Position numbers and translations under genes: made by a program | NCBI GenBank assembly: GCA_013823325.1 | Contig: PNLY01000010.1 | Coordinates: 33,258 to 97,257 of the forward strand | Length of the DNA: 64,000 bases | Reading direction: 5' to 3' | Source: Methylobacterium sp. | GTDB lineage: Bacteria > Pseudomonadota > Alphaproteobacteria > Rhizobiales > Beijerinckiaceae | Notes under the pieces: generated by a model | The model's database searches: none | What the model saw: the letters and a program-made list of their open reading frames with translations, nothing else | Told to the model about the DNA's origin: nothing | Part shown: positions 1 to 64,000 of the stretch, in pieces | How positions within the stretch are numbered: the stretch's first letter is position 1 | Layout of the letters: the number at the start of each line of letters is the position of its first letter

Positions 1-298
1 CACGGACATGCGGTGACCAACGCCCGTACCAGGTGCGGGCGAAGGTGCCGTTGATGATCAGCGCGACGAGGCGGAAGGCGCCGATGGCAATGGCGAGCCA
101 GCCCCAGGCGTTCTCGCTCATCATGGCCGCCATCTGCGACCAGGCGGGATTGCCGGCGAAGGCTTGCCCTGGCGCCAGCAGTATCCAGCCCCATGCGACC
201 ATGATACCGGCCAGCACCCATTCGGAGCGGCGGGCCGGGAAGTGATCGTGGATGCCCAGATACAGCCGGACAGGAAGGGGCTTGTCGCGGTGGGGCAT
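1..298 (-). CDS. Phage membrane protein, lysis-region, C-terminus outside window
   Basis: The reading frame starts at ATG 298 and runs off the left edge, giving 99 visible residues. Two hydrophobic segments are visible, at about residues 27-48 and 66-84, separated by a short loop rich in Trp and Met, so it is likely an inner-membrane protein. It follows the holin-like gene in the same direction with an 11-base gap, which places it in the lysis cassette. I do not recognise the family. It could be a second holin or antiholin or an unrelated membrane protein. Confidence 0.6.
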   Translation of the reverse strand, partial: MPHRDKPLPVRLYLGIHDHFPARRSEWVLAGIMVAWGWILLAPGQAFAGNPAWSQMAAMMSENAWGWLAIAIGAFRLVALIINGTFARTWYGRWSPHVR

Positions 299-309
299 CA
301 TCGTGCCCG

Positions 310-585
310 TCAGCCGCGCGAGACGACGGTACCCGGCTCATCCACCTTTGCGGCGAGTGCCGGCGTCGTGACGATCTTCGCCACTTCCGGCAGCGCCGCG
401 GCGGTGGCGACGAGCCCGGCCTTGCGGCGGATGTAGAGGCTGTAGAGCGTCGTTACGATCGCCATGACGGCGCCAAGCAGCACCTGGAGCGACGCTTCGT
501 CGAGATAGCCGCGCGTGACGAGGCCGGCGCCCAGCATCTGAAGCAGCGTGCGGACGAGCGACCAGAACTGTTCGGACGTGAACAT
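310..585 (-). CDS. Putative phage holin (Pam3 gp28-like)
   Basis: A 91-residue protein with one or two hydrophobic helices (about residues 10-27 and 33-52) and a basic patch IRRK after the second. The C-terminal tail contains an AAALPEVAKIV motif that I associate with the small holin family named after cyanophage Pam3 gp28. Such holins make inner-membrane lesions that release the endolysin. The start ATG at 585 is preceded by a GGAG ribosome-binding site. It lies between a lipoprotein gene and a further membrane-protein gene, which fits a lysis cassette. The family assignment is from recalled similarity, not alignment. Confidence 0.7.
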   Translation of the reverse strand: MFTSEQFWSLVRTLLQMLGAGLVTRGYLDEASLQVLLGAVMAIVTTLYSLYIRRKAGLVATAAALPEVAKIVTTPALAAKVDEPGTVVSRG

Positions 586-612
586 GGTGATGATCTCCGA
601 TTGCTGGATTGG

Positions 613-972
613 TCAGCCGCGCCGTGCCGTCTCGATCGCGGCATAGGCCGCGGCGAGACTGGCGAGGGCGTTGGCGAGGTTTCGGGGCGGGCTGGCGCAG
701 AAGGTCGCGACAACGATCCTTGCGTCCTGTGCGGCGCGCTGCACCTTCTCGGGCGCGAACAGGTCGACGGCGAGCGCCGCGGTCTGCACCTCGGCGCAGT
801 AGCGAGCGAGTTTGGCGCTGACCTTCTCGATCTGCGGATCGATCTTCGTCTCGCCCACGACGACACCGACGCCGGCGGCAATCTGGCCCCAGCCGGCCGA
901 TGAACCCGGCGCGGTCTGGCAGGCAGCGAGCAGGCAAGCGACGGCAACCGCCGCGAACAGGCGTTTCAACAT
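613..972 (-). CDS. Small phage lipoprotein of the lysis cassette
   Basis: The chosen start at 972 gives a 119-residue protein with a clear lipoprotein signal: MLKR, a hydrophobic core and a LAAC lipobox with Cys18 as the lipidation site. Upstream in-frame starts would put extra residues in front of this signal, so 972 is preferred. The mature part is Ala-rich with two further cysteines and predicted helices. Its place between endolysin and holin genes suggests an outer-membrane role in lysis such as a spanin component, but no spanin signature is recognisable, so the function is open. Confidence 0.65.
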   Translation of the reverse strand: MLKRLFAAVAVACLLAACQTAPGSSAGWGQIAAGVGVVVGETKIDPQIEKVSAKLARYCAEVQTAALAVDLFAPEKVQRAAQDARIVVATFCASPPRNLANALASLAAAYAAIETARRG

Positions 973-1075
973 GATGATCTCCATGATGATGAGCAGGATG
1001 GCGGCAGCCGGCCGCCGGCGGTTGTCAGACCGGGCTGATTTTCGGGTTTGGTTGCGATCCCCGCCGCGCAACCGA

Positions 1076-1756
1076 TCAGACCAGCCGTCCGAGCTCGTCC
1101 TTGCGGACGTCGAAGCTGGGGCAGGCTTTGGCGGCGTGCTGATTGTGGCCGGTCACCCTGCGGATCGCCGGATAGCGCTGGATCAGAGAGCGGCAGAGCG
1201 CCAGCAACGCGGCCTTCTGCGCGGGCGTGCGGGTGTCCTTCGGCGTCTTCCCATCCGCGGCGACGCCACCGACGTAGACGACGCCCATAGTTCCCGAGTT
1301 GCGGCCGGCAACATGCGAGCCGACCTGCGATTCCGGCCGCCCCGGCGCGATCGTCCCGTCGAGCAGCACGACCCAGTGATAGCCGATGTCCTTCCATCCC
1401 TGCCCGATGTGCCAGCCGCGGATCGTGTGGACGGAAACCGCTCTGCCCTCCGGCGTCGCAGTGCAGTGCACGATGATCTCCTCGATGCGGCGGGTGGCGG
1501 GTTTCGGGAAGCCGGGGAGCTTGACGACGGGCCCGGGCGCCGCTGGCCGCCTCTCTGCCATTGCAGACTGCATCGCCTTGATCGTCTCGGCGTCGAGCAT
1601 GCCGGTCGCGGCAAGCCCTCGGCCGCGTTGGAAGGCGGCGCAGGCGGTGCGGGACAGGTTACCCCAGCGCCCGTCATCGCCCTTGCCGGACGGGCCGCCC
1701 TTGCCGAGATCGTAGCCGTGCGCGATCAGCGCCCGCTGAGCTTCAGCGTGCTTCAT
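1076..1756 (-). CDS. Endolysin: peptidoglycan-binding domain plus N-acetylmuramoyl-L-alanine amidase
   Basis: A 226-residue protein starting at ATG 1756 behind a GGAG site. Residues 1-62 resemble a PG_binding_1 module. Residues about 92-215 form an Amidase_2 (T7 lysozyme-type) domain with the zinc ligands of the family: His in VHCTAT, His in TGHNQ and Cys in KACPSFDV. The enzyme would cut the amide bond between N-acetylmuramic acid and the stem peptide, releasing virions once the holin opens the membrane. No signal peptide is visible, so it depends on a holin. A terminator-like hairpin precedes the gene. Confidence 0.9.
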   Translation of the reverse strand: MKHAEAQRALIAHGYDLGKGGPSGKGDDGRWGNLSRTACAAFQRGRGLAATGMLDAETIKAMQSAMAERRPAAPGPVVKLPGFPKPATRRIEEIIVHCTATPEGRAVSVHTIRGWHIGQGWKDIGYHWVVLLDGTIAPGRPESQVGSHVAGRNSGTMGVVYVGGVAADGKTPKDTRTPAQKAALLALCRSLIQRYPAIRRVTGHNQHAAKACPSFDVRKDELGRLV

Positions 1757-1770
1757 GGTTATCTCCGGAG

Positions 1771-1797
1771 AAAGAAAAGCCCGCCGATCAGGCGGGC
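1771..1797 (-). terminator. Terminator-like hairpin between tail-fibre and lysis genes
   Basis: On the minus strand GCCCGCC, a 5-base loop and GGCGGGC form a perfect 7-bp GC stem (1779-1797) followed by TTTTCTTT. It lies after the DUF4376 gene and 15 bases before the endolysin start, so it could reduce lysis-gene expression from the long late transcript. Confidence 0.6.
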
Positions 1798-1825
1798 GAG
1801 GCGGGCGGGAATGGCGAGGCGGCAA

Positions 1826-2344
1826 TCAGGCGAAGGCCGCATCGATCTCCGCTGGCATGGTGATCGCCCCACTTTCGATCTCGGCGAGCACCACGGCCTC
1901 GATGCCGAACACCGTCCGGACATGCTCGCGGGCCGAGATGGCAAGCTGCGGGAACTCGGCGTTGCTTACCGGTCGGAACAGCCCGTCAGCGAACTTCCAG
2001 GGATCGTCGTCGATCCGCACACCGAGCGCGATCGCTTGCAGCTCGGAGAGGTATTTGCCCTGGCTCCGATCGTCAGTATGGATCGGGAAGCTGTTCCAGA
2101 GGGTTCCGGCCTGCTCGGCTAGCCAGCGACGATCGGCCACGTAGGCGATCAGCTCATTCCTGCTCGGGAGAGACTGGGATGGCGGGGGAGAGAATGCTCC
2201 CCCGGTGTAGACCCAACCCGGCTGTGTCTGAGGACCAGTCTCGACGAGGCTCGCGGCGATCTCCGGATGGAAGACCTCCGCCACGCTCTCGGTCTCGATG
2301 ATCTCGGCGACGACTCCTCCGACGATGCGTGCATATCGAGCCAT
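1826..2344 (-). CDS. DUF4376 tail-fibre-associated protein
   Basis: A 172-residue protein immediately after the tail fibre gene, one base between them. The N-terminal 50 residues resemble the short beta-rich leader of phage tail-fibre accessory proteins. Residues 62-170 match the DUF4376 pattern (RNELIAYVADRRW near the beginning and EHVRTVFG near the end). Proteins of this type sit next to fibre genes and are thought to assist fibre assembly or form fibre tips. No catalytic motif is seen. Confidence 0.7.
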   Translation of the reverse strand: MARYARIVGGVVAEIIETESVAEVFHPEIAASLVETGPQTQPGWVYTGGAFSPPPSQSLPSRNELIAYVADRRWLAEQAGTLWNSFPIHTDDRSQGKYLSELQAIALGVRIDDDPWKFADGLFRPVSNAEFPQLAISAREHVRTVFGIEAVVLAEIESGAITMPAEIDAAFA

Positions 2345-2345
2345 A

Positions 2346-3509
2346 TCAGTACCTCACGATCACTTTGCCGGGCGCGCCGGCCCCGCCATTGAACGAACCG
2401 CCGGACGAGGTGACGCCCGCCGTGCCTGCGTCGCCGGCGTTGGTGGCGTCCGAGCCGGGGCCATCGCCGGAGCCGGGCTGCCGGAAGGGATTGCCGTAGG
2501 CGTTTCCGGGGGGCGCATAGGTGATGGCGCCACCGAGGCCGACCCAGTAGAGGCCACCAGCGCCGCCTTGCACGTTGATGTCACCGCCGACGCCGATGCC
2601 ACCGGAGCCAGCGAGGGAGGGGAGACTCCCCGACGCAGACTGACCGGCGGTGCCGCCAGTGGCGCTGACGTAGGCGCCGAAGGACGACGTGCCCCCGCCT
2701 GTGGGCTGCGCGAACGGAGAGGCGACTCCCTTGGCTCCCCCAGCGCCCACCGTCACTGACACCGAGCTTCCCGGAATCAGGCCCTTGATGGTCTTGCGGG
2801 CGTATCCACCGCCGCCGCCCGTTCCGCCGCAGTTATGAGTGAGACCGAGGCACGCTCCGGAGCCACCGCCGCCCCCCCACACCTCCACATCAGCCTGCGT
2901 GACGCCGTCCGGCACGATGAGGCTGTGCGACCCAGCAGTGTCGTAGATGACCAGGCCTCCGAGGGGTGTCGGCAGGATCATCAGGCGCCAGGCATCGAGG
3001 ACATCATCGAAGACGTACTCCGAGATGACGTTGGGCGGCCGGTCGCCGGGCTGCGTCGGAGTGCCGTCATAGCGTACCACGCTCTTCACGCCAGGTCCGG
3101 CATTGAGAGTGAACGCTGCCGTGTTCGTGGTGTCTGCTCGCAGCCGCAGCACGAGACCGCCAGTGTGGGCAGTGAGCGGAGGAATCATGGTCACGGTCAG
3201 GGCGTTCGAGGTGCCACCGACTGCAGCTGTGTAGTTCGGTCGCTGAGAGCGGTACGTCGCGATGTAGTTCGCGAGCAGAGCGTCAATGTCGCCGTTATCG
3301 AGGGCGTCGAGATCGCCCACCTCGGAGATGAACCGACCGACAAGAGTTGAGGCTGCGAGAGCCTGTCGCCACGCGGTGTTCAGCTCATTGGACTTCGCGA
3401 CGCCAGCGGCGAAGCCCGACAGGCGTGAAGCGAGTCCGGCCCACTGAGCGGGAGTAAGCACGTTCGCGCCGCCCGCCGTTGCGAACGGCAGGAACTGGTT
3501 TGTGGCCAT
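2346..3509 (-). CDS. Tail fibre with glycine-rich receptor-binding region
   Basis: A 387-residue protein. Residues 1-100 are a helical baseplate-attachment region containing a conserved-looking QWAGLASRLSGF stretch. Residues 100-185 are beta-rich shaft. Residues 211-387 are extremely rich in glycine, with repeated GGGG, AGG and TGG blocks. Such regions in phage adhesins can fold as packed polyglycine-II helices that present host-binding loops. It is followed by the DUF4376 gene and preceded by the DUF2612 baseplate gene, the standard order. Receptor binding is inferred from composition and position. Confidence 0.8.
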   Translation of the reverse strand: MATNQFLPFATAGGANVLTPAQWAGLASRLSGFAAGVAKSNELNTAWRQALAASTLVGRFISEVGDLDALDNGDIDALLANYIATYRSQRPNYTAAVGGTSNALTVTMIPPLTAHTGGLVLRLRADTTNTAAFTLNAGPGVKSVVRYDGTPTQPGDRPPNVISEYVFDDVLDAWRLMILPTPLGGLVIYDTAGSHSLIVPDGVTQADVEVWGGGGGSGACLGLTHNCGGTGGGGGYARKTIKGLIPGSSVSVTVGAGGAKGVASPFAQPTGGGTSSFGAYVSATGGTAGQSASGSLPSLAGSGGIGVGGDINVQGGAGGLYWVGLGGAITYAPPGNAYGNPFRQPGSGDGPGSDATNAGDAGTAGVTSSGGSFNGGAGAPGKVIVRY

Positions 3510-3524
3510 CGATTTCTCCGAAGA

Positions 3525-4202
3525 TCAGGAGGTGAAGTAGGAGGGCTCAGCACCCCACGCGCCGGTATCGAACCCGGCGATGAACTTGTTCTCGACATCG
3601 AAGCCGAATAGCGGACCACTGACGGTTGTGATCCTGTAGTCAGCCCGAACTCCCTCTGGCTTGAGCGGGAGGTAGCCGTCCGACAGGAGCGCGATGAAGA
3701 GCGCGGACGGGATGACGCCGGCGACGCCAAACGTGATCGTCATGTCTTGGTTGTCGAGGACGATGATGTTTGTCTCACCGTTCGGAAACAGGATCTCCAG
3801 CGCGGCCTTCGCGCTCGGGAGCGTTCCGTCCCAATTGTTGGCCGCGATCTTGGCCCGCAGCAGGGTCCGGTAGGTTCCGTCATCTAGCCGCGTAATTCCG
3901 GCCGGTGTGTCGTACTGTGGCTGATACCAGACGCCCTGATCGAAGCCTCGCATCTCATAATCGAAGGAGAACCATGCGTTGGCGATCGGCACCCTGACGA
4001 AGCGATTGCGACCGACCCACTCGCCAACGACATCGAGCTGAACCCCAATGGCGTGATCAAGATCGAAGTCTAACGGTAAATGCGCGATGACGTCCTGTAT
4101 CGCAACGAGCGGCTCAACCAGAGCCCTTATCATCGCGGCAAACTTAGGCTTCCCCCGGTGATAGGAGGTGATCAGCCGGAGGTAGGAGTCGACATCGGCC
4201 AT
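3525..4202 (-). CDS. Baseplate wedge/tail-fibre connector, DUF2612 (P2 gpI-like)
   Basis: A 225-residue protein starting at ATG 4202, overlapping the end of baseplate J by one base. The N-terminus (YLRLITSYHRGKPKF) and central part (DGTYRTLLRAKIAANNWDG) are characteristic of DUF2612. These proteins occupy the gpI position of contractile baseplates and link the wedge to tail fibres. The fibre gene follows directly downstream, consistent with that role. Confidence 0.85.
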   Translation of the reverse strand: MADVDSYLRLITSYHRGKPKFAAMIRALVEPLVAIQDVIAHLPLDFDLDHAIGVQLDVVGEWVGRNRFVRVPIANAWFSFDYEMRGFDQGVWYQPQYDTPAGITRLDDGTYRTLLRAKIAANNWDGTLPSAKAALEILFPNGETNIIVLDNQDMTITFGVAGVIPSALFIALLSDGYLPLKPEGVRADYRITTVSGPLFGFDVENKFIAGFDTGAWGAEPSYFTS

Positions 4203-5374
4203 CAGGCTACCGTGATCGTAATGTCCGCGAGAGACGCCGTTGCGGCCTCGTTGAACGCAATGACGAGATCAGACGTGCCGGGCGCTCCGGCGTTCTTGGC
4301 TATCGTCATGCCGGTGATCTTGTAGGTCCGGCGATCTGGATCGCCGTTCAGGTTCGCAGGGACATAGATCTCCGCGAACTCGACGTCTTCGCCGATCTGC
4401 AGACCATTCACCCAGTCGACGATCGTCTGTTTGATCGCCGTCTCGATCGCCGCGGTGTACCCGGTCATGCCCGTGATGTTCAGCGCAACCTTGATGGTCG
4501 CGGCAGTCGGCCGGAAGAACCTGATCGCTCGGGTTACGCCATACTCGTCGACAATATCGACTGCCGTGGTGCCATAGGTCCCGGTCCCCGGCGTCTTCTT
4601 CGCAGCGATAGCCTGGGCGATAGCCGCGGCATCTCCGCCCTGAACGACCATAGAGATCGTGTTTCCGGGAATTCCATCGGCGTCTGTGACGTTCGTGTCG
4701 TTCTCATATCCCCGCAGTCGGCCAACGCCGGGGAGGCCGGCCACCGCGCCCATCGTGCCCTCGAATACGGTGAGCGAAGGGATGGCGGTTGAGACAGACT
4801 GACGAACACGCAGCGCAGCATCGCTCTCAATCGGAGCGCCGGCAGTTGCCGTCTCTGGATTCGTGACCGCCTGCCAGCCGCGCGTCGGCGTGCCGATGCC
4901 GGTGATCGTATTCGCGGCAGCCTCGATCGCGCCGATCTGCTGAGCGGTCGCGGTGACCGTGATATCGCCATCGGGAGGGATGGTCACGATGGCCGGCAGC
5001 AGCCAGCGATTGCCGGCCATGTCTGTCGCGGCGCCGTCTGCAATCGTCGCCCCTGCCTGGCCGGTGATCAGCAGATCGACCGTCGAGAAAGAGGCAACGC
5101 GACGCGCGATACCGTTGATCTTGACGTTAGACGACAACCCAACGCCGCGGCCAGTCGACGGCGAGAAGGAATTGTAGACCTGCATCGCCATGGCGTTAGC
5201 GTCGTTGATCGCCGAGGCGAAGATCGCGATCTGCTGGCCATCCTGGCTATCGGGATCGATGTAAATATCCACGCCGAAGATTGCTTGGAACTGATCTACA
5301 AGCCAGGATCGGACCTCCTCATAGTCCGGCTTGTAGATGCCGTTCTCATCGATCGTGCAAACCGGAAGGGCCAT
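4202..5374 (-). CDS. Baseplate J/gp47-family protein
   Basis: A 390-residue protein typical in length and content for the baseplate J family, the main wedge subunit of contractile tails. It has an N-terminal DENGIYKPDYEEV segment, a central serine/glycine-rich beta domain (ESDAALRVRQSVSTAIPSL) and a C-terminal ferredoxin-like part. ATG 5374 is chosen: it overlaps the TGA of the gp25-like gene in an ATGA arrangement, while the codon at 5377 is only TTG. Baseplate genes here are translationally coupled. Confidence 0.9.
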   Translation of the reverse strand: MALPVCTIDENGIYKPDYEEVRSWLVDQFQAIFGVDIYIDPDSQDGQQIAIFASAINDANAMAMQVYNSFSPSTGRGVGLSSNVKINGIARRVASFSTVDLLITGQAGATIADGAATDMAGNRWLLPAIVTIPPDGDITVTATAQQIGAIEAAANTITGIGTPTRGWQAVTNPETATAGAPIESDAALRVRQSVSTAIPSLTVFEGTMGAVAGLPGVGRLRGYENDTNVTDADGIPGNTISMVVQGGDAAAIAQAIAAKKTPGTGTYGTTAVDIVDEYGVTRAIRFFRPTAATIKVALNITGMTGYTAAIETAIKQTIVDWVNGLQIGEDVEFAEIYVPANLNGDPDRRTYKITGMTIAKNAGAPGTSDLVIAFNEAATASLADITITVA

Positions 5375-5727
5375 CAAAGCGGCTCCACGAAGCTGGCCGG
5401 GCCATAGATCGTGTCGATCGTCAGTCCGACGGTGAAAGCGCGGGTGTCTCGGTTGAGGTCGGAGCTGTAGGCGACGAGCTCGTTGACGCCCGGTGTCTCG
5501 GTCACGCGCATCTGAACCATCAGGTCGCGCGTGTTCTCAGTCCGCACCCCGAGCACCTCAGTGCGCCAAGGCGTGCCTTCCTGATCGTCCAGATACCACT
5601 CGCCGCGCTCCAGCTGCAGGCGGGTGCGAACGGACTGGGCGACCGCATCCGGCACATCCCGCCAGAAGTCGACCGCGCCACGGCCGAAGCTGTAATCGCC
5701 GTCCTCGTCGAGCTTGCGGTACAGCAT
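5374..5727 (-). CDS. gp25-like baseplate wedge protein
   Basis: A 117-residue protein between the spike and baseplate J genes, the position of gp25/GPW proteins. It contains the pattern FGRGAVDFWRDVPDAVAQSVRTRL, then LERGEWYLD, which resembles GPW/gp25 family members. These seed sheath polymerisation on the baseplate. Its start overlaps the spike stop (TGATG) and its stop overlaps the J start. Assignment rests on size, order and weak similarity. Confidence 0.75.
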   Translation of the reverse strand: MLYRKLDEDGDYSFGRGAVDFWRDVPDAVAQSVRTRLQLERGEWYLDDQEGTPWRTEVLGVRTENTRDLMVQMRVTETPGVNELVAYSSDLNRDTRAFTVGLTIDTIYGPASFVEPL

Positions 5728-6428
5728 CAGTTCGTCGGTCCGGTGGAGGTTCCGCCGCCCGGCACGACGCCGGTGTGCTTGTGCAACGAAAGCTTGATGC
5801 CGTTCAGTTCGATCTCGCCGTCGACCTTGAGCGTGCCCGTGAAATTGATGTCCCCTGCCCCGCCCGACATCGTGACGCCCTGCGCTGCCGCGACCGAGAC
5901 GCTCTTGTCCGTCGCAACGCTCATGCCGCCGGCCTGCGAGACGCTGACCCGCGTGTTCCCGTCGACGCTGCGCATTTCGACCGCGTCAGTGGAGACGTCC
6001 TTCAATTTCGCCGCCGACGGCTGAGATCGAAATCCGAGCTGGGCGAATCCCGATGAGAGGTTGTTCATGCCGGCATCCTGCGGCGACTGATCACCGCCGC
6101 TCTGCTGCCAACTGTCGACCGAGCGTGAAGCGAAGCTGATCAGCACCTCGTCGCCCTCCTTCACGGGGAAGGTCATCACCTGGTCGCCGCCGCCGGGGAA
6201 CTGGACGGGGACGTCCTCGAGCTGCGGATAGTCCACCGCCTTGGTCGACCCATCTTCTTGCTGAATGTAGGCCTTGACGGTGATCTGCGCCTTGATGGTC
6301 TGTTTCGCGGCGTCGTAGCTGACGACCTTCGCCGGCAGCGAGGTCACCATCTGCGACTTCGCCTTGTCGATAGCGGCTGTGATCAGCTCGCCCATCGACG
6401 GCATGCGCTCACGAATATCGATCGACAT
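5727..6428 (-). CDS. Gp138-type membrane-puncturing spike
   Basis: A 233-residue protein with the Gp138 N-terminal OB-like domain (residues 1-110, including VKEGDEVLISFASRSVDSW) and a C-terminal beta-helical part ending in a His/Gly-rich tip (LHKHTGVVPGGGTSTGPTN). The conserved HTH(x)-type tip residues of such spikes often bind metal. The trimer would pierce the outer membrane on sheath contraction. It follows the hub gene with a 4-base gap. Confidence 0.88.
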   Translation of the reverse strand: MSIDIRERMPSMGELITAAIDKAKSQMVTSLPAKVVSYDAAKQTIKAQITVKAYIQQEDGSTKAVDYPQLEDVPVQFPGGGDQVMTFPVKEGDEVLISFASRSVDSWQQSGGDQSPQDAGMNNLSSGFAQLGFRSQPSAAKLKDVSTDAVEMRSVDGNTRVSVSQAGGMSVATDKSVSVAAAQGVTMSGGAGDINFTGTLKVDGEIELNGIKLSLHKHTGVVPGGGTSTGPTN

Positions 6429-6432
6429 GAAG

Positions 6433-7377
6433 CTAATCCGGAATGTTAATGCCTGCGTTTCCGTAACGGGTAGTGACGAGGCCCTTTTCGTTCAGGGCAA
6501 TGCACGACACGTCGGTGTACCAGGGCTGGCCGCGAGTATCGCCGATATGATCGCGGGTCACGACCTTGTAGAGACCGTCCGTCGCCAGTGACGGATACTG
6601 AATGTTGTTGACGTAGGAGCCGGGCGTTCCGCTCGGATCGAGCTGGGCCTGAATGATCGACTTCTGGTCGATCTTGAGCCGCGTGCCGGGCACCACCTGC
6701 GGATTGAGAAGCATGCGGACCTGCACGCCGCCCAGCGTCTGTACCGGCATGCCGATCATGCCTGTTTCGCTGTTGAGCACGAAAGCGTCGCCCGGCAGCG
6801 TTTCCTTCGTCTTGACGATGTTGAGCTTCTGATCGGCGACGTGGAACGTTGCGCCGGTCGACTGGGTGATCGTCCGCAGCAGGTCACGGACGCCGCCGAA
6901 CAGGCTACGCGCCCGCGGAAAGGTCTGGGCGCCAAGGTCCGCAATGTGGCCGGCGGTGATGCCGTAGGGCTTCAGAGCATCGAGCGCGACATCGACCTGA
7001 TCACGCCATGTATGGCCAGCCGAGAGCGTCTTGTTAACGACGCCGTAGACCAGGCCGCGGTCGCCGGATTTGCCGGTGATCTGGAAAACCTTATCGGTCG
7101 GCGTCTCCCGCGCGTTGCCGCGCTTCTGGAAAATGTTGCCCTTGAAGATGACGCCGAAGCCATCCTCATATCCGGCCTCGAGGGTGACCTGCTTGCCCTC
7201 CTCGTGGATCTTCTGGGCCGTCCGGTCGCTGAGGTTGGTGATCGAGATGTAGGCGATATTCGAGAAGTCGCTGAGCGCGCCCTCGACCTGAAACCGAATG
7301 CGCAGCTCGGACATGTCGAGGTCCTCGCCGGCGCCCTCGACCTTCAGCACGCATTTGCGAAGCCATTGCTTCGTCAT
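6433..7377 (-). CDS. Baseplate hub protein
   Basis: A 314-residue protein in the hub position between plug and spike genes. Features such as NLSDRTAQKI, VTLEAGYED and VFQITGKSGDRGLVY match the hub fold shared with phage late control protein D and gp27. The hub trimer joins tube to spike. Its start overlaps the stop of the plug gene by 4 bases (ATGA). Confidence 0.83.
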   Translation of the reverse strand: MTKQWLRKCVLKVEGAGEDLDMSELRIRFQVEGALSDFSNIAYISITNLSDRTAQKIHEEGKQVTLEAGYEDGFGVIFKGNIFQKRGNARETPTDKVFQITGKSGDRGLVYGVVNKTLSAGHTWRDQVDVALDALKPYGITAGHIADLGAQTFPRARSLFGGVRDLLRTITQSTGATFHVADQKLNIVKTKETLPGDAFVLNSETGMIGMPVQTLGGVQVRMLLNPQVVPGTRLKIDQKSIIQAQLDPSGTPGSYVNNIQYPSLATDGLYKVVTRDHIGDTRGQPWYTDVSCIALNEKGLVTTRYGNAGINIPD

Positions 7378-7685
7378 GGCGTCACCAAGAAGACGCGGCC
7401 ATTGAGGCCGAGGTTGTCATAGGTTGGCTCGACGAGCGGGTCGTTGTCAGTCTGGACAGAAATGGCGCCCGGGATGCCGAGGTAGTCGAGCTGCTGGATG
7501 ACGTTCTCTCCGGCGGTTAGCGGCAGGCCGCGCACGAGCGGCGAGCCATCAAGGCGCAGGATGTCCATGAACCACCCCCCGTCCGGGCTGTCCGCCCAGG
7601 CGAAGCGGAAAGTGAATTCCTGATCGCCGATCGGCACGGTCATCTGCTGCGCGTTCGGCGACAGCGGGAATTCGAAGGTGGCCAT
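7374..7685 (-). CDS. Baseplate plug-type protein (DUF6983)
   Basis: A 103-residue beta-rich protein. ATG 7685 is preferred over TTG 7691. FEFPLSPNAQQMTVPIGDQEF at the start and a C-terminal DNLGLNGRVFLV motif fit the small baseplate plug family of simple contractile phages. These proteins close or line the tail tube at the baseplate. The neighbours, Dit-like upstream and hub downstream, support the call. Confidence 0.78.
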   Translation of the reverse strand: MATFEFPLSPNAQQMTVPIGDQEFTFRFAWADSPDGGWFMDILRLDGSPLVRGLPLTAGENVIQQLDYLGIPGAISVQTDNDPLVEPTYDNLGLNGRVFLVTP

Positions 7686-7687
7686 CG

Positions 7688-8230
7688 TCAAGCTCGCTGA
7701 CTGGGGCTCGCAAAGCCTGTCGTGCCCGTGCTCTTCAGCTGCTGCGAGCCGGTGCGCTCGGTGGACGCCGTCTTCTGCGGCGACTGCTGGCTCTGCTTGC
7801 TCGCCTCGCTCGTCTTCGTCGTCTTCGTGCTGACGATCATGATGCGGCGGCAGCGGATCGTCGCGGCGAGCACCGTCGCCGTCGTCTTGTCCGTGACGTG
7901 AGACACGCTCTGGATGAGCATGTTCGCGTAGTGCCGGCGCACCGTGTAGACGTCGATCGGCTGGCGCTTCTTCTGGAACAGCAGCAGGTTGATCAGCAGG
8001 CGATTGGGGTAGTCCTCGCCGTGCGGCGAACCCGAGAAGACGCAGTTGATCTCGACGAACGGCGGCAGCTGGATCGCGTGATCGGAGACGACCGCGCCGG
8101 TCTCGACCGGATGATCGGTGATTGCATAGTCGTTCCGGCCGGTCTCCCGAATCGAGGCGTCCGGGATGAAATGCGCGATCTGCGTCGAAGGGGCGCTGAG
8201 TAGCGCAAAGCCGCCATCGAGAAGGGCCAT
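7688..8230 (-). CDS. Dit-like baseplate protein
   Basis: A 180-residue protein in the position between tape measure and plug. Residues 1-140 have a Dit-like N-terminal beta barrel pattern with FVEINCVFSGS and PIDVYTVRRHYANMLIQSVS. Residues 145-180 form a Ser/Thr/Gln-rich low-complexity tail. Dit-like proteins make the ring at the tail-tube end. The two plus-strand accessory genes lie just upstream of its start. Confidence 0.75.
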   Translation of the reverse strand: MALLDGGFALLSAPSTQIAHFIPDASIRETGRNDYAITDHPVETGAVVSDHAIQLPPFVEINCVFSGSPHGEDYPNRLLINLLLFQKKRQPIDVYTVRRHYANMLIQSVSHVTDKTTATVLAATIRCRRIMIVSTKTTKTSEASKQSQQSPQKTASTERTGSQQLKSTGTTGFASPSQRA

Positions 8231-8292
8231 CTACCCAACCTTCTATTCAGGCCGTCCAGCTGCTAATGTCCGCGACCTTCTGGGAGGCGGAT

Positions 8293-8604
8293 ATGCGGGC
8301 GCTGGTCGTTGCAATTGCGGTGATGGTGAGCGGAGCGGCGGGAGCGGCTGACAGGTGCCTGCTCGTCGTCGATGGGCGAACCTACATCAACGGACCTTGT
8401 CGGATCAGCGTCTCTCCAGGCGGCAGCTTCCAAGCCGCCTCGAAACTCTACTTTGCCGATGTCCAGTTGAATGGCTCTGGTGCCGCATCCGGATATTGGA
8501 ACGAGGAGCCTGGCGCTGGACACGCCCATACTCGCCTAGGCGAGTTGACGCGCAACGATGCCTGCTGGGCGAATTCAAAGGCTATCGTATGCGCCTGGCG
8601 CTAG
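8293..8604 (+). CDS. Small secreted protein, prophage accessory gene (moron) 1
   Basis: Starts at ATG 8293 behind GGGAGG and encodes 103 residues. Residues 1-18 are a signal peptide (MRALVVAIAVMVSGAAGA) with cleavage expected before ADRC. The mature part has four cysteines (DRC, GPC, DAC, IVC) that could form two disulfides, and a DGRTYINGPC motif. It is on the opposite strand to the tail genes, between the Dit-like and tape measure genes. That placement is typical of lysogenic-conversion genes. Molecular function is unknown; a periplasmic role is inferred from the signal peptide. Confidence 0.75.
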   Translation: MRALVVAIAVMVSGAAGAADRCLLVVDGRTYINGPCRISVSPGGSFQAASKLYFADVQLNGSGAASGYWNEEPGAGHAHTRLGELTRNDACWANSKAIVCAWR

Positions 8605-8918
8605 GACTCGCAGCTGCAGCTGTTGCAGCGCCGTGCCTTGCAGCAGAATTCCCGAAGTTCGACGTGGAGGCCGGGTGCCGTCGAGCGCATGGGCAGAACA
8701 TCGCCTACTCATCCTGCATCGACCTTGAGCAGAGGCGATACGATTATTCGAAGCTGATATTCGAAACCCTATCGGATCAGCAGCGAGATGACTGCCTAAG
8801 GCGTCTCGGAGGCATCCAACAATATCACTACTCAATGCTATCAGGATGCATCGCGAGCTTTGCGGAACTGAACCGGATCGAAGGCGCGAAGAGGTCTCCG
8901 CCCCGGTTCAGATACTAG
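8589..8918 (+). CDS. Small secreted protein, prophage accessory gene (moron) 2
   Basis: ATG 8589 lies inside the end of the previous gene (16-base overlap), so the pair is probably co-translated. The 109-residue product has a signal peptide (residues 1-18, MRLALGLAAAAVAAPCLA). The mature part contains cysteines at GCRRAHG, SSCIDLEQ, DDCLRRL and SGCIASF. The helical, cysteine-paired pattern suggests a small periplasmic protein. Its TAG stop shares the CTAG at 8915-8918 with the tape measure stop on the other strand. Function is not recognised. Confidence 0.75.
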   Translation: MRLALGLAAAAVAAPCLAAEFPKFDVEAGCRRAHGQNIAYSSCIDLEQRRYDYSKLIFETLSDQQRDDCLRRLGGIQQYHYSMLSGCIASFAELNRIEGAKRSPPRFRY

Positions 8919-11179
8919 CGAACCGCCGTCTTCAGATCCCGAACTAGGCCGCCATTCACATCTCTCTGTGTCTGGCCGATCTGCTGCGCGGTATCGTGCG
9001 GATCGCCGGACCCCGTGATGTTCACGTGGTTCTCCTGGTTCACCGTCACGTTTGTGCCAGCCGTCGAAGCAGGCGGCGGCGCGAGCGCCGCTGAGGGATC
9101 ACCGAGGCCGCCGCCTGTCGCCTTTCCGGCGTTACGGTCTGCCAGCGCAAGCTGCTCCTCGAAATTCGTCACATCGAGGATGGTCTGAGCCTTCGCGAGG
9201 TCTTCAGCGGCCGCCTGTTTACGCATACGGGCGACGTGGTCATTGACAGCCTGATCATCGGCCGCCGCGCGCTCGGGACTCGTGATGCCAGCGTTACCCA
9301 TACCAGGCACATCGCCAGAACCCGGCGTATACTTTGGCATCGCACCGCCGGCCGAAACGCCCGCCTGTTCCGCCGCCCATTTGCGGACGTGCGGATCGCT
9401 CGAACCGAGATCTGCATTGAGGTCGCGACCGGTCTTCCGGCGGTAGACCTCGGCAGCGCCTGTGGTGGCGGGAGCCGCTTCCGACTGCGACGGGGCGCTA
9501 TCGTAGGCAGTCAATGCACGCCCCGCCCACCGATGGCGCGAGCCGTAATGCTTGATGCCAGCGCGTTCGTAAGATTGCTCGAACGCGACCGTTGCCTCGC
9601 CCACGGTCTTAGCCCCTCTGACGGCCGCCAGCGCTCCTCGCTCTGATGTCTCAAGTTCGTGCTTCAAGAAGCCATAGTTCGCCTCGTCGGAAGCAGGGTC
9701 TAGCCCCTTCTCGGCGGCCCAAGCTTCAAACGCCCGACGACGCGGGCCGGTCCACTGCGCCCATCCATAGCCGCCACGAGAGCCAGGGATAAGCGGGTTC
9801 TTCTCCTGCAATTCGTTGAAACCGGTACTCTCATGGCCGAGATTGCCCACGATCCCCGCCGCCTGCTCCTTTGTCAGGCCGAAATCCTGCATCAGGCGGC
9901 GCATGACGCCCGGCGCCTTCTGATTGAAGGTCGTCCCTTGGATGGGCGCAGCACTCTCCGCATCCTTACCCCCGTTCCACCAGCGCTTGACCTTGCCCCA
10001 GAGCGAGTTGTCCTGCTTCGGCGCACTCTGCCGGCGAGCGGCGTCAGCCTCCATTTCTCCGGCCTTTGCAGGTCCCCACGTACCTGCAGCACGGCGCCGC
10101 GCGATCTCGGCATCCTCGCCCGCGTTCGCCTCGGTTGGCGTCATCGCAAGCGCGACGGCGCCACCGATCCCGAACAAGCGGAGGAACTTGCCGAGCGCAC
10201 CGCCCAGGAGCGCGACCGAGGCGGCAGTGCCCACCTTCGTAATCGCCGCAGCGACGCCTAGGAGCCAGCCGGAGACTTTCAGCCCGATCAGCGCAACGAG
10301 CGCCGCGGTCAGGCCGTCAACGCCGGCGATCGACTGCGTGAGGTTGTCGAATTTCTGCCAGAGCGGCCCAACGACCTCGATCAGCTTCTCGAACACGGTG
10401 TAGAGTTCGCCGGCCACCCGACCGAGCTTCTCGAAAAACTGGACGATCTTGTCCGAGTTATCGACGATGAAGGTGTTGAGCTTCTCAAAAAACTGCGTCA
10501 GCGACGGACCGAACCGGTCCAGAAGAAGCGTGCCGATACCGGACAGCGTGTTGTTGAGCTGTCCGAGCGCAATCTGAAGTGCGTTGGCCTTCCTGGCCGC
10601 ATCGTCCTCGTCGACGCCCAGCCGTTTCAGCGTAGCGGAATGCTCCGCCATTCGCTTGGCGAGATCACCGCTCTGTAGCGCCTCGAGCGTCTTGAGGTCG
10701 ATGCCGGCGAACTGCGCCAAGCCCATCTGCTCGGCGCGGCTCTTGCCCTTCAGGACGCTCGCGAAGTCCTTCATCAGCGCGACGCTGTCGCGCAGCTGGC
10801 CGTTCGAGCGAGTGACGACGCCGATCTGCTTCAGGAAGCCTTCGAACCCAGGGTTCCATTTCAGATGCTTGCCGAAGCTCTCGATCGACGACCCGGCCTC
10901 ATCCGCCGATCCCCCCAACTGGGAGACCGCATAGGACATTGCCTTGATCTGTGAGACCGTCGTCTGCGTCCGCTGCGCCTGCCAGTACAGGCCGTCAAAG
11001 GAACGGCTGATCTTGACCACGGCAGCCGAAACCGCGGCCGAAGCCGCCGCTGCAGCTGCCCCAAGCGCGACAACCGCATTGGTCGCTGATCCGACGGACG
11101 CCGCGAATTTCTTCTCCTGGTTCGCCTCGATGCGATAGCCGAGCGAGACCAGGAATTCCTTGATGACGTCACCGGCCAT
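8915..11179 (-). CDS. Tail tape measure protein with tail-tip lysozyme domain
   Basis: A 754-residue protein immediately downstream of the tail chaperone genes. Residues 30-55 are an Ala/Val-rich hydrophobic stretch, and residues 210-345 are amphipathic and membrane-prone helices, typical of tape measures. Residues 421-560 match the phage tail-tip lysozyme family, with the likely catalytic Glu450 in GNLGHES and the GYGWAQWTGPR motif. The protein sets tail length, and the lysozyme part would open peptidoglycan during DNA entry. The C-terminal 190 residues are polar and rich in Ala, Gly and Asp. Confidence 0.9.
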   Translation of the reverse strand: MAGDVIKEFLVSLGYRIEANQEKKFAASVGSATNAVVALGAAAAAASAAVSAAVVKISRSFDGLYWQAQRTQTTVSQIKAMSYAVSQLGGSADEAGSSIESFGKHLKWNPGFEGFLKQIGVVTRSNGQLRDSVALMKDFASVLKGKSRAEQMGLAQFAGIDLKTLEALQSGDLAKRMAEHSATLKRLGVDEDDAARKANALQIALGQLNNTLSGIGTLLLDRFGPSLTQFFEKLNTFIVDNSDKIVQFFEKLGRVAGELYTVFEKLIEVVGPLWQKFDNLTQSIAGVDGLTAALVALIGLKVSGWLLGVAAAITKVGTAASVALLGGALGKFLRLFGIGGAVALAMTPTEANAGEDAEIARRRAAGTWGPAKAGEMEADAARRQSAPKQDNSLWGKVKRWWNGGKDAESAAPIQGTTFNQKAPGVMRRLMQDFGLTKEQAAGIVGNLGHESTGFNELQEKNPLIPGSRGGYGWAQWTGPRRRAFEAWAAEKGLDPASDEANYGFLKHELETSERGALAAVRGAKTVGEATVAFEQSYERAGIKHYGSRHRWAGRALTAYDSAPSQSEAAPATTGAAEVYRRKTGRDLNADLGSSDPHVRKWAAEQAGVSAGGAMPKYTPGSGDVPGMGNAGITSPERAAADDQAVNDHVARMRKQAAAEDLAKAQTILDVTNFEEQLALADRNAGKATGGGLGDPSAALAPPPASTAGTNVTVNQENHVNITGSGDPHDTAQQIGQTQRDVNGGLVRDLKTAVR

Positions 11180-11402
11180 TTCTTGCGGCTTCCTGGGCTC
11201 GCCACGTGTTCTCGTCGAGCACGTCGATGGCGTCGTTCATCTCGGCAACGTCGAACAGAGTGAGCGTGCCATCCACGAGATCGGCATAGCGGCACAGACC
11301 CCTCAAGACCGGCCGCATCACGTAATCCTTGCCGTCCGGTAGCGCGACCGCGTCGTATTTCAGGCCGGGCTGCCGACGGTCAAACTCGACGCCAGCCCGT
11401 CG
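11169..11402 (-). CDS. Tail chaperone frameshift extension (GT-like, -1 frame)
   Basis: In the -1 frame relative to the chaperone, reading stays open from the slippery site to TGA at 11171-11169, giving about 77 residues. The peptide continues sensibly (PGLKYDAVALPDGKDY) into MRPVLRGLCRY and EMNDAIDVLDENTWRAQEAA, which resembles the small DUF6889 proteins found between tail chaperone and tape measure genes. It overlaps the tape measure start by 11 bases. It can be made as a fusion of about 207 residues, or from an internal ATG at 11318 as a 49-residue protein. The fusion is inference from the open frame and slippery heptamer. Confidence 0.65.
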   Translation of the reverse strand, partial: RRAGVEFDRRQPGLKYDAVALPDGKDYVMRPVLRGLCRYADLVDGTLTLFDVAEMNDAIDVLDENTWRAQEAARNGR

Positions 11403-11791
11403 AAAAAAGGGCCGAGCTCGTTCATCACCACGCGCGATGCGATGGTCAGGAGATGGAAGCCGCCGATGTCGTCGAACTGCGGCTTGCCTGCAGCTTTGTT
11501 CCAGGCCGGAACCCAGCCACGATCGCCTTCGATCTTGCGCTGGACGCGCTCCATGCAGCGGGCGATGACGTATTCGACCGAGTTATCGGACACCTCGCCG
11601 AGAGCCTCGACGGCGCGCTGCAAGGCAGCCTCCGGCGCAACGCCGCCAGCAGCGCCCTCTTCCGCGACAGAGCGCAGGGTGGTCAGGATCGGCGCGAGCC
11701 TTCGCACGACGTGCAGCTGGGTCATCGCGTCGAGCTTGGCGACCTTATAGGTGTGGCCGCCGAGCTCGAACTCCATCGGGACGGGCACCAT
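11360..11791 (-). CDS. Tail assembly chaperone (G-like)
   Basis: A 143-residue mostly helical protein starting at ATG 11791, between the tube gene and the tape measure gene. MEFELGGHTYKVAKLDAM near the start and the helical core are typical of phage tail assembly chaperones, which coat the tape measure before tube polymerisation. It ends in GSPA and TGA at 11362-11360, 40 bases after a slippery heptamer, so most ribosomes would make this short form. It is probably not part of the virion. Confidence 0.82.
   Translation of the reverse strand: MVPVPMEFELGGHTYKVAKLDAMTQLHVVRRLAPILTTLRSVAEEGAAGGVAPEAALQRAVEALGEVSDNSVEYVIARCMERVQRKIEGDRGWVPAWNKAAGKPQFDDIGGFHLLTIASRVVMNELGPFFDGLASSLTVGSPA
11402..11408 (-). 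promoter_or_regulatory. Candidate -1 ribosomal slippery heptamer
   Basis: On the minus strand the chaperone codons CCT TTT TTC contain T TTT TTC, the X XXY YYZ pattern for -1 slippage. The six-base stem TCGACG/CGTCGA with a 6-base loop begins directly at the heptamer. The position near the end of the chaperone gene and before the tape measure gene is where G/GT frameshifts occur in long-tailed phages. Confidence 0.65.
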
Positions 11792-11792
11792 G

Positions 11793-12254
11793 TCAGATCA
11801 CCGACGGCGTGCCGGTGCCGAGCAGATACTCGATGCGCCCCGCATTGAAGGTCCACTCGTTGATGCCCGAGTCCTTGGCATAGTTCAGATCGGGGACCTT
11901 CGCCCAGCCGCAGCCGAGACAGGTGACGACGTCGCCGGTCGCGGCGTTGCGCAGCACGATCACGCCCTGGCCGTAAAGCGCCGCCGATTGCGTCTCGATA
12001 TTGTAGGCCGTCATCAGCTGGTTGTTCGTCGGCGAACCCTTGAGAAGGCGCACCGTCACCGTGCCGTTCTGGGCCTTGTGCAGCGAATGAGTGCCGGAGC
12101 CGTCGGCACCCATCATCAGCGTGCCCTTGTTGTCGGCCTGGGCAATTGAAATGCCCTCCTCCGACGGCCCGGCTCCGTCGCCGAGCGTGATCGCCCCGCC
12201 CGGACCGACATAGGTCGCCGTGACATCGGCAAAGCTGTATGCGTTGATGAACAT
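11793..12254 (-). CDS. Tail tube protein, DUF3277
   Basis: A 153-residue protein directly downstream of the sheath gene. MFINAYSFADVTATYVGPGG at the N-terminus, an internal HSLHKAQNGTVTVRLLKGSPTN stretch and a C-terminal IEYLLGTG are characteristic of DUF3277, the tube subunit of simple contractile phages. It would polymerise as stacked hexamers inside the sheath. The chaperone gene begins one base later. Confidence 0.87.
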   Translation of the reverse strand: MFINAYSFADVTATYVGPGGAITLGDGAGPSEEGISIAQADNKGTLMMGADGSGTHSLHKAQNGTVTVRLLKGSPTNNQLMTAYNIETQSAALYGQGVIVLRNAATGDVVTCLGCGWAKVPDLNYAKDSGINEWTFNAGRIEYLLGTGTPSVI

Positions 12255-12266
12255 TGCGGCCCCCGG

Positions 12267-14066
12267 TTACCGGTTGACGGAGATCAGGACGTCCACGCTG
12301 TGGACGGCGCCGGCGAGCTTCACGGCGATCTGGAAAGGAGGCGACTTGCGCGCCTCACGGTCGGCTTGGCTCTGCTGTGCGACCGGCGGGCAGTAGACGT
12401 AATAGCCCTTCGTGAGGATATCGCCGGTCCGGAGCTGGCCGAAACCGGCGGCGTTCCACTGGCCGGGCGCAACGAGGCCATTTCGAACTGCCTGGTCGAG
12501 CCGAGCCTCCATGACGGTCTGAAGGGTGGTCATGCCTTCGTCGGTCTGCGGCACCTTCGGGAAGGTGTAGAGCACGTTGTAGATCGCGGTCTGGAGATCG
12601 TTCTCCAGCCAGTCCAGGCCGTGCCACTCGTCGAAGAACGAACCGTCGCTGTTGACGCCGTGCTGGATGATCGCCGTCGCATTGTCGTAGTTGACGAACA
12701 CGTTGGCGTGCTTCGCCTTCAGCGCGGCAGCCTGCGACTGCGTGATGGTCTCCGGAGTAACGCCCGGCTCCTGCTTGAACATCAGGGTGATCGTGGTGTT
12801 CGATCCCTGGAAGTTCACGGTCGCGGCCCGGCCGAAGAACGAGGCAACCGCCTGCCCCGACTTGGTCGAGTACTGCAGGAACGTGCGCTTGTAGCGGGCT
12901 TCCGAAAGCTGCGAGGCGAGATCGTCGGTGATGCTCGGATCGATGATCCGGGTATCACCGGACGTCACGCCCATGCGGCGCTTCTTCTGCTGCGCCTCGA
13001 TAAAGTCAGCTGCGGCGAGCAGCTCGGCAATGCCGACGCCCTCTTCCGCGATGATCGCGGCGTACCAGTCGCCGGAGACGTCGACGAGCGCCGCGAGGGC
13101 CTCGGTCAGGCTCTCGGGGTCGATGCCGTCCGCCGGCGCGGAAGCGGTCGCGACCGTCAGCTTCAGGATACCGGAGATATCGGTACCGGAGCCGCCGGCC
13201 AGAGTTGCGCCCGAGACTGCGATGTTGGTGCCGGTCTTAGCGATCGTGATTGCGTTGCCCGGCGTACCGGCCACCTTCGACACGACATAGAGCACCGAGC
13301 CCGTGACCGAATAGGTGCAATCCTCGAGGTTCGCATCCGCGCTCTCGTTCAGGAAAGCGACCAGCGATGCCAGCGTCTCGGGGAGGCTGGCGCCGATGTT
13401 GACCTGGTTGCCAGCCGCGCCGGAGGCAACGAAGGTCACAGCCGTGCCGTTGATCGTAATCGCGTCCGCGGGCGCAGGCTGGCCGGAGAAGGTATACGAG
13501 CCGAACGCCGTGGGCGCACGCGCATAGGACAAGGTCCGCCCGGCGCCTGCCCCCGGCCCCTGGAGACGGAAGCGCCGGGTGTTGCTGTCCCAGACGAAGG
13601 TCGACCCGCCCGGCAACTCGGCCTGTACGAGCGTCGCGGCGCCGTTGAGGTTCGTGATGGCGGACCAGTTCACGCCGTCGATGGTCATCGGTACGCCGTC
13701 GACATAGAGGAAGAACGCCCCCGCCGTGACGGCGGTGAACACCGACAGCGCGCTCTCGGCCGAGGTCAGCACACCGCCGCGGAGGGTCGCCTTGGTCGCG
13801 GTGCGCGCCCAGCGGCCGATATAGTAGAGCGAGGGCTGCGGCGTCTGGCCGAAATGGCGCTGCGCCGCGAGGTACTCGACGTCGGTGGACGAGAAGTCCT
13901 GGGCGACGCCGGCCATGTTGGCGTACTGGCGAATGCGCTCGCCGATATCAATGACGTCGGACGCGCCCACAGCCATGCCGGCGCCGAAGTTCCGCGTCGG
14001 AGCGGCGATCGGCGCAAGGCTGACGTTGATGTTGACGACGTCCGATACTGCCAGTCCCTGGGCCAT
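12267..14066 (-). CDS. Tail sheath protein, DUF3383, with an inserted domain
   Basis: A 599-residue sheath subunit. The N-terminus (residues 1-110, [19 protein letters not shown]) and C-terminus (residues 300-599, including [13 protein letters not shown] and [22 protein letters not shown]) match DUF3383. Residues about 185-295 look like an extra beta domain ([24 protein letters not shown]), a module also present in other phage surface proteins. This makes the protein longer than DUF3383 members I recall. The sheath contracts to drive the tube through the envelope. Confidence 0.88.
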
Positions 14067-14069
14067 CGG

Positions 14070-14654
14070 TCAGTTCTCCACGGTGAAGGGCTGGGTCTCT
14101 CCGTCCTGCGCCTGGAAGGCGCCATTGACCGAGAGAACGCTGAGGATCGGATAGGTGCGGACGAAGGCTCGCCGCAGGCGGATTTCGAGATCGACGCGGC
14201 GGATGAAGCGCTCGTTCAAAAGGTCGGACGCGGTTCGCATCCGCGTGGACTCAAGGAGGTTGACGCCAGCCGCGCGCATCGCCTCGCGGTTCTGCGCGAC
14301 CATGAGCCCGTCGCGCAGGCGGCTCGCGAGCGAATAGGCGCCCGGCCCGTAGAAGCTGGCCAGCAGGTCGACGGTATCGTGTCGCTGTTGCTCGTCGCTC
14401 CCCTGCCCCTCGGGGTGATGGATCTTGACCGTCCCGTAATCGGACACGATCGTCGTGATGCCGATCGCGCACCAGTTCGTGGTGATATCGGGATGTGGCG
14501 GCGGTTTGGACTGCAAGCGCGGACGAACCATGGCGCGGACGAGGCCGGTGATCCCGGCGACGACGTTGCCGACGAAATCCTCGAAGGCATCGTCCTCGAC
14601 GGGGCGCGACGATACCGGCGAGAGATACCCGCCGGTCGAGCTGTCATTTGGCAT
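14070..14654 (-). CDS. Neck/tail terminator protein (LIC_12616-like)
   Basis: A 194-residue protein between the connector genes and the sheath gene. Features such as NWCAIGITTIVSDYGTVKIHHPEG and YGPGAYSLASRLRDGLMVAQNR match phage neck terminator proteins that cap the completed tube and sheath and join the tail to the head. The sheath gene follows after 3 bases. Function is inferred from family and position. Confidence 0.75.
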   Translation of the reverse strand: MPNDSSTGGYLSPVSSRPVEDDAFEDFVGNVVAGITGLVRAMVRPRLQSKPPPHPDITTNWCAIGITTIVSDYGTVKIHHPEGQGSDEQQRHDTVDLLASFYGPGAYSLASRLRDGLMVAQNREAMRAAGVNLLESTRMRTASDLLNERFIRRVDLEIRLRRAFVRTYPILSVLSVNGAFQAQDGETQPFTVEN

Positions 14655-14666
14655 TGCGGCCTCGGA

Positions 14667-15035
14667 TCAGCGCGGGGCGAGCAGTCGGCAGGTGGCGCAG
14701 GTGAAGCCGGCCCCGTAGCGCGAATAATCGTCGACGGTCACGACGGTGTAGCGCCGGCCGTTCCAGGTCACGATATCGGCGTCGAGCCCCTCACCGCCCT
14801 CGGTGAAACGGAAGGTCGAGTGCATCAGGATTGAGCCGGTCGAGATCGCGGCCTCCGGGTTGCGCTGGAGGTTGCGGCCCTTGTCAGAGGTCACGACGAC
14901 CGAGATCGCCGTCTCCGTCATGGCCTCGACCGTGCGCCCAGTCAGTGGATCGACCGTCACCGTCGCGCGAGCCACGGTTGCGGCGTCCGCAAACATGGGG
15001 TCCGACAAGAGGTCTGAAACGTCGAGGAAGGGCAT
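14667..15035 (-). CDS. Small head-tail joining protein
   Basis: A 122-residue beta-rich protein between the gp10-like gene and the tail terminator. It contains LSDPMFADAATVARATVTVDP and ends CRLLAPR. Size and position match head-closure or stopper proteins, but no named family is certain. It begins at ATG 15035, adjacent to the end of the upstream gene, so it is in the same translational unit. Confidence 0.7.
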   Translation of the reverse strand: MPFLDVSDLLSDPMFADAATVARATVTVDPLTGRTVEAMTETAISVVVTSDKGRNLQRNPEAAISTGSILMHSTFRFTEGGEGLDADIVTWNGRRYTVVTVDDYSRYGAGFTCATCRLLAPR

Positions 15036-15517
15036 CAGCTGCCTTTCTTGCGGACCACATGCGTCACGGCTCGCCGAAGCTGGCCCGTGTCGATCAGCGG
15101 TCGCTCGCCGGTCCTGCCCTTCGCCCGGCGCTTCTGGAGCGTCTTCGGCGACAGCGGCGTGAACGGGCCATCGGTGATCTTGGCTTTGACGGCATTCGCC
15201 GCGACGAAGCCGGCCCGGTCGAAATCGCGGTCGATCGTCGCGACCTTTCCTTCCAGGGCCGAAAGGCCAGCCGCCTTCAGGTGCGGAATGAACTGCTTGC
15301 TGGCGCCATCGACGCCCGGGACAAGGAACGGTCGCTCCGGGATGTTCTGCGCCGGCGATCCGGTTTCCATCAGGTATCCGATCTCGGCATTGTTGATCGG
15401 CGTGTCGTCCCGGCCCGCGGTCGTCGACGGAATGCCGACCAGAACCTCTTTCGAGGTCAGCGCCTTGACGGACTTGAGGACGTCAGCGACGCGATCCTTG
15501 ACGACCCGAAGGCTCAT
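15035..15517 (-). CDS. Virion morphogenesis/neck protein (HK97 gp10-like)
   Basis: ATG 15517 is chosen because it overlaps the TGA of the DUF4054 gene (ATGA); it gives 160 residues. KEVLVGIPSTTAGRDDTPINNAEIGYLMETGSPAQNIPERPFL is characteristic of gp10-like and Mu G-like neck proteins (only the pattern is quoted in part: GSPAQNIPERPFL is the key motif). C-terminal LIDTGQLRRAV is also typical. It probably forms part of the head-tail connector. Confidence 0.78.
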   Translation of the reverse strand: MSLRVVKDRVADVLKSVKALTSKEVLVGIPSTTAGRDDTPINNAEIGYLMETGSPAQNIPERPFLVPGVDGASKQFIPHLKAAGLSALEGKVATIDRDFDRAGFVAANAVKAKITDGPFTPLSPKTLQKRRAKGRTGERPLIDTGQLRRAVTHVVRKKGS

Positions 15518-15906
15518 AGCTGCCACCCGCCGGAGCCGAACATGCGGACCAGCTGAAGGAACTGCACGCCGTAGACGGTCGCGTTCCAATGGCCCGCACC
15601 CGCATCCAACGTCGTGCTTCCGGCGTCGTAGGAGACGGACACCTTGTCGACCGTCTTCGATGTCGTGACGCCGGTGTTGGCGCCTGGGCTTCCACCAGCG
15701 GCAGACGCTTTGACAGCCTGCGCCGCAAGCGCAATGTGATGGGCCGCAAACAGCTCCAGGCCGTGGTCGAGCATGTCCTCCCAGCGGTCAGGGCGCAGCA
15801 GCTTCGCCCCGATGCCCAGCCAGTAGTTGACCGTGGCATCGGGGTAGATCGAAGCGCTGGCGAACTCTGGAAAGTTCGTGCGGAAGCTGCCTGGCGTGAC
15901 GGTCAC
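15514..15906 (-). CDS. DUF4054 connector/adaptor protein
   Basis: A 130-residue protein from a GTG start at 15906 that overlaps the preceding stop (GTGA). FRTNFPEFASASIYPDATVNYWL and the C-terminal VYGVQFLQLVRMFGSGGWQL define DUF4054. In related phages this gene is directly after the capsid gene block and encodes the adaptor ring under the portal. The fold is mainly helical with a central low-complexity Ser/Thr/Gly loop. Confidence 0.82.
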   Translation of the reverse strand: MTVTPGSFRTNFPEFASASIYPDATVNYWLGIGAKLLRPDRWEDMLDHGLELFAAHHIALAAQAVKASAAGGSPGANTGVTTSKTVDKVSVSYDAGSTTLDAGAGHWNATVYGVQFLQLVRMFGSGGWQL

Positions 15907-16238
15907 TTGCCGGCCTTCGCCTCGGCTTCCGCCTCCTCGACGAGCTTGGTCACCTCGTCATCGGACAGGCCGGAGCTGTCGTCGAGGCCGACAGCCTTGG
16001 CGCGATCGGCAAGCGTGGGCTCGTCGGCCTTCTTGCCCTTCTTGCCCTTGCCGGCCGTTTCGTCGGCGGCCTTCAGATCGACGATCGAGCAGCCCGAGGC
16101 CTTCGCATACCAATGGTGCGCGACGTCGCCGGGCACATCGTGGTTGAGCCCGACCTTGAGCCGGTGGACCGTGCCGTCGTTCAGGGTGATGTCGACCTGG
16201 ACGGGCGTCGAGACGATGAAGCTCTCGATCTTGCTCAT
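15903..16238 (-). CDS. STY1053-like phage protein
   Basis: A 111-residue protein right after the capsid gene. Residues 1-55 form a beta-rich domain with GDVAHHWYAKASGCSI. Residues 60-111 are Lys/Glu/Ala-rich and helical (GKGKKGKKADEPTLADRAKAVGL, DEVTKLVEEAEAEAKAGK). This layout matches the STY1053 family that follows DUF2184 capsid genes. Role unknown; the helical tail suggests an assembly or binding partner for the head. Confidence 0.7.
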   Translation of the reverse strand: MSKIESFIVSTPVQVDITLNDGTVHRLKVGLNHDVPGDVAHHWYAKASGCSIVDLKAADETAGKGKKGKKADEPTLADRAKAVGLDDSSGLSDDEVTKLVEEAEAEAKAGK

Positions 16239-16241
16239 GGC

Positions 16242-17291
16242 TCAGATCCCATCCCGGTACGCGACGGTTTCGGGGTAGACGAACTCGACGACGCCGAGCC
16301 GGCCGAAATAGGTAACCAGCTGGCGCAGGTCCCGGTATTCCAGCGGGGTGCGCTGGAGCGGCACCATCGGGAAGCGGACGAAGTGCTCCGCCTGGCTATA
16401 CGCCACCATGCGGTCGCTCGGCCCGGCGCCGCGCCCGGTCAGCCACTTCACCGGCTGGATATCGAGCGGCCGCCCGGTCTGCGCCATCGTCAGGGAGTTT
16501 TCCTTCAGATAGGTCAAGATCGACTTGTCCGCCGCCGACGAAACCAGCTGGCCGTTGATGTAGGCGAACTTGAGGGGCGGCAGGAGCAGCTTCGTCGGGA
16601 CAACCGCGAAGCCGCTCGCCTGCCAGGCAGCGCTCAGCATATCGTTGACGTCGCGCAGGATCTGGGTCGGCGTCTTGTTGGCCCAGAGCGTCGAGCTGCC
16701 ACCACCGCCGGCGCCGTCGGCCGCCACATTGGACGGGGTGATCAGCCCAGTGGAGTTGACGAGGCCGGTGAAGCCGAGCTCGGAGTCGCCGATATAGACC
16801 TGCTCGTCGATATCCATGTTGTGCTTCAGGACCATGCCCGAATACTTCTGGGTGTCGACGGGACGTCCGACCTTCTGCGCGCTCTCCAGCTCGGGGATCG
16901 TCCAGCCGATCTGCATGGCCCACAGGTTCAGCGGGTTGGCGGTCTTGCCGATGTCCAGCGCCAGCGAGGCGATGGCCGAGGCATCCTTGCCGATCCAGGC
17001 CTTGCCGGTCGGGGTCAGGCCGCCGATCGCCGCGAAGGTCGAATTGGTGAAGGACGAGACCTCGTCCGCGATCGAGACGTCCGAGCGCAGATCGATGTCG
17101 CGCGACCACGAGAACGAAACCAGGGGCTCATGCAGCGTCTGGTCGAGACGCTCGAGCTCGCCGATGACGAAGGCACCAGCGCTGTCGATGGTGGCGCGGT
17201 CGAAGGTGACCGCGTCCTGAAAGCGCACTCGCTTCAGGATGGCCGGGGCCGCCAGCGGCGCGCCGAGGCCGGGAAGGATGATCGTGTTCAT
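16242..17291 (-). CDS. Major capsid protein, DUF2184
   Basis: ATG 17291 is chosen and gives 349 residues. Sequence such as FVRFPMVPLQRTPLEYRD and a C-terminal RLGVVEFVYPETVAYRDGI is typical of the DUF2184 capsid family, an HK97-fold branch. LGFTGLVNSTGLITPSNVAADG in the middle resembles the DUF2184 core. It lies between the decoration gene and connector genes. The upstream extension to 17351 is low-complexity and unlikely to be translated. Confidence 0.88.
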   Translation of the reverse strand: MNTIILPGLGAPLAAPAILKRVRFQDAVTFDRATIDSAGAFVIGELERLDQTLHEPLVSFSWSRDIDLRSDVSIADEVSSFTNSTFAAIGGLTPTGKAWIGKDASAIASLALDIGKTANPLNLWAMQIGWTIPELESAQKVGRPVDTQKYSGMVLKHNMDIDEQVYIGDSELGFTGLVNSTGLITPSNVAADGAGGGGSSTLWANKTPTQILRDVNDMLSAAWQASGFAVVPTKLLLPPLKFAYINGQLVSSAADKSILTYLKENSLTMAQTGRPLDIQPVKWLTGRGAGPSDRMVAYSQAEHFVRFPMVPLQRTPLEYRDLRQLVTYFGRLGVVEFVYPETVAYRDGI

Positions 17292-17307
17292 GATCTCTCT
17301 GGCCCCG

Positions 17308-17790
17308 TCAGATGTTGAAGCGGATTTCGACGTTGCCGCTCGCGTCGGCACCGCCCATGAAGATGCAGTTCGGGACCGCGACGCACTTCGCGGAATCGGC
17401 CGCCGTCTCGATGTCGCCGACGAGCTTGCCGGTATCGGCCGTGACGCGGACGTAGACCTGGCCGCCCTTGGCAGCCGTGCCCTGCGCGAGCTTGACGGTC
17501 ATGTAGCCGCGCACGACAACGTCACAGAGCCCGGACGCCGGCGGGGTGGCCGTGCCCAGCGCCTCGTTGGCGGCGTTCGTCGGGTACGGGCGCTGGAGCA
17601 GGCCGTAGACGACGGTGGCGGCGTCGCCCGAGGCAATCGGCTGGACCTTGCCGGAGACGATCTTGACGAACACGCCGTACTTGGTCGGAGGCGTGCCGCT
17701 ATCGATCTGCTGGGGCTCGGTGGTGGAGTTGGAAGGACGGGTGACATCACCCGCGATGCCGGAGGGCATCCGATAGAGAAAGGCGACCAT
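17308..17790 (-). CDS. Capsid decoration/cement protein
   Basis: A 160-residue beta-rich protein between the DUF2213 and capsid genes. MPSGIAGDVTRPSNSTTEPQQID at the N-terminus, YGVFVKIVSGKVQPIASGD and QVYVRVTADTGKLVGDIE are the hallmarks of phage structural cement proteins (Gp24-like). It would bind the outside of the capsid lattice and stabilise the expanded head. Confidence 0.8.
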   Translation of the reverse strand: MVAFLYRMPSGIAGDVTRPSNSTTEPQQIDSGTPPTKYGVFVKIVSGKVQPIASGDAATVVYGLLQRPYPTNAANEALGTATPPASGLCDVVVRGYMTVKLAQGTAAKGGQVYVRVTADTGKLVGDIETAADSAKCVAVPNCIFMGGADASGNVEIRFNI

Positions 17791-17802
17791 GTCGGATGCT
17801 CC

Positions 17803-19047
17803 TCAGCTGGCCTGTTTTGGGTTCCAGAACGCCCGGTTTTTGGCGTTCAGGTCGGCGGTCTTGACGGGTGCGCGCCCGAAGTCCTGGGTGGTGACACCGG
17901 GGCGGACGCCACCGGCGTTGTTCTTGGCGCGCATCAGCTCCGAGGCGCCGACGAAGACGGTCTGAAGCGCGGCCGGGTCCATCGTGTCGAAGGTGGCTTC
18001 GGCGCCGCCGAGGAAGGGCTCGATCGCCTGCTTGCCGGCGTCGGTGGCGTAGGCCGTAGCGAGCGCCTTGCGCTGGCAGGAGCAGACCGCCGCGTCCATC
18101 GCCTTGGCCGTGGCCTTGGCGTCGGTGGTCGGCAGGCGCAGTCCAGGCGCGATGATCTCGGCGCGGGCAACGGCGTCGCGGAAGCGCTTCGCAGCGGCAT
18201 CCTTGGTCTTGCCGTCATCCTCGTCATCGTCGTCGCTGTCCTCGGTCTTGCACTCCTCGTCTTCCTTGTCGGAATCCTTGGTGGCGAGGGCGGCGACCTT
18301 GGCGTCGAGCGCCGCGATCGACTTGGTCAGCGTGTCCAGCACGGCCGAGTCGATGGTCAGCTTGACCACGCTGTCGCCGGTCTTGGCCTTCTCGTCTTCG
18401 TCGTCCTCGTCGGCATCGGAGGTCGGGGCCTCTTTCAGGGCCTCCTCCATCGCCGCCTCATCCTTCGACTTAAAGGCGCTGCGGACCCGATCCAGCCACG
18501 TCGGCTTCTTGGCCATGTTTTCGTCTCCGATTGCACACCGCGAACCGCACCGGCCCATGGCCACAAGCGCTACGTGGTTGGCGATGATGTTCCGCTGAAC
18601 CCCGCGGCCGGGCTCGATCTGCTCGTAATCGGCCTCGTACCCAGCCGAGACCTCGCGAATGTCGTCGTCGGTCACGAGCTTGATGGCGTCGCGACCAGTG
18701 ATCAGGAGATCGGCAAGGATCACATCCTGATCGAGGCCGGCCCCGGCCCGTGGGTTTAGGACGATGCCCTTCGACAGCGCGTGCCAGTTGTCCGGCCCGA
18801 CGAACTCGGAAGGGTGGTCGATCGTCACCGGCTTCCCGGCGAACGACGCAACGGTCTCCTCGCGAAAGACCTCTTCGGCCGGCCGGTCGATGAAAATCTC
18901 TCCGACCATGTTGGCGTCGACCGGGACCTCGTAGGCCGCATAGATCTGCTGGCCGACGCGCGCGATGGGCACGTCATGGCAGACCAGGAAGCCTTCAGGA
19001 GTGAGCGACCGCTTCGCTCCCAGCTGCGCTGTGGTGAAAAACCTCAT
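17803..19047 (-). CDS. DUF2213 capsid maturation protease/scaffold
   Basis: ATG 19047 overlaps the preceding stop (ATGA) and gives 414 residues. Residues 1-180 form the DUF2213 protease-like domain, with GKPVTIDHP (likely catalytic His region) and REVSAGYEADYEQ (likely catalytic Ser region). Residues 215-290 are acidic and repetitive (DADEDDEDEK, DSDDDDEDDGK), typical of a scaffold that is removed during capsid maturation. The C-terminal part is helical. Protease function is family-based inference. Confidence 0.83.
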   Translation of the reverse strand: MRFFTTAQLGAKRSLTPEGFLVCHDVPIARVGQQIYAAYEVPVDANMVGEIFIDRPAEEVFREETVASFAGKPVTIDHPSEFVGPDNWHALSKGIVLNPRAGAGLDQDVILADLLITGRDAIKLVTDDDIREVSAGYEADYEQIEPGRGVQRNIIANHVALVAMGRCGSRCAIGDENMAKKPTWLDRVRSAFKSKDEAAMEEALKEAPTSDADEDDEDEKAKTGDSVVKLTIDSAVLDTLTKSIAALDAKVAALATKDSDKEDEECKTEDSDDDDEDDGKTKDAAAKRFRDAVARAEIIAPGLRLPTTDAKATAKAMDAAVCSCQRKALATAYATDAGKQAIEPFLGGAEATFDTMDPAALQTVFVGASELMRAKNNAGGVRPGVTTQDFGRAPVKTADLNAKNRAFWNPKQAS

Positions 19048-19811
19048 AGGTCCGCTTCCGGGATGACTGGCTCGGCGTAACAACGACAATTCGGTAGCGC
19101 GCCGGCGTGACCCGTCATCCCGTCGAGCTCTGGCGGCTCGTCCCAGGCGACGAAGCGGCCTTCCATCTTTCGGTGCGAAGGGCGGACATCGCTGTCGCGG
19201 GAGGTCCGCCAGATATACCCCACGCTCCCGACCGCTTCGGCCCTGGCCATCGTGAGCATTGAGGATGCCCGGCCGACTTCCGTCCTCGCGATCAGGTTGG
19301 CCCGTGCTTTCGTGACATCGCCCGTTCGCATGATCTCGCGGGCGATCTCATCGGCGCGGGCGCCTGTCTCCTGCCCCTTGATCACCAGATTGTGGACACG
19401 CTCGGCGGCCTTGACCGGCAGGCTCTTGATGAGCCCGACCTGTTCGGCCATAGCGGACTTCATGACCTCGCCGACCGGCGTATGCCGGATGATGCGCCCG
19501 ATCTCGGCGCCCATCTCCTGCGAGGCCTTCATCCAGGCGCGCTCATCACGCGCCGCCACATCCGTCAACATCCGGCGGGCGACAGACTTCGCCCAACCAT
19601 CGATCAGGTCGGCGTAGCGGTTGAGAGCACTGCGAAGCGAGGCCTCGTTGCCGCCATCGATAAAGCCGAAGCCGGAGATGATGTCCGCGACGACGCGCGC
19701 CACCTTACGCAGCTGGCTCGCATACGCCTTTTCAGCCTTCCGGCTCCGGACCCACTCCGACCGGCTCGACCTTGTCCTTGTCTCCCGATCGTAGGTCAGC
19801 CGCTTCAGCAT
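19044..19811 (-). CDS. Phage head morphogenesis protein (SPP1 gp7/Mu F type)
   Basis: A 255-residue protein with the C-terminal signature of the family: RANLIARTEVGRASSMLTMARAEAVG, then IWRTSRDSDVRPSHRKMEG and GALPNCRCYAEPV. These minor head proteins associate with the portal in the procapsid. Its chosen start at 19811 lies 80 bases inside the portal gene. Residues encoded after the portal stop alone would begin without a good start codon, so the overlap is probably real. Confidence 0.83.
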   Translation of the reverse strand: MLKRLTYDRETRTRSSRSEWVRSRKAEKAYASQLRKVARVVADIISGFGFIDGGNEASLRSALNRYADLIDGWAKSVARRMLTDVAARDERAWMKASQEMGAEIGRIIRHTPVGEVMKSAMAEQVGLIKSLPVKAAERVHNLVIKGQETGARADEIAREIMRTGDVTKARANLIARTEVGRASSMLTMARAEAVGSVGYIWRTSRDSDVRPSHRKMEGRFVAWDEPPELDGMTGHAGALPNCRCYAEPVIPEADL

Positions 19812-21174
19812 CGGGCATCATCTCGCTCGGATCAGGCGGCAACTCGTCCGCGGCCTTGATCTCTTCGTCGCTGATCCCGGACCAGATGCCGGTGACGTCG
19901 GCCGACTGGCGAAGCTCGTTCAGCGCGGTCTTGTCGCTGACAAGGCCGGCTTCCTGCGCCGAGAGGACCGTCCTCGTGGTGATCTCCGCGACCTCAGCCT
20001 TCTCCTTGTCGGAGAGCTGCCAGAGGGACTCGAACTCGAAGGAGAAATTCTCCGGCGGGTCCTCACCGAGGATCGACCGATAGGCCACATCCAGAACGCG
20101 CCCGAGCGGGATGCGCAGGGTGCTTTCCTGCTTCTGGGTCACGCCGTCGTAATATGTGCGAAGGTCGCTCTCGCCCGTCGAATTCAGCCCGGCCGGGCTT
20201 TGGCCGAAGAGGCGGACCAGCGGGATTTGCAAGGCGCCCGACAGCTGCTGACCGAACTGGAGCAGGACATCGGACAGACCCGAGAACGAATAGGCGTGGG
20301 TCTCGAATTTGTCGGTGGAGTCGAGCAGGGTCAGCCCCTCGTTCGACTGCATCGAGCGGATCAGGTCGACTTGTTTCAGCACCGCCTCGAAGGGCTTGCC
20401 GCCGATCGCGATCAGCTCCCGAAGCTTCTCGATCGAATAGGTGCGCAGATGAGCCTTGTAGACGAGTTGGGCAGCGCCCTGGCTGGTGCTGTCGTATGCG
20501 ACCAGCTGGTCATAGATCCGCTCTGCGACGCTCTGGCCCCAGCCGTTTTCTGCGATGCGCTGCTGGTAGGGGAGCCGGACACCTTCGAGCCTGACTATCC
20601 GGGTGTGGTGCACCCGCTCGCCGGATAGCGGCAGCCACGGGTTGGGGAGGATGTCGTAGCTCTCTGGCTGGCCCATCTCCGGGCCGTATTCCTCGATCAT
20701 GTTGACGACGGAAGGCTGGATCATCCAGCGGTCCAGCACCATCAGACCCTTGAACTGGCCGGGCGCGATCGTCTCTGGGCGGAGCCGGGTTGCGGGTTTC
20801 TGCCCGTCGATCAGCATGACCGCGATGCAGCCCCCATAGAGGCGAGCCCACTTCACGGTCTCCTCGAGCGAACGCCAGACGCCGAGGTCGCGCATGCCGG
20901 CCTGGAGCCGGTCGATCTTCTCGGCGTCGTCCACGCCCTTGATGTCCACGCCGGCGCGGGTCATGTCCTCCGCGACAACGTCGACCGCCTGCCCGATGAT
21001 CCAACTGGTGCGATACATCGCCTCAAGCAGGATGCGGTTACGGCTGATGAAGTTGTTGTGATAGGTCGACTGGCTGAACTGGTTTCCGGCGCCATATCCG
21101 AGACGGGCCTGAAAGTTGACGAAGCCGTCAGCAGTCAGCGCCCGCGACGGGACGCGGATGCGAGGCTTGGTCAT
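19732..21174 (-). CDS. Portal protein, DUF1073
   Basis: A 480-residue portal of the DUF1073 family. Visible family features are QFSQSTYHNNFISRNRILLEAMYRTSWI near the N-terminus, WARLYGGCIAVMLIDGQ, and GQSPAGLNSTGESDLRTYYD. The dodecameric portal is the DNA entry channel and the packaging motor docking site. The C-terminal 45 residues are acidic and polar. It follows TerL after 6 bases. Databases sometimes label this family after an anti-CBASS domain; no such activity can be seen here. Confidence 0.9.
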   Translation of the reverse strand: MTKPRIRVPSRALTADGFVNFQARLGYGAGNQFSQSTYHNNFISRNRILLEAMYRTSWIIGQAVDVVAEDMTRAGVDIKGVDDAEKIDRLQAGMRDLGVWRSLEETVKWARLYGGCIAVMLIDGQKPATRLRPETIAPGQFKGLMVLDRWMIQPSVVNMIEEYGPEMGQPESYDILPNPWLPLSGERVHHTRIVRLEGVRLPYQQRIAENGWGQSVAERIYDQLVAYDSTSQGAAQLVYKAHLRTYSIEKLRELIAIGGKPFEAVLKQVDLIRSMQSNEGLTLLDSTDKFETHAYSFSGLSDVLLQFGQQLSGALQIPLVRLFGQSPAGLNSTGESDLRTYYDGVTQKQESTLRIPLGRVLDVAYRSILGEDPPENFSFEFESLWQLSDKEKAEVAEITTRTVLSAQEAGLVSDKTALNELRQSADVTGIWSGISDEEIKAADELPPDPSEMMPDAEAADLRSGDKDKVEPVGVGPEPEG

Positions 21175-21180
21175 GTTCTG

Positions 21181-22399
21181 TCAGCCTGCGAGTTTCGACC
21201 ACACCCCGAGGCCGCCGCGGGCCTGAATGTATCCGTCCAGCCCATAGCGGACGGCGTCGATGCCATGGTTCCATTTGTCGACGATGATCGGCAGGATATC
21301 GCCGGTGACCTTGTCGACCTTGTACGCGTAGAGCCTGAATTCCTGGGCGAGATGAACGCAGCGCTCGTGCACGACGATGCGCTTGAAGCCCTTCATGTGC
21401 GCGATGCCGTCTTCGACGCTGCCCGGCCATTTCTCGGCGGCTTCGATATTGAAGCCCTGCCGGCGCATGTAGCTGATCGTCTCGGGCCGGGCGCTGTCAG
21501 CCTTGATGGGCCACTGCCGGGCGCCGGGGACGCTGTCGAAGAGCTGCGGCGTCTCGTCGATCTCCACCCCGTGGCCATACGCCTCGTGCGAGATGAACAG
21601 CGTCTCGTCATCGAGCCAGAACCTGACCAGCGTGGTCGGATCGTTTGCAAAGCCCCAGTCGGCGCCGAAGAATATCCGCGTGCCCTCTGGCGGGTCATCG
21701 AACGTCTCGACCGAAACCCGGCGCCGGAAAATGACCGCCTCCGAGATGGTGACGTAGCCGCCGTTCCAGACGTGCTCGAAATCGTCCGGGTTGCGGCCCT
21801 GATCCGTCAGCATCTCCTTGCGGAGCACGTCCGGGAAGAACGGGTTGTCGCGCCAGTTGGCCTGGACGACAGTCGCCTCGGGCGCCGGTATGCAGTTCTC
21901 GCCTCGCAGCAGCTTGTCGACAGGGTCGTCGGGGCTGCTAGGGTTCCATGTGAACCACAACTCTGACCCGGGCTTGCGGATCGTCGGGCGAAGCAGCTTC
22001 AGGCTGTGCGCCGACAGCGACTGCGCTTCCTCGACCCAGGCTCCGTCATACCCTTCCAGCGACTTGATCGAGTCCGCGGTATGGTTCTGCATGCCCTGGA
22101 ATATGATCAGCCCGTCGCCGGGTGTCTTGATCTCCACCTTCTGGACCTCGAACTTTCGTCCGACGCCGAGCGCTTCAATCTTGTCCTCGATCAGCCGCTT
22201 GACCGACTGCTCAAGGCTCTTCTGGACCTCGCGGATGCAGACCCAGCGAAGGCCAGGCTGCATCAGTGCGCGCTCGACGAGCGCCTCGGCAAAGAAATGC
22301 GACTTGCCGGAGCCTTCGTCCCCCCCATGCGCCCTTGTAGCGCGCCGGCGCTAGCAAGGGCACGAAGACGCGAGGCGTGGGGATGTCTAAGCAACTCAC
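21181..22399 (-). pseudogene. Terminase large subunit (PBSX type), frame broken in a 7-G run
   Basis: Two frames together encode a normal TerL of about 405 residues. GTG 22399 starts the first, giving IPTPRVFVPLLAPARYKGAWG, after which a 7-G run (22320-22326) shifts it into a wrong frame. The remainder, in the +1 frame, carries the Walker A motif GSGKS, then REVQKSLEQSVKR, WVEEAQSLS (Walker B region), WNPSSPDDPVD and nuclease-domain segments (FFGADWGFANDPTTLVRFW). Removing one G restores GDEGSGKS. The only in-frame ATG for the second frame lies after Walker A. It may be a true mutation, a sequencing error or recoding. Confidence 0.85.
22320..22326. repeat. Seven-base homopolymer at the TerL frame break
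   Basis: Seven C on the plus strand (seven G in the TerL sense). Six would keep TerL in one frame. Such runs are hotspots for slippage in replication and for sequencing error. Confidence 0.9.
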
Positions 22400-23064
22400 C
22401 GCCTGTGGTCCTCCGGGCTAAATGCTGCCTCTGGAGCCCAGCCCCGCGATAAGCGATACCTGACCTTCGAAGGCTCTATGCCGAACTGATCGCACCATGC
22501 CTGCAACGTCTTGGAGTCGCCGCCTATCGTGATGATCCTGTTCGACCTCTTGTTATTGGCCTGCGTCTTGGCCTCTGCCCATCGGCAGTTGCTGGGCTCG
22601 TAGTTGCCGCCGTTCTCGATGCGGTCGATTGTGTGACCGTCTGGCCGGTTGCCCATATCAGCGTAGAACGCCGCGAAATCATCCCATCTGCTGCAAACCG
22701 CGATACCGCGACCGCCATAGTCGGCGTAGTCGGTATCGTTGGGGTTAGAGCAACGCGCCCGCATATCCTTCCAGCTTCGATATTCTCGCGGCTGTCGGCG
22801 CGAAAGACCGTGCGTCGAGTTACGGTTGACTATGGCCTCTGTATGAAGGCACCCGCAAGATGCTGTGTGACCAGACCGGGCAGACTTAATCCTCACATCC
22901 TTGATTCTGCCGCAATCGCACCTGAACCGCCACAAATGGTTGTTCTGTGACGATTCCCTCTCAATCAAGGAAAGAGCCACAAGGCGACCAAAGCGTTGCC
23001 CCTCATAGTCTTTGATAGACCTGTTGCGCTGGCGCCCCGGCAAAATCTCTGTCTTAATAACCAT
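22396..23064 (-). CDS. HNH homing-type endonuclease between TerS and TerL
   Basis: A 222-residue protein. Residues 22-85 contain RFGRLVALSLI and a zinc-binding pattern (FRCDCG ... ASCGC). The HNH motif is at about residues 140-165 (GHTIDRIENGGNYEPSNCRWA). The C-terminal 45 residues may be a DNA-binding helix-turn-helix (TLQAWCDQFGIEPSKVRYRL). The stop overlaps the TerL GTG start (GTGA), so TerL translation may be coupled to it. It could be a free-standing homing endonuclease or an accessory in DNA packaging, as with HK97 gp74. Confidence 0.83.
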   Translation of the reverse strand: MVIKTEILPGRQRNRSIKDYEGQRFGRLVALSLIERESSQNNHLWRFRCDCGRIKDVRIKSARSGHTASCGCLHTEAIVNRNSTHGLSRRQPREYRSWKDMRARCSNPNDTDYADYGGRGIAVCSRWDDFAAFYADMGNRPDGHTIDRIENGGNYEPSNCRWAEAKTQANNKRSNRIITIGGDSKTLQAWCDQFGIEPSKVRYRLSRGWAPEAAFSPEDHRR

Positions 23065-23102
23065 TGAAAGCCCTCTTTTGGACCTTCATAAGGTACCTCA
23101 TA

Positions 23103-23588
23103 TCAAGCGGAATGGCCACCCTCTCCGTCTGAATTTCGAGGGTCGACGATGACACGGCGGATCGCCTCAACTTGCACCGGGCCGCCGTCGGCGCCGCTCA
23201 GCTCGACCTGATGCTTGTCGCTGTACTTCTTCGGCTGAAGCTTGCCGGCCATCCATTTGCGGGCTTCGACGCGAAGGGCCGACCGCCGAAGCGCCTCGCC
23301 ATTCTCGCGCCAGCCAATGTTCTCGCCCTCGTCGTTCTTCCGCTCCATCCAATCGTTCGTGCCGTCGTCGGCAATCTCGAGGATTTCGTCGAAGAGCGCG
23401 TCGGCCTGAGCTTCGCGCGCACGGGCGTACTGATCCGAGAATGGCTTGTTCTCATTCAGCCACTTGAAGACCGTGCTGGTGGCCGGCATCCCTTCATCCG
23501 CACAAATCGACCGAAGGCTGTGGCCGTCGGCGATGCGCTCGCAGATGAGATCGGCAACTGCCTGGGTGAACTCGGACTGGCGAGCCAT
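23103..23588 (-). CDS. Terminase small subunit
   Basis: A 161-residue protein with an N-terminal helix-turn-helix (QAVADLICERIADGHSLRSICADEGMPATSTVFKWL; key part GHSLRSICADEGMPATSTV). A coiled-coil central oligomerisation region follows (ARAREAQADALFDEILEIADD) and a basic C-terminal part contains WMAGKLQPKKYSDK, common to small terminases of alphaproteobacterial phages. It recognises the packaging site and loads TerL. It is the first gene after the terminator-like hairpin, so probably the first late gene. Confidence 0.87.
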   Translation of the reverse strand: MARQSEFTQAVADLICERIADGHSLRSICADEGMPATSTVFKWLNENKPFSDQYARAREAQADALFDEILEIADDGTNDWMERKNDEGENIGWRENGEALRRSALRVEARKWMAGKLQPKKYSDKHQVELSGADGGPVQVEAIRRVIVDPRNSDGEGGHSA

Positions 23589-23612
23589 GAGAACCTACTG
23601 GTGGGACGCAGC

Positions 23613-23640
23613 AAAAAGCCCGATCGCGAGGACCGGGCTT
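23613..23640 (-). terminator. Terminator-like hairpin upstream of the late operon
   Basis: On the minus strand AAGCCCG, an 11-base loop and CGGGCTT form a 7-bp stem that runs into TTTTT. It lies between the end of the NusG-like operon and the TerS start, so it could stop early-left transcription before the late genes unless it is read through. Confidence 0.65.
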
Positions 23641-23814
23641 CAGCGCCTTGGGGCGGCGGTACATCCGCGCTCGCCCCAGGAAGGGGGATTTCAGGGACAA
23701 GCCTCCAAACCATGCGGTGGCATGACGGGGTCCGGGGAGCATCAGCCGAAGCGAGCACACGCGCCGAACAATCCGTGAACATCGTCTCGCACATATCGCG
23801 CGGGCGCGCAAGCG
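23641..23814. other. Gap between hairpin and small ORF; nothing assigned
   Basis: About 175 bases with no credible gene. A late promoter or the packaging start site (cos or pac) could lie here because TerS follows, but no direct motif was recognised. Confidence 0.4.
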
Positions 23815-24024
23815 TTAAGCGGGATCACCGTCGTCCTTAAGCTCTTGCTCGGGTAGCTTTTCCTCGGCGAGCTTCGTATAGCGCTCTCGCTCCTCCTCAG
23901 TTGCCGGATTGACCTGAGCATCTGGCCCAGATCCTCGCTTAACGAACTCGGGTCTCCAGGGCCGGCCCGGGTGGTCTCTCTCAAACATTTCACCGGCGAG
24001 CTTATCCACCACGTCGCGCTTCAT
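23815..24024 (-). CDS. Small acidic hypothetical phage protein
   Basis: ATG 24024 gives a 69-residue protein. The sequence is polar: FERDHPGRPWRPEFVKRG in the middle, and NPATEEERERYTKLAEEKLPEQELKDDGDPA as an acidic helical tail (key part EEERERYTKLAEEKLPEQ). It follows the NusG-like gene in the same direction with a 34-base gap and ends before the terminator-like hairpin. I do not recognise a family. Confidence 0.6.
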   Translation of the reverse strand: MKRDVVDKLAGEMFERDHPGRPWRPEFVKRGSGPDAQVNPATEEERERYTKLAEEKLPEQELKDDGDPA

Positions 24025-24058
24025 ACTTCGGCCTTTCGCCCTTAACACCCCGATCCTT

Positions 24059-24739
24059 TCAGGCAGCGCGCAATGAAGCAAGCGTCAGCGTGGCTTGAAC
24101 CTTTCTCCCGAACGCCTCGATCAGCACCTTGGCTTCATCCAGGCCGATGCAGTCCACGATTGTCGCCTGTAGCCGCATGAACGGCCCTTCAATGATGGTT
24201 GCAGCATCGCCGCGGCTGAATGGTGCCTTCGGCTGTTCTGGCTTCGGCGCTTTGATTCCGTTCTGGTAATCGGCGATCGCGCGCAGGGCGGCGGCCGGCA
24301 CGCGCACCCAGCCATTGCTGTCTGAAACGATCGCTTGGACACCGTCGATGTCGAAGACGCTGCCAATGGGTTTGCCCTTGACGATGAAGCGCTGAGGCTC
24401 GGCTTCACCGGCGAGTAGCGGGCCTGTGGCGAACAGATATCGCGGGAAGGTCGCGATATCGGCGTCGAACGTGGTGCGCTTGCCGACAGTGACGGTCTTG
24501 TGCTCGCTGGGCCAGAACACCGAACATCCGGCCTCCTCAAGCCCGGCTTGAGCACGCGCCTCGCCGCGCGGAGAGGTGAAGATCAGAAACCATTTCGTCT
24601 TGGGCCGAAGATCGAGCTCGGGTGCTGGATTCAGCTTCCGGATCTCGCGACGCTCGCCCGGCTCAGGCGGCTGCGCCGCTGCCTTTGCGGCTGCTTTGGC
24701 CCATCGATCCTGGCGCCGGTTGCTGTTCGACTTGGCCAT
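24059..24739 (-). CDS. NusG-like transcription elongation/antitermination protein
   Basis: ATG 24739 gives 226 residues. Residues 1-45 are a basic leader. Residues 48-156 resemble the NusG N-terminal domain: KWFLIFTSPRGEARAQAGLEEAG, then FPRYLFATGP, where the PRYLF element corresponds to the conserved PGYVxV strand. Residues 174-224 form a KOW domain (FSRGDAATIIEGPFMRLQATIVD). NusG paralogues bind RNA polymerase and reduce pausing or termination at target operons. The gene lies in the early-left operon, upstream of a terminator and then the late genes, so a Q-like role in late expression is plausible inference. Confidence 0.8.
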   Translation of the reverse strand: MAKSNSNRRQDRWAKAAAKAAAQPPEPGERREIRKLNPAPELDLRPKTKWFLIFTSPRGEARAQAGLEEAGCSVFWPSEHKTVTVGKRTTFDADIATFPRYLFATGPLLAGEAEPQRFIVKGKPIGSVFDIDGVQAIVSDSNGWVRVPAAALRAIADYQNGIKAPKPEQPKAPFSRGDAATIIEGPFMRLQATIVDCIGLDEAKVLIEAFGRKVQATLTLASLRAA

Positions 24740-24753
24740 CGGAGAATGCTCGG

Positions 24754-25623
24754 TCAGTGGTGGACTTGCGCGGCGAAATACCAGCCGTCGGCTTGCTGCT
24801 CGGGGTAGAACTTGCAGAGGCCTGGCTTGTGGCCGGCCTTGACCCTGGCGAACCATTCCTCGGTGTCGCGCTTGACGAATATCTGCTCGGGACGGTCGGA
24901 CATGGCCGCGACGGCGTAGTCGTTCCACCGCTCCTGGTTGAGCCAGGTTACGGCCTGAGCACATTTCTCGGTGCCAGCGCGCCCTGCCCTGCGCTCGATC
25001 TCGGCGAAGCGCTTGGCGCCGGCGATGATGGCCGCCGGTTCGGCCCCGCGCTTCACGGCCCGTTCGAACTTCTCCTTGGCCGGTTTCTTCGGATCCGAGG
25101 CCTCGCCGCGATGGGGATAGGCCTTCCAGAATTCATCGAAATCCGCATCCGGCGCTGGTCGCGTCGGCTTGCCGACCGACCGAACGTTGGTCGTAGAGCT
25201 CTTGGATTCAGGATTGGGTTCTTTCTTCCCTTCCCTATCCTCTCCTAATAGCTCTGCGTCCGCTGAGCGTTCGTTGAGCGGACGTTCAGCGTTCGCTTGA
25301 CGGGCTGCGACCGATGCGCGAGCGGAGGCCTTTGCCTTGGCGGACTTTTGCTGAGCGACCGCGATTTCTTGGTCTATGCGGGCGTGTCGCCAATCGTCGC
25401 CATCGATATCGAAGAACTCTTCGAGGGTCGGCTTGGCGGCCGCCCACTCGGCATCAGTCATGCGGGCGATGCGCGCGAGCTTTCGATCGTCAGCCGGCAG
25501 CGGCTTCTCCCGCTGCCAGTAATTCATGATCAGCATGAGATAGGCGCCGTGCTCGGCCGCGCTGAGGTGCGCGGTGTCGGCGAGATAATCGGCGACGAAA
25601 AGCGGCATGTACGGGGCACTCAC
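24754..25623 (-). CDS. DUF1376 (YdaU-like) phage replication-region protein
   Basis: The GTG at 25623 overlaps the upstream stop (GTGA) and gives 289 residues. Residues 1-90 are DUF1376: PYMPLFVADYLADTAHL, EHGAYLMLIMNYWQREKPLP and RKLARIARM. The middle is Ala/Lys/Glu-rich linker. Residues 180-289 include FWKAYPHRGEASDPKKPAKEKFERAVK and TWLNQERW, a helical domain common to phage replisome-organiser-like proteins. It probably helps initiate phage replication, but catalytic motifs are absent. Confidence 0.78.
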   Translation of the reverse strand: MSAPYMPLFVADYLADTAHLSAAEHGAYLMLIMNYWQREKPLPADDRKLARIARMTDAEWAAAKPTLEEFFDIDGDDWRHARIDQEIAVAQQKSAKAKASARASVAARQANAERPLNERSADAELLGEDREGKKEPNPESKSSTTNVRSVGKPTRPAPDADFDEFWKAYPHRGEASDPKKPAKEKFERAVKRGAEPAAIIAGAKRFAEIERRAGRAGTEKCAQAVTWLNQERWNDYAVAAMSDRPEQIFVKRDTEEWFARVKAGHKPGLCKFYPEQQADGWYFAAQVHH

Positions 25624-25829
25624 CGCAGCGCCTCCAACTCTTCGACCTTGAGCGCGACAGACCAGCCGACGGGACCGCCGTCGAGCTCGACATAGATGCG
25701 GTCTAGACCGCAGGGGCGGCCGCGGTAAGCGCGTTGGATCGTGCCGTGCTTGCCGGCGTGCTCGCCTGCGATGACGCGGACGCGGGCGCCTTGGGAGAGA
25801 GGATCGGGTTGGAGAGCGGCGCGGGTCAT
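25620..25829 (-). CDS. KOW-motif mini-protein
   Basis: A 69-residue protein with overlapping starts and stops on both sides (ATGA upstream, GTGA downstream). Residues 14-50 form a KOW-like motif: GARVRVIAGEHAGKHGTIQ followed by IYVELDGG. KOW motifs bind RNA or ribosomal partners. It is two genes upstream of the NusG-like gene that also has a KOW domain, so the two may act together. This is inference; it may also just be a stand-alone SH3-like fold. Confidence 0.65.
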   Translation of the reverse strand: MTRAALQPDPLSQGARVRVIAGEHAGKHGTIQRAYRGRPCGLDRIYVELDGGPVGWSVALKVEELEALR

Positions 25830-27055
25830 GCGACCTCCCCGAACAGTGGTCCGAGGTCCTGTGGCTTGTCCGCGATCTTCGCCTTGATGGACTCGCGGGC
25901 GCGTTCATCGGGGCCGGCCATCGCGAGCTTCATTCTGCGGGCTATATCGGCCTGATAGGCTTCCTCGCGCTCGACCAGCACAGCACGGAAGCCCTCCCGG
26001 AAGGCCGCCTCGCCCGTCGTGCCGGTGCCGGCGAAGGGATCGAGAACGGTGCCGCCCGGCGGCGTCACCAGCCGGCAGAGCCATTGCATCAGGTCCACCG
26101 GCTTTACCGTCGGATGCTTCGAGCCGACCCGGTCATTGGCATCGGCCTTGGAACTATAGAAGAATCGTGCTGCAGACCCGCTATCACCCCGCGGTTCAGC
26201 CCGTCCGGCTCTGGACGGCATGTCGCCATAGACATTCGCGAACGGTGACGAAGGCTCGTTGCCAGTGACGACGCCCTGCTGACCAGCAGATTCTGGGAAA
26301 GCCGACACGACCTCATCGCTGCCGTCGTGGAGAATGTTGGCAGGCCAGCGGCCAGGCTTCATTTCGCCGTGGTAAAGCGGCCCATCCCCTTCCGGCTTCC
26401 AGGTCCCGCCCTCCTTGTCGAGAGTGGCCCCGGGCTTGAAGCGCTTGATCGTATAGGCGCCACCTTGCGCATCGTCCGCGTGGACGCGGCATCCGTCGAT
26501 GTTCAGCGCTCCCGTGCCGTGCTGGTGCACGGTCTGTGCGACGGTGCCGGAGAGGGACTTGCGAGCCAGAACGATAGGCTCCCAAGCCGGCTTTAGGGCC
26601 GTGCCCCAACCCGCCCAGTCGCCTTTTTGATTGTGAGACTTCGGGAACCCGGAGCCGTAAACCCATGCGAGTTGGTCGCGGATTTCGAAGCCCGCGTCTT
26701 CGATCGCGCAGACCATCCGGTGGTAAGTCCTCGTGCCGGAGAAGGCGACGCAGTGACCTCCGGGTTTGAGAACACGCAGCACATCTTCCCAGAACTCAGC
26801 GGCGAAGGCTGTCTCGCCAGTGTCCCATCTTTGACCCATGAACCCGCGGCCCGTCCGGCCATAGGGGTTCTCGGCGTTCTCTGTCCGCTCGCTGCGTGGC
26901 GAATTCGCGAAGCGCTTCACGATTGAAACCAGGGCATAGGGCGGGTCAGTGACGACAGAGTCGATAGAGGCATCGGCGAGGCCGCGCAGCACCTCCCTGC
27001 AATCTCCAGGATGCAGCACCACGCGGCCGTCAAGAAAGGAACGAGGCTTGCTCAC
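25826..27055 (-). CDS. Site-specific DNA methyltransferase (beta-type, DPPY)
   Basis: The GTG at 27055 overlaps the upstream stop (GTGA) and gives 409 residues. The catalytic motif DPPY is at 37-40 and the AdoMet-binding DPFAGTGTTGEA starts at about 339. That order (catalytic first) is the beta class of amino-methyltransferases, with DPPY usual for N6-adenine. HPTVKPVDLMQWLCRLVTPPG precedes the AdoMet motif. Between them is a long central region that would hold target recognition. No restriction gene is adjacent, so it is a solitary phage methyltransferase. Confidence 0.87.
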   Translation of the reverse strand: MSKPRSFLDGRVVLHPGDCREVLRGLADASIDSVVTDPPYALVSIVKRFANSPRSERTENAENPYGRTGRGFMGQRWDTGETAFAAEFWEDVLRVLKPGGHCVAFSGTRTYHRMVCAIEDAGFEIRDQLAWVYGSGFPKSHNQKGDWAGWGTALKPAWEPIVLARKSLSGTVAQTVHQHGTGALNIDGCRVHADDAQGGAYTIKRFKPGATLDKEGGTWKPEGDGPLYHGEMKPGRWPANILHDGSDEVVSAFPESAGQQGVVTGNEPSSPFANVYGDMPSRAGRAEPRGDSGSAARFFYSSKADANDRVGSKHPTVKPVDLMQWLCRLVTPPGGTVLDPFAGTGTTGEAAFREGFRAVLVEREEAYQADIARRMKLAMAGPDERARESIKAKIADKPQDLGPLFGEVA

Positions 27056-27306
27056 GCCGCCCTCTTCCGTTCCTGCTCGCGAGCCGAGGCGATACCGTTG
27101 GCCGCAGCAGCCGGCGTGCATTCGAGGCGCCAAGCGATATCGACGTTGTCGAGGCCGGATCGGAACAGCGCGAGCGCGGCGGAGGCGCCGAACTCATCGA
27201 GCTCTTCGTCTCGGACCGTGCGCCCATGGCCGACCAGCATCAGCGGCCGGACGCCACAGTCGAGTTTGAGCGGGCGAAGGCTGAGGTTGACGCCGTGCGC
27301 GATCAT
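27052..27306 (-). CDS. Small hypothetical protein in early-left operon
   Basis: ATG 27306 overlaps the GcrA-like stop (ATGA) and gives 84 residues; its own stop overlaps the methyltransferase start (GTGA). The sequence includes NLSLRPLKLDCGVRPLMLVG and a helical C-terminal part (ALFRSGLDNVDIAWRLECTPAAAANGIASAREQ) that could be a helix-turn-helix (key part LDNVDIAWRLECTPAAAANG). A small DNA-binding role is possible. Family not recognised. Confidence 0.6.
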   Translation of the reverse strand: MIAHGVNLSLRPLKLDCGVRPLMLVGHGRTVRDEELDEFGASAALALFRSGLDNVDIAWRLECTPAAAANGIASAREQERKRAA

Positions 27307-27866
27307 GCGGCCCTCCTGATGAGGCGTTTGAAGTTCAGCCGGCGGTCGGTGTCGCGGGTGAGCTCTCGCGAGGAGCTGAGCCCCTGGCAGTGAGAGCAAT
27401 AGGAGCCGTTTTCGAGGGCGGGTAGCCCGCAGAAGAACTTCTCCGAAAACGGGGCGTTCGTCGGCCAGAGCGGCCACCGGCAGAGGCCGTCGGCGATCTG
27501 GAAATAGGACAAGGCCTTCGGCTGCCAGACCGCAGCCACGAGGACCGGATCCGGCTTCGGCTGCTCGGCCAGGGCCACCACAGGAGCAAGTGCCGGAATC
27601 GGAACCGGGGCCAGCTGCGGCGTAGGCGCCTTCGGATCAGTCTTGGCCTGTCGCGGGATGGCGGCAGAGCTTGTCGCCCGCGCACCGCCGCCGATCTTGC
27701 GCCGATGCCGATAGACGACCCCAGCAACAACGCCTCTCTGGATGGCGAACTCCTCCGCGATCCGGGTGTAGCTCTTGCCCGCAAGCGCCGCCTGGACAAT
27801 GGCGAGCTTAATGGCCTCGGGATTGCGGTTCTGTGCGACCGCAAGCAGCCGGACAGTCCGGCTCAT
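27303..27866 (-). CDS. GcrA-family cell-cycle regulator
   Basis: A 187-residue GcrA-like protein. Residues 18-58 are a homeodomain-like helix-turn-helix ([20 protein letters not shown]). Residues 60-125 are a Pro/Ala-rich linker. Residues 126-162 are the GcrA C-terminal module: CRWPLW at 129-134, FFCG at 144-147 and SYCSHC at 156-160, a pattern used to contact sigma70 in Caulobacter GcrA. GcrA acts with adenine methylation to set promoter activity. It is coupled to a GapR-like gene upstream and a methyltransferase gene two genes downstream. Confidence 0.83.
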
Positions 27867-28105
27867 GGCGCCTCTCCGACCGCCTGGAGGTACAGGTCGA
27901 GGATCGCTTCCTCTTCTTTGCGCTCGTCGAGATCGCGCTTGCGCAGTGCGATGACCTTGCGCAGCACCTTGACGTCGTAGCCACTGGCCTTGGCCTCGGA
28001 ATAGACCTCGCCGATATCGTCGGAGATGGTCTGTTTCTCTTCCTCAAGCCGCTCGATGCGCTGCACGATGCTCGTGAGCTGATCGCCTTGAACCAGATCT
28101 TCCAT
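27863..28105 (-). CDS. GapR-like DUF2312 nucleoid protein
   Basis: An 80-residue protein from ATG 28105 (a GTG at 28108 is also possible). Residues 12-75 match DUF2312/Gap[37 protein letters not shown] and [10 protein letters not shown]. GapR binds overtwisted AT-rich DNA ahead of replication forks and transcription in alphaproteobacteria. Length equals the host family. Its stop overlaps the GcrA-like start. A phage copy could tune replication or transcription of phage DNA; that is inference. Confidence 0.85.
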
Positions 28106-28455
28106 CACTCTCGCTCCATCAGTTTCCGCGCCGTCGCCAGCGCCGTTTCAATCTCGCCCACCGCAGACAGACGAGGGTCCGCGCCAGTTGCGCGAAGGCA
28201 GGCCAGCTCGTGTTCGAGCGCCGAAATTTCATGTTCAATCTCGCGGATGAGCAGGGTCTCAGCGCGGGCGCGTAGCCAGTCGTCGATGCGCTTGAGGCGG
28301 CCACGCGCCAGCGTCTCCAGCGTCCCCGGCACCGTGCCGAGGCGATGGGCAAGCCGCTGGCGCGCGACGGAGAGCGACCCGGAACGCCGGGTCTCCCTGA
28401 GCTCCAGCCGCGCGATGATGTCGCGGCTCTGGTCCCGAAACTCTACGCTGGACAT
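28105..28455 (-). CDS. Helical hypothetical phage protein
   Basis: ATG 28455 gives 116 residues. [44 protein letters not shown] in the first half (key part [20 protein letters not shown]) looks like a DNA-binding helix pair. The second half is a coiled-coil-prone helix ([20 protein letters not shown]). It begins the run of tightly coupled genes that includes GapR-like and GcrA-like proteins. Similar small helical proteins occur in rhizobial prophages; function unknown. Confidence 0.65.
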
Positions 28456-28506
28456 GGGTGGCTCATTTGTCCGTCTGGGATGGATGATCGGTCGCAAGGT
28501 TCCGTG

Positions 28507-28526
28507 CTCCTGTCTGAGGACAGGAG
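28507..28526. repeat. Perfect 8-bp inverted repeat
   Basis: CTCCTGTC, TGAG, GACAGGAG. It lies in the untranslated gap between the Cro-like gene and the downstream operon, so it could form a leader hairpin or be an operator. No T-run follows on either strand. Confidence 0.7.
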
Positions 28527-28541
28527 TGACGGGAGGTGCCA

Positions 28542-28733
28542 GTGCAGAGGTTGGATTCGATCGTTCGCGAGTTGCTGGCAGGCGTCCGCGCGAGGATCGA
28601 TGCAGAAAATCTGAGAGACGTTGTCGATAACGACAACACTCGGGACGGCGCGCGATTTCAGCGCGTCGCTTCCGAGCTTGAGGCGCTGCGTCGGAGGAAC
28701 AGGCGCAAGCGGCGCGCAAGATCGAAGGAGTGA
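28542..28733 (+). CDS. Small basic hypothetical protein, antisense to early-left transcript
   Basis: A GTG at 28542 follows GGGAGG with 5-base spacing, which gives 63 residues, ending 5 bases before the convergent Cro-like stop. The product is charged: RELLAGVRARIDAENLRDVV then SELEALRRRNRRKRRARSKE with a basic C-terminus. The ribosome-binding site is the main support. It would be antisense to the early-left transcript. The region could instead be a plain leader. Confidence 0.45.
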   Translation: MQRLDSIVRELLAGVRARIDAENLRDVVDNDNTRDGARFQRVASELEALRRRNRRKRRARSKE

Positions 28734-28738
28734 GGCCA

Positions 28739-28963
28739 TCACGCGGCCTCGGTCTTGGGGGCGGGCTTGGCGCCGAAAATCTCTGGGAGCAGATCATGGC
28801 GCGAAATGCCGGTAGTCCGCTCGATCTCGACGACCAAGCGCGGCGACGGCCGGCGCCTCCCCTTCTCCAAGTCGTGGAGATAGCCGGGGCTCGTGCCGAT
28901 CTTGGCGGCCATCCCCTGCAGCGTCAGCTCGTTGCGAGCGCGGTATAGATGAAGTGGCGACAT
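28739..28963 (-). CDS. Cro-like HTH regulator
   Basis: ATG 28963 gives a 74-residue XRE-type protein; an ATG at 28981 would put the first operator inside the gene. The helix-turn-helix is NELTLQGMAAKIGTSPGYLHDLEKG. The recognition segment GTSPGYLHDLEK is close to GTSKGYLSDMER in the divergent CI-like protein, so both may bind the same operators. It is first in the early-left operon, the usual place of Cro. Confidence 0.8.
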   Translation of the reverse strand: MSPLHLYRARNELTLQGMAAKIGTSPGYLHDLEKGRRRPSPRLVVEIERTTGISRHDLLPEIFGAKPAPKTEAA

Positions 28964-28971
28964 GAGAGAAT

Positions 28972-28988
28972 GTTCGCACATGGCGAAC
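28972..28988. promoter_or_regulatory. Operator OL1 (perfect palindrome)
   Basis: GTTCGC-ACATG-GCGAAC, perfect 6-bp arms with a 5-bp spacer, in the divergent space between the Cro-like and CI-like genes. The same palindrome recurs at 31170-31186. Confidence 0.8.
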
Positions 28989-29005
28989 GCGACCGCAAGT
29001 CAAAA

Positions 29006-29022
29006 GTTCGCAAATGGCGTGA
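29006..29022. promoter_or_regulatory. Operator OL2 (imperfect)
   Basis: GTTCGC-AAATG-GCGTGA. The left arm is complete and the right arm keeps GCG. Its first base is 34 bp from that of OL1. Confidence 0.65.
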
Positions 29023-29027
29023 CGCGG

Positions 29028-29056
29028 AATCGCGGCCAGCGAACTACTATCTGGCC
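29028..29056 (+). promoter_or_regulatory. Operator OL3 half-site and candidate leaderless cI promoter
   Basis: AATCGC-GGCCA-GCGAAC (29028-29044) keeps the right arm. TACTAT at 29045-29050 is a fair -10 box 6 bases before the CI-like ATG, and there is no ribosome-binding site, so the transcript may be leaderless. GGCCAG/CTGGCC arms flank this box. Confidence 0.5.
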
Positions 29057-29458
29057 ATGGATTTTGACGACGAATTCTTCCTGGGCGCGAAGCTCAAAAT
29101 CTGGCGCAAATCCAGAGGGCTGACGCTTGAGCAGATGGCCGCCGATATAGGCACGTCGAAAGGCTACCTATCGGATATGGAGAGGGACAAGCGCCCTCTC
29201 ACGTCGCGCTGGCTTGCGAAGGTTGCCGGGGTCTACGGGACCAAGGTTTCAGAAATCATCGGGGCTCCTCCGCCGTCTGCCGACCCCGGCGACGACGAAG
29301 AGCGAATGGCGAAGCAGATCCTTCGATTGAAGGGGCTTGGGAAGATCGACAAGGTTCGATGGTATCTGGATCTGCTCGAAGCAGAAGCTCAAAGTGCGCC
29401 ATCGCCTTCTGACGAAGATGCCACGGCAGCGCGGCAAAGCGCGAAATCAGGTCGATAA
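29057..29458 (+). CDS. CI-like repressor, XRE type, no peptidase domain
   Basis: ATG 29057 gives 133 residues and leaves the operators upstream. Residues 9-60 form the helix-turn-helix (LKIWRKSRGLTLEQMAADIGT, recognition GTSKGYLSDMER). Residues 75-105 are a helical segment that may dimerise. There is no S24/LexA-like peptidase domain, so RecA-stimulated self-cleavage is not expected and induction would need another route. It is divergent to the Cro-like gene across the operators. Confidence 0.82.
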   Translation: MDFDDEFFLGAKLKIWRKSRGLTLEQMAADIGTSKGYLSDMERDKRPLTSRWLAKVAGVYGTKVSEIIGAPPPSADPGDDEERMAKQILRLKGLGKIDKVRWYLDLLEAEAQSAPSPSDEDATAARQSAKSGR

Positions 29459-29594
29459 GTTCGGTATCCTCGTCCATCCCACCCCCTCACGCCACCGTTC
29501 TTATTTTGTTCACTATGAAGCTGACGTAAAGCCGCCCAACTGACAAGGGGAGTCAGCAGAGGAATTCTGTCCTAGATTGGTTAACGGGGTCAGC

Positions 29595-29816
29595 ATGGAC
29601 AAGGTCGACGCCATCGCCGCCAGTGGGCTTGTCTCTTCCGCGACGCTGGCGGCACTCGTCTCGATGCTCCGACGCCGTCACCTCATCTCAGAGCAGGAAG
29701 AGCGGGAGATATACGAACACGCCCTGATGCTGCTTGAGATGCAGCAGGGGCACGCGCCGGAGATCGCAGAGGTCTACGCCGCCGCTCGCGGGGTGATCGA
29801 GGATCAGTTGCGGTAG
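29595..29816 (+). CDS. Small helical hypothetical protein downstream of cI
   Basis: ATG 29595 gives 73 residues after a 136-base gap from the CI-like gene. The sequence is helical: AASGLVSSATLAALVSMLRRRHLIS then QEEREIYEHALMLLEMQQGH (both typical of small phage helical bundles). No motif identifies a function. It may be co-expressed with CI or have its own promoter in the gap. Confidence 0.65.
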   Translation: MDKVDAIAASGLVSSATLAALVSMLRRRHLISEQEEREIYEHALMLLEMQQGHAPEIAEVYAAARGVIEDQLR

Positions 29817-29875
29817 CGTCCAGATTACTATCGCGGTCGGCTTGGTGCTCCTCGCCGTCGGCTAGCCATCAATGA

Positions 29876-30883
29876 TCAGTTGTCAGGAATTAGGTCCGTC
29901 TGATCCCCAGGCTTCGGGAAAACCTTAGAAAAAAGCCGCTTGAACATAGCCCAATTGTCTGATGCCTGCATGAGCGTGATCGTCTTCGTGATTTGCTTTT
30001 CGAGATGCGGGTGGCCGACGTCCTCGGTCAAAAACTGGTGGTGCCGAAGACGACGCCTTCCGAGATCGTCCTTGGGGTTCTTCCGCTTCAGCTCCTCCAA
30101 CACGCCTTCGGGCAACCGCTCGTAGATGAACTGATTGGTGAACTTCCCAACCACGCCGGGGCGTTTTACCGAGGCCGGGTCATACGGCCAATCATGAAGG
30201 CGGAACATCTCCTCATAGAACGAGCTCGGAAAGCGCTGCGTCCAGGGGAGCAAATCTGGCGCGATATATGCCTCCAGAATCTTATGCAGAGCGTCTCGCT
30301 TGCGAACCTCTTGGAAGCCGGTCGCCTCGTCGACAAGAGCGACAATTCCAACTCGCGCCAGACCGCGAATGATCAACTCACATTGCTGGGCAATTGGGAG
30401 TTGCTGCTTCTGGAGAACGCCTGCTGCCCGGGCCGCGAGGACAGCTTCACATAGCTCGACTAGGGTCTCAGCTTCGTACCCGTACGCGCGGCCACCAGTA
30501 GGGGTTATGAAGATTATTGGGTTGCGGACTCGCTCCGCTAAATCATTGAAAACGTAAGGCTTAATCCGCTCTCCTGAGGTAAAAAGCTCGAAACGATTCA
30601 GGCCGCGCACCATGCTCCCGCCGACCGCCATGTTCATTGCACGCTGCATGCCAGTTACGGTCAGAACGCGCCGTTCATCGTCGAGCACATAGCAGGGGAT
30701 TTCGATCTCCCCTATTTTCAGGGGCTTCTTATCGTCGCCGAATTCCGCCCGAGGGAGTTGGTCGCGCTCCGGGTCGGCTTTTGCCCACCTGGCTTGGGCG
30801 CCTGCCGACGCTACTTCACGCCTTCGTTCCGGCGTCATTCTTTCGAGTCGAGCGAGCCCTGCCTTTTTGTGTTGATCTGCCAT
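29876..30883 (-). CDS. P63C-domain protein
   Basis: A 335-residue protein. Residues 1-40 contain a basic, charged leader (GLARLERMTPERRREVASAG). Residues 50-290 include VLTVTGMQRAMNMAVGG, NPIIFITPTGGRAYGYEAE, TLVELCEAVLAARAAG and PWTQRFPSSFYEEMFRL, characteristic of the P63C domain found in phage and plasmid proteins of unknown role. It is on the minus strand between cI and the early-right operon, with its own palindromic upstream region, so it is probably expressed independently in the lysogen. Confidence 0.82.
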   Translation of the reverse strand: MADQHKKAGLARLERMTPERRREVASAGAQARWAKADPERDQLPRAEFGDDKKPLKIGEIEIPCYVLDDERRVLTVTGMQRAMNMAVGGSMVRGLNRFELFTSGERIKPYVFNDLAERVRNPIIFITPTGGRAYGYEAETLVELCEAVLAARAAGVLQKQQLPIAQQCELIIRGLARVGIVALVDEATGFQEVRKRDALHKILEAYIAPDLLPWTQRFPSSFYEEMFRLHDWPYDPASVKRPGVVGKFTNQFIYERLPEGVLEELKRKNPKDDLGRRRLRHHQFLTEDVGHPHLEKQITKTITLMQASDNWAMFKRLFSKVFPKPGDQTDLIPDN

Positions 30884-30907
30884 TTCAATCGCCCCTTGCT
30901 AACTCAC

Positions 30908-30928
30908 GCTAGCATAATGCATGCTAGC
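30908..30928. repeat. Perfect 8-bp palindrome upstream of P63C gene
   Basis: GCTAGCAT-AATGC-ATGCTAGC, 25 bases upstream of the P63C start. It may be an operator for that gene. Its inner GCAT-N5-ATGC form resembles the repeats at 30986-31027. Confidence 0.75.
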
Positions 30929-30985
30929 GACCGATAGCACAAGCTGGACGCTGGCGCTCAGCCCCCACGGCAGGTCTTTGCGAAA

Positions 30986-31027
30986 CCAGCAGGTGATGCT
31001 GGTCACTCGATAACATGCAGGTGATGC
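30986..31027. repeat. Two GCAGGTGATGC repeats with palindromic flanks
   Basis: The 11-base GCAGGTGATGC occurs at 30989-30999 and 31017-31027, 28 bp apart. The first lies in the perfect palindrome CCAGCA-GGTGA-TGCTGG (30986-31002). They may be sites of a second regulator. Confidence 0.65.
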
Positions 31028-31060
31028 AGGCCGGCATGAGCACCGCCCAGCCTCTCCGAA

Positions 31061-31085
31061 CCCCGCCATCCCGGCGGGGTTTTTT
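31061..31085 (+). terminator. Rho-independent terminator, plus strand
   Basis: CCCCGCC, ATCCC loop, GGCGGGG and TTTTTT. A strong terminator in a region with no plus-strand gene upstream, so it may end a small RNA transcribed from around 30930. Confidence 0.8.
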
Positions 31086-31114
31086 GTTGCCTGCTGACAG
31101 GGGAAGGCAGGGGC

Positions 31115-31186
31115 GTTTATCGGGAGCGAACAAAAGTTCGCTTTAGGCGAATATAGCGCTTGCATGTTAGTTCGCGATCTGCGAAC
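31115..31186. promoter_or_regulatory. Operator cluster OR for the early-right operon
   Basis: Three sites: 31115-31131 (right arm GCGAAC only), 31136-31152 GTTCGC-TTTAG-GCGAAT, and 31170-31186 GTTCGC-GATCT-GCGAAC (perfect). The last two start 34 bp apart, as in OL1 and OL2. The cluster ends 45 bases before the first gene of the early-right operon. Likely bound by the CI-like and Cro-like proteins. Confidence 0.75.
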
Positions 31187-31231
31187 TTCACTCCATCGAA
31201 CGAGAGCCTGCCTCTCAGATGGAGCAAACAG

Positions 31232-31681
31232 ATGGCCCCTCGGTTTCTGACCACGGCCGGCGAGATCGACGAGACCAAGGTCTCGATCGCGATCGAGCGC
31301 AAGGCAGACGAGCTGTCCCGATGGCGGGGCGTCCCGATTGCCGATTGCGTACCGGAGGCACGCGCGCAGTACCGGAATGCTGCCAAGGCCGAGCGCATGC
31401 AGTGGCTCCTCGACCGTGAGGATGCCATGGTCGCGGCAGCACGGGCCTTCGTGGCTGGGGCTCTGGCCGCGATGGCCCCGCCTCGCGCCTTCTATCGGAT
31501 CGAAGGCATCCCCGACGGCGGCTCCTTCGAGCGCGCCCAGCACTGCCAGTCCGAGGTCTTCCGCATCCAGCAGGATGATCGCCGGGCGACCTTCGCGAAG
31601 TGCCTCGCCTCGCTGGATCGGTCGCTCGCTGGCATCGCCGCGTCGGACGACATCACCCGCCACCTGCAGGCTGCGGAGTGA
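31232..31681 (+). CDS. First gene of early-right operon, hypothetical
   Basis: ATG 31232 follows GGAG and gives 149 residues. FLTTAGEIDETKVSIAIERKADELSRWRGVPI and a long helical part with FRIQQDDRRATFAKCLASLDRSLAG (key part QQDDRRATFAKCLASLDRSL) are visible. No domain is recognised. As the first gene after the operator cluster it is probably an immediate-early protein. Its stop overlaps the next start (TGATG). Confidence 0.7.
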   Translation: MAPRFLTTAGEIDETKVSIAIERKADELSRWRGVPIADCVPEARAQYRNAAKAERMQWLLDREDAMVAAARAFVAGALAAMAPPRAFYRIEGIPDGGSFERAQHCQSEVFRIQQDDRRATFAKCLASLDRSLAGIAASDDITRHLQAAE

Positions 31682-31911
31682 TGGCGATGAAGCACGCCAC
31701 CCGCCAGCGCCAGGAGCGCTTCGCCAAGAGCTTCGATGGCGTTCAGGGCCTCGACTGGTCAGCAGCACTTGATCGCCTGCTCGCCCAGCGCGGGCTCTCG
31801 TTCTTCACCGACGAGCAGATGGAGGACATCGCCTCGGAGATGGTTCGGCGCGCCCGGTTCTCCCAGCGCCTCCGCGTCCGCAACCGCATCGCGCTCCGGA
31901 GGGCTGCCTGA
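31681..31911 (+). CDS. Small basic hypothetical phage protein
   Basis: ATG 31681 overlaps the previous stop and gives 76 residues. LDWSAALDRLLAQRGLSFFTDEQMEDIASEMVRRARF (key part FFTDEQMEDIASEMVRRA) is helical and acidic, followed by a basic C-terminus (QRLRVRNRIALRRAA). It could be a small nucleic-acid-binding protein. Its stop overlaps the next start. Family not recognised. Confidence 0.65.
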   Translation: MAMKHATRQRQERFAKSFDGVQGLDWSAALDRLLAQRGLSFFTDEQMEDIASEMVRRARFSQRLRVRNRIALRRAA

Positions 31912-32219
31912 TGGTCACGATCTACTACATCCCGGCCGCGTCCGAGGACGCCGCCCGCGCGGTCGTCAGCGGCATCGAAACCGGCCGCATCCCCGCCCTG
32001 CCGGAGTATCTTGACGGCGATCTGGCGGCAGAGAGCTTCGCCACCTACCCGCGCGGATACCGCGCCGGCCTTCGCCTCTGGATCATCGATCACCGGGCAA
32101 CCCATGACGGGCGGATCACCATCGCCCGGCTCGTTGACGGCGCCGGATCAGTCGCCGCCGCGCTGCTGCTCGTCATCGGCGGGGCCTTCCTCGTCGGATG
32201 GGGGAGCATGCTGTCATGA
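31911..32219 (+). CDS. Hypothetical phage membrane protein, paralogue of the gene at 36851
   Basis: A 102-residue protein. The N-terminus IYYIPAASEDAARAVVSGIE resembles LYVPASDEAEARVIAESIA of the gene at 36851, and the middle keeps a DGRI motif. A hydrophobic C-terminal helix (VAAALLLVIGGAFLVGWG) suggests a membrane anchor. Function unknown. It overlaps the next gene by 4 bases (ATGA). Confidence 0.65.
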   Translation: MVTIYYIPAASEDAARAVVSGIETGRIPALPEYLDGDLAAESFATYPRGYRAGLRLWIIDHRATHDGRITIARLVDGAGSVAAALLLVIGGAFLVGWGSMLS

Positions 32220-32731
32220 CAGTCTATCGCAAATGCCGCCCCTGCAAGCATCGGGGCAACTGCGAAATCCAAGAGGCGCTTGGCGAGGCAGTGCGAGGCT
32301 TTGGCGTCGGCACTATATCGCACCGCTGCCGCAAGTATGAGCCGTTCTTGAAGCCCGGCGATCATGTGTGGGTTCGGGCGTTTGAGGGGCCTTACGAGAA
32401 CGACGAATATCGCAGCTACGCTCCGGCCCTTGCCGAGTTCCCGGCGCACTTTGTCCAGTTCAGCAAGACGCTCGGCCGGGCCGTCGTATTTATCAAGCCC
32501 GGTGCTGAAAGCCGAGATGGCGATACGACGTTTGAGCCGGCCAATAACAAGGATGGCTTCTGCAAAGTCTCCTATGCCCCGATCCGCGACCCGCGCCCCT
32601 ATGCGAGAGCCAAAGGCATCACAGAGCATCGCGAGGGCTTCACCGCGACGATGACCTGTTGCGGGCGGCCCATGCAGACGCCGTGCCGTGAGTGCGGCAA
32701 TGCCCTCTCCGAATTGGAGGGCGCGGCATGA
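32216..32731 (+). CDS. Cysteine-rich hypothetical phage protein
   Basis: ATG 32216 gives 171 residues. Cysteine pairs lie at the N-terminus (CRPCKHRGNC, later HRC) and at the C-terminus (TCCGRPMQTPCRECG), like two zinc ribbons at the ends. The central part is about 110 residues with GDHVWVRAFEGPYEND. A nucleic-acid or protein-binding role is possible. It overlaps both neighbours by 4 bases. Confidence 0.65.
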   Translation: MTVYRKCRPCKHRGNCEIQEALGEAVRGFGVGTISHRCRKYEPFLKPGDHVWVRAFEGPYENDEYRSYAPALAEFPAHFVQFSKTLGRAVVFIKPGAESRDGDTTFEPANNKDGFCKVSYAPIRDPRPYARAKGITEHREGFTATMTCCGRPMQTPCRECGNALSELEGAA

Positions 32732-32961
32732 TCGCCCTCCGCCGCCTCGCTCGTCAAGCCCTCGCTTCCTTCACCGCATGGCGCCACCGCCGCCGGCTGG
32801 CGCGCGCCGCGCCCGAGCTTGCCTCCCTCGCTCAGCAGATCGAAGCCGAACGCCGCAAGCACCGCCCCGTTCGCCGTCTCATCCGAGCCCATCGCGAGGC
32901 CATGACAGCCCGCCTCGCCCGCGAGCTTTCCGCAACCCTTCCTGATCGGAGATTCCAGTAA
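32728..32961 (+). CDS. Small basic hypothetical phage protein
   Basis: ATG 32728 overlaps the previous stop and gives 77 residues. The protein is helical and very basic (RRLARQALASFTAWRHRRRL, then AERRKHRPVRRLIRAHREAM). Such compositions suggest nucleic-acid contact, but no motif is diagnostic. The stop overlaps the start of the coiled-coil gene. Confidence 0.6.
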   Translation: MIALRRLARQALASFTAWRHRRRLARAAPELASLAQQIEAERRKHRPVRRLIRAHREAMTARLARELSATLPDRRFQ

Positions 32962-34013
32962 TGACCGACGCCGCCACCCTCGAACGGCCCGCCACCATAG
33001 GCCACAACTCCGCAGCCGTCGGCGAGATGGTCAAGGCAGAGCCGGCTGTCGTCTATCGCGACGAGACTGTGCTGCCGGCCCTCGTTGCCGAGATCAAGGC
33101 AGAGATCGCAGCGCTTCCGGTTGACCTGAAAACCGCGGGGGGCCGCGCCGCCATCGCCTCGCTCTCTGCATCGATCTCGCGCCGGAAGACGCCGATCATT
33201 GATGCCGGCCTCGCTCTGACCGAGGGCTGGCGCAAGCAGACGACGGCCGTCAACGCCCTCAAGACCAAGGTCGCCACGCAACTGGACGCCCTGCGCGATG
33301 AGGCCCGTGCGCCGCTGACCGCTTGGGAGGCCGCCGAAGAGAAGCGCAAGACCGCCATCGTCAGCGCTCTCACCTTCTTTGCTCAGGCCGCCGTCGTGCC
33401 GGCAGGATCGACCATCGATAGCATCGACGCCACGGTCGCACGGGTCGAGGCGATCCAGATCGGCCATGAATTCGGCGACAGCGAGACGCGCGCCAAAGAG
33501 GACCAGTTCGCCGCTCTGGCCAAGCTGCGGGAGGCCCGCGCGTCCATCGTCAAGGCCGACGCCGAGCGGGCCGAGTTGGAGAAGCTGCGCGCCGAGGCGC
33601 AGGAGCGCGAGCGTCAGGCGCAGGCAGCAGAGGCGAAGCGCCTTGCCGAGGAGGCCGAGCGCGAGCGCATCGCCAACGCTGAAAAGCGCGCGGCCGAAGC
33701 CGCCGAGGCCAAGCTGAAGGATGAGGCAGAGGCGGCCATCGCTGCGGAGCGCCGCAAGGCGCAGGAAGCCGAGCAGGCTCTTGCTGCCGAGCAGGCCCGC
33801 CAGCGCGAGGCCCAGGCCGCGGAGCAGCGCCGTCTAGACGCCATCGCCGCGGAGGATGCCCGCCGGCAGGCCGATCAGGACCACCGTGGCGCCGTCATGC
33901 GCGCCGCGAAGGAAGCCCTCATGGAGCACGGCGGCATCGGCGAAGGGCCGGCCAAGAAGCTCGTCCTCGCGATCGTCGCCGGCACCATCCCCGCCGTCAC
34001 CCTGAAATTTTGA
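32961..34013 (+). CDS. Coiled-coil phage protein upstream of ERF
   Basis: A 350-residue protein. Residues 1-100 have a conserved-looking ATIGHNSA start and LKTAGGRAAIASLSASISRRKTPI. Residues 185-310 are an unbroken Glu/Ala/Lys/Arg coiled coil (ERERQAQAAEAKRLAEEAE and similar). The C-terminal 40 residues, MRAAKEALMEHGGIGEGPAKKLVLAI, form a small helical domain common to phage proteins preceding recombination genes. It may regulate or scaffold the recombination proteins encoded downstream. Confidence 0.75.
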   Translation: MTDAATLERPATIGHNSAAVGEMVKAEPAVVYRDETVLPALVAEIKAEIAALPVDLKTAGGRAAIASLSASISRRKTPIIDAGLALTEGWRKQTTAVNALKTKVATQLDALRDEARAPLTAWEAAEEKRKTAIVSALTFFAQAAVVPAGSTIDSIDATVARVEAIQIGHEFGDSETRAKEDQFAALAKLREARASIVKADAERAELEKLRAEAQERERQAQAAEAKRLAEEAERERIANAEKRAAEAAEAKLKDEAEAAIAAERRKAQEAEQALAAEQARQREAQAAEQRRLDAIAAEDARRQADQDHRGAVMRAAKEALMEHGGIGEGPAKKLVLAIVAGTIPAVTLKF

Positions 34014-34021
34014 GGTCAGCC

Positions 34022-34792
34022 ATGTCCGAAGCAGCTCTGACCATCCGCGAAGATGCCGCGCCGCCGGCCGCTCAGGTTCAGGCCAGCGAGACGACCGCAA
34101 TCATCTCCATGATCGAGCGCGCCGCGCGCGACCCGTCGGTCGACATAGACAAGATGGAGCGCCTGATGCTGATGCAGGAGCGCGCCCTGGAGCGTCGTGC
34201 CCGCGCCGCCTATGCCGAGGCGCTGGCGCTGATGCAGCCGGAGCTGCCTTCCGTCGCTCGAAACGGCAAGATCGAGATCCGAGACAAGAGCGGGAACAAC
34301 GTCATTCAGAGCACCGCCTATGCGCGGTGGGAGGACATCAACGACGCCATCAAGCCGGCTCTCGCGAAACACGGCTTCTCGCTTTCGTTCAAGGTCGGCA
34401 TGGCCCCTGACGGCAAGATCACCGTCACCGGCATCCTCATGCACCGCGAGGGGCATCAGGAGGAGACGACGATCACCCTGCCGCACGATGCCACCGGCAG
34501 CAAGAACGCTGTCCAGGCGGTTGGCTCGTCGACCAGCTATGGCAAGCGCTACACCGCTGGCATGCTGCTCAACCTCACCAGCCATGGCGAGGACGATGAC
34601 GGTAAGGGTGCGGTGCAACCCGCTGTCATTACCGATGAGCAATCCGGCCAGATTAACGACCTCATCACGGCGAAGCGCGCCAACATCGACGCTTTCCTGA
34701 AATACTTCCGGGTGGAGTGCGTCCCTGACTTGCCCGCCAAGGCCCTGCCTGAAGCACTCGACATGCTCAACCGCATGCAGGTGCGGCCATGA
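34022..34792 (+). CDS. ERF-family single-strand annealing protein
   Basis: ATG 34022 gives 256 residues. ERF-family features: ALALMQPELPSVARNGKIEI, YARWEDINDAIKPALAKHGFSLSF, and GSSTSYGKRYTAGMLLNL. ERF proteins anneal complementary single strands in phage recombination and circularisation. An exonuclease gene (YqaJ) lies two genes downstream, making a two-part recombination system. The C-terminal 60 residues look like a separate helical domain. Confidence 0.87.
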   Translation: MSEAALTIREDAAPPAAQVQASETTAIISMIERAARDPSVDIDKMERLMLMQERALERRARAAYAEALALMQPELPSVARNGKIEIRDKSGNNVIQSTAYARWEDINDAIKPALAKHGFSLSFKVGMAPDGKITVTGILMHREGHQEETTITLPHDATGSKNAVQAVGSSTSYGKRYTAGMLLNLTSHGEDDDGKGAVQPAVITDEQSGQINDLITAKRANIDAFLKYFRVECVPDLPAKALPEALDMLNRMQVRP

Positions 34793-35388
34793 TCCTGTTC
34801 TTCGACACCGAGACCACCGGGTTCTTCATGGACCGCGAGCCGGTCGATCACCCCGGCCAGCCCTACATCGTGCAATTGGCCGCGCAGCTCTGCGAGGACG
34901 ATGGCCGCCCGGTCGCTAGCTTCTCGTTCATCGTCGACCCCGGCATTGGCGAGATCGAGATCCCCGACAAGGCATCTGCCGTCCACGGGATCACGAACGA
35001 GATCGCGGCGGGGTTCGGCGTCTCGTCCGAGTTCGCGCTGAGCGCCTTCACGCATCTCTATCAGCGCGCCGACCTCGTTTGCGCTCACAATATCAAGTTC
35101 GATCGCGGCGTGATCGAGGCGGCTATCGCGCGCCACTACGGCAAGGTGATGCCGCTCCGCAAGGCGCTCTTCTGCACCATGGAAGCAGCCTCTCCGATCG
35201 TGAACCTCCCGCCGACTGAGCGGATGATCGCGGCCGGCTTCACCAAGCCCAAGCCCCCGAAGCTGGAAGAGTGCATCCGTCATTTCTTCGACGAGGATCT
35301 GACCGATGCGCACGACGCCATGGCAGACGTTGTCGCCTGCCGGCGCGTCTACCTCCACCTCAAGCGCCTGGAGACCGTCGATGGTTGA
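34789..35388 (+). CDS. DnaQ-like 3'-5' exonuclease
   Basis: A 199-residue DEDD-type exonuclease. The first acidic pair is in FFDTETTG (Asp6, Glu8), the second motif is HNIKFDRGV and the third is TDAHDAMADV, with His in the last as in DEDDh enzymes. It would trim 3' ends or proofread in phage replication or recombination. It overlaps the ERF stop and the YqaJ start by a few bases. Confidence 0.85.
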   Translation: MILFFDTETTGFFMDREPVDHPGQPYIVQLAAQLCEDDGRPVASFSFIVDPGIGEIEIPDKASAVHGITNEIAAGFGVSSEFALSAFTHLYQRADLVCAHNIKFDRGVIEAAIARHYGKVMPLRKALFCTMEAASPIVNLPPTERMIAAGFTKPKPPKLEECIRHFFDEDLTDAHDAMADVVACRRVYLHLKRLETVDG

Positions 35389-36019
35389 GATCGTGCAGGG
35401 CTCTGAATCCTGGAAGAAGCTGCGGCTCGGCAAGCTCACTGCGTCCCGCGTTGCTGATGCGACCGACCTGCTGAAATCCGGCAAGCCCAGCGCTAAGCGG
35501 CTCACCTACCTTGGCGAGTTGATCGCGGAGCGCCTGACCGGTCTCGTCGTCGAGAAATACCAGAACGAGCTGATGCGCTGGGGCACCGAGCAGGAGCCGC
35601 AGGCCCGCGCCCTCTACGAGTTCTATTGCGGCGTCGATGTCGAGCAGGTCGCGTTCGTCGAGCACCCGACGATCGCCATGGCCGGCGCGAGCCCCGACGG
35701 CCTCGTTGGCGACGACGGGCTGATCGAGATCAAGTGCCCGAGCACCAGCACGCACGTTGACACGCTGCTCGCCCAGGCGATCCCCGAGGAATACGTCAAA
35801 CAGATCGACTGGCAGATGGCCTGCACCGGCCGGCTCTGGTGCGACTTCGTCAGCTACGACCCGCGCCTGCCGCCTCACATGGCGATGTTCGTCTGCCGGC
35901 GCGAGCGGGATGAAGCCGCGATCTCGGACCTTGAGGCCGACGCCCGCGCCTTCCTCGTCGAGATCGACATGAAGGTCGACGCGCTGAATGCGCTCTATGC
36001 GCAGGAGGCGGCGGCGTGA
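35381..36019 (+). CDS. YqaJ-like viral recombinase/exonuclease
   Basis: ATG 35381 gives 212 residues. Motifs of the lambda-exonuclease/YqaJ fold: GSESWKKLRLGKLTASRVAD, WGTEQEPQARALYEF, GASPDGLVGDDGLIEIKCPS and KQIDWQMACTGR. The Glu in EPQAR, Asp in SPDG and EIK Glu/Lys are the likely catalytic set. It would resect 5' ends to make single strands for the ERF protein. Confidence 0.88.
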   Translation: MVEIVQGSESWKKLRLGKLTASRVADATDLLKSGKPSAKRLTYLGELIAERLTGLVVEKYQNELMRWGTEQEPQARALYEFYCGVDVEQVAFVEHPTIAMAGASPDGLVGDDGLIEIKCPSTSTHVDTLLAQAIPEEYVKQIDWQMACTGRLWCDFVSYDPRLPPHMAMFVCRRERDEAAISDLEADARAFLVEIDMKVDALNALYAQEAAA

Positions 36020-36498
36020 TGACGACGCGCATCATCGAGACTGAATACCAGCGCCGGCAGTTCATCCGCTTCGTCGAGAGCCACAAGCTCCCTATGACGG
36101 CGAAGGTGGATGCTATTGGGAAGCGCTCTGCGCGCCAGAACAGGCTTAATCGGCAGTGGATGCTCGACATCGCCCGCGACCTCGACGGGTGGGAAGTCGA
36201 ATATGCGCGCGGCTATTGCAAGCTGCATTTCGGCATCCCGATCCTACGTGCCGAGGATGATGCGTTCTGCCATGAATACGACGCGATCGTCCGCCCGTTG
36301 GCCTACGAGCACAAGCTGAAGCTGATGATGGTCCCGTTTGATTTCGGCGTCACCCGCCGGATGACGACGAAGCAGCAGACGGCCTATCTCGACGCCGTTC
36401 ACCGGCACTTCTCCGAACAGGGCGTTGCGCTGACCGATCCGGGCGACCTCTTGGCACCGGAAGGCACCGACCCGCTCGAGATCGGGAGGGCCGCATGA
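36016..36498 (+). CDS. NinB-like recombination protein
   Basis: A 160-residue protein. SARQNRLNRQWMLDIARDLDG and MTTKQQTAYLDAVHRHFSEQGVALTDPG resemble lambda NinB and related phage recombination mediators that bind single-stranded DNA. It follows the ERF-exonuclease set directly and overlaps it by 4 bases. Assignment is by recalled similarity and context, so moderate. Confidence 0.65.
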   Translation: MMTTRIIETEYQRRQFIRFVESHKLPMTAKVDAIGKRSARQNRLNRQWMLDIARDLDGWEVEYARGYCKLHFGIPILRAEDDAFCHEYDAIVRPLAYEHKLKLMMVPFDFGVTRRMTTKQQTAYLDAVHRHFSEQGVALTDPGDLLAPEGTDPLEIGRAA

Positions 36499-36854
36499 CG
36501 CGCCGCGAGTTCCCCAACAAGGTGAAGGCCGCTGCCTTCCAGCGTGCCAACGGCCAGTGCGAGGTCTGCGGCGCCCGCCTCACGGTCGGGAAGTTCCGCT
36601 ACGACCACCGCCTTCCCGACGCCCTTGGCGGAGAGCCGACGCTGGATAACTGCGTCGTCCAGTGCCTCCCCTGCGATAAGCCGAAAACAGCGGATGATGT
36701 GCGGCGCATTCGGAAAGCCGACCGGCAGCGAAACCATCACCTCGGCATCCGGCCGCCGTCCCGCCTGCGCGGACCCGGCTTCCCGAAATATGCCCCGCAG
36801 CGCTCCGCCACCCGAAAACTGCAAAAGCCCGCCGCTTGGAGGGACCAATCGTGA
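36495..36854 (+). CDS. HNH endonuclease, small
   Basis: A 119-residue protein. CEVCGARL gives one zinc pair, and YDHRLPDALGGEPTLDNCVVQC with CLPC completes an HNH/treble-clef core. A basic C-terminus (RIRKADRQRNHHLGIRPPSR) could bind DNA. HNH proteins of this size are common in early operons of alphaproteobacterial phages. Its stop overlaps the next GTG start. Confidence 0.78.
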   Translation: MTRREFPNKVKAAAFQRANGQCEVCGARLTVGKFRYDHRLPDALGGEPTLDNCVVQCLPCDKPKTADDVRRIRKADRQRNHHLGIRPPSRLRGPGFPKYAPQRSATRKLQKPAAWRDQS

Positions 36855-37177
36855 ACACGCGCACCCTTTACGTGCCCGCCTCCGACGAGGCCGAGGCTCG
36901 CGTCATCGCGGAATCCATCGCCCGCGGTGAAACCGGACTGCTGGCGCACCACACCGACCGCGCCGAGGTCGACCGCATCTGCGCGCACCTCAACCGCAAT
37001 CGGTCGGGCGAGCGCTACCGGACCTTCGCCGTGCCGGTGCGCGAGCGGTTCGTCGATGACGGCCGGATCTTCGTCGCGTGGCCTGCCGACAAGGTCGGAG
37101 ATGCGGCGGCCACCCTAACCTTCTTCGCCATGATCCCGCTGGTCGGGATCGCGAGCCTTTGGGAGCGGATGATCTGA
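36851..37177 (+). CDS. Hypothetical phage membrane protein, paralogue of the gene at 31911
   Basis: GTG 36851 overlaps the preceding stop and gives 108 residues. TLYVPASDEAEARVIAESIA and VDDGRIFVAW match the layout of the gene at 31911. A hydrophobic C-terminus (ATLTFFAMIPLVGIASL) suggests a membrane anchor. Function unknown. Its stop overlaps the next start (TGATG). Confidence 0.62.
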   Translation: MNTRTLYVPASDEAEARVIAESIARGETGLLAHHTDRAEVDRICAHLNRNRSGERYRTFAVPVRERFVDDGRIFVAWPADKVGDAAATLTFFAMIPLVGIASLWERMI

Positions 37178-37677
37178 TGCGCCGCGTTCGAGAAATCCGG
37201 ATCGAAGGTGATCTAGCCTTCATCCCATTGAGCCGTGGCCTAGAGGCCGTCATCGACGCGGTCGATGTGCCGTTGGCTGCGGGGCGAAACTGGTACGCGC
37301 TTAAGGCGTGTCGGACCTTTTATGCCGTGTCGAAGACATCGTCTCTGCAGGGGCCGCGACAGCTGATCAGTTTGCATAGGACGATCTGCCCTAGCACCGA
37401 AGTCACTGATCATCGTGATGGCAATGGCTTGAACTGCCGGCGTAGCAACTTGCGCGCAGCCAGCATCGCGCAGAATGCCATGAATCGCCGCCGGCCTGCC
37501 AATGCCTCGCCTGGGTTGAAGGGCGTGACCTTCCACCGCCAGTGCCAAGCCTGGCAGGCGCAGATCAAGGTTCGCGGGAAAGCCATCTATCTCGGGCTCT
37601 ACAGCACGCCGGGAGAGGCGCATTCGGCATACCGGGCCGCGTCCCAGCGGCTGCACGGCGAGTTTGGGAGGGCATAG
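37177..37677 (+). CDS. HNH/AP2 homing-type endonuclease
   Basis: A 166-residue protein. The HNH half contains ISLHRTICPSTEVTDHRDGNGLNCRRSNL. The AP2-like C-terminal half contains GLKGVTFHRQCQAWQAQIKVRGKAIYLGLYSTPGEAHSAY (key part KAIYLGLYSTPGEAHSAY), a DNA-binding fold. This is the typical HNH-AP2 homing-endonuclease layout. It lies between the small membrane-protein genes and has no visible intron or intein partner. Confidence 0.82.
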   Translation: MRRVREIRIEGDLAFIPLSRGLEAVIDAVDVPLAAGRNWYALKACRTFYAVSKTSSLQGPRQLISLHRTICPSTEVTDHRDGNGLNCRRSNLRAASIAQNAMNRRRPANASPGLKGVTFHRQCQAWQAQIKVRGKAIYLGLYSTPGEAHSAYRAASQRLHGEFGRA

Positions 37678-37680
37678 CGC

Positions 37681-37914
37681 ATGCTGACCTGGCAGGGCTT
37701 CACCGCCGGCTTCATCACCGCGCTCGTCATGGTGATGATGGTCAGCTTCGTGCTGTGGATCGCGTACTCGCGCGAGATCCCAGACGACGAATGGGACAAG
37801 GCGATCGACGACGCTGTCCGGCGCTATCCGATCGTCAACGGCACCCTCGCGAGCCAGCCGTTCGATGCCATGCAGGGCGAGAACGGCGACTGGCCGCATG
37901 TGGGCGGGAGGTGA
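37681..37914 (+). CDS. Small phage membrane protein
   Basis: A 77-residue protein with one membrane helix at residues 6-28 (GFTAGFITALVMVMMVSFVL) and a polar C-terminal part (SREIPDDEWDKAIDDAVRRY). Follows the HNH/AP2 gene after 3 bases. Function not recognised. Confidence 0.65.
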   Translation: MLTWQGFTAGFITALVMVMMVSFVLWIAYSREIPDDEWDKAIDDAVRRYPIVNGTLASQPFDAMQGENGDWPHVGGR

Positions 37915-37916
37915 GG

Positions 37917-38201
37917 ATGCCGCGCGCTCCGATGCCCTTCCTCGCACCCGACGACGCGGCTATCCGGCCGGCGCCGCGGCGTGGGCTGTCGTGCGTCGAG
38001 GCCGCCGACTACATCGGCGTTTCGGTCACGAAGTTCCTCGAGCTCGTAGCCAGCGACCGGATGCCCCCTGCCAAGCGGATCGACGGCCGCAGGATCTGGG
38101 ACATTCGGAAGCTGGATCAGGCATTCGATGCTATCGACGGCGACGAGGATGAGGCCCAGCCCGGCACGCCCTTGCCGAAGAAGCGGGAGATCGTGCTGTA
38201 A
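37917..38201 (+). CDS. Excisionase-like HTH protein
   Basis: ATG 37917 gives 94 residues. The core GLSCVEAADYIGVSVTKFLEL then RMPPAKRIDGRRIWDIRKLDQAF is the winged-helix (MerR/AlpA-like) pattern of phage excisionases. The stop overlaps the integrase start (TAATG). An excisionase would direct the integrase towards excision. Confidence 0.77.
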   Translation: MPRAPMPFLAPDDAAIRPAPRRGLSCVEAADYIGVSVTKFLELVASDRMPPAKRIDGRRIWDIRKLDQAFDAIDGDEDEAQPGTPLPKKREIVL

Positions 38202-39349
38202 TGCTCGGCATGACCACCACCGCGCGCCTGAAGTACGTCACCACCGATGTCTCGGAAGGGATCACTCGGTACTATCTGCGGCTGCCCGGCGAAAAGACCA
38301 AGGCTCGCCTGCCCGGCCAGCCGGGTGAGGAAATCTTCATGGAGGCCTATTGGGCTGGCCTGAAGAAGCTTCCGCAGCCAAGGCGCTCAGACGGCACGCT
38401 CGCAAAGGCTGACGCCAAGGGCACGCTCAGCTGGCTGGTCGACGAGTATTTCCGCAGCGCGGCGTTCAAGGGGCTGGCTGAGGCCACGCAGGGCGCACGG
38501 CGGAACATCCTCAAGGTCGTCCTGTCGACGGCCGGGAACGAGCGTGTCGTCGACATCACCGAGGACGTGATCCGCGCCGCGCGCGATCGACGCGCTTCGA
38601 CGCCGGCCGCGGCTAACACCTTCCTGAAGGCGATGAGCCACCTGTTCACCTTCGCCATCGAGTACAAGCACGCGAAGAAGAACCCGGTCCTGGCGGTCGA
38701 GCGCGTCAAGCACAAGTCCGAGGGGCACCACACCTGGAGCGAAGCCGAGATCAATCGCTTCCTGGAGGCCTACCCGCTCGGCACCATGGCGCACCTGTGC
38801 ATGTGCATCATGCTCTACACCGGCGTGCGCGTGTCCGACGCGGCGGTGATGGGGCGCCAGCACGTGCACAAGGGCTACCTAAGCTTCCGCGCCCAGAAGA
38901 ACAAGGTCGTGGTCGATATGCCGGTGGCGCCGGAGCTGCAGGCCGCCATCGAAGCGGTGCGCGTTTCCCGCAAGGGCCACATGCATTTCCTGATCAACGA
39001 ATGGGACAAACCTTTCTCGGTGAAGGGCCTTGGTCAGCGCATGCGCAAGTGGTGCGACACGATCGGACTGAACCATTGCTCCAGCCACGGCATCCGCAAG
39101 GCCGGCGCGACGATCGCCGCAGACAACGGCGCATCCGAACACGAGCTGATGGCAACCTTCGGATGGGAATCGCCGAAGCAGGCCGCGCTCTACACGAAGA
39201 AGGCCAATCGGCGCCGGCTGGCCGGGTCCGGAGCGGCCAAAATCACGCTCTCGAAGAACGAAACCGCGAACAAAATTGTCCCGCCATCTGAATGGGTGGA
39301 AACCCGGCGGGACAATGAAGCCGAAAACCGTAAGGAAATCAGCGCATGA
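38201..39349 (+). CDS. Tyrosine integrase
   Basis: A 382-residue tyrosine recombinase. The catalytic residues visible are Arg210 (YTGVRVSD), His296 and Arg299 (SSHGIRK), Trp322 (FGWES, replacing the usual second His) and the nucleophile Tyr331 (LYTKKANR). Residues 1-70 would be the arm-binding domain and 75-165 the core-binding domain. It ends 11 bases from tRNA-Cys, which suggests that gene as the attachment target. Confidence 0.9.
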   Translation: MLGMTTTARLKYVTTDVSEGITRYYLRLPGEKTKARLPGQPGEEIFMEAYWAGLKKLPQPRRSDGTLAKADAKGTLSWLVDEYFRSAAFKGLAEATQGARRNILKVVLSTAGNERVVDITEDVIRAARDRRASTPAAANTFLKAMSHLFTFAIEYKHAKKNPVLAVERVKHKSEGHHTWSEAEINRFLEAYPLGTMAHLCMCIMLYTGVRVSDAAVMGRQHVHKGYLSFRAQKNKVVVDMPVAPELQAAIEAVRVSRKGHMHFLINEWDKPFSVKGLGQRMRKWCDTIGLNHCSSHGIRKAGATIAADNGASEHELMATFGWESPKQAALYTKKANRRRLAGSGAAKITLSKNETANKIVPPSEWVETRRDNEAENRKEISA

Positions 39350-39359
39350 TAAAAGGGAT

Positions 39360-39433
39360 TGGAGGCCTCGCCCGGAATCGAACCGGGGTGCAAGGATTTG
39401 CAGTCCTCTGCGTAACCACTCCGCCACGAGGCC
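39360..39433 (-). tRNA. tRNA-Cys (GCA)
   Basis: Read on the minus strand from 39433: acceptor GGCCTCG pairs with CGAGGCC, discriminator T and encoded CCA. The anticodon loop CTGCAAA gives GCA. The 3' end faces the integrase gene, so it is the likely attR-reconstituted target. Confidence 0.93.
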
Positions 39434-39624
39434 ATCCGGGAGCGCCGCCCGAGGCGTGCTCCACGGCTGGGCCTATAACCACATGCTGCGGCGCGCCGCA
39501 ACCGAAACTCTCTCGCCAATGTGAATTGACGATGGCGCAGATCGCCTGCCCACGATTTTCTCCGCCTCGATGCCAGCAAAGGGGTTGCGTGTTCCCGGTA
39601 GCGTCGCTATACGCCGCCCACCGA

Positions 39625-39699
39625 TCCCGGATAGCTCAGCGGTAGAGCAATCGACTGTTAATCGATTGGTCGCAGGTTCGAATCCTGCTCCGGGAGCCA
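39625..39699 (+). tRNA. tRNA-Asn (GTT)
   Basis: TCCCGGA acceptor arm pairs with TCCGGGA, followed by GCCA. The anticodon loop CTGTTAA gives GTT. The T loop GGTTCGAATCC is normal. Confidence 0.95.
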
Positions 39700-39762
39700 G
39701 CATTTTTCGAGGGCTTGAGCGATGACCGCTTGGGCCCTTTTTGCTTTCCGGAGACGGAATTG

Positions 39763-40188
39763 GTGCAGCAGGAGCGACAGACGTCCGTGCCGCGACTTTT
39801 CGGGCTGGAACTTTCCGTGCACCGCTGCGCTGCGCTGATCGGCTGGAGCGCCGTCGCCGTCGTCGTGTTCGCGACGCTGTCGCCGATCGGCGCCCGTCCG
39901 CATCTGGCGCATATGGGGCCGCAGCTCGAACGCTTCATCGCCTATCTGGTCGCCGCGGCGGCGCTCGCCACCGCCTACCCGGCCCGCAAGGGCGCGATTC
40001 TCATCTGCATCGTCGCCGGCGCCGCCGGGCTTGAGATCGCCCAGCATTTCGAGGCGAGCCGGCATGCCCGCGCGCTGGATGCACTGGTCAAGATCATGGG
40101 CGGCGTCAGCGGGCTCGCCGTCGTGACGCTCTGCGAGCGGCTCTGGTCGAGGCGCGCCCCCGTCGCCCTCGCACGCCGCCCGGACTGA
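39763..40188 (+). CDS. VanZ-like membrane protein
   Basis: GTG 39763 follows GGAGA and gives 141 residues. Three to four membrane helices are visible (AALIGWSAVAVVVFATLSPI, RFIAYLVAAAALATAYPA, AILICIVAGAAGLEIAQHF, MGGVSGLAVVTL). The layout SPI...H...E.I.Q and the helices fit VanZ-like proteins, which are small membrane proteins of poorly known function. First host gene after tRNA-Asn. Confidence 0.7.
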   Translation: MQQERQTSVPRLFGLELSVHRCAALIGWSAVAVVVFATLSPIGARPHLAHMGPQLERFIAYLVAAAALATAYPARKGAILICIVAGAAGLEIAQHFEASRHARALDALVKIMGGVSGLAVVTLCERLWSRRAPVALARRPD

Positions 40189-40230
40189 GCCCTGGCGCAT
40201 ACGCGTGCGGCAACAGCTCGGCGCCAGGAC

Positions 40231-40590
40231 TCAAGGGCTGTAGCCGCCTTCCGTGCCTGGCAACGGCACGGGGCGGACCGCATGGATGCCGCGCTCGGTG
40301 ACGGTGCGCGTATAGGCCTCGGCCGTGCATTCGTTTCGTGCCGCCCGGTGCCAGAGCTCCTGCCAGCTCCTCGGCGCGAACATCACCAGCGCATGCCGGA
40401 ACAGGCCATCCTCGCGTTCGAGGATGCAGTTGCAGGCCGCCGCCTCGATGAGATCGCCGGCGCGCTCGCGGCAGCGCTCATGCGCGGCGAGAGTCACGGC
40501 GAGCAGGCCCCACAGGAGCCAGCCCTCCCGAATCGACGCCTCCTGCCCTTGCAAGGCCTCGCTCATGGCCGGATCACTCCCCATCCGCAT
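40231..40590 (-). CDS. Hypothetical protein
   Basis: A 119-residue protein with LLWGLLAVTLAAHERCRERAG as a partly hydrophobic helix and HALVMFAPRSWQELWHRAARNECTAEAY in the second half (key part PRSWQELWHRAARNEC). No domain recognised. The start could be the ATG at 40566, seven residues later. It lies 57 bases downstream of the chemoreceptor gene in the same direction. Confidence 0.55.
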   Translation of the reverse strand: MRMGSDPAMSEALQGQEASIREGWLLWGLLAVTLAAHERCRERAGDLIEAAACNCILEREDGLFRHALVMFAPRSWQELWHRAARNECTAEAYTRTVTERGIHAVRPVPLPGTEGGYSP

Positions 40591-40647
40591 TCGCCCTGCT
40601 CGGAGCGAGAAACGACGCAGCGGGCGGCGCTCCCGCTACCGGCAGGC

Positions 40648-42528
40648 TCAGGCCGAACGGGCCAGAGCATCCGGACGCACGACGCTCAGGCGCGCGGAGC
40701 CCTGCTCGCCGCCGATCTTGAACGTTGCGACCAGCCCGTTGAGCCGCTGGATCTGGTCGGAGAGCGAGGTCGCCGACGCGGCGCTCTCCTCGGCCAGCGC
40801 CGCGTTCGCTTGCGTCATCTCGTCCATATGGGCGACGGTCTGGCTCATCTCGTCGATGCCGTTGGCCTGCTCGGCCGAGGCCGTCGAGATCTCGGAGACC
40901 GTGGCCGAGACCCGCTTCGACGATTCGACGATCCGGCCGAGCACCTCGCCCGCCTGCCTGACCAGGCTGACGCCCTGATCGACCTTGGCGCCCGATTCGC
41001 TGATCAGGGCAGTGATGTCCCGGGCGGCCTCGCCCGAACGCTGCGCCAGGGTGCGGACCTCCGAGGCGACGACAGCGAACCCCTTGCCGGCATCGCCGGC
41101 GCGGGCGGCTTCCACTGCCGCATTGAGAGCCAGCAGGTTGGTTTGGAAAGCGATCTCGTCGATCACCGAGGTGATGGCGGCGATCTTCCTCGACGCTTGC
41201 TCGATCTGCGTCATCGCCGCGATCGCATCGCCGACGATGGCGCCGCCCTGCTCTGCGATCTGCGTGGCCTCGCTGGCGAGCGTCGCGGCCTGCCGGGACG
41301 AGCTGGCGGAGGCCTTCACCGAGGCCGCCAGTTCCTCGGTCGTCGCCGCAGTCTCCTCCAGCGAGGAGGCCTGCTCCTCGGTGCGCTTGGAGAGATCGTC
41401 GGCGCCCATATTGATCTCGTACGCCGAGGTGCCGACCTCGGAGGCGGTGGTCTGGATCGTCCTGACCGTCTCCGCCAGCCGGTTGACGGCACGGTTGAAG
41501 TCGTCGCGCAGCTTCTGGTAGTCGGCAGCGACCTGATCGCCGATGCGATAGGTCAGGTCGCCCTGCGCCAGCAGGTCGAGCCCGTTGGCGAGCAGGGTGA
41601 CGACCTGCTGCTGCTCCTTGGCCAGTTGCTCGCGCTCGGCTTCGGCGCGGCGCCGTTCCGCTTCGTTCTTTTCGCGCTCGGCGGCGGCCCTATGATCCTG
41701 TTCGCTTGCCTGCGCCTCGAGGCGCTTCATCTCGAGCCCGTTCTCCTTGAAGACGAGCACGGTCTTGGCCATCAGTCCGACCTCGTCCCGGCGCTGGCTG
41801 CCCTCGACGGCGGTATCGAAATCGCCGCCCGCGAGCTTGTCCATCGCGCCGCGCAGGCGCGCCAGCGGGCCGGTGATCGTCTTGTCCGACATCAGCAGCG
41901 CGAGCCCGATGCCGAGCAGGATGCCGGCGAGGCTCAGCCCCATCATCAACCTGATGGTGAAATTGACGTCGTCCGTCGTCCCGTTCGAGGCGTCGTCGAG
42001 CTCCTTCAGTATTCTGGTATTGAGCGCGATGATGGCATCGACCATTGCGGTGACCTGGGCATCCGCCGTATCCAGGATTTCCAGCGCCTTGGCATTCTCA
42101 TCACGGGCGCCCAAAACGACGGCCTTGTCGAGCGTGGCCTTGAGCACCTGCGTTTCGGCGAGGATGCGCTCATACTCAGCCTTCTTCACCGGCAATTTGG
42201 CAATGGCGTTTTGCAAATGCTGCACGGCCATCTTGTAGCTCGCGCCCATCTGAGCCACGCCGTCTGCAACCCCTTTCGAGCCTGCCGGATAGGCAACGAC
42301 CTTATAAGTCTGCGCCAGCATATCGTTGACGCTCCGGCTCCCTCGTCCCGAAGCGTAAATGGCGGCCGGCGCTGTAGCGAGCATCTCGCTATAGACAGCA
42401 TCGGCGCGGGCGAGCTCCCGGCTGATGAAGAAAGACGCTGCTAGCCCGATCAGGCCGACGAGAGTGACGGCCGCGGCGATCTTGGTGCCGATACGGATAT
42501 TGCTCAGATTGAATGCAGAGATGGCCAT
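40648..42528 (-). CDS. Methyl-accepting chemotaxis protein
   Basis: ATG 42528 gives 626 residues. A membrane helix at about 17-36, a periplasmic four-helix-bundle ligand domain (about 37-190) and a second helix ([20 protein letters not shown]) are followed by HAMP (about 212-265). The signalling domain has the receptor hairpin tip ([37 protein letters not shown]). The receptor would signal to CheA/CheW. No other chemotaxis gene is adjacent. Confidence 0.92.
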
Positions 42529-43083
42529 GATGTCCAACACCCAAGGATGACGAGAAAAACCCTGGGCTGACAAAGTAAATAAATGCCAAATTTTTCAGTA
42601 TAGACAAAAAAATTCCGCCATCGACAAAATAAAGCGATGACGGAATTGATAGTTATCTACAATCATTGATCACCGAAGCGATCAAATCTCAAAAGATCTA
42701 TCACTAAGTCGTTTTGACCGGTGCAGGACGGGAGGCACCATGCGGCCAGTCAAATCAATAGAGCTATTTGATAAGCTGGGACCGCGCCGCCTCCCGTGCG
42801 TCGCCCACGCCGTGGAGAGGTGCAGCCCCAGCTTACAGTTCGAGCATGGAGGAAGAGCCGCGCTGCCGATATCCGGAATGCGAAGGGAGTTATCCGGAAA
42901 GCGAAATTGGGCATCCCGGCCTCCACGACGGCGACTTCCGCAGTCGTGGGGCGGTGACGCACAGGGCGGCGAGAAGCCCGCCCCCGCCCCGATATCGCCA
43001 CATTTGCCGCCTGATACGACTAAAGTCGCTCGTCCCGACAGATTCGCCTGCCGATCACGGAACACCGAAGCTGTGAAGATCGC
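42529..43083. other. Intergenic region, chemoreceptor to AraC gene
   Basis: About 555 bases with no credible gene. The first 120 bases near the chemoreceptor start are AT-rich and hold the inverted repeat listed separately. It should contain divergent promoters, but none is clear enough to name. Confidence 0.5.
42611..42647 (-). terminator. Inverted repeat, terminator-like on the minus strand
   Basis: AATTCCGcCATCG and CGATGaCGGAATT pair over 12 of 13 positions with an 11-base loop, followed on the minus strand by a T-run. It lies upstream of the chemoreceptor, so it may end an unseen transcript or form part of the leader. Confidence 0.5.
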
Positions 43084-44091
43084 ATGACGCAGCAGACGAG
43101 CCAGCATCACCTCGATCACGGTGAGCAGGATGATCTGTTGGCGCGCCATAATCGTTTCCTGACCGACAGCGCTGCCGCTGCGTGCAGGCAGACGATCCTC
43201 TTCGAGCGCCAGGATTTCCTCGAGCCACTCGACCGGGCCGAGCCTTTTCGCATGTCGATCAACTCCGTCCTGCTCGACGATGTCCGCATCAGCGCCGTCA
43301 GGACCAGCGGCCACCGCGTCCGTCTCGTCGAGGACGAGAACATCACCCTGCTGCTGCCCTGGACCGGAACGATCGAGACCGACGACATCGGCCGCCGGAT
43401 CGAGGCGAGGACGGAGTCGATGCTGATCCCGACGCCGGGGCCGCGCACCACCATCTGCGAGCCCGGCTATCTCGGACTCGTGGTCCAATTGCCGCTGACG
43501 CGGCTGCGCAGCGCCGCCGCCCTCAATCCGGACGATCGCTGGCGTCCGGACGGGCAGGCGCCGGGGGTGGTGAGCGCCGCCGCCGGGCAAGGCGCGGCGC
43601 TGAGCCGCTATCTGCGCCATCTTGCTTCAGAGCTCGACCAGTCGGACGCGCTGCTCGTCGCGCGCGGTGCCGCCAAGGCGGCGACGATGATGGTGACCGA
43701 ATTGCTCGGGGCCGCCTGGCAGGCAGCGACGGTGGGCTCCGAAGCCCACCCCCGCTCCGCCGGCCGATACCAGGTCGAGATCGCCGAAGAGATCATGCGC
43801 GCGAAATCCGGCGATCCGCTCTCGATCACGGCGCTCGCCGCCAGGGTCGGCGTCAGCACGCGCTCGCTGCAGCTCGCATTCCGTCAGTATCGCGGGATGG
43901 GGCCGCGCCAGATCCTCGAGGATTTCCGCCTCGACGCCGCCCACGCCCGGCTCTTCGCCGCCGCCCCCGGCGACAACGTCACCCGGATCGCGCTCGACTG
44001 CGGCGTTACCCATCTCGGCCGCTTCGCCACGCGCTACCGCGCCCGCTTCGGCGAGACGCCGCTGGCGACCCTGCGCCGCCGCCGCAGCTGA
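43084..44091 (+). CDS. AraC-family transcription regulator
   Basis: A 335-residue protein. Residues 40-200 resemble the AraC_binding_2 domain (VLLDDVRISAVRTSGHRVRL, ITLLLPWTG). Residues 225-335 form the double helix-turn-helix: SITALAARVGVSTRSLQLAFRQY then NVTRIALDCGVTHLGRFATRYRARFGETP. Ligand and targets are unknown. The neighbours on both sides are divergent or unrelated, so no regulon is suggested. Confidence 0.87.
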   Translation: MTQQTSQHHLDHGEQDDLLARHNRFLTDSAAAACRQTILFERQDFLEPLDRAEPFRMSINSVLLDDVRISAVRTSGHRVRLVEDENITLLLPWTGTIETDDIGRRIEARTESMLIPTPGPRTTICEPGYLGLVVQLPLTRLRSAAALNPDDRWRPDGQAPGVVSAAAGQGAALSRYLRHLASELDQSDALLVARGAAKAATMMVTELLGAAWQAATVGSEAHPRSAGRYQVEIAEEIMRAKSGDPLSITALAARVGVSTRSLQLAFRQYRGMGPRQILEDFRLDAAHARLFAAAPGDNVTRIALDCGVTHLGRFATRYRARFGETPLATLRRRRS

Positions 44092-44260
44092 CGAGACTGG
44101 CTCGAACGACTGGCGGTCTGGCTGACAGACAATGTCAGCAATCATCCCCACCACCCGGTGCGGCGCCATGATCGCGCCACCCTCGCCCCTAGATTGACGC
44201 ATCCCCGAACGGCGCAGCCGCGATCGACCGCGGCGCGCCCGTCCCTGGAGACCTGATCCG

Positions 44261-45424
44261 ATGATCGTGCGTTCCGTGCTCGTAACCCCGCTGCTGCTGG
44301 CGCTCGCCGGCCCGGCCGTTGCCCAGACCGCACCGGCGGCCCCGGAGCCGGCCGCGCCGGGCAAGGCTCCCGACGCCTGCCGCCTGCTGCCGCAGGCCGA
44401 TCTGGAGGCGCTCTTCCCCGGCCGCGCGATCACCGCTAAGGGCCCGACACTGAGCGCGATCCATCGCGGCCCGCAATATGCCGAGAGCTGCATGTATTCG
44501 GTGAAGCTGCCGAGCCCGACCTCGAAGCTCGAATTCGCGCGCTTCGCCTCGCTCACGGTGATCCGCTGGGATGGCGTCGCCAAGGGCCGCGAGACCCCGG
44601 CGCAGGCCTTCGCCTCGATCAAGGCCTCGCGAGAGAAACTCACCGCCGATCCCAAGATCACGCTCAAGCTCGAACCGGTCAGCGGCGTCGGCGACGAGGC
44701 CTTTCAGGAGACCAGCTCCTCCAGCGTGGTGGTCCGCGCCCGCAAGGACGACCTGATCTATGCCGTCTCGCTCGACCTCTACTCCGAGCAGACCGCACCG
44801 AACGCGCTCGCTCTGGCGAAACAGGCAGCGGCGCGCTGGCAGGGCGGCACCGGCATGGTGGACGCGCCCCAGCAGGTCGCTGCCAACAGCGCCGTGACCG
44901 TATCGGCCGACACCCGCCCCTCCTCGGTCGCCCCGGCCGATCAGTGGCCGGACGCCTGTGCCCTGCTGACGCCGGAGGAGGTCAAGGCCACCTTCCCTGG
45001 CATGACCATCAGCGACCCCCGCAAGCTGATGGGCAAGATCACCCATGAGAGCCGCGAAAACCGGCAGGAGGCGCTGCCGAACCCGATAGGCTGCCAGTTC
45101 GACGCCAAGCGCACCGTCGAGAAGGACGGCAAGCGCACAGTCGAGCTGAACCAGATCCATGTCAGCGTGCGCAACGTCGCGGCCACCGAAGAGCTGTCGA
45201 AGCGCTGGTTCCAGAGCGCGATCAAGGTCTCGGAAGCCAGGACGCCGGTCGCAGACCTCGGCGACGAGGCGGCGCTCGACATCATGAACCGCATCCATAT
45301 CCGCCAGGGCCTGACAACGGTCGAAGTCCGAGTCTCGGGCGGCGAGCGCGACCAGGCCCTCCACGATCAAGCCAAGGCGCGCGTCGGCAAGCTCGCCAAG
45401 ATCGTCGCAGCGCGGCTGAAATAG
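44261..45424 (+). CDS. Secreted protein with two homologous domains
   Basis: A 387-residue protein with a signal peptide (residues 1-22, ending AVAQ). Two copies of one domain are visible: DACRLLPQADLEALFPGRAIT at about 39 and DACALLTPEEVKATFPGMTIS at about 230. Each has a conserved Cys near its start and a later one (AESCMYS, IGCQFD), and a GDEA motif (GVGDEAFQE, LGDEAALD). A Pro/Ala-rich linker precedes the first copy. The pattern is like DUF3558-type periplasmic proteins. Function unknown. Confidence 0.72.
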   Translation: MIVRSVLVTPLLLALAGPAVAQTAPAAPEPAAPGKAPDACRLLPQADLEALFPGRAITAKGPTLSAIHRGPQYAESCMYSVKLPSPTSKLEFARFASLTVIRWDGVAKGRETPAQAFASIKASREKLTADPKITLKLEPVSGVGDEAFQETSSSSVVVRARKDDLIYAVSLDLYSEQTAPNALALAKQAAARWQGGTGMVDAPQQVAANSAVTVSADTRPSSVAPADQWPDACALLTPEEVKATFPGMTISDPRKLMGKITHESRENRQEALPNPIGCQFDAKRTVEKDGKRTVELNQIHVSVRNVAATEELSKRWFQSAIKVSEARTPVADLGDEAALDIMNRIHIRQGLTTVEVRVSGGERDQALHDQAKARVGKLAKIVAARLK

Positions 45425-45482
45425 CGTGCGGTCGCGGCTCGGCTGCTGATAGGGAGAGCCCGATCAGCAGAAGGCTACGCCG

Positions 45483-46127
45483 ATGACCGAACGTTTCACC
45501 GAGATTCTCCGCCAGGCCAGCCAGCCGGCCTGGTCGCAGTCCGTCGGCCACCGCTTCGTCCGCGAATTGCTCGACGGATCGGTGTCCGACGCGGTCATGG
45601 TCCGCTACCTCGTCCAGGATCATCGCTTCATCGACAGCTTCCTGACCCTGCTCGGCGGCGCGCTCGCCAGTGCAGACAGCTTCGAGGCCCGCATCCGCTT
45701 CGGTCGCTTCATCGGCATGGTCAGCGGCGAGGAGAACACCTATTTCCTGCGGTCCTTCGAGGCGCTCGGCGTCAGCGAGCAGGATCGGACGGCGCCGCCC
45801 GACAGCCAAGCCACCGCCGGCTTCAAGGCGATCATGCGCGAGGCCGCCGCGACGCGCTCCTATGCCGCCGCCCTCTCCGTGCTGGTCGTGGCCGAATGGC
45901 TCTATCTCGACTGGGCGCAGCAGGCCTCGCAGCCGCTGCCGGCGAACTTCATCCACGCCGAATGGGTCACCCTGCACGACAATTCCGACTTCCGCGATTT
46001 CGTCGGCTTCCTGCGCAGCGAGCTCGACCGCGTCGGCCCAGGCGAAGCGGAAACGAGCCGCGACTTCTTCCTGCGCACGGTGGCGCTGGAGAAGGCTTTC
46101 TTCGACTCGGCCTATGACGAGGCCTGA
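45483..46127 (+). CDS. tenA: TenA-family thiaminase II-like protein
   Basis: A 214-residue TenA-like protein: HRFVRELLDGSVSDAVMVRYLVQDHRFID, FFLRTVALEKAFFDSAYDEA at the end (conserved Glu203). Family TenA hydrolyses degraded pyrimidine precursors of thiamine to HMP. Asp46 and Tyr141 are present. The position of the usual Cys nucleophile, four before Tyr141, is Ala137 with Glu138 next to it, as in the Cys-lacking TenA branch. It lies before a TPP riboswitch and transporter genes, but upstream of the switch itself. Confidence 0.82.
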   Translation: MTERFTEILRQASQPAWSQSVGHRFVRELLDGSVSDAVMVRYLVQDHRFIDSFLTLLGGALASADSFEARIRFGRFIGMVSGEENTYFLRSFEALGVSEQDRTAPPDSQATAGFKAIMREAAATRSYAAALSVLVVAEWLYLDWAQQASQPLPANFIHAEWVTLHDNSDFRDFVGFLRSELDRVGPGEAETSRDFFLRTVALEKAFFDSAYDEA

Positions 46128-46193
46128 GCCGCGAGCTGCGGCCTGAGACAGGCGTGACAGGCGCAAGCCTTTCTGCCACAAGCGCTTACGAGA

Positions 46194-46271
46194 GACGGGG
46201 GCGTTCGCCGGGAGGCGAGCTGAGAAGCACCCTTCGAACCTGAACCAGATCATGCTGGCGGAGGGAGTCGC
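46194..46271 (+). promoter_or_regulatory. TPP riboswitch (THI box)
   Basis: Key conserved segments are CTGAGA at 46220-46225, ACCCTT then GAACCTGA at 46236-46243, and GCGGAGGGAGTC at the 3' end, the TPP-aptamer arrangement. It is in the leader of the thiX-thiY genes and should turn them off when TPP is abundant. Confidence 0.9.
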
Positions 46272-46328
46272 TCGGGGCAGCCTCGCAAACGCTTGTCCCC
46301 GCGCCGCCTTCCACCGGAAAGGCGGACC

Positions 46329-47123
46329 TTGACGACGCAGGGCGCGACAGAGCGGCACTCGGCTTCCGCGAGGCCTATGGTGGCCCCGCTCGCCGCTGCC
46401 CTGCGCACGATTCTCGTCCTGCTCCTGGCGTGGCAAGGCGCGGTCCTTCTGTTCCAGCCGCCGCGCTACATCCTGCCCTCGCCGCTCGACGTCGCGCTGG
46501 CCTTCCAGCGCCAGCCCGGATTGCTCTTCAGCCATAGCCTGACCACCATCGCCGAGATGGCGCTCGGCTTCGTGCTGGGATCGCTATTCGGGGCGCTGAC
46601 GGCGCTCGCCATTGTCGCGCTGCCGCGGTTCGGCCGCTTGCTCTGGCCGGTGCTGCTCGTGCTGCAGGCCTTCCCGGTCTTCGTCATCGCGCCGCTGCTG
46701 GTCGTCTGGTTCGGCTTCGGCATGGGCTCGAAGGTGATCATGGCGACGATCATCATCTTCTTTCCGGTCGCCTCCGCCTTCACCGATGGCCTGCGCCGCA
46801 CCGATCCCGAGCTGATCGATGCCACCGCGCTGACCTCGGCGACCCATTGGCAGACGCTGCGCTATGTCCGCCTGCCACTCGCCATGCCCGCTCTGCTCAC
46901 GGGCCTCAGGGTCGCGGCTCCGCTGGCGCCGCTCGGCGCCGTGATCGGCGAATGGGTCGGCGCCTCGGCCGGGCTCGGCTTCGTCATGGTCCAGGCCAAT
47001 GCCCGCATGCAGACCGACACGGTCTTCGCCGCGATGACCGTGCTCGCCGTGCTCAGCCTCGCCCTGCGCCATCTCGTCGACGCGCTCGGCCCGCGCCTCC
47101 TCCCCTGGGCGAGCGAGCCATGA
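46329..47123 (+). CDS. thiX: ABC transporter permease of pyrimidine/thiamine uptake (ThiX-like)
   Basis: About 264 residues from TTG 46329; TTG 46293 and ATG 46377 are alternatives. Six membrane helices are visible and the EAA-loop region reads LPLAMPALLTGLRVAAPLAPLGAVIGEW. With the TPP riboswitch upstream and a NMT1-type binding protein downstream (ATGA overlap), it is the permease of a thiamine-precursor (HMP or formyl-aminopyrimidine) importer. No ATPase gene is adjacent. Confidence 0.85.
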   Translation: MTTQGATERHSASARPMVAPLAAALRTILVLLLAWQGAVLLFQPPRYILPSPLDVALAFQRQPGLLFSHSLTTIAEMALGFVLGSLFGALTALAIVALPRFGRLLWPVLLVLQAFPVFVIAPLLVVWFGFGMGSKVIMATIIIFFPVASAFTDGLRRTDPELIDATALTSATHWQTLRYVRLPLAMPALLTGLRVAAPLAPLGAVIGEWVGASAGLGFVMVQANARMQTDTVFAAMTVLAVLSLALRHLVDALGPRLLPWASEP

Positions 47124-48127
47124 TGCGATTCCGTTTCAAGCCGATCCCGCAGAAGGATTTTCGCCCGATGACCCTGAGCTCCCTGACCAGACGCGCCCTC
47201 CTCGCCACCGGCCTTGCTCTGGCCGCCGGCTTCGCCAGCCCGGCCCGCGCCGCCGACAAGCTCACGGTCATGCTCGAATGGTTCGTCAATCCGGACCATG
47301 CGCCGCTGGTGGTCGCTGAGAAGCTCGGCCTGTTCAAGGAAGCCGGCCTGGAAGTCACCATGGTGCCGCCTTCCGACCCTTCGGCCGTGCCGCGCCTCGT
47401 CGCTGCCGGCCAGGCCGATATCGGCATCCACTACCAGCCCAATCTCTATCTCGACCATGCCGCCGGCATCCCGATCGTCCGCGTCGGTACCTTGGTCGAG
47501 ACGCCGCTCAACAGCGTCATCGTCAAGGCCGACGGTCCGATCAAGAGCCTCGCCGACCTTAAGGGCAAGACGATCGGCTATGCCGTCTCCGGCACCGAGA
47601 CCACCCTGCTCGGCCAGATGCTGGCCAAGGCCGGCCTCAAGCTCGACGACGTCAAGCTGGTCAACGTCAACTTCGCGCTCTCGGCCGCGCTGATCGGCGG
47701 CAAAGTCGATGCCACCCTCGGCGGCTACCGCAATTTCGAGCTGACGCAGATGAAACTCGAAGGCCATCCCGGCACCGCCTTCTATCCCGAGGAGCACGGC
47801 GTTCCCGCCTATGACGAGCTGATCCTGATCACCCGCCGCGAGTCCGTCGGTGACAGCCGCCTGCCCCGCTTCCTCGACGCCATCGAGAAGGCGGCGCTCT
47901 ACCTCACCAACCACCCGCAGGAGGCCTGGAAGCTCTTCATCGCCGCCCATCCCGACCTCGACGACGCCCTCAACCGCCAGGCCTGGATCGACACGCTACC
48001 GCGCTTCGCCAAGCGCCCGCGCGCCCTCGACCAGGGCCGCTATGAGCGCTTCGGCGCCTTCCTCGTCGAGCGCGGCCTGATCCAGAAGGCCCCGGCGCTC
48101 GCCGAGATCGCCAGCGAAGTGAAGTAG
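47120..48127 (+). CDS. thiY: Thiamine-precursor ABC transporter substrate-binding protein (ThiY-like)
   Basis: 335 residues from ATG 47120, which overlaps the permease stop; ATG 47168 is possible. The signal sequence has a twin-arginine-like LTRRALLATG and ends PARA. The mature part is NMT1/ThiY-like: LEWFVNPDHAPLVVAEKLGLFKEAGLEV, PRLVAAGQADIGIHYQPNL and GGKVDATLGGYRNFE. It would bind HMP or its derivatives in the periplasm. Confidence 0.86.
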   Translation: MMRFRFKPIPQKDFRPMTLSSLTRRALLATGLALAAGFASPARAADKLTVMLEWFVNPDHAPLVVAEKLGLFKEAGLEVTMVPPSDPSAVPRLVAAGQADIGIHYQPNLYLDHAAGIPIVRVGTLVETPLNSVIVKADGPIKSLADLKGKTIGYAVSGTETTLLGQMLAKAGLKLDDVKLVNVNFALSAALIGGKVDATLGGYRNFELTQMKLEGHPGTAFYPEEHGVPAYDELILITRRESVGDSRLPRFLDAIEKAALYLTNHPQEAWKLFIAAHPDLDDALNRQAWIDTLPRFAKRPRALDQGRYERFGAFLVERGLIQKAPALAEIASEVK

Positions 48128-48305
48128 CGGGCGAAACACGGCGGCGGCCCTCGACAGCCGCCGCGCCCCATCCCGCGTCCACATCAGGGCGGCTCTGTGC
48201 AGTTGGCTCTGGGTTTACAGCCGATCGCGATGCTATGAGCCGACTTCGCAGTCACCCGGCAGGCCTTCGCCGGTGATCTCGGCTGCGCCCGGTGAAATCA
48301 ACCGT

Positions 48306-49529
48306 ATGAACGTCAGCCAGCCGATCGCCCAGACCCGCCGCGCCGACCTGCCGGTGCTGTTCGTGCTCAGCGCGACGCATCTGCTCAACGACATGATCCA
48401 ATCGCTGATTCCGGCGATCTACCCGATCATCAAGACGGCTTACGCGCTCGATTTCGGCCAGATCGGCCTGATCACGCTGACCTTCCAGATCACCGCCTCG
48501 CTGCTGCAGCCGGTCGTCGGCGCCTATACCGACAAGAACCCGATGCCCTATTCGATGGTCGTCGGCATGGGCTGCACGCTGACCGGGCTGATCGGCCTCG
48601 CCTATGCCGGCAGCTATGCGCTGCTGCTGATCTCGGCGGCCTGCGTCGGCCTCGGCTCGTCGATCTTCCATCCCGAGGCGACCCGCATGGCCCGCAATGC
48701 CTCGGGCGGCCAGCAGGGGCTGGCGCAAGGCATCTTCCAAGTCGGCGGCCAGAGCGGCGGCGCGCTCGGCCCGCTGCTCGCCGCCTTCATCATCGTGCCG
48801 CGCGGCCAGACCAGCGTCGCCTGGTTCTCGGCCGCGGCCCTGCTCGCCATGATCCTGATGGTCTGGACGGCGCGCCGCTATGCCGAGCTGAGCAAGGCAG
48901 CCGCTGCCGCCGCGGCAGCCAAGCCGGCGAAAGTCGCGGCAGCCGCACCTGCGACGCCCGCGCACACCAGGGCACAGATCGCCTTCGCGATCACCATCCT
49001 GGTGATCCTGCTGTTCTCGAAGAACGCCTATTCGTCGAGCTTCAGCTCCTATTACACCTTCTATCTGATCGGGAAGTTCGGCGTCTCGGTGCAGGGCTCG
49101 CAGCTGATGCTGTTCCTCTTCCTCGCCGCCGCCGCCGTCGGCGCGCTCGCCGGCGGCATCATCGGCGACAGGGTCGGCCGCAACCGCATCCTCTGGTTCT
49201 CGATCCTCGGCGCCCTGCCCTTCTCGCTGATCCTGCCCTTCGCCGACCTGTTCTGGACCGGCGTGCTGACCGTGGTGATCAACCTGATCATGGCGAGCTC
49301 CTTCGCCGCCATCCTGATCTACGCGATGGAGCTGATGCCGGGCCGGATCGGCCTGATCGGCGGGCTGTTCTACGGCCTCTCCTTCGGCCTCGGCGGGCTC
49401 GCGGCGGCGATCCTCGGCGAGGTCGCCGACTGGATCGGCATCGAGGCGGTCTACCGGATCTGCGCCTTCCTGCCGGCAATCGGGCTGCTGGCGTGGTTCC
49501 TGCCCAAGGTCGAGCACCGGCGGGGATAG
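48306..49529 (+). CDS. MFS transporter, fosmidomycin-resistance (Fsr) type
   Basis: ATG 48306 gives 407 residues with about 12 membrane helices. LLNDMIQSLIPAIYPIIK, LGSSIFHPEATRMAR and FFQVGGQSGGALGPLLAAF-like elements (observed: IFQVGGQSGGALGP) are the Fsr family features. The central loop is Ala/Lys-rich. Fsr proteins export fosmidomycin-like compounds. Promoter is in the 178-base gap after thiY. Confidence 0.85.
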   Translation: MNVSQPIAQTRRADLPVLFVLSATHLLNDMIQSLIPAIYPIIKTAYALDFGQIGLITLTFQITASLLQPVVGAYTDKNPMPYSMVVGMGCTLTGLIGLAYAGSYALLLISAACVGLGSSIFHPEATRMARNASGGQQGLAQGIFQVGGQSGGALGPLLAAFIIVPRGQTSVAWFSAAALLAMILMVWTARRYAELSKAAAAAAAAKPAKVAAAAPATPAHTRAQIAFAITILVILLFSKNAYSSSFSSYYTFYLIGKFGVSVQGSQLMLFLFLAAAAVGALAGGIIGDRVGRNRILWFSILGALPFSLILPFADLFWTGVLTVVINLIMASSFAAILIYAMELMPGRIGLIGGLFYGLSFGLGGLAAAILGEVADWIGIEAVYRICAFLPAIGLLAWFLPKVEHRRG

Positions 49530-49633
49530 AATCCGCTACTGCGCCAGCGCGAGCAGGATCGCGCCATTCAGGCGGGCAGACCACGCTGCGGCATATCGCT
49601 TGCCGCAAGGCCAACGACAGAAAGCGATTTTCA

Positions 49634-49960
49634 ATGATCTACGAAATGCGCGTCTATCGCTGCCTGCCCGGCCGGCTGCCGGCTTTGCTCGACCGCTTCG
49701 AGAAGGCCACGCTGAAGCTGTGGGACAAGCACGGCATCCGGCCAGCCGGCTTCTTCACCACGCTGATCGGGGCGTCCAATCAGGAGCTGACCTATTTCCT
49801 GGCCTGGGAATCGCTCGCCGAGCGCGAGACGAAATGGACGGCGTTCGCGACCGACCCGGACTGGGCCGAGGCACGCACCAGGAGCGAAGCGGACGGCGAG
49901 ATTATTGAGAACATCGTCAGCCAGATTTTGGCGCCCACGGCCTTCTCCGCGGTCAAGTAA
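49634..49960 (+). CDS. NIPSNAP-family protein
   Basis: ATG 49634 gives 108 residues. MIYEMRVYRCLPGRLPALLDRFEKATL and FFTTLIGASNQELTYFLAWESLAERETKW match the NIPSNAP fold (ferredoxin-like, dimeric). Function in bacteria is not settled. Standing alone between the MFS gene and the MscS gene. Confidence 0.83.
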   Translation: MIYEMRVYRCLPGRLPALLDRFEKATLKLWDKHGIRPAGFFTTLIGASNQELTYFLAWESLAERETKWTAFATDPDWAEARTRSEADGEIIENIVSQILAPTAFSAVK

Positions 49961-50078
49961 GCACCCGGCAGACCGCTGCTTTCGCCAAAACAATAGCGGC
50001 AAGGACGATGCCGCCCTTGCCGTCAGCTGAGTCGAAGCCTTTGCGGTTCCGATGCCTGAACGCAGGCAGAAGACCAGC

Positions 50079-51881
50079 TCATCCACCCATTTGCGGGACG
50101 TGAAGCGGCTTCGGCACCAGCTTGATGTCGTTCTCCGCGAGCGTGGTCCGCACCTTGGAGAGGATCGCCTTGCGGATCTGGAATTGCCGCCCGGCCCGGG
50201 CCTTGTATTTGCCGCGGATCACCAGAGTGCCTTCCTCGAGGGCGGCGATGCCCTGGCTCTTGAACGGCTCGATGAGATCGGCGTTCAGATCCGGATCCGC
50301 CGCGACCTCCTGCCCGATCTTCTTGAACAGTTTTCGCACGGCTTCGACATCGGTGTCCAAAGCCACGCGGAACAGCATCTTCTCGACGACCCATTCGCGG
50401 CTGAAGTTCTGGATCTTCCCGATCTGCCCGAAGGGAATCGTCGCAACCGGCCCCCGCGGATGCCTCAAGGAGACCGAGCGCAGCGAGATTCTCTCGACAG
50501 TGCCCTTGGCCCCCGAGGTCTCGATGTACTCGCCGTGGCGGAAGGCGTCGTCGACGAGGAAGAACAGACCGGCCACCACATCCTTGACCAAGGTCTGGGA
50601 GCCGAGACCGATCGCCAGGCCGAAGATCGAGAGACCGGTGATCAGCGGCCAGACATTGATGCCCAACATGACCAGAACGGTCAGAGCCCCCAGCGTCAGA
50701 AGCGCGGCCTTGGTGAGACCCACGAGCAGCGGGCCGACAGTGGTCAGTCGCGTGCCGATCACGGCGGTGCTGCCATGGGGATCGCCCGACGCATGGGGTT
50801 TGATGCGCGCGGTCACGATCGCCACCCAGTTCCAGCAGAAGGCGATGACCAGCACGAGCATCAGGATCTCGGCGGCCTTCAACACGACGGTGCCACGCGC
50901 AATACCGACGACGTCCAGAATGGGCAGCAGCCAGAGCATCGCCAAGACCGCGAGGATCGATGAGGCGACCACGATGCGGAACGTCCGCCACAGCGCGCCG
51001 GCCAGTTCGCCTCCCCGCGATCGAGCCACCAGCCAGCCGCGCCTTTCGATGGCGATGTCGAGATGGGGGGCGGCGAGAGCCAGAAGAAGCGAAATCAGCA
51101 GCAATCCCCCGCGCGTCGGTCTTCCGATCGTCAAATCCAGCTGGATGAAGACGAAGGCGAGTGTGACGATCGCGACCGCGAGCCAGGGCCAAATTGCCGC
51201 CAGCTTCCGGCGCAGGGAGCCTGCCCTGCTGCCGAAGGAGAGAGCCCTCGTGACCAGTTCGCGATGACGAAGATACGCCGCTGCGACCAGGACCGTGAAC
51301 GGCAAAGACACCGCGAATGTAGCGAAGAGATCGCGTAGCGGATCGGCCGCATTCCATACGCGCAGACAGGCCAGCACCAACAGGCCGCCGCAGGCGAGGC
51401 CAATCGCGACGGCGAGATCACGCCGCCAACGCGAGAAGATCGACCTGCGACCCATGGCCAAGGGAAAACATATCGTTGTCGCCGCGGCCGAGATCACGAC
51501 GCAGTTCAACAAGGCGCGGCGGAGCACTGGATCGGGGACGAGGCTCAGCAGCAGGACCCAGAACGTCAGCACCACGAGCAGGGTGGCCGCGAACCAGGCC
51601 GCAGCGGACAGAAATGGCCGAGCCTTCAATCCGGCCGTCATGGAACGGCCAGCCGCAGCCGTGGCAGCGATGGCAAGGAGGCAAATCGCCAGGACGCTGA
51701 GAGCGAGCAATGCGGGACGATAACCGGCAGCCTCCAGCCCCTTGATGAAATCGTGCCATGCCTCGCGGGAAGAGAGCCATCCGGAGAATCGCGCCGCCAG
51801 ACCGTCCTCGATCAGCATCGAGAAACGATGGAGCATCGCGGTTGCAGCCTCGAGCTCGTCGGTCCGCAAGTCGGCAGCCAT
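50079..51881 (-). CDS. MscS-family mechanosensitive channel
   Basis: ATG 51881 gives 600 residues with about ten membrane helices before the MscS core. The pore and upper cytoplasmic domain motif is GLSIFGLAIGLGSQTLVKDVVAGLFFLVDD (key part GLGSQTLVKDVVAG), followed by GEYIETSGAKGTVERISLRSVSLR. It opens on membrane tension to release solutes. The long N-terminal membrane region is like YbdG/YjeP-type family members. Upstream in-frame extension is non-coding in character. Confidence 0.87.
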   Translation of the reverse strand: MAADLRTDELEAATAMLHRFSMLIEDGLAARFSGWLSSREAWHDFIKGLEAAGYRPALLALSVLAICLLAIAATAAAGRSMTAGLKARPFLSAAAWFAATLLVVLTFWVLLLSLVPDPVLRRALLNCVVISAAATTICFPLAMGRRSIFSRWRRDLAVAIGLACGGLLVLACLRVWNAADPLRDLFATFAVSLPFTVLVAAAYLRHRELVTRALSFGSRAGSLRRKLAAIWPWLAVAIVTLAFVFIQLDLTIGRPTRGGLLLISLLLALAAPHLDIAIERRGWLVARSRGGELAGALWRTFRIVVASSILAVLAMLWLLPILDVVGIARGTVVLKAAEILMLVLVIAFCWNWVAIVTARIKPHASGDPHGSTAVIGTRLTTVGPLLVGLTKAALLTLGALTVLVMLGINVWPLITGLSIFGLAIGLGSQTLVKDVVAGLFFLVDDAFRHGEYIETSGAKGTVERISLRSVSLRHPRGPVATIPFGQIGKIQNFSREWVVEKMLFRVALDTDVEAVRKLFKKIGQEVAADPDLNADLIEPFKSQGIAALEEGTLVIRGKYKARAGRQFQIRKAILSKVRTTLAENDIKLVPKPLHVPQMGG

Positions 51882-52027
51882 GGTCTCAGTCTCGCGTGGA
51901 AGTCGACGACATTCCTGTCGGTGCCAAACGGATGGTGAACCCGGAGAGCGTTCTGGACGCCCTGCATGAGGGCGCCCGTTACCGCCGGGACAGAACCGCG
52001 GCCTCAGCGGCCAGGGCGGATGGCCTG

Positions 52028-53056
52028 TTACGAAGCAGGCTGCGCCTCCGGCATCTTCCACGTGCCGTTCAGGATCTCCGCCCGAGGACGGTAGAGCCGG
52101 AACGTGTAGTTCCACCCCTGCGTGATCGGCAGGCAGTTCGCGATCTTGCCGTCGCAGCCGCCGAACTGGATATCGATCGCGCCATCCGCGCCCTTCTTGC
52201 CGGTGATGCTGTTGACCGAATAGGCGTCGTAATCGTTCTTCCGGAAGAAGCCCTTGTCGTCATAGACGCTGATCGACCAGAACGCGTCGACGGGAACATC
52301 CTTGACCCTGAGCTTGTAGACCGTCTTGCCGTCGCTCCTGGCTGGGGTGAATGAAGGGTAGGATGCGTCCTTGTCGGGGTTGCCGCCCCAGCCGGCGGCC
52401 GTGCCGATCAGGTGCATCACCGGATCGACCTTTCCCTTCGGGCCGAATGCGTTGGCAAAGCTGCCTGATGCGGCGGACAGGGCTTCGAGCGCATCACGGA
52501 TCTTCTTCTGTTGCGCCAGGTCCCAATTCGGCGTCTCGAACTTGCCGGCCGATGTCTGCTCCACCTTCAGCGCATCCTGCAGCGCGTGAACCTGCGCGAG
52601 GTCCTTGGCGTCATTGGGGTCGACAAGGATACGGACCGCGACGAACACATAGCGCGTTCCGACCTTGTCCCTGGTGAGCGTCGTGCGGCCCGGCCTGTAG
52701 ACCACCATGGGGGTGTAATGGTCTTCGCTGATGACTTGCATCGAGACGAAGCGCTTGCCGGCATCGGGAAGAGTGATGGTCACCGGGCCGGCGTCGAGGT
52801 CGAAGAGCGCCTGGGAATAGAGCGTATCCCGGTTCATCCGGACCACGGGCTGGTTGTCGATCGGCGTCGGCGTCCTGCTATGCGCGAACTTGCCGAGGGC
52901 GCCGGCGTCGGCCGTCTTGCGCATATAGAAATCGCTCTCGGCTCGCTTGAAGTTGCCGACATTGACAGGAACCGGCTGCGCGCTCGCCGCGCATGGCGCC
53001 AAAGCCAGGAAACCCAGGCCATAGATCAGCGTCGTTCGCATCAAACCGTACCTCAT
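52028..53056 (-). CDS. DUF1254/DUF1214 secreted protein
   Basis: A 342-residue protein with a signal peptide (ends AASA). The start may be ATG 53041. The DUF1254 part has DNQPVVRMNRDTLYSQALFDL and DEDHYTPMVVY-like sequence (observed SEDHYTPMVVY). The DUF1214 part has VDAFWSISVYDDKGFF and a C-terminal NYTFRLYRPRAEILNGTW. The family occurs in many proteobacteria without a settled function. Standing apart from its neighbours. Confidence 0.83.
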   Translation of the reverse strand: MRYGLMRTTLIYGLGFLALAPCAASAQPVPVNVGNFKRAESDFYMRKTADAGALGKFAHSRTPTPIDNQPVVRMNRDTLYSQALFDLDAGPVTITLPDAGKRFVSMQVISEDHYTPMVVYRPGRTTLTRDKVGTRYVFVAVRILVDPNDAKDLAQVHALQDALKVEQTSAGKFETPNWDLAQQKKIRDALEALSAASGSFANAFGPKGKVDPVMHLIGTAAGWGGNPDKDASYPSFTPARSDGKTVYKLRVKDVPVDAFWSISVYDDKGFFRKNDYDAYSVNSITGKKGADGAIDIQFGGCDGKIANCLPITQGWNYTFRLYRPRAEILNGTWKMPEAQPAS

Positions 53057-53453
53057 CGGCGTCTTTTATCCATTGCTCACCCGGCGAGGCCGGATTGGCC
53101 AGCGCCCGCGCTTCGGCTGATCGTCGGCTTTGGGCGGAAGATGCCCGTGATCCGCTCGGCCGGGGATGTCGTCGCGAGCATTTCGTGCATGAGCAGCCTG
53201 CCCGTCTTGCCATTTCGCGCCAATCACGCCCGGCCATGTCTCGCCGGAGGCAACGCCAAGGCCTGAATGATGAGGGTTGCGGTTATTCGCCGCGCAGAAT
53301 GCCGGGAGGGTCCCCCCACCTCCATTTAATTCTTGGATAACAATTTATGAATTACCGTCATCGTCGATTCTCTATTCGGTTGAATTCACGGCTACCTGTC
53401 GCGTCCATGTGAAGTAGCTGACCACGTTTGGAGATCGTCGGCCGGGGAGCGCG
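53057..53453. other. Intergenic region upstream of autotransporter
   Basis: About 397 bases with no credible gene. The stretch 53325-53370 is AT-rich relative to its surroundings and may hold the promoter of the autotransporter gene. Confidence 0.5.
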
Positions 53454-56400
53454 ATGGCGAGAGAACTCATGGGAGGCGGCACTGCCGCTCGCAGCTATCG
53501 CCGAGCCCTGTTGCAGACGACCGCGCTTGCTGCGCTGGCCTGCGCCACCGGCCTTCCGGCGCGCGCGCAACCGGTCACGGGCCTCGGCGATTTGAGTCCT
53601 GGCTCTGTCCAGACGCCGAACTGGACGATTACCGGAGATCTGACTGTCGGCAATACCGGCATTGGCCAGCTCGACATCACCGCCGGCGGAACCGTGACCA
53701 ATGATTTCGGCACGATCGGTAATGGCATTGGCAGCAACGGCACGGTCACGGTCTCGGGCGCCGACGGCAGCGGCAACGCATCCACCTGGACCAACAACGG
53801 TGACCTCACCATAGGTCAATCCGGGTCCGGCTCCCTGAGCATCCTGAATGGCGGCGCGGTCAGCAACCTGGCCGGCTACATTTCCGGCGCCGGCGGCGGG
53901 GGGGCGGTCACGGTTTCGGGCGTCGGCAGCAACGGCACGGCCTCGACCTGGACCAACGCCTTCGAGCTCTATGTCGGATTTGACGGCGCCGGCGCCGGAA
54001 CGCTGAGCATCCTGAATGGTGGCGCGGTCAGCAGCCTCGGCGGCTACATCGGTTACAATCCCGGCAGCCAGGGCACGGTCACGGTTTCCGGCGTCGGCAG
54101 CAACGGCACGGCCTCGACCTGGACCAATGCCGGTAATCTCTATGTCGGATATGACGGCACCGGAACACTGGAGATCCGGAATGGTGGCCGGGTTTCAAAT
54201 GTCGTTGGCAACATCGGCGGCGGCAGCAACGCCTTGATCAGCGGACAGGGCTCGTCCTGGCAGAACAGCGGCCAACTGGTCGTCGGCGTGTACGGCACAG
54301 TAGGTTCGACAGGAACTTTGCGCGCCGAGGGCGGTGCGACGATTTCGAGCGCGTATGGCGTCATCGGCAGCGACACACGCGGCGACGCTGTATTGACCGG
54401 CGCGGGCACAAGCTGGACCAATACCGGACAGTTCACCGTCGGCAGCTTCGGCCCAGGCACCTTGCGTATCGAAGACGGCGCAATCGTCACCAGCAATCAG
54501 GGCTATATCGGCGCCAACGACACCGGCACGGTCACAGTGACAGGCGCGGGGTCGACATGGTCGATGTCACCGTACAGCCTGACCATCGGCAATATCGGCA
54601 CCGGCTCGCTGACCATCGAGAATGGCGGGAAGGTTCGCGCCGAAGGCGGTGTTCTGCTCGGCGTTGCCTCGGGGTCCGGTGGGACGCTGCTTCTGCAGGG
54701 CACGGCGAATAATCGCGGCGTTCTTGAAACCAGACGGATCTTCGGTGGCGATGGCGCGGTCAGCGTCACCTTCGATGGCGGCCTCCTGCGCACCACAGCG
54801 GACAATCCCAATTTCTTCGCAGGTTTCGACACCCGCACCATCACCATCGGCGCGAACGGCCTGGTCATCGACACGGATGGCCATGATATCGGCATCTCCT
54901 CCACCTTCACCGGCGCGGGCGCGCTGATCAAGGATGGCGCGGGCAAGCTGGAGCTGACCGGCAACAGCGGCGCGACCTACACCGGCGCCGGCAGCGTATT
55001 GGCCGGCACGCTCGCCGTGAACGGCATCCTCGGCGGGACGATGGAGGTCATCGGCGGCCGCCTGCAGGGCATCGGCACGGTCGGCGCGACGATCAACCAG
55101 CCGGGCGGCACGATCGCGCCGGGCAATTCGATCGGCACGCTGACGATCAACGGCAATTACGTGGGCAATGGCGGCCGGCTCGAGATCGAAACCGTGCTCG
55201 GCGGCGACGCCTCGCCGTCCGACCGCCTCGTCATCACCGGCAGCACCGCAGGCACGACTCTCGTCACGGTGCTGAACCAGGGCGGGGCTGGCGCACAGAC
55301 CATCGAAGGCATCAAGGTCGTCGATGTCGGCGGAGCCTCGAACGGCGTCTTCACGCTCCAGGGCGACTATGTCTTCCAGGGACAGCAGGCCATTATCGCC
55401 GGCGCCTATGCCTATACGCTGCAGAAGAACGGCGTCAGCACGCCGAATGACGGCGACTGGTATCTGCGCTCGGCCTATGTCTCGTCATCGGATTCGGGCT
55501 CGTCGTCGCCTGGATCATCCGGGACGGGAGCGTCCGGAGTGGTCATCTCTCCGATCTACCAGCCGGGAGCACCGCTCTACGAGGCCTACGGTCAGGTGCT
55601 GCAGAGCATGAATCGGCTGCAGACGTTGCGCCAGCGCGTCGGCGAGCGCTTCGACGGCCAGCCGGATGCCTCCTCGCCGACGGCGGGGCACGCCGTCTGG
55701 GCGCGCATCGACGGTGCTCACGCGCGGGTGACACCGAGCTTTTCCACCACCGGCGCCGGCTACACGGTCGACAGCTGGCGGCTGCAGGCCGGCGTCGACG
55801 GGCAGCTGCTCGCCACTGACTCCGGCATGCTGGTGGGCGGGCTCTCGCTGCACCATGGCGGAGCGTCGGCCGATGTCTCCTCGGTCTTCGGCCGGGGCAG
55901 GATCGCTTCGCGCGGCAGCGGTTTCGCCGGCACGCTGACCTGGTATGGGTCGAGCGGCTTCTATGCCGATGCCCAGGCGCAGTTCAGCTGGTTCGACAGC
56001 GACCTGTCCTCGACCACGACCGGACGCAGGCTGGCCAAGGGCAAGGCCAGCTTCGGCTCGGCCGCTGGGTTGGAACTCGGACAGCGCTTCGCGCTCGCCG
56101 GCGGCTGGTCGCTGACGCCGCAGGCCCAGTTGAGCTATGCCCGCGTCGACGCCGACAGCTTCGTCGATCCGTTCGGAGTCCGCGTCGCCCTGACCGACGG
56201 CGACAGCCTGCGCGGCCGCCTCGGCCTCTCCGCGGACTATCGGGCGAGCTGGCGCGACGCTGCCGGGCGGAAGGTCGACATGGCCTTCTACGGTATCGCC
56301 AACCTGCACTACGCGTTTTTCGGCGGGACGACGACGACGCTCGCTGACGCCCGCCTGACCAGCCGCGAGGAACGGCTCCAGGGCGGGCTCGGCCTCGGCG

Positions 56401-56519
56401 CCAAATACGAATGGGGTCGCTATGCGCTCTATGGCGAAGTCGAGGCGCGCGCCAGTCTCGCCCATTTCGCCGACAGCCACAGCATCGCTGGACGGGCTGG
56501 CCTCAGGATCAGCTGGTAG
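53454..56519 (+). CDS. Autotransporter with repeated beta-helical passenger
   Basis: A 1021-residue protein from ATG 53454 behind GGGGAG. A long signal peptide with RRALLQTTALAAL precedes the cleavage region. The passenger (about 50-480) has six or seven repeats of about 50 residues with GSLSILNGGAVSN and TVTVSGVGSNGTASTWTN cores. Residues 480-700 include a PATR-like part (GKLELTGNSGATYTGAGSVLAG) and the autochaperone-like region. Residues 745-1021 are the beta-barrel, ending GRAGLRISW. It would sit in the outer membrane and expose the passenger. Confidence 0.88.
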   Translation: MARELMGGGTAARSYRRALLQTTALAALACATGLPARAQPVTGLGDLSPGSVQTPNWTITGDLTVGNTGIGQLDITAGGTVTNDFGTIGNGIGSNGTVTVSGADGSGNASTWTNNGDLTIGQSGSGSLSILNGGAVSNLAGYISGAGGGGAVTVSGVGSNGTASTWTNAFELYVGFDGAGAGTLSILNGGAVSSLGGYIGYNPGSQGTVTVSGVGSNGTASTWTNAGNLYVGYDGTGTLEIRNGGRVSNVVGNIGGGSNALISGQGSSWQNSGQLVVGVYGTVGSTGTLRAEGGATISSAYGVIGSDTRGDAVLTGAGTSWTNTGQFTVGSFGPGTLRIEDGAIVTSNQGYIGANDTGTVTVTGAGSTWSMSPYSLTIGNIGTGSLTIENGGKVRAEGGVLLGVASGSGGTLLLQGTANNRGVLETRRIFGGDGAVSVTFDGGLLRTTADNPNFFAGFDTRTITIGANGLVIDTDGHDIGISSTFTGAGALIKDGAGKLELTGNSGATYTGAGSVLAGTLAVNGILGGTMEVIGGRLQGIGTVGATINQPGGTIAPGNSIGTLTINGNYVGNGGRLEIETVLGGDASPSDRLVITGSTAGTTLVTVLNQGGAGAQTIEGIKVVDVGGASNGVFTLQGDYVFQGQQAIIAGAYAYTLQKNGVSTPNDGDWYLRSAYVSSSDSGSSSPGSSGTGASGVVISPIYQPGAPLYEAYGQVLQSMNRLQTLRQRVGERFDGQPDASSPTAGHAVWARIDGAHARVTPSFSTTGAGYTVDSWRLQAGVDGQLLATDSGMLVGGLSLHHGGASADVSSVFGRGRIASRGSGFAGTLTWYGSSGFYADAQAQFSWFDSDLSSTTTGRRLAKGKASFGSAAGLELGQRFALAGGWSLTPQAQLSYARVDADSFVDPFGVRVALTDGDSLRGRLGLSADYRASWRDAAGRKVDMAFYGIANLHYAFFGGTTTTLADARLTSREERLQGGLGLGAKYEWGRYALYGEVEARASLAHFADSHSIAGRAGLRISW

Positions 56520-56576
56520 AGAGCCCATCGCAACCGCGAGCCCCTAGGGAGCCTCTGCCGCCGGCCTTCAGGAGCT

Positions 56577-56663
56577 TGGTGCGGACGGCGGGGATCGAAC
56601 CCGCATACCGTTCCCGGTGAGGCATTTTAAGTGCCTTGCGTCTACCAGTTTCGCCACGTCCGC
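56577..56663 (-). tRNA. tRNA-Leu (TAA)
   Basis: Read on the minus strand from 56663: GCGGACG pairs with CGTCCGC, discriminator A and CCA. The anticodon loop CTTAAAA gives TAA. A long variable arm is present, as expected for tRNA-Leu. Confidence 0.95.
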
Positions 56664-56723
56664 ACGGCAAAACTGGTTAGCGATGCCAGCGCCCGGCGAC
56701 AAGCGCCGGTTGCGCATCTGTCC

Positions 56724-57374
56724 TCAGCGCCGATGCGCCGGCTTGTACCACTCGACCCCATCCGGATCGACATAGAGCCCGGGCGCGACGTCGGAGCCGA
56801 TCTTCTTCTCCTGCATCGGCACGCGCACCGTGTCGTCGCGGTCGCCGCGGCGGATATAGGGGCCGCTCGCCTGCTGGTGCTGGCCGCGTCCACCACCATC
56901 GCCGCCGCCGATCACCGCCCTTCGGGCCGCGACCTTGTCGTCGAGCGCCGCGACCTGGCGGGCGGAGAAGGCGACCTTGGCCGTGCCCTCGATGATCGGC
57001 ACCGCCTTGCCTGAAGCACCCTCGCCGGTGACGCGGATGCCGACGAAGCGCGGCACATAGGTCTGGCCGCCACCGGCACGCGCCAGCGCGTCCCAACCGC
57101 CGGTGGTCGAGATCTGCGCGCCGCAGCGCTTATGGGCGCGCTCGCAAGCCGCGCGCGAGGCGTAGCGCGGCGCCTTCTGCTCGAATTCGGCGCGGGCGTT
57201 GCGATAGGCGTGCTCGCATTGCTCGGCCGAGAGCTTGCCGGCCTCGATGCATTCGTCGCGGCGGACATAGGTCTGGCCGGCCGCCTGGGCGACGACGTCG
57301 GCGGGCGTCAGGGCGATCCCGGCCACGGCAAAGGCCGCCGCGCGGGCGAAGACAAGGGGAAGGAGCGTGATCAT
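56724..57374 (-). CDS. DUF1190-family exported protein
   Basis: ATG 57374 follows a good site and gives 216 residues. A hydrophobic leader (MITLLPLVFARAAAFAVAGIAL) is followed by paired-cysteine motifs, RRDECIEAGKLSAEQCEHAY and SRAACERAHKRCG, typical of DUF1190. The C-terminal part is rich in Gly and Arg. The family is predicted to be exported; function unknown. It is 29 bases after the acyl-ligase gene in the same direction. Confidence 0.72.
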   Translation of the reverse strand: MITLLPLVFARAAAFAVAGIALTPADVVAQAAGQTYVRRDECIEAGKLSAEQCEHAYRNARAEFEQKAPRYASRAACERAHKRCGAQISTTGGWDALARAGGGQTYVPRFVGIRVTGEGASGKAVPIIEGTAKVAFSARQVAALDDKVAARRAVIGGGDGGGRGQHQQASGPYIRRGDRDDTVRVPMQEKKIGSDVAPGLYVDPDGVEWYKPAHRR

Positions 57375-57403
57375 GCGGCTTCCCTGAGCATGCGATTGTG
57401 GCG

Positions 57404-58984
57404 TCACAGCAGCGGCCTCATCGTGATGGCGAGCTCGCGCGTGCCACCATAATCGATTTTGCCGTTGCCGAGCACCGGAATCGTGGCGGTGACCAGGATC
57501 GCCTTGGGCAGCCACAATTCCGGGAAACCCTGACGCTTGGCCTCGTCCTGCAGCGCCTTCTTCTCAGCATCGGGCTTTTCGGTGACGAGCACGAGCTGCT
57601 CGCCCTTGCGCATGTCAGGCAGCGCCACGACCACGTGATTGTGACCGGGCCAGACGCCGGCGACCATCGATTCGACGGCCGCCAGCGAGACCATCTCGCC
57701 GCCGAGCTTGGCGAAGCGCTTCGCCCGCCCCTTGATCGCGACGAAGCCGTCATCGATCGAAACGATATCGCCGGTGTCGTGCCAGCCGCCCTCCGGCGGC
57801 ACGATCGCGCCGGGATTGTCGGCGTTGAGATAGCCGAGCATTACGTTCGGGCCCTTGACGCAGAGCCGCCCGCCCTCGGTGATGCCCTCGACCGGTTCGA
57901 GCCTGGCGGTGATGCCGGGCAGGAGCCGCCCGACCGTGCCCTCGCGCATCGCCACCGGCGTATTGCAGGCCAGCACGGGGGAGCATTCCGTGCAGCCATA
58001 GCCTTCGAGGATGGTGGTGCCATAGGGCTCCCAGAGCTTGCGCGTCTCCGGCTTCACCCGCTCGGCCCCGGCGACGACATAGCGCACGCTCTTGAGGTCA
58101 CCCTCGTCGGCGGCACGGGCGTAGCCCTGGAGGAAGGTGTCGGTGGCGAACAGGAAGGTCGCCCCGGTCTCGCCGATCAGCTTGGGCACCTGCTTGTAGT
58201 GCAGCGGGCTCGGATAGAGCACGACCTTCATGCCATGGCTCAGCGGCATCAGCAGCGCCGCGGTCAGCCCGAAGGAGTGGAAGGCCGGCAGCGGGTTCAT
58301 GACGATGTCGCGCTCGCTGAGGAAGCCGGCGGCGAGCTGGAAGATCTGGTTGGCATTGGCGACCAGATTGGCGTGGCTCAGCACCACGCCCTTGGGCTTG
58401 CCCTCGGTGCCGGAGGTGAACAGCACGACCGCCGGATCGTCGGGCCGTGCGGTATGGTTGCGAAGGACCAGCCCGGGCATGAGCGAAGCCAGCGCGCCGA
58501 GCGCCTTGTCGAGGCTGGTCAGCTCCTTGCGGACATCTTCGAGATAGATCACCCGCCGCCCCGGCGCGAGCGCCTCGACGATGTCGTCGAGCTTGGCCTG
58601 GTCGACGAAGCGGCGCGAGGTGACGATGGTCGAGATCGGCCCGATCTCACAGGCCGCGGTGAGGTTCTTCAGGCCCGCCGTAAAGTTGAGCAGCGCCGGC
58701 ACGCGACCATAGGCCGAGAGCCCGAACAGCGTCACCGCCATGCCCTGGACGTTCGGCAGCATCAGCCCGACCGTTTCGCCAGACCTGGTCAGCCCGGCGA
58801 GCTTGCGGCCGAGCACCAGCGCGCCCAGGACGAGACTGCCATAGCTGAGCGGCTTGCGTTCCGGATCCTCCAGCGCGATGCGGCTCTTGCCGTGCTTGCC
58901 GGCGGCGGCCAGCAGTGCCTGGAACAGGCTCAATCGGGCGCCTTCGACGTCGAAGGGCTGTGCCGGCAGTTCGGTTACGGCCAT
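57404..58984 (-). CDS. AMP-dependent acyl ligase (Aas-like ligase half)
   Basis: A 526-residue adenylate-forming enzyme. The P-loop is VLFTSGTEGKPKGV, the A5 motif YGCTECSPV, the A7 motif WHDTGDI and the catalytic C-terminal Lys is in GNGKIDYGG. The sequence is closest in my recollection to the acyl-ACP synthetase half of Aas, which activates fatty acids with ATP for lysophospholipid acylation. No acyltransferase domain is attached. It sits upstream of the DUF1190 gene on the same strand. Confidence 0.85.
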   Translation of the reverse strand: MAVTELPAQPFDVEGARLSLFQALLAAAGKHGKSRIALEDPERKPLSYGSLVLGALVLGRKLAGLTRSGETVGLMLPNVQGMAVTLFGLSAYGRVPALLNFTAGLKNLTAACEIGPISTIVTSRRFVDQAKLDDIVEALAPGRRVIYLEDVRKELTSLDKALGALASLMPGLVLRNHTARPDDPAVVLFTSGTEGKPKGVVLSHANLVANANQIFQLAAGFLSERDIVMNPLPAFHSFGLTAALLMPLSHGMKVVLYPSPLHYKQVPKLIGETGATFLFATDTFLQGYARAADEGDLKSVRYVVAGAERVKPETRKLWEPYGTTILEGYGCTECSPVLACNTPVAMREGTVGRLLPGITARLEPVEGITEGGRLCVKGPNVMLGYLNADNPGAIVPPEGGWHDTGDIVSIDDGFVAIKGRAKRFAKLGGEMVSLAAVESMVAGVWPGHNHVVVALPDMRKGEQLVLVTEKPDAEKKALQDEAKRQGFPELWLPKAILVTATIPVLGNGKIDYGGTRELAITMRPLL

Positions 58985-59116
58985 TCGGCTCGTGCTCCCC
59001 TTGTCGTTCCTCTCGCCCGCAACCTAAGGCCTGTGGGCAGCGATACAATCCGTCGGCAGAACTTCCCCAGCGTCACTCACCGCGCTAGGGTTGTGCCGCC
59101 AATGGAGGCTCCCGCC

Positions 59117-61060
59117 ATGCTCCAGCTGCGCCTGTTCCTGTCATCGCTCCTGATTGTGACAGCCGGGTTCGCGGCCGGCGGCACGCTCGCCCAGCCGCGC
59201 ATCGAGTGGGAAATCGCCAACCGCTTCCGCCTGTTCCGCGACGAGGCGCAGTTCCGCAGGCTGGCAGAGATCTATGCCGCCCTCCCCGCAGCCGACCGGC
59301 GCGAGCGCCCGGCCTTCGCCTTCGAGGAAGCGATGCAGGGTGCCGCGGCCGCCCGCACGCTCGGGCCGGCTTTCGGCGATTCCGTCAGCGTCGCGCGCTG
59401 GGGCTGGACCTCGGCGGTCACGCGCCGGACCTGCTTCCAGAACGGCAATCGCGGCCATTGGCAATGCCTGCTCGACACCGGCGACCAGTTCATGGAGCCG
59501 CGCGTCGCCGATCTGCTCGTGCGGATCGCCGGGCTGCCGCCGGCGCTCGCCGGCAAGACCTGCCGCTGGACGGCCGGCGAGCTTGCCATGTCCGCCCCCT
59601 GCTCCGCGGAGGCGAGGCTTCCGCGCCGCGCCTTCGGCGAGCCCTTCGACATCGCTGTCAGCGCCGAGAACGCTCCGCTCGCCGAAACTAAAGCCGTGAA
59701 GCGGCGCCACATCGCCATCGCCGGCTTCGGCGATTCCTTCTCCTCGGGCGAAGGCAATCCCGACCGGCCGGCCGAACTGGTCGACGACGGCATCGACACC
59801 TACCGGAATTCCTCGCCCCTGCCCGACCGCCCCGGCTTCCGCAACTATCCGCGGCGGCGCGGCGCGACCGACAGTTCGCTCGGCGGTGCGGCCGCGGCGA
59901 TCTGGCTCAACGCGCAATGCCACCGCTCGCTCTATTCGCAGCATGTCCGCGCCGCGCTCATCCTGGCGCTCGCCCATCGCGACGTCGCAGTGACGCTGAC
60001 GCCCTATAGCTGCACCGGGGCGGAGGTCAGCGCCGGGCTCCTCGGCTATTACGCAGCCCGCGACGATGTCGGCCATGCCGTCTACGACGCCTCGCCGCAA
60101 TTGATGCGCTATTGGCGCGACTACTGCCGCAGCTTCGCCGGCTACAACCGTTTCGAGGACGAGGGCTCCGGCTTCAACTGGCGCCGCGACCTCCCGCGCT
60201 GCAGCCAGCCGCGCGCCATGAAACCCGATGCGGTGCTGCTCAGCATCGGCGGCAACGACATCGGCTTCTCCAGCGTCATCGCTGAGGAGGTGGTCGGCCG
60301 CGGTCGCTTCGGCCTGCGGGTCGGCCTGCTCTACAAGCTCTGGCTCAGCCAGATCGACACCAGGACCTTCGCCGAGGCGCGCCGGGCCGTCGACGAGGTC
60401 ATCCCCGATCGCATCCGCGAACTCTCCACCGCCTTCGAGAAGCATCTCGACGTCCCGGCCGCGGCCATCGTCCAGACCGCCTATCCGCAGATCACGCGCG
60501 GCGAGGACGGTCCTTGCGGTGTCAGTACCACAGGCATGGACGTGCACCGCATCCTGTCGATCAGCAAACCCAGCACCGGCAGCGAGGCCGCGGCATTCGT
60601 GCCCTATCTCAACCGCGGCATCGCCGCAGCGATCGCGAGCTTGCCCGAGGCGCGGCGCTGGCGCTTCGTCGATGCCCATGTCGAGCGCTTCACCAGCCAC
60701 GCACTGTGCTCGGCAGGAGCGCCGGCCGAGACGCCGGACCGCGCGGTCTCCGGCGCCATGGCCTTTCCGACCTGGAATTTTTCCCAGCGCCGCTGGGAGC
60801 CGTTCGCACCGAGCGCCTGGCGTGCCTATCGCCCGCGGCAACGCTGGTTCGTCACGCCCAATGACTCGTTCCTGACCGGCCATTACATGCGCGTCGGCCG
60901 CTTCGAAGGCTCCGACACCACCGACCCGCTCAGCCCGGAGCAGCCGCTCTTCGCCGCGACGCTCGGCGGCTCGTTCCATCCCAATGCCGCCGGCCATGCC
61001 GCGATCGCCGACGCGACCATTCTGGTGCTGCGCGAGGTGCTCGGCCTTCCACAGCCTTGA
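59117..61060 (+). CDS. SGNH-family secreted hydrolase
   Basis: ATG 59117 is 9 bases after GGAGG and gives 647 residues. Residues 1-25 are a signal peptide. SGNH motifs are visible: block I GFGDSFSSGEGNP with Ser207, block III GGNDIGF, and block V GGSFHPNAAGH near the C-terminus, with the His. The N-terminal 195 residues have four cysteines. It resembles large secreted esterases or lipases. The upstream frame is open for a long way but antisense to the acyl ligase and not coding. Confidence 0.83.
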   Translation: MLQLRLFLSSLLIVTAGFAAGGTLAQPRIEWEIANRFRLFRDEAQFRRLAEIYAALPAADRRERPAFAFEEAMQGAAAARTLGPAFGDSVSVARWGWTSAVTRRTCFQNGNRGHWQCLLDTGDQFMEPRVADLLVRIAGLPPALAGKTCRWTAGELAMSAPCSAEARLPRRAFGEPFDIAVSAENAPLAETKAVKRRHIAIAGFGDSFSSGEGNPDRPAELVDDGIDTYRNSSPLPDRPGFRNYPRRRGATDSSLGGAAAAIWLNAQCHRSLYSQHVRAALILALAHRDVAVTLTPYSCTGAEVSAGLLGYYAARDDVGHAVYDASPQLMRYWRDYCRSFAGYNRFEDEGSGFNWRRDLPRCSQPRAMKPDAVLLSIGGNDIGFSSVIAEEVVGRGRFGLRVGLLYKLWLSQIDTRTFAEARRAVDEVIPDRIRELSTAFEKHLDVPAAAIVQTAYPQITRGEDGPCGVSTTGMDVHRILSISKPSTGSEAAAFVPYLNRGIAAAIASLPEARRWRFVDAHVERFTSHALCSAGAPAETPDRAVSGAMAFPTWNFSQRRWEPFAPSAWRAYRPRQRWFVTPNDSFLTGHYMRVGRFEGSDTTDPLSPEQPLFAATLGGSFHPNAAGHAAIADATILVLREVLGLPQP

Positions 61061-61288
61061 TCGCCTCGACGGCGCATGACCGCGATGCACCGGGCGCGGC
61101 CGGAATGCTGCAGCGCAACGAAAAACGGAGCGAAAGCCGGCCTCCACTCAACAATCCCGAAACGAAGCTGACGCAATCGCCGGAATGTGACGAAGAAGCG
61201 ATTCATCACGTCGCGCGCCCGTCATTGAGATCGGGCACGCTAGTCGCTATCTCCGGTTGCGGAGCTGGGGATTGCAGCCGTGCCGACC

Positions 61289-61804
61289 ATGTCGAAAAAG
61301 ATCATCGCCGCCGCTGCCCTGGCAGCAGCTTCGATAGCGTTCGCCTCGCCTGCGAGCGCGGCGGGATTCTGGGAGACGCTGTTCGGCGTCCCGCAGCGCC
61401 CGACCTACGCGCCCGTGCCCGACAATCCGCTGCATATGACGGTTCGGCCGAAGCGCAAGAAGGGCGCGGCCACGCTCGACGCCGGCAAGGACGGGCCGAA
61501 GCCGAAGCTCGTCAAGCCGATGGAATATGCCAACGACCCGTTCTGGTACCTCCGGGACGAGACGCTGAAGAAGGGCGACATCATCGTCCTCAAGGATCGC
61601 GTCGTGGTCTTCGACGGCGGCGGCCGCGACTATGCCAATTTCGCCAGCTTCCAGACCAGCAAGCTGCTCTCGGCCAAGGCCAAGGGCCAGCTCAAATACC
61701 TGGTCTCGACGCCACGGGACAACCACACGGTCTGGGAGCCGGTCCAGTCGATCACGGACCGCAATACCAGCGCCTCCGCCGAACTTTCCGAGCGGGCGCG
61801 CTGA
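61289..61804 (+). CDS. Small secreted hypothetical protein
   Basis: ATG 61289 gives 171 residues; a GTG at 61280 is possible. Signal peptide ends ASA (residues 1-24). Mature part: FWETLFGVPQRPTY, PKPKLVKPMEYANDPFWYLRDETLKKGDIIVLKDRVVVFDGG (key part LKKGDIIVLKDRVVVFDGG) and an SH3-like pattern. Probably periplasmic, with a proline-rich start. Family not recognised. The upstream 228 bases hold its promoter presumably. Confidence 0.7.
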   Translation: MSKKIIAAAALAAASIAFASPASAAGFWETLFGVPQRPTYAPVPDNPLHMTVRPKRKKGAATLDAGKDGPKPKLVKPMEYANDPFWYLRDETLKKGDIIVLKDRVVVFDGGGRDYANFASFQTSKLLSAKAKGQLKYLVSTPRDNHTVWEPVQSITDRNTSASAELSERAR

Positions 61805-61898
61805 GACAATCCGTCATTCTCTGGCGGAGCGCGGCGCAGACCTTAGACTCTCTTTCAGACGATGGTCGGCTCAAGGCCGACCATGACGCCCACACCCC

Positions 61899-64000
61899 TC
61901 ACCCGAACGCCCCGATCTCGTGCTGGATCGCGCCGGAGATCTCGCGCAGCAGCGCAAAGCACGCCCGCATCGGCTCGACCACGTCGCGATGGAAGGCGGC
62001 ATAGGCGCCGCCTTCGCGCGGCCCCGGCGGCTCGCCGAAATCGAGGCCGAGCGCCGGGTCGGGATTGAGCGGGAAAATCTCGCCGAGCAGCGCCAGCGCC
62101 CCGGACATGTCGAGCCTGAGGATGCGTTCGAGCAGGAGCTCGCGCGTCACCCCCGCATGCGGCCGGAAATCCGGGATATGCGTCGCCGACAGCCAGATCC
62201 GGTGCAGCAAGGCGAGCCGTAGGGTATGCAGCGCCACCAGCCGGACCGGCATCGCCGGTGGCTCGCCCGCCGCCTCCTTCAGCTTCAGCCGGTCGGAGGC
62301 GAAGCGCCAGAACAGGCGCCGCAGCGAAGGCGCAAGGTCGAGCTGCGCCAGCGCCTCGGCGACCGCGAGCAGTTCGTCGCGCCGCCCTTCCTTCTCGGTG
62401 CGCCTGGCCCGGTCGAACCAGGAGCCGGCGTCGAGCGTGTCGAGATAGGCGCGCAGCACGTCGAGGTCGCTGTTCGCCATCGCATGGGCCGCGAGCCGAT
62501 AGGCCCGCCCGAAGCGCTCGGAGCTCTCGCGCATATTGGCGAAGAGCTCCGGCGCCCGCGCCGCCGCCTGGCCGATGCCGTGCACGCTGTTCGCCAGCCA
62601 GCCGAGCTGCTGCAGGATGGCGTTATTCGGGATGGCGCGCAGCTCGCGCGGATGGCGGATCACGGTCGGTCCGCCGGCATCGCTCTGCCGCGCCGCCGGG
62701 CGCGAGCCGGTCTTGTCGAGCAAGGACGGACCGAAGGTGCCGATCAGCGCCGCATAGCCGGGATCGTCGACGAGATGCGTCATCTCCTCGCGCACCGTCT
62801 GGAAGAACTCGGTGGCGAAGTCGGGCTCGGCATAGATCGGATCGTCCGCGCCACCCGCAGCATCGGCAAAGACGGCCTCACCGATGCGCGCCACCGTCGC
62901 CCCCGCGAGGCCCTTGGTGCCAAACATCAGGTAGCCGTCGCTGCCCTGGAAGCTCGTCTCGCGGGTGACCTTGACGCCGGCCCTGGCGAAGGCGCGCCGC
63001 GGCCATTCCGGATCGAGATAGGCGAGCCGGTCTTTGAGGCTGTCGGGATGGGCGCCGCGCCCGGCCGACTCGCCATGGGTGTCGAAGATCACCAGCTCGA
63101 TCTCGGTGAGCCCGTAGCGCTGCAGCAGTTCGAGGATGCGGCTCCGCAGCCGTTCGACCCAGAAGGTCGCCGCGACCTGGCCGATATAGCGGCCGGAATC
63201 GGAGTAGCCGAACTGGACGCAGAGCCGGCCATGGCGCTTGAGATAGTCGCGCCAATGCGGGCTGCGCAGCGCCTCGTCGATGATGCGCGGCCCTTGCTCC
63301 AGCGCATCCGACGTCTCGAACAGCGGCGAGATCTCGACGAGGTCGGCGATGCCGAAACGCTTCGCTAAATAGAGCGCCGAGAGCAGCGTATAGCCGGTCT
63401 CGGTCTCGGCGATCAGGAAGCGCACCGGCCGTGAGCCGTCGACATGCTTCACGATCTGCGCGACCATCATCATCATCCGCGCCGCCGAAGCGCGCTCGAC
63501 CGCGAGCGCCCCGAAATCGACCGGCGTCGGCTTCGCTTTGGCGAGCGCCTGGTTCACCGCGGCGAGGAAGGCGCGCCGCTGCGCCGGCTGGGCCGGCTCC
63601 TCGTCGAGCGAGATCACCCCGCGCATCGCATTGTGGAGCTGCGAGGCGTTGAGCCGGAAATGCGGCAGCGCGATCGAGACGCCATGAGCGATGACGCCGG
63701 CCCGCGCCAGCACCAGCGCTTGCGTCGTCGCCTCGTCCTCCGCCAGCACGATCGCCTTGTCGAGCGCCGCCAGCAGCTTCGAAGCCTCCGGCAGCGCCGC
63801 CTCGCGCTCTCCGACCAACGCTAGCGAGAACGCCTGCAATGCCGCGATCTCCGGCTTGCTGTTGAGCGGCGGGCAGAGCGAAAGCTGCCGCTCGACGGCC
63901 GCGAGCGCGGCCGCGACCAGCGTCCTCACCTCGGCGGTCGCCGGCACCTCCGGCAGCTTCTCCAGCAGGCGGAAGAACTGGCCGCGCTTCGATTCCAGCC
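61899..64000 (-). CDS. Atypical phosphoenolpyruvate carboxylase, 5' end outside window
   Basis: Open from the right edge (LESKRGQFFRLLEKLPEVPA...) for about 700 residues. PEPC signatures are recognisable but diverged: QFGYSDSGRYIGQVAATFW (for GYSDSGKDAG), FDTHGESAGRGAHP (for the FHGRGG loop), RETSFQGSDGYLMFGT and RELRAIPNNAILQQLGW (for RAIPW). The reaction is carboxylation of PEP to oxaloacetate. Because several catalytic segments differ, activity is uncertain. The N-terminal His region is not in the window. Confidence 0.78.
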   Translation of the reverse strand, partial: LESKRGQFFRLLEKLPEVPATAEVRTLVAAALAAVERQLSLCPPLNSKPEIAALQAFSLALVGEREAALPEASKLLAALDKAIVLAEDEATTQALVLARAGVIAHGVSIALPHFRLNASQLHNAMRGVISLDEEPAQPAQRRAFLAAVNQALAKAKPTPVDFGALAVERASAARMMMMVAQIVKHVDGSRPVRFLIAETETGYTLLSALYLAKRFGIADLVEISPLFETSDALEQGPRIIDEALRSPHWRDYLKRHGRLCVQFGYSDSGRYIGQVAATFWVERLRSRILELLQRYGLTEIELVIFDTHGESAGRGAHPDSLKDRLAYLDPEWPRRAFARAGVKVTRETSFQGSDGYLMFGTKGLAGATVARIGEAVFADAAGGADDPIYAEPDFATEFFQTVREEMTHLVDDPGYAALIGTFGPSLLDKTGSRPAARQSDAGGPTVIRHPRELRAIPNNAILQQLGWLANSVHGIGQAAARAPELFANMRESSERFGRAYRLAAHAMANSDLDVLRAYLDTLDAGSWFDRARRTEKEGRRDELLAVAEALAQLDLAPSLRRLFWRFASDRLKLKEAAGEPPAMPVRLVALHTLRLALLHRIWLSATHIPDFRPHAGVTRELLLERILRLDMSGALALLGEIFPLNPDPALGLDFGEPPGPREGGAYAAFHRDVVEPMRACFALLREISGAIQHEIGAFG

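Follow-up and report, generated by a model that had tools for sequence, protein, structure and literature searches.

A GcrA-family, GapR-like and DNA methyltransferase gene set in the early operon of a Bosea prophage recurs in other phages

A ~46-kb prophage is inserted at tRNA-Cys in a genome of the soil bacterium Bosea, and we analysed a window of 64,000 nucleotides that includes its right attachment repeat. The element carries terminase, portal, tail-sheath, tape-measure and integrase genes, and the two copies of a 16-bp direct repeat are separated by 45,954 bp (39359-39374 in the window and contig C10:26662). From the 'up' gene through GapR to the DUF1376 gene, neighbours overlap by 1-4 bases when read directly, so the early operon looks translationally coupled; the replication gene and the NusG-like antiterminator gene are downstream members of the same string (Table 1). 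A sequence-only reading of this DNA had described GapR-like, GcrA-like and adenine-methyltransferase-type genes in one coupled operon on a prophage. Our results bear this out, since the three genes lie on the minus strand where they had been placed, profile scores back their identities, adjacent genes overlap, and the phage structural and integrase genes are accompanied by the repeat at tRNA-Cys. That reading had not listed the small helix-turn-helix (HTH)-like gene between the GcrA and methyltransferase genes. The 'up' gene gave no family match in Pfam, PHROG and NCBIfam scans, and its relatives are present in the phage Pam5 and in the elements L119 and L120.

Table 1. Features of the prophage early region and right end, in window coordinates
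Feature	Coordinates	Strand	Evidence or remark
NusG/RfaH-like antiterminator	24059..24742	-	PF02357; phrog_6386; RfaH model 40.4 bits, under cut-off
DUF1376 primosomal/replication protein	24754..25623	-	PF07120 102 bits; phrog_9327 152 bits (both scored on the in-frame stretch 24754-25662)
KOW-motif protein, 69 aa	25620..25829	-	PF00467 26.2 bits, cut-off 22.3
DNA methyltransferase, 409 aa	25826..27055	-	PF01555; phrog_67; N6/N4 type; DPPY early, DPFAGTGTTG late
Small HTH-like gene, 84 aa, directly after GcrA	27052..27306	-	conserved in relatives; three-helix predicted C-terminal half
GcrA-family gene, 187 aa, phage lineage	27303..27866	-	PF07750; profile-profile match to chromosomal GcrA
Sigma-interaction-domain-like part of GcrA, ~residues 112-163	27378..27533	-	CRWPLW..CG..YCSHC; invariant alignment columns
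HTH DNA-binding part of GcrA, ~residues 17-58	27693..27818	-	alignment, motif table, model helices
GapR-like gene, 81 aa	27863..28108	-	PF10073; GTG start; ATG possible at 28105
'up' gene upstream of GapR, 116 aa	28105..28455	-	32% to Pam5_55; HMM matches in relatives
Cro-like repressor, first gene of leftward operon	28739..28981	-	HTH_3, phrog_35
cI-like repressor, divergent	28949..29458	+	HTH_31/HTH_3, phrog_7241; start probably near 29057
Four GTTCGC/GCGAAC half-sites, cI/cro gap	28972..29044		likely repressor operators; first extends into cro ORF start
Second GTTCGC/GCGAAC half-site cluster, rightward operon	31126..31186		site scan; includes perfect GCGAACAAAAGTTCGC
Prophage integrase	38201..39349	+	phrog_1 122 bits
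Right attachment repeat, 3' end of tRNA-Cys	39359..39374		16-bp direct repeat; partner contig C10:26662-26677, outside window

The half-sites in the cI/cro gap are likely repressor operators. At the prophage's own half-site density, four or more per 100 bp would occur by chance with a frequency of about 8e-6, which is not a corrected probability, the motif having been picked by eye. A sigma70 consensus scan of positions 23500-31500 gave 1 promoter-like site, where 1.1 would be expected at random; this site lies outside the cI/cro gap. A GANTC site at the early promoter had been considered as a sign of GcrA control. Over eight repressor/cro gaps, 1 GANTC was observed and 0.62 were expected; only the window's gap has one (29027) and 0/7 gaps of the other phages do, so this site was dropped as evidence.

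The GcrA-family protein scored above the curated PF07750 cut-off across both domains (36.9 bits, cut-off 26.9, E 5.9e-9, residues 28-160), which places it in the family. In agreement with this, its phage lineage matched a profile of 23 chromosomal GcrA rows over both domains (probability 99.6%, E 2.8e-24), and the protein itself matched 7ye1 (E 1.7e-4). The NCBIfam GcrA equivalog NF050816 was not reached (29.4 bits, cut-off 280). In GcrA proteins, a linker joins the DNA-binding domain to a sigma-interacting domain (PMC7403470). In the window protein the cysteine core of the latter, CxWP..CG..YC..H, reads CRWPLW..CGLP..YCSHC; its last position is C, compared to H in the 23 chromosomal rows, and the chromosomal GDP is missing. 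The CRWP..CG..YC core is kept among the phage-lineage relatives aligned. The recognition helix is changed, with QRGVVAG in place of TRNAVIG, and the sequence RNAVIGK(V/I)HRLGL, present in 23/23 chromosomal rows, is absent. The structure model of this protein was poor (mean pLDDT 62), and a fold search with it returned no GcrA among the 50 matches listed, which were mostly generic HTH and sigma-domain proteins at E of at least 0.26.

In the GcrA tree, whose deep forks are weak and many of whose phage branches are long, the window protein sits in a phage-only group with weak support (73/80), apart from chromosomal GcrA, and a recent host origin is not supported. Among 397 Hyphomicrobiales genomes, 15 passed E 1e-20 for GcrA, and all of these but the window's own (14) carry the chromosomal motif type CxWPxGDP; note that scoring was limited to eight candidates per genome, which makes the absence of the phage type soft. 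A family-level search matched 104 of 149 genomes, and 25 loci fetched from these comprised 22 of the chromosomal motif type and 3 of the phage type (the window's own, G148 and G087).

The GapR-like protein matched PF10073 with 107.2 bits (E 3.1e-31, cut-off 22.6) and can be aligned to the solved GapR structures 6cfx and 6jyk. The sequence-only reading had named an HMM search as a possible refutation; both PF07750 and PF10073 came out over cut-off. The host copy, on contig C56, is 89% identical to the GapR-like protein over the domain, with a dN/dS of ~0.19. Of the residues named for GapR in PMC7373187 (K34, K56, K59, R65 and K66, with K56, K59 and K66 facing DNA), the alignment shows K34, K56, R65 and K66 retained, together with K49, and K59 replaced by R; Caulobacter K42 is a glycine here. 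Caulobacter GapR is described as a tetramer around overtwisted DNA that stimulates gyrase (PMC8360656, PMC8510090). Phage and chromosomal rows are intermixed in the GapR tree (8 label changes, shuffled mean 8.3, on 72 columns only) and did not separate into phage and host clades. The proposed phylogenetic comparison with the host copies set GcrA apart, weakly, and left GapR mixed.

The methyltransferase scored 94.4 bits against PF01555 (E 1.3e-26) and 236 bits against phrog_67. A CcrM identity was considered and rejected: the enzyme reaches 62.7 bits against the CcrM model NF050803, whose cut-off is 830, and has no CcrM-type long C-terminal extension, carrying instead a long stretch between its two catalytic blocks. 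The alignment to 6pbd stops at chain residue 267/366 and window residue 383/409. Note that the cut-off is strict in genome searches, since 0/14 control genomes (9 ring; Caulobacter included) pass it and the host CcrM on contig C50, at 616.6 bits, is itself below it; the gap between the window enzyme and host CcrM is about tenfold. Among the relatives of the window enzyme, none with a characterised target was found.

The product of the small HTH-like gene matched nothing in Pfam, PHROG or NCBIfam at E 1, and its relatives are 29-66% identical. Its model is confident over residues 41-84 (pLDDT block means 89-95), and a fold search gave nothing under E 0.001, with mostly helix-turn-helix proteins among the 50 matches listed. 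A paralogous relationship to the DNA-binding domain of GcrA was also considered, but the hhalign probabilities for it are weak (8.6% and 20.6%). Searches with it matched 7/397 genomes of the order (its own and six weak) and 5/61 Bosea genomes, 4 of these 5 also having GcrA.

The set of three genes is not a one-off. Seven distinct elements, phages or prophages, have GapR, GcrA and methyltransferase genes together in a single fetched early region: the window, Bosea Root381 (L010), L037, G087 (L137), G541 (L136), the Caulobacter phage DMCA (L183) and Mwe-JY25 (L007), where GcrA is a C-terminal piece only. In 6/7, all but Mwe-JY25, the three stand on one strand in the order GapR, GcrA, methyltransferase. 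The genes in the slots turn over, with at least four methyltransferase types and two GapR types, host-like in some elements and a divergent extended form in others. The slot after GcrA and the small HTH gene holds differing methyltransferases; in L037, where the enzyme adjoins GcrA, it is 57% identical to phiLM21_p027, and that of G087 reaches only 50.6 bits to the phiLM21-type model, with Pfam matches under cut-offs. The same slot holds a DUF1064-like protein in Pam5 and a VRR-NUC-like protein in L120 (both Pfam matches under cut-off) and nothing in L119; an 'HPPC' C5-type gene of L120 (764-1366), seen by eye, was excluded from the methyltransferase count. L038 and G542 lack GcrA but retain the small HTH gene and a methyltransferase. 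The DUF1376 and NusG-like genes come next in the window, L010, L037/G550 and L120.

Phage GcrA, GapR and CcrM-like methyltransferases are each already known, one at a time in the literature consulted; we found no literature report linking the three. The phiCbK-type gp222 is, as in the window, a GcrA-family protein of an alphaproteobacterial phage (PMC3556154). However, the phiCbK record is long (215.7 kb, a large phage), its GcrA carries the motif CRWPYGDP and is placed, by a long branch, with the chromosomal side of the tree, and neither a methyltransferase nor GapR is annotated within the 6.5 kb fetched around it. The methyltransferase phiLM21_p027, with a published GANTC specificity, also lies in the early region right before replication genes (PMC5537653), and its relative fills the same slot in the sister prophage L037. 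The window enzyme (DPPY, 409 aa) belongs to a different type, and searches of 12.6 kb around phiLM21_p027 with the GcrA and GapR models detected neither gene. In DMCA (PQ480021), as in the window, GapR is followed on the same strand by GcrA and then by a methyltransferase, here 52% identical, all downstream of a repressor. It differs in having more genes interposed among the three, a GcrA of another branch (CRWPLE, SRSAVIG helix) and no small HTH gene detected by profile model. The Pseudanabaena phage Pam5 (ON014757; PMC9382816) shares the GcrA lineage, preceded by the 'up' gene and followed by the small HTH gene, but profile models detected no GapR or methyltransferase in the fetched 17.5 kb, and the gene in the methyltransferase slot is annotated as an endonuclease. 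Among the chromosomal proteins GcrA, CcrM and GapR (7ye1, 5yix, 6pbd, 6jyk), GcrA and GapR are of the same families as their window counterparts; the host genes are on separate contigs (GcrA on C132, CcrM on C50, GapR on C56), whereas those of the window are in one operon.

Our preferred reading, to which we give a probability of about one half, is that of an early module, probably repressor-controlled, that would bias the sigma70-RNA polymerase and DNA topology in favour of the phage and modify phage DNA. The operon would serve a temperate phage early in lytic growth and is probably kept silent in the lysogen by a cI/cro-type switch, and its induction would supply a gene set that readies the cell for phage transcription and replication. 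The GcrA-family protein, with its sigma-binding core kept, should bind region 2 of host sigma70 and may help to open promoters preferred by its own changed DNA-binding domain, most likely phage promoters. GapR should bind the overtwisted DNA arising from phage forks and strong phage transcription and aid its relaxation by gyrase and topoisomerase IV. The methyltransferase, an orphan, would modify phage (and host) DNA, perhaps to protect that DNA or to mark promoters. A 26-gene prophage-like operon of Brevundimonas depends on host GcrA (PMC7987155), so proteins of the GcrA type are able to drive phage genes. Against this reading, predicted GcrA sites are reported to have no positional bias in any subset of the phage genomes examined in PMC9437464, the methyltransferase is not constant among the elements, GapR mostly occurs without GcrA, and the window GapR has a glycine for K42.

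It is possible, and we keep it as a tentative alternative, that the methyltransferase only shields phage DNA from host restriction while GcrA and GapR act without it. The enzyme belongs to a very widespread phage family (771 phage records have a relative, 364 of them Mycobacterium phages) and matches many type II methyltransferase models in PADLOC, and scans (Pfam, PHROG, NCBIfam) of ten proteins from the operon and its neighbourhood showed no restriction enzyme. Different enzymes in the slot are also what would be expected of anti-restriction cargo. However, GANTC, a regulatory site of the host, is also the site of some methyltransferases that alphaproteobacterial phages encode next to replication genes (PMC5537653), and for at least a part of these enzymes this points to a regulatory role.

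Somewhat doubtful, to our mind, is that the three genes are independent early cargo, meeting by coincidence and shared descent in a permissive early stretch where alphaproteobacterial phages would often have GapR and orphan methyltransferases, and sometimes GcrA. A GapR relative occurs in 155 phage records, besides the 771 with a methyltransferase relative, and the methyltransferase slot may hold another gene or nothing. Moreover, GapR is usually found without GcrA: among the best 80 of 136 GapR-selected IMG/VR loci, profile models detected, within the flanks fetched, a GcrA that has the C-terminal cysteine motif in 2, both on the opposite strand, only partial GcrA matches without the motif in 12 more, and a motif-bearing GcrA together with a methyltransferase in 0/80. 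Elements from GcrA-based searches speak against this view: of 11 (window counted, large phages and duplicates excluded), 7 have a GapR match in the stretch fetched (L119 at 15 bits only) and 5 have all three genes, although these counts are no test of significance because the frequency of GapR in such phages has no denominator. Gene order is also constant despite gene replacement, that of the Caulobacter phage DMCA being the order of the Bosea prophages.

That the module redirects the host cell cycle, phage GcrA and methyltransferase mimicking GcrA/CcrM and pushing the host into a replicating state, is unlikely: the idea is in print for phiCbK GcrA (PMC3556154) and hinted at for phage GANTC methyltransferases (PMC5537653, PMC9437464), and L037 pairs an RNAVIG-helix GcrA with its relative of a GANTC enzyme, but the window has a changed helix and a methyltransferase that is not CcrM-like, the repressor/cro gaps are not rich in GANTC, and the prophage has 53 of these sites compared to 151 expected from base composition (flanks, 85 compared to 155). 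The sequence-only reading had offered both this possibility and that of a module deciding when phage promoters fire. The identities, coupling and prophage setting on which it drew stood, and the set recurs in other phages, but the window methyltransferase is not CcrM-like and the window GcrA helix is changed; the promoter version appears to fit the domain anatomy better.

A further reading of the module, which we consider improbable, is a phage-owned epigenetic promoter switch. Here, the GcrA-like sigma cofactor would read the mark made by its neighbour, reader and writer having been re-specified together, in a private methylation-gated sigma70 programme that is on only once the phage's own DNA is marked, with GapR clearing the supercoils of the same transcription burst. 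L037 pairs its host-like helix with a GANTC-type writer, and the window its changed helix with a different writer. A tie between helix type and the presence of a methyltransferase was also considered: by eye, 4/4 elements with a host-like helix have one (L010, L037, G087, DMCA), compared to 2/5 with a changed helix (window and G541, not L119, L120 and Pam5), and these nine, with Ssp-JY42, Labrenzia V1 and JY25 excluded, are too few to support it.

The conserved string with its swapped genes suggests a shared tool for taking over transcription and DNA replication. Since the operon occurs repeatedly with its order kept while its genes are replaced, a joint role becomes testable, and the elements that combine a GANTC-type enzyme with a host-like helix, or another enzyme with a changed helix, provide a natural series for asking if a sigma cofactor and a methyltransferase co-evolve.

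A fetched early region holding GapR, GcrA and a methyltransferase together is present in seven distinct elements: the window, the Bosea Root381 prophage (L010; L011 and L013 were counted as the same element), the sister prophage L037 from IMG/VR, G087 (L137), G541 (L136), Caulobacter phage DMCA (L183) and phage Mwe-JY25 (L007). L037 and Bosea G550 (L134) are apparently one element: their GapR domains are identical and their HMM scores the same. The sequence-only reading had placed these three genes together in a phage operon; this was borne out, and recurrence of the set makes the observation stronger than its reader knew.

The window is part of contig C10 in a genome of 6.03 Mb, and its prophage encodes terminase, portal, head, tail-sheath, tape-measure and integrase genes. 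The whole element measures 45,954 bp, as set by a 16-bp direct repeat present at the tRNA-Cys 3' end and at C10:26662. The leftward early operon opens with the cro-like gene and an unknown gene, continues with the genes for GapR, the GcrA-like protein, the small HTH-like protein and the methyltransferase, and ends with those for a KOW protein, a replication protein of the DUF1376 family and a NusG/RfaH-like protein, with overlaps of 1-4 bases between genes from the unknown gene through the DUF1376 gene.

Coordinates of the features in the window
Feature	Position	Strand	Remark
Prophage part	1-39374		
Methyltransferase	25826-27055	-	
Small HTH-like gene	27052-27306	-	no Pfam, PHROG or NCBIfam match
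GcrA-like gene	27303-27866	-	
GapR gene	27863-28108	-	ATG at 28105
cro-like gene	28739-28981	-	
cI-like gene	28949-29458	+	
Half-site cluster	28972-29044		four GCGAAC/GTTCGC, cI/cro gap
GANTC	29027		only one in the cI/cro gap
Partial anti-repressor family match	29876-30883		adjoins cI-like gene; phrog_2899, 36 bits; best match phrog_2384, function unknown
Half-site cluster	31126-31186		four GCGAAC/GTTCGC, before rightward operon
tRNA-Cys 3' end	39359-39374		16-bp repeat
TPP riboswitch	46187-46283	+	beyond prophage

The order GapR, GcrA, methyltransferase on a single strand is found in 6 of the 7 elements; Mwe-JY25 has instead a C-terminal GcrA piece, a split methyltransferase and then GapR. 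DMCA gave Pfam scores of 74.8 bits for GcrA and 110.6 bits for GapR. In G541 the methyltransferase comes after a helicase gene and an HNH gene. At least four enzyme types occupy the methyltransferase place: a 409-aa DPPY type (window and DMCA), a 253-aa DPPY enzyme (Root381), a phiLM21-type enzyme 57% identical to the phage GANTC methyltransferase phiLM21_p027 (L037) and an SPPF enzyme (G541, also locus L038). The NPPF enzyme of G087 is distantly related to the phiLM21 type at 50.6 bits, and for the L037 and G087 enzymes the Pfam matches are below cut-offs. Seven elements (the window, Root381, L037, L119, L120, G541 and the Pseudanabaena phage Pam5) have the small HTH-like gene directly after GcrA; in L038 and G542 it is kept without GcrA.

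The identity of GapR is certain (107.2 bits), and the protein can be aligned to solved GapR structures. An HMM search also upheld membership of the GcrA family (36.9 bits against a Pfam cut-off of 26.9), but the equivalog model for GcrA gave only 29.4 bits, far under its cut-off of 280. The GcrA-like protein belongs in the family because a 7-row phage profile matches a 23-row chromosomal GcrA profile over both domains (probability 99.6%, E 2.8e-24). The methyltransferase matches PF01555 (94.4 bits) and phrog_67 (236 bits), and its relatives are present in 771 phage records, 364 of them from Mycobacterium phages. We rejected CcrM as its identity: it scores 62.7 bits against a cut-off of 830, it has no long C-terminal extension when aligned to 6pbd, and the host has its own CcrM on contig C50 (616.6 bits).

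The host GcrA lies on contig C132 (194.1 bits). All 23 chromosomal GcrA rows have RNAVIGK(V/I)HRLGL and CxWPxGDP, while CRWPLW with a cysteine at the last motif place occurs in the window, L119, L120, Pam5, Root381, L037, G541 and G087; the recognition helix is the host-like RNAVIG in Root381, L037 and G087 and altered in the other five. In the tree, eight phage rows (window, L119, L120, Pam5, G541, Root381, L037 and Labrenzia V1) form a weakly supported group (73/80) separate from chromosomal GcrA, and several of the phage proteins sit on long branches. The row closest to the window protein is L119 (99/94), 48% identical in alignment A3.

Two more GapR genes are present in this genome, on contigs C56 and C8, and GapR was found in all 61 Bosea genomes searched. 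Across the aligned domain the window GapR and the C56 copy share 89% protein and 85.6% DNA identity (dN 0.09, dS 0.48), with no change in residues 42-78. Three lysines in the first half, at positions 11, 25 and 32 when numbered from the ATG at 28105, are replaced in the window protein, position 32 being the counterpart of Caulobacter K42. Caulobacter K56, K59 and K66 are named as DNA-facing in PMC7373187, and at these places the window GapR has K, R and K. The C8 copy (L144, G000:C8:31000-46000) may sit on another prophage because its domain is identical to that of L048, a copy on an IMG/VR contig; the surrounding stretch holds a cII-like match (48.6 bits) and a weak cro-like match. At the early-operon place, the window and JY25 have a short, host-like GapR and DMCA a short one, and the GapR of L037, Root381 and G541 has a long C-terminal extension (215-282 aa in all; 186-282 aa counting L038).

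The half-site clusters at the two early control regions, which include a perfect GCGAACAAAAGTTCGC, hold 8 of the 48 GCGAAC/GTTCGC half-sites within window bases 1-39374 and are likely operators of the cI-like repressor. Because the clustered half-sites read as repressor operators, the leftward operon would be silent in the lysogen. GANTC gave no support for GcrA-type control: the window's cI/cro gap has its single site, and none of the repressor/cro gaps of seven other phages has any. The prophage contains 53 copies of the motif where its composition predicts 151, a stronger depletion than in the flanks, with 85 copies where 155 would be expected.

We then counted co-occurrence in 11 GcrA-found elements: the window, L010, L037, L119, L120, G087, Pam5, JY25, Ssp-JY42, MW202785 and Labrenzia V1. 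Left out were the large phages (those like phiCbK and those of Brevundimonas), Phaeobacter MD18 and near-duplicates (e.g. JY07, Yong-M4-211), and DMCA, found via its methyltransferase, and G541, found via the small HTH gene, lie outside this sample. In fetched stretches of unequal length, GapR matched in 7 (L119 at only 15 bits), a methyltransferase in 6 and both in 5. Among GapR-selected IMG/VR loci (best 80 of 136), a cysteine-motif GcrA occurred in 2, on the opposite strand, a methyltransferase by the models used in 10, and the two together in none. Therefore, in these samples, which carry no true background rate, GcrA is accompanied by GapR much more than GapR by GcrA. Alphaproteobacterial-type GapR and/or GcrA also appear in Pseudanabaena, Microcystis and Synechococcus phage records (L006, L007, L008, L009, L178); alphaproteobacteria present in the cultures may be the real hosts of these phages.

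Published accounts of phage GcrA cover phiCbK (PMC3556154), Pam5 (PMC9382816) and a coral-associated virus linked to Rhizobiales (PMC11309003), and a table of phiLM21-like prophages lists GcrA and one UPF0335 protein (PMC12429752). The literature also reports GANTC-specific phage methyltransferases adjoining replication genes (PMC5537653), T4 DsbA as a GapR homologue (PMC7824862), a Brevundimonas prophage-like operon dependent on host GcrA (PMC7987155) and a GcrA-site scan across phage genomes in which positional bias was absent (PMC9437464). GcrA, GapR, DUF2312 and UPF0335 all go unmentioned in a comparative study of alphaproteobacterial phages, and a search mostly outside subscription literature found no published report linking GapR, GcrA and methyltransferase in one operon. 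An early operon that takes over sigma70 transcription and DNA topology fits best, and the cell-cycle control proposed from the sequence would be a possible consequence of this take-over.
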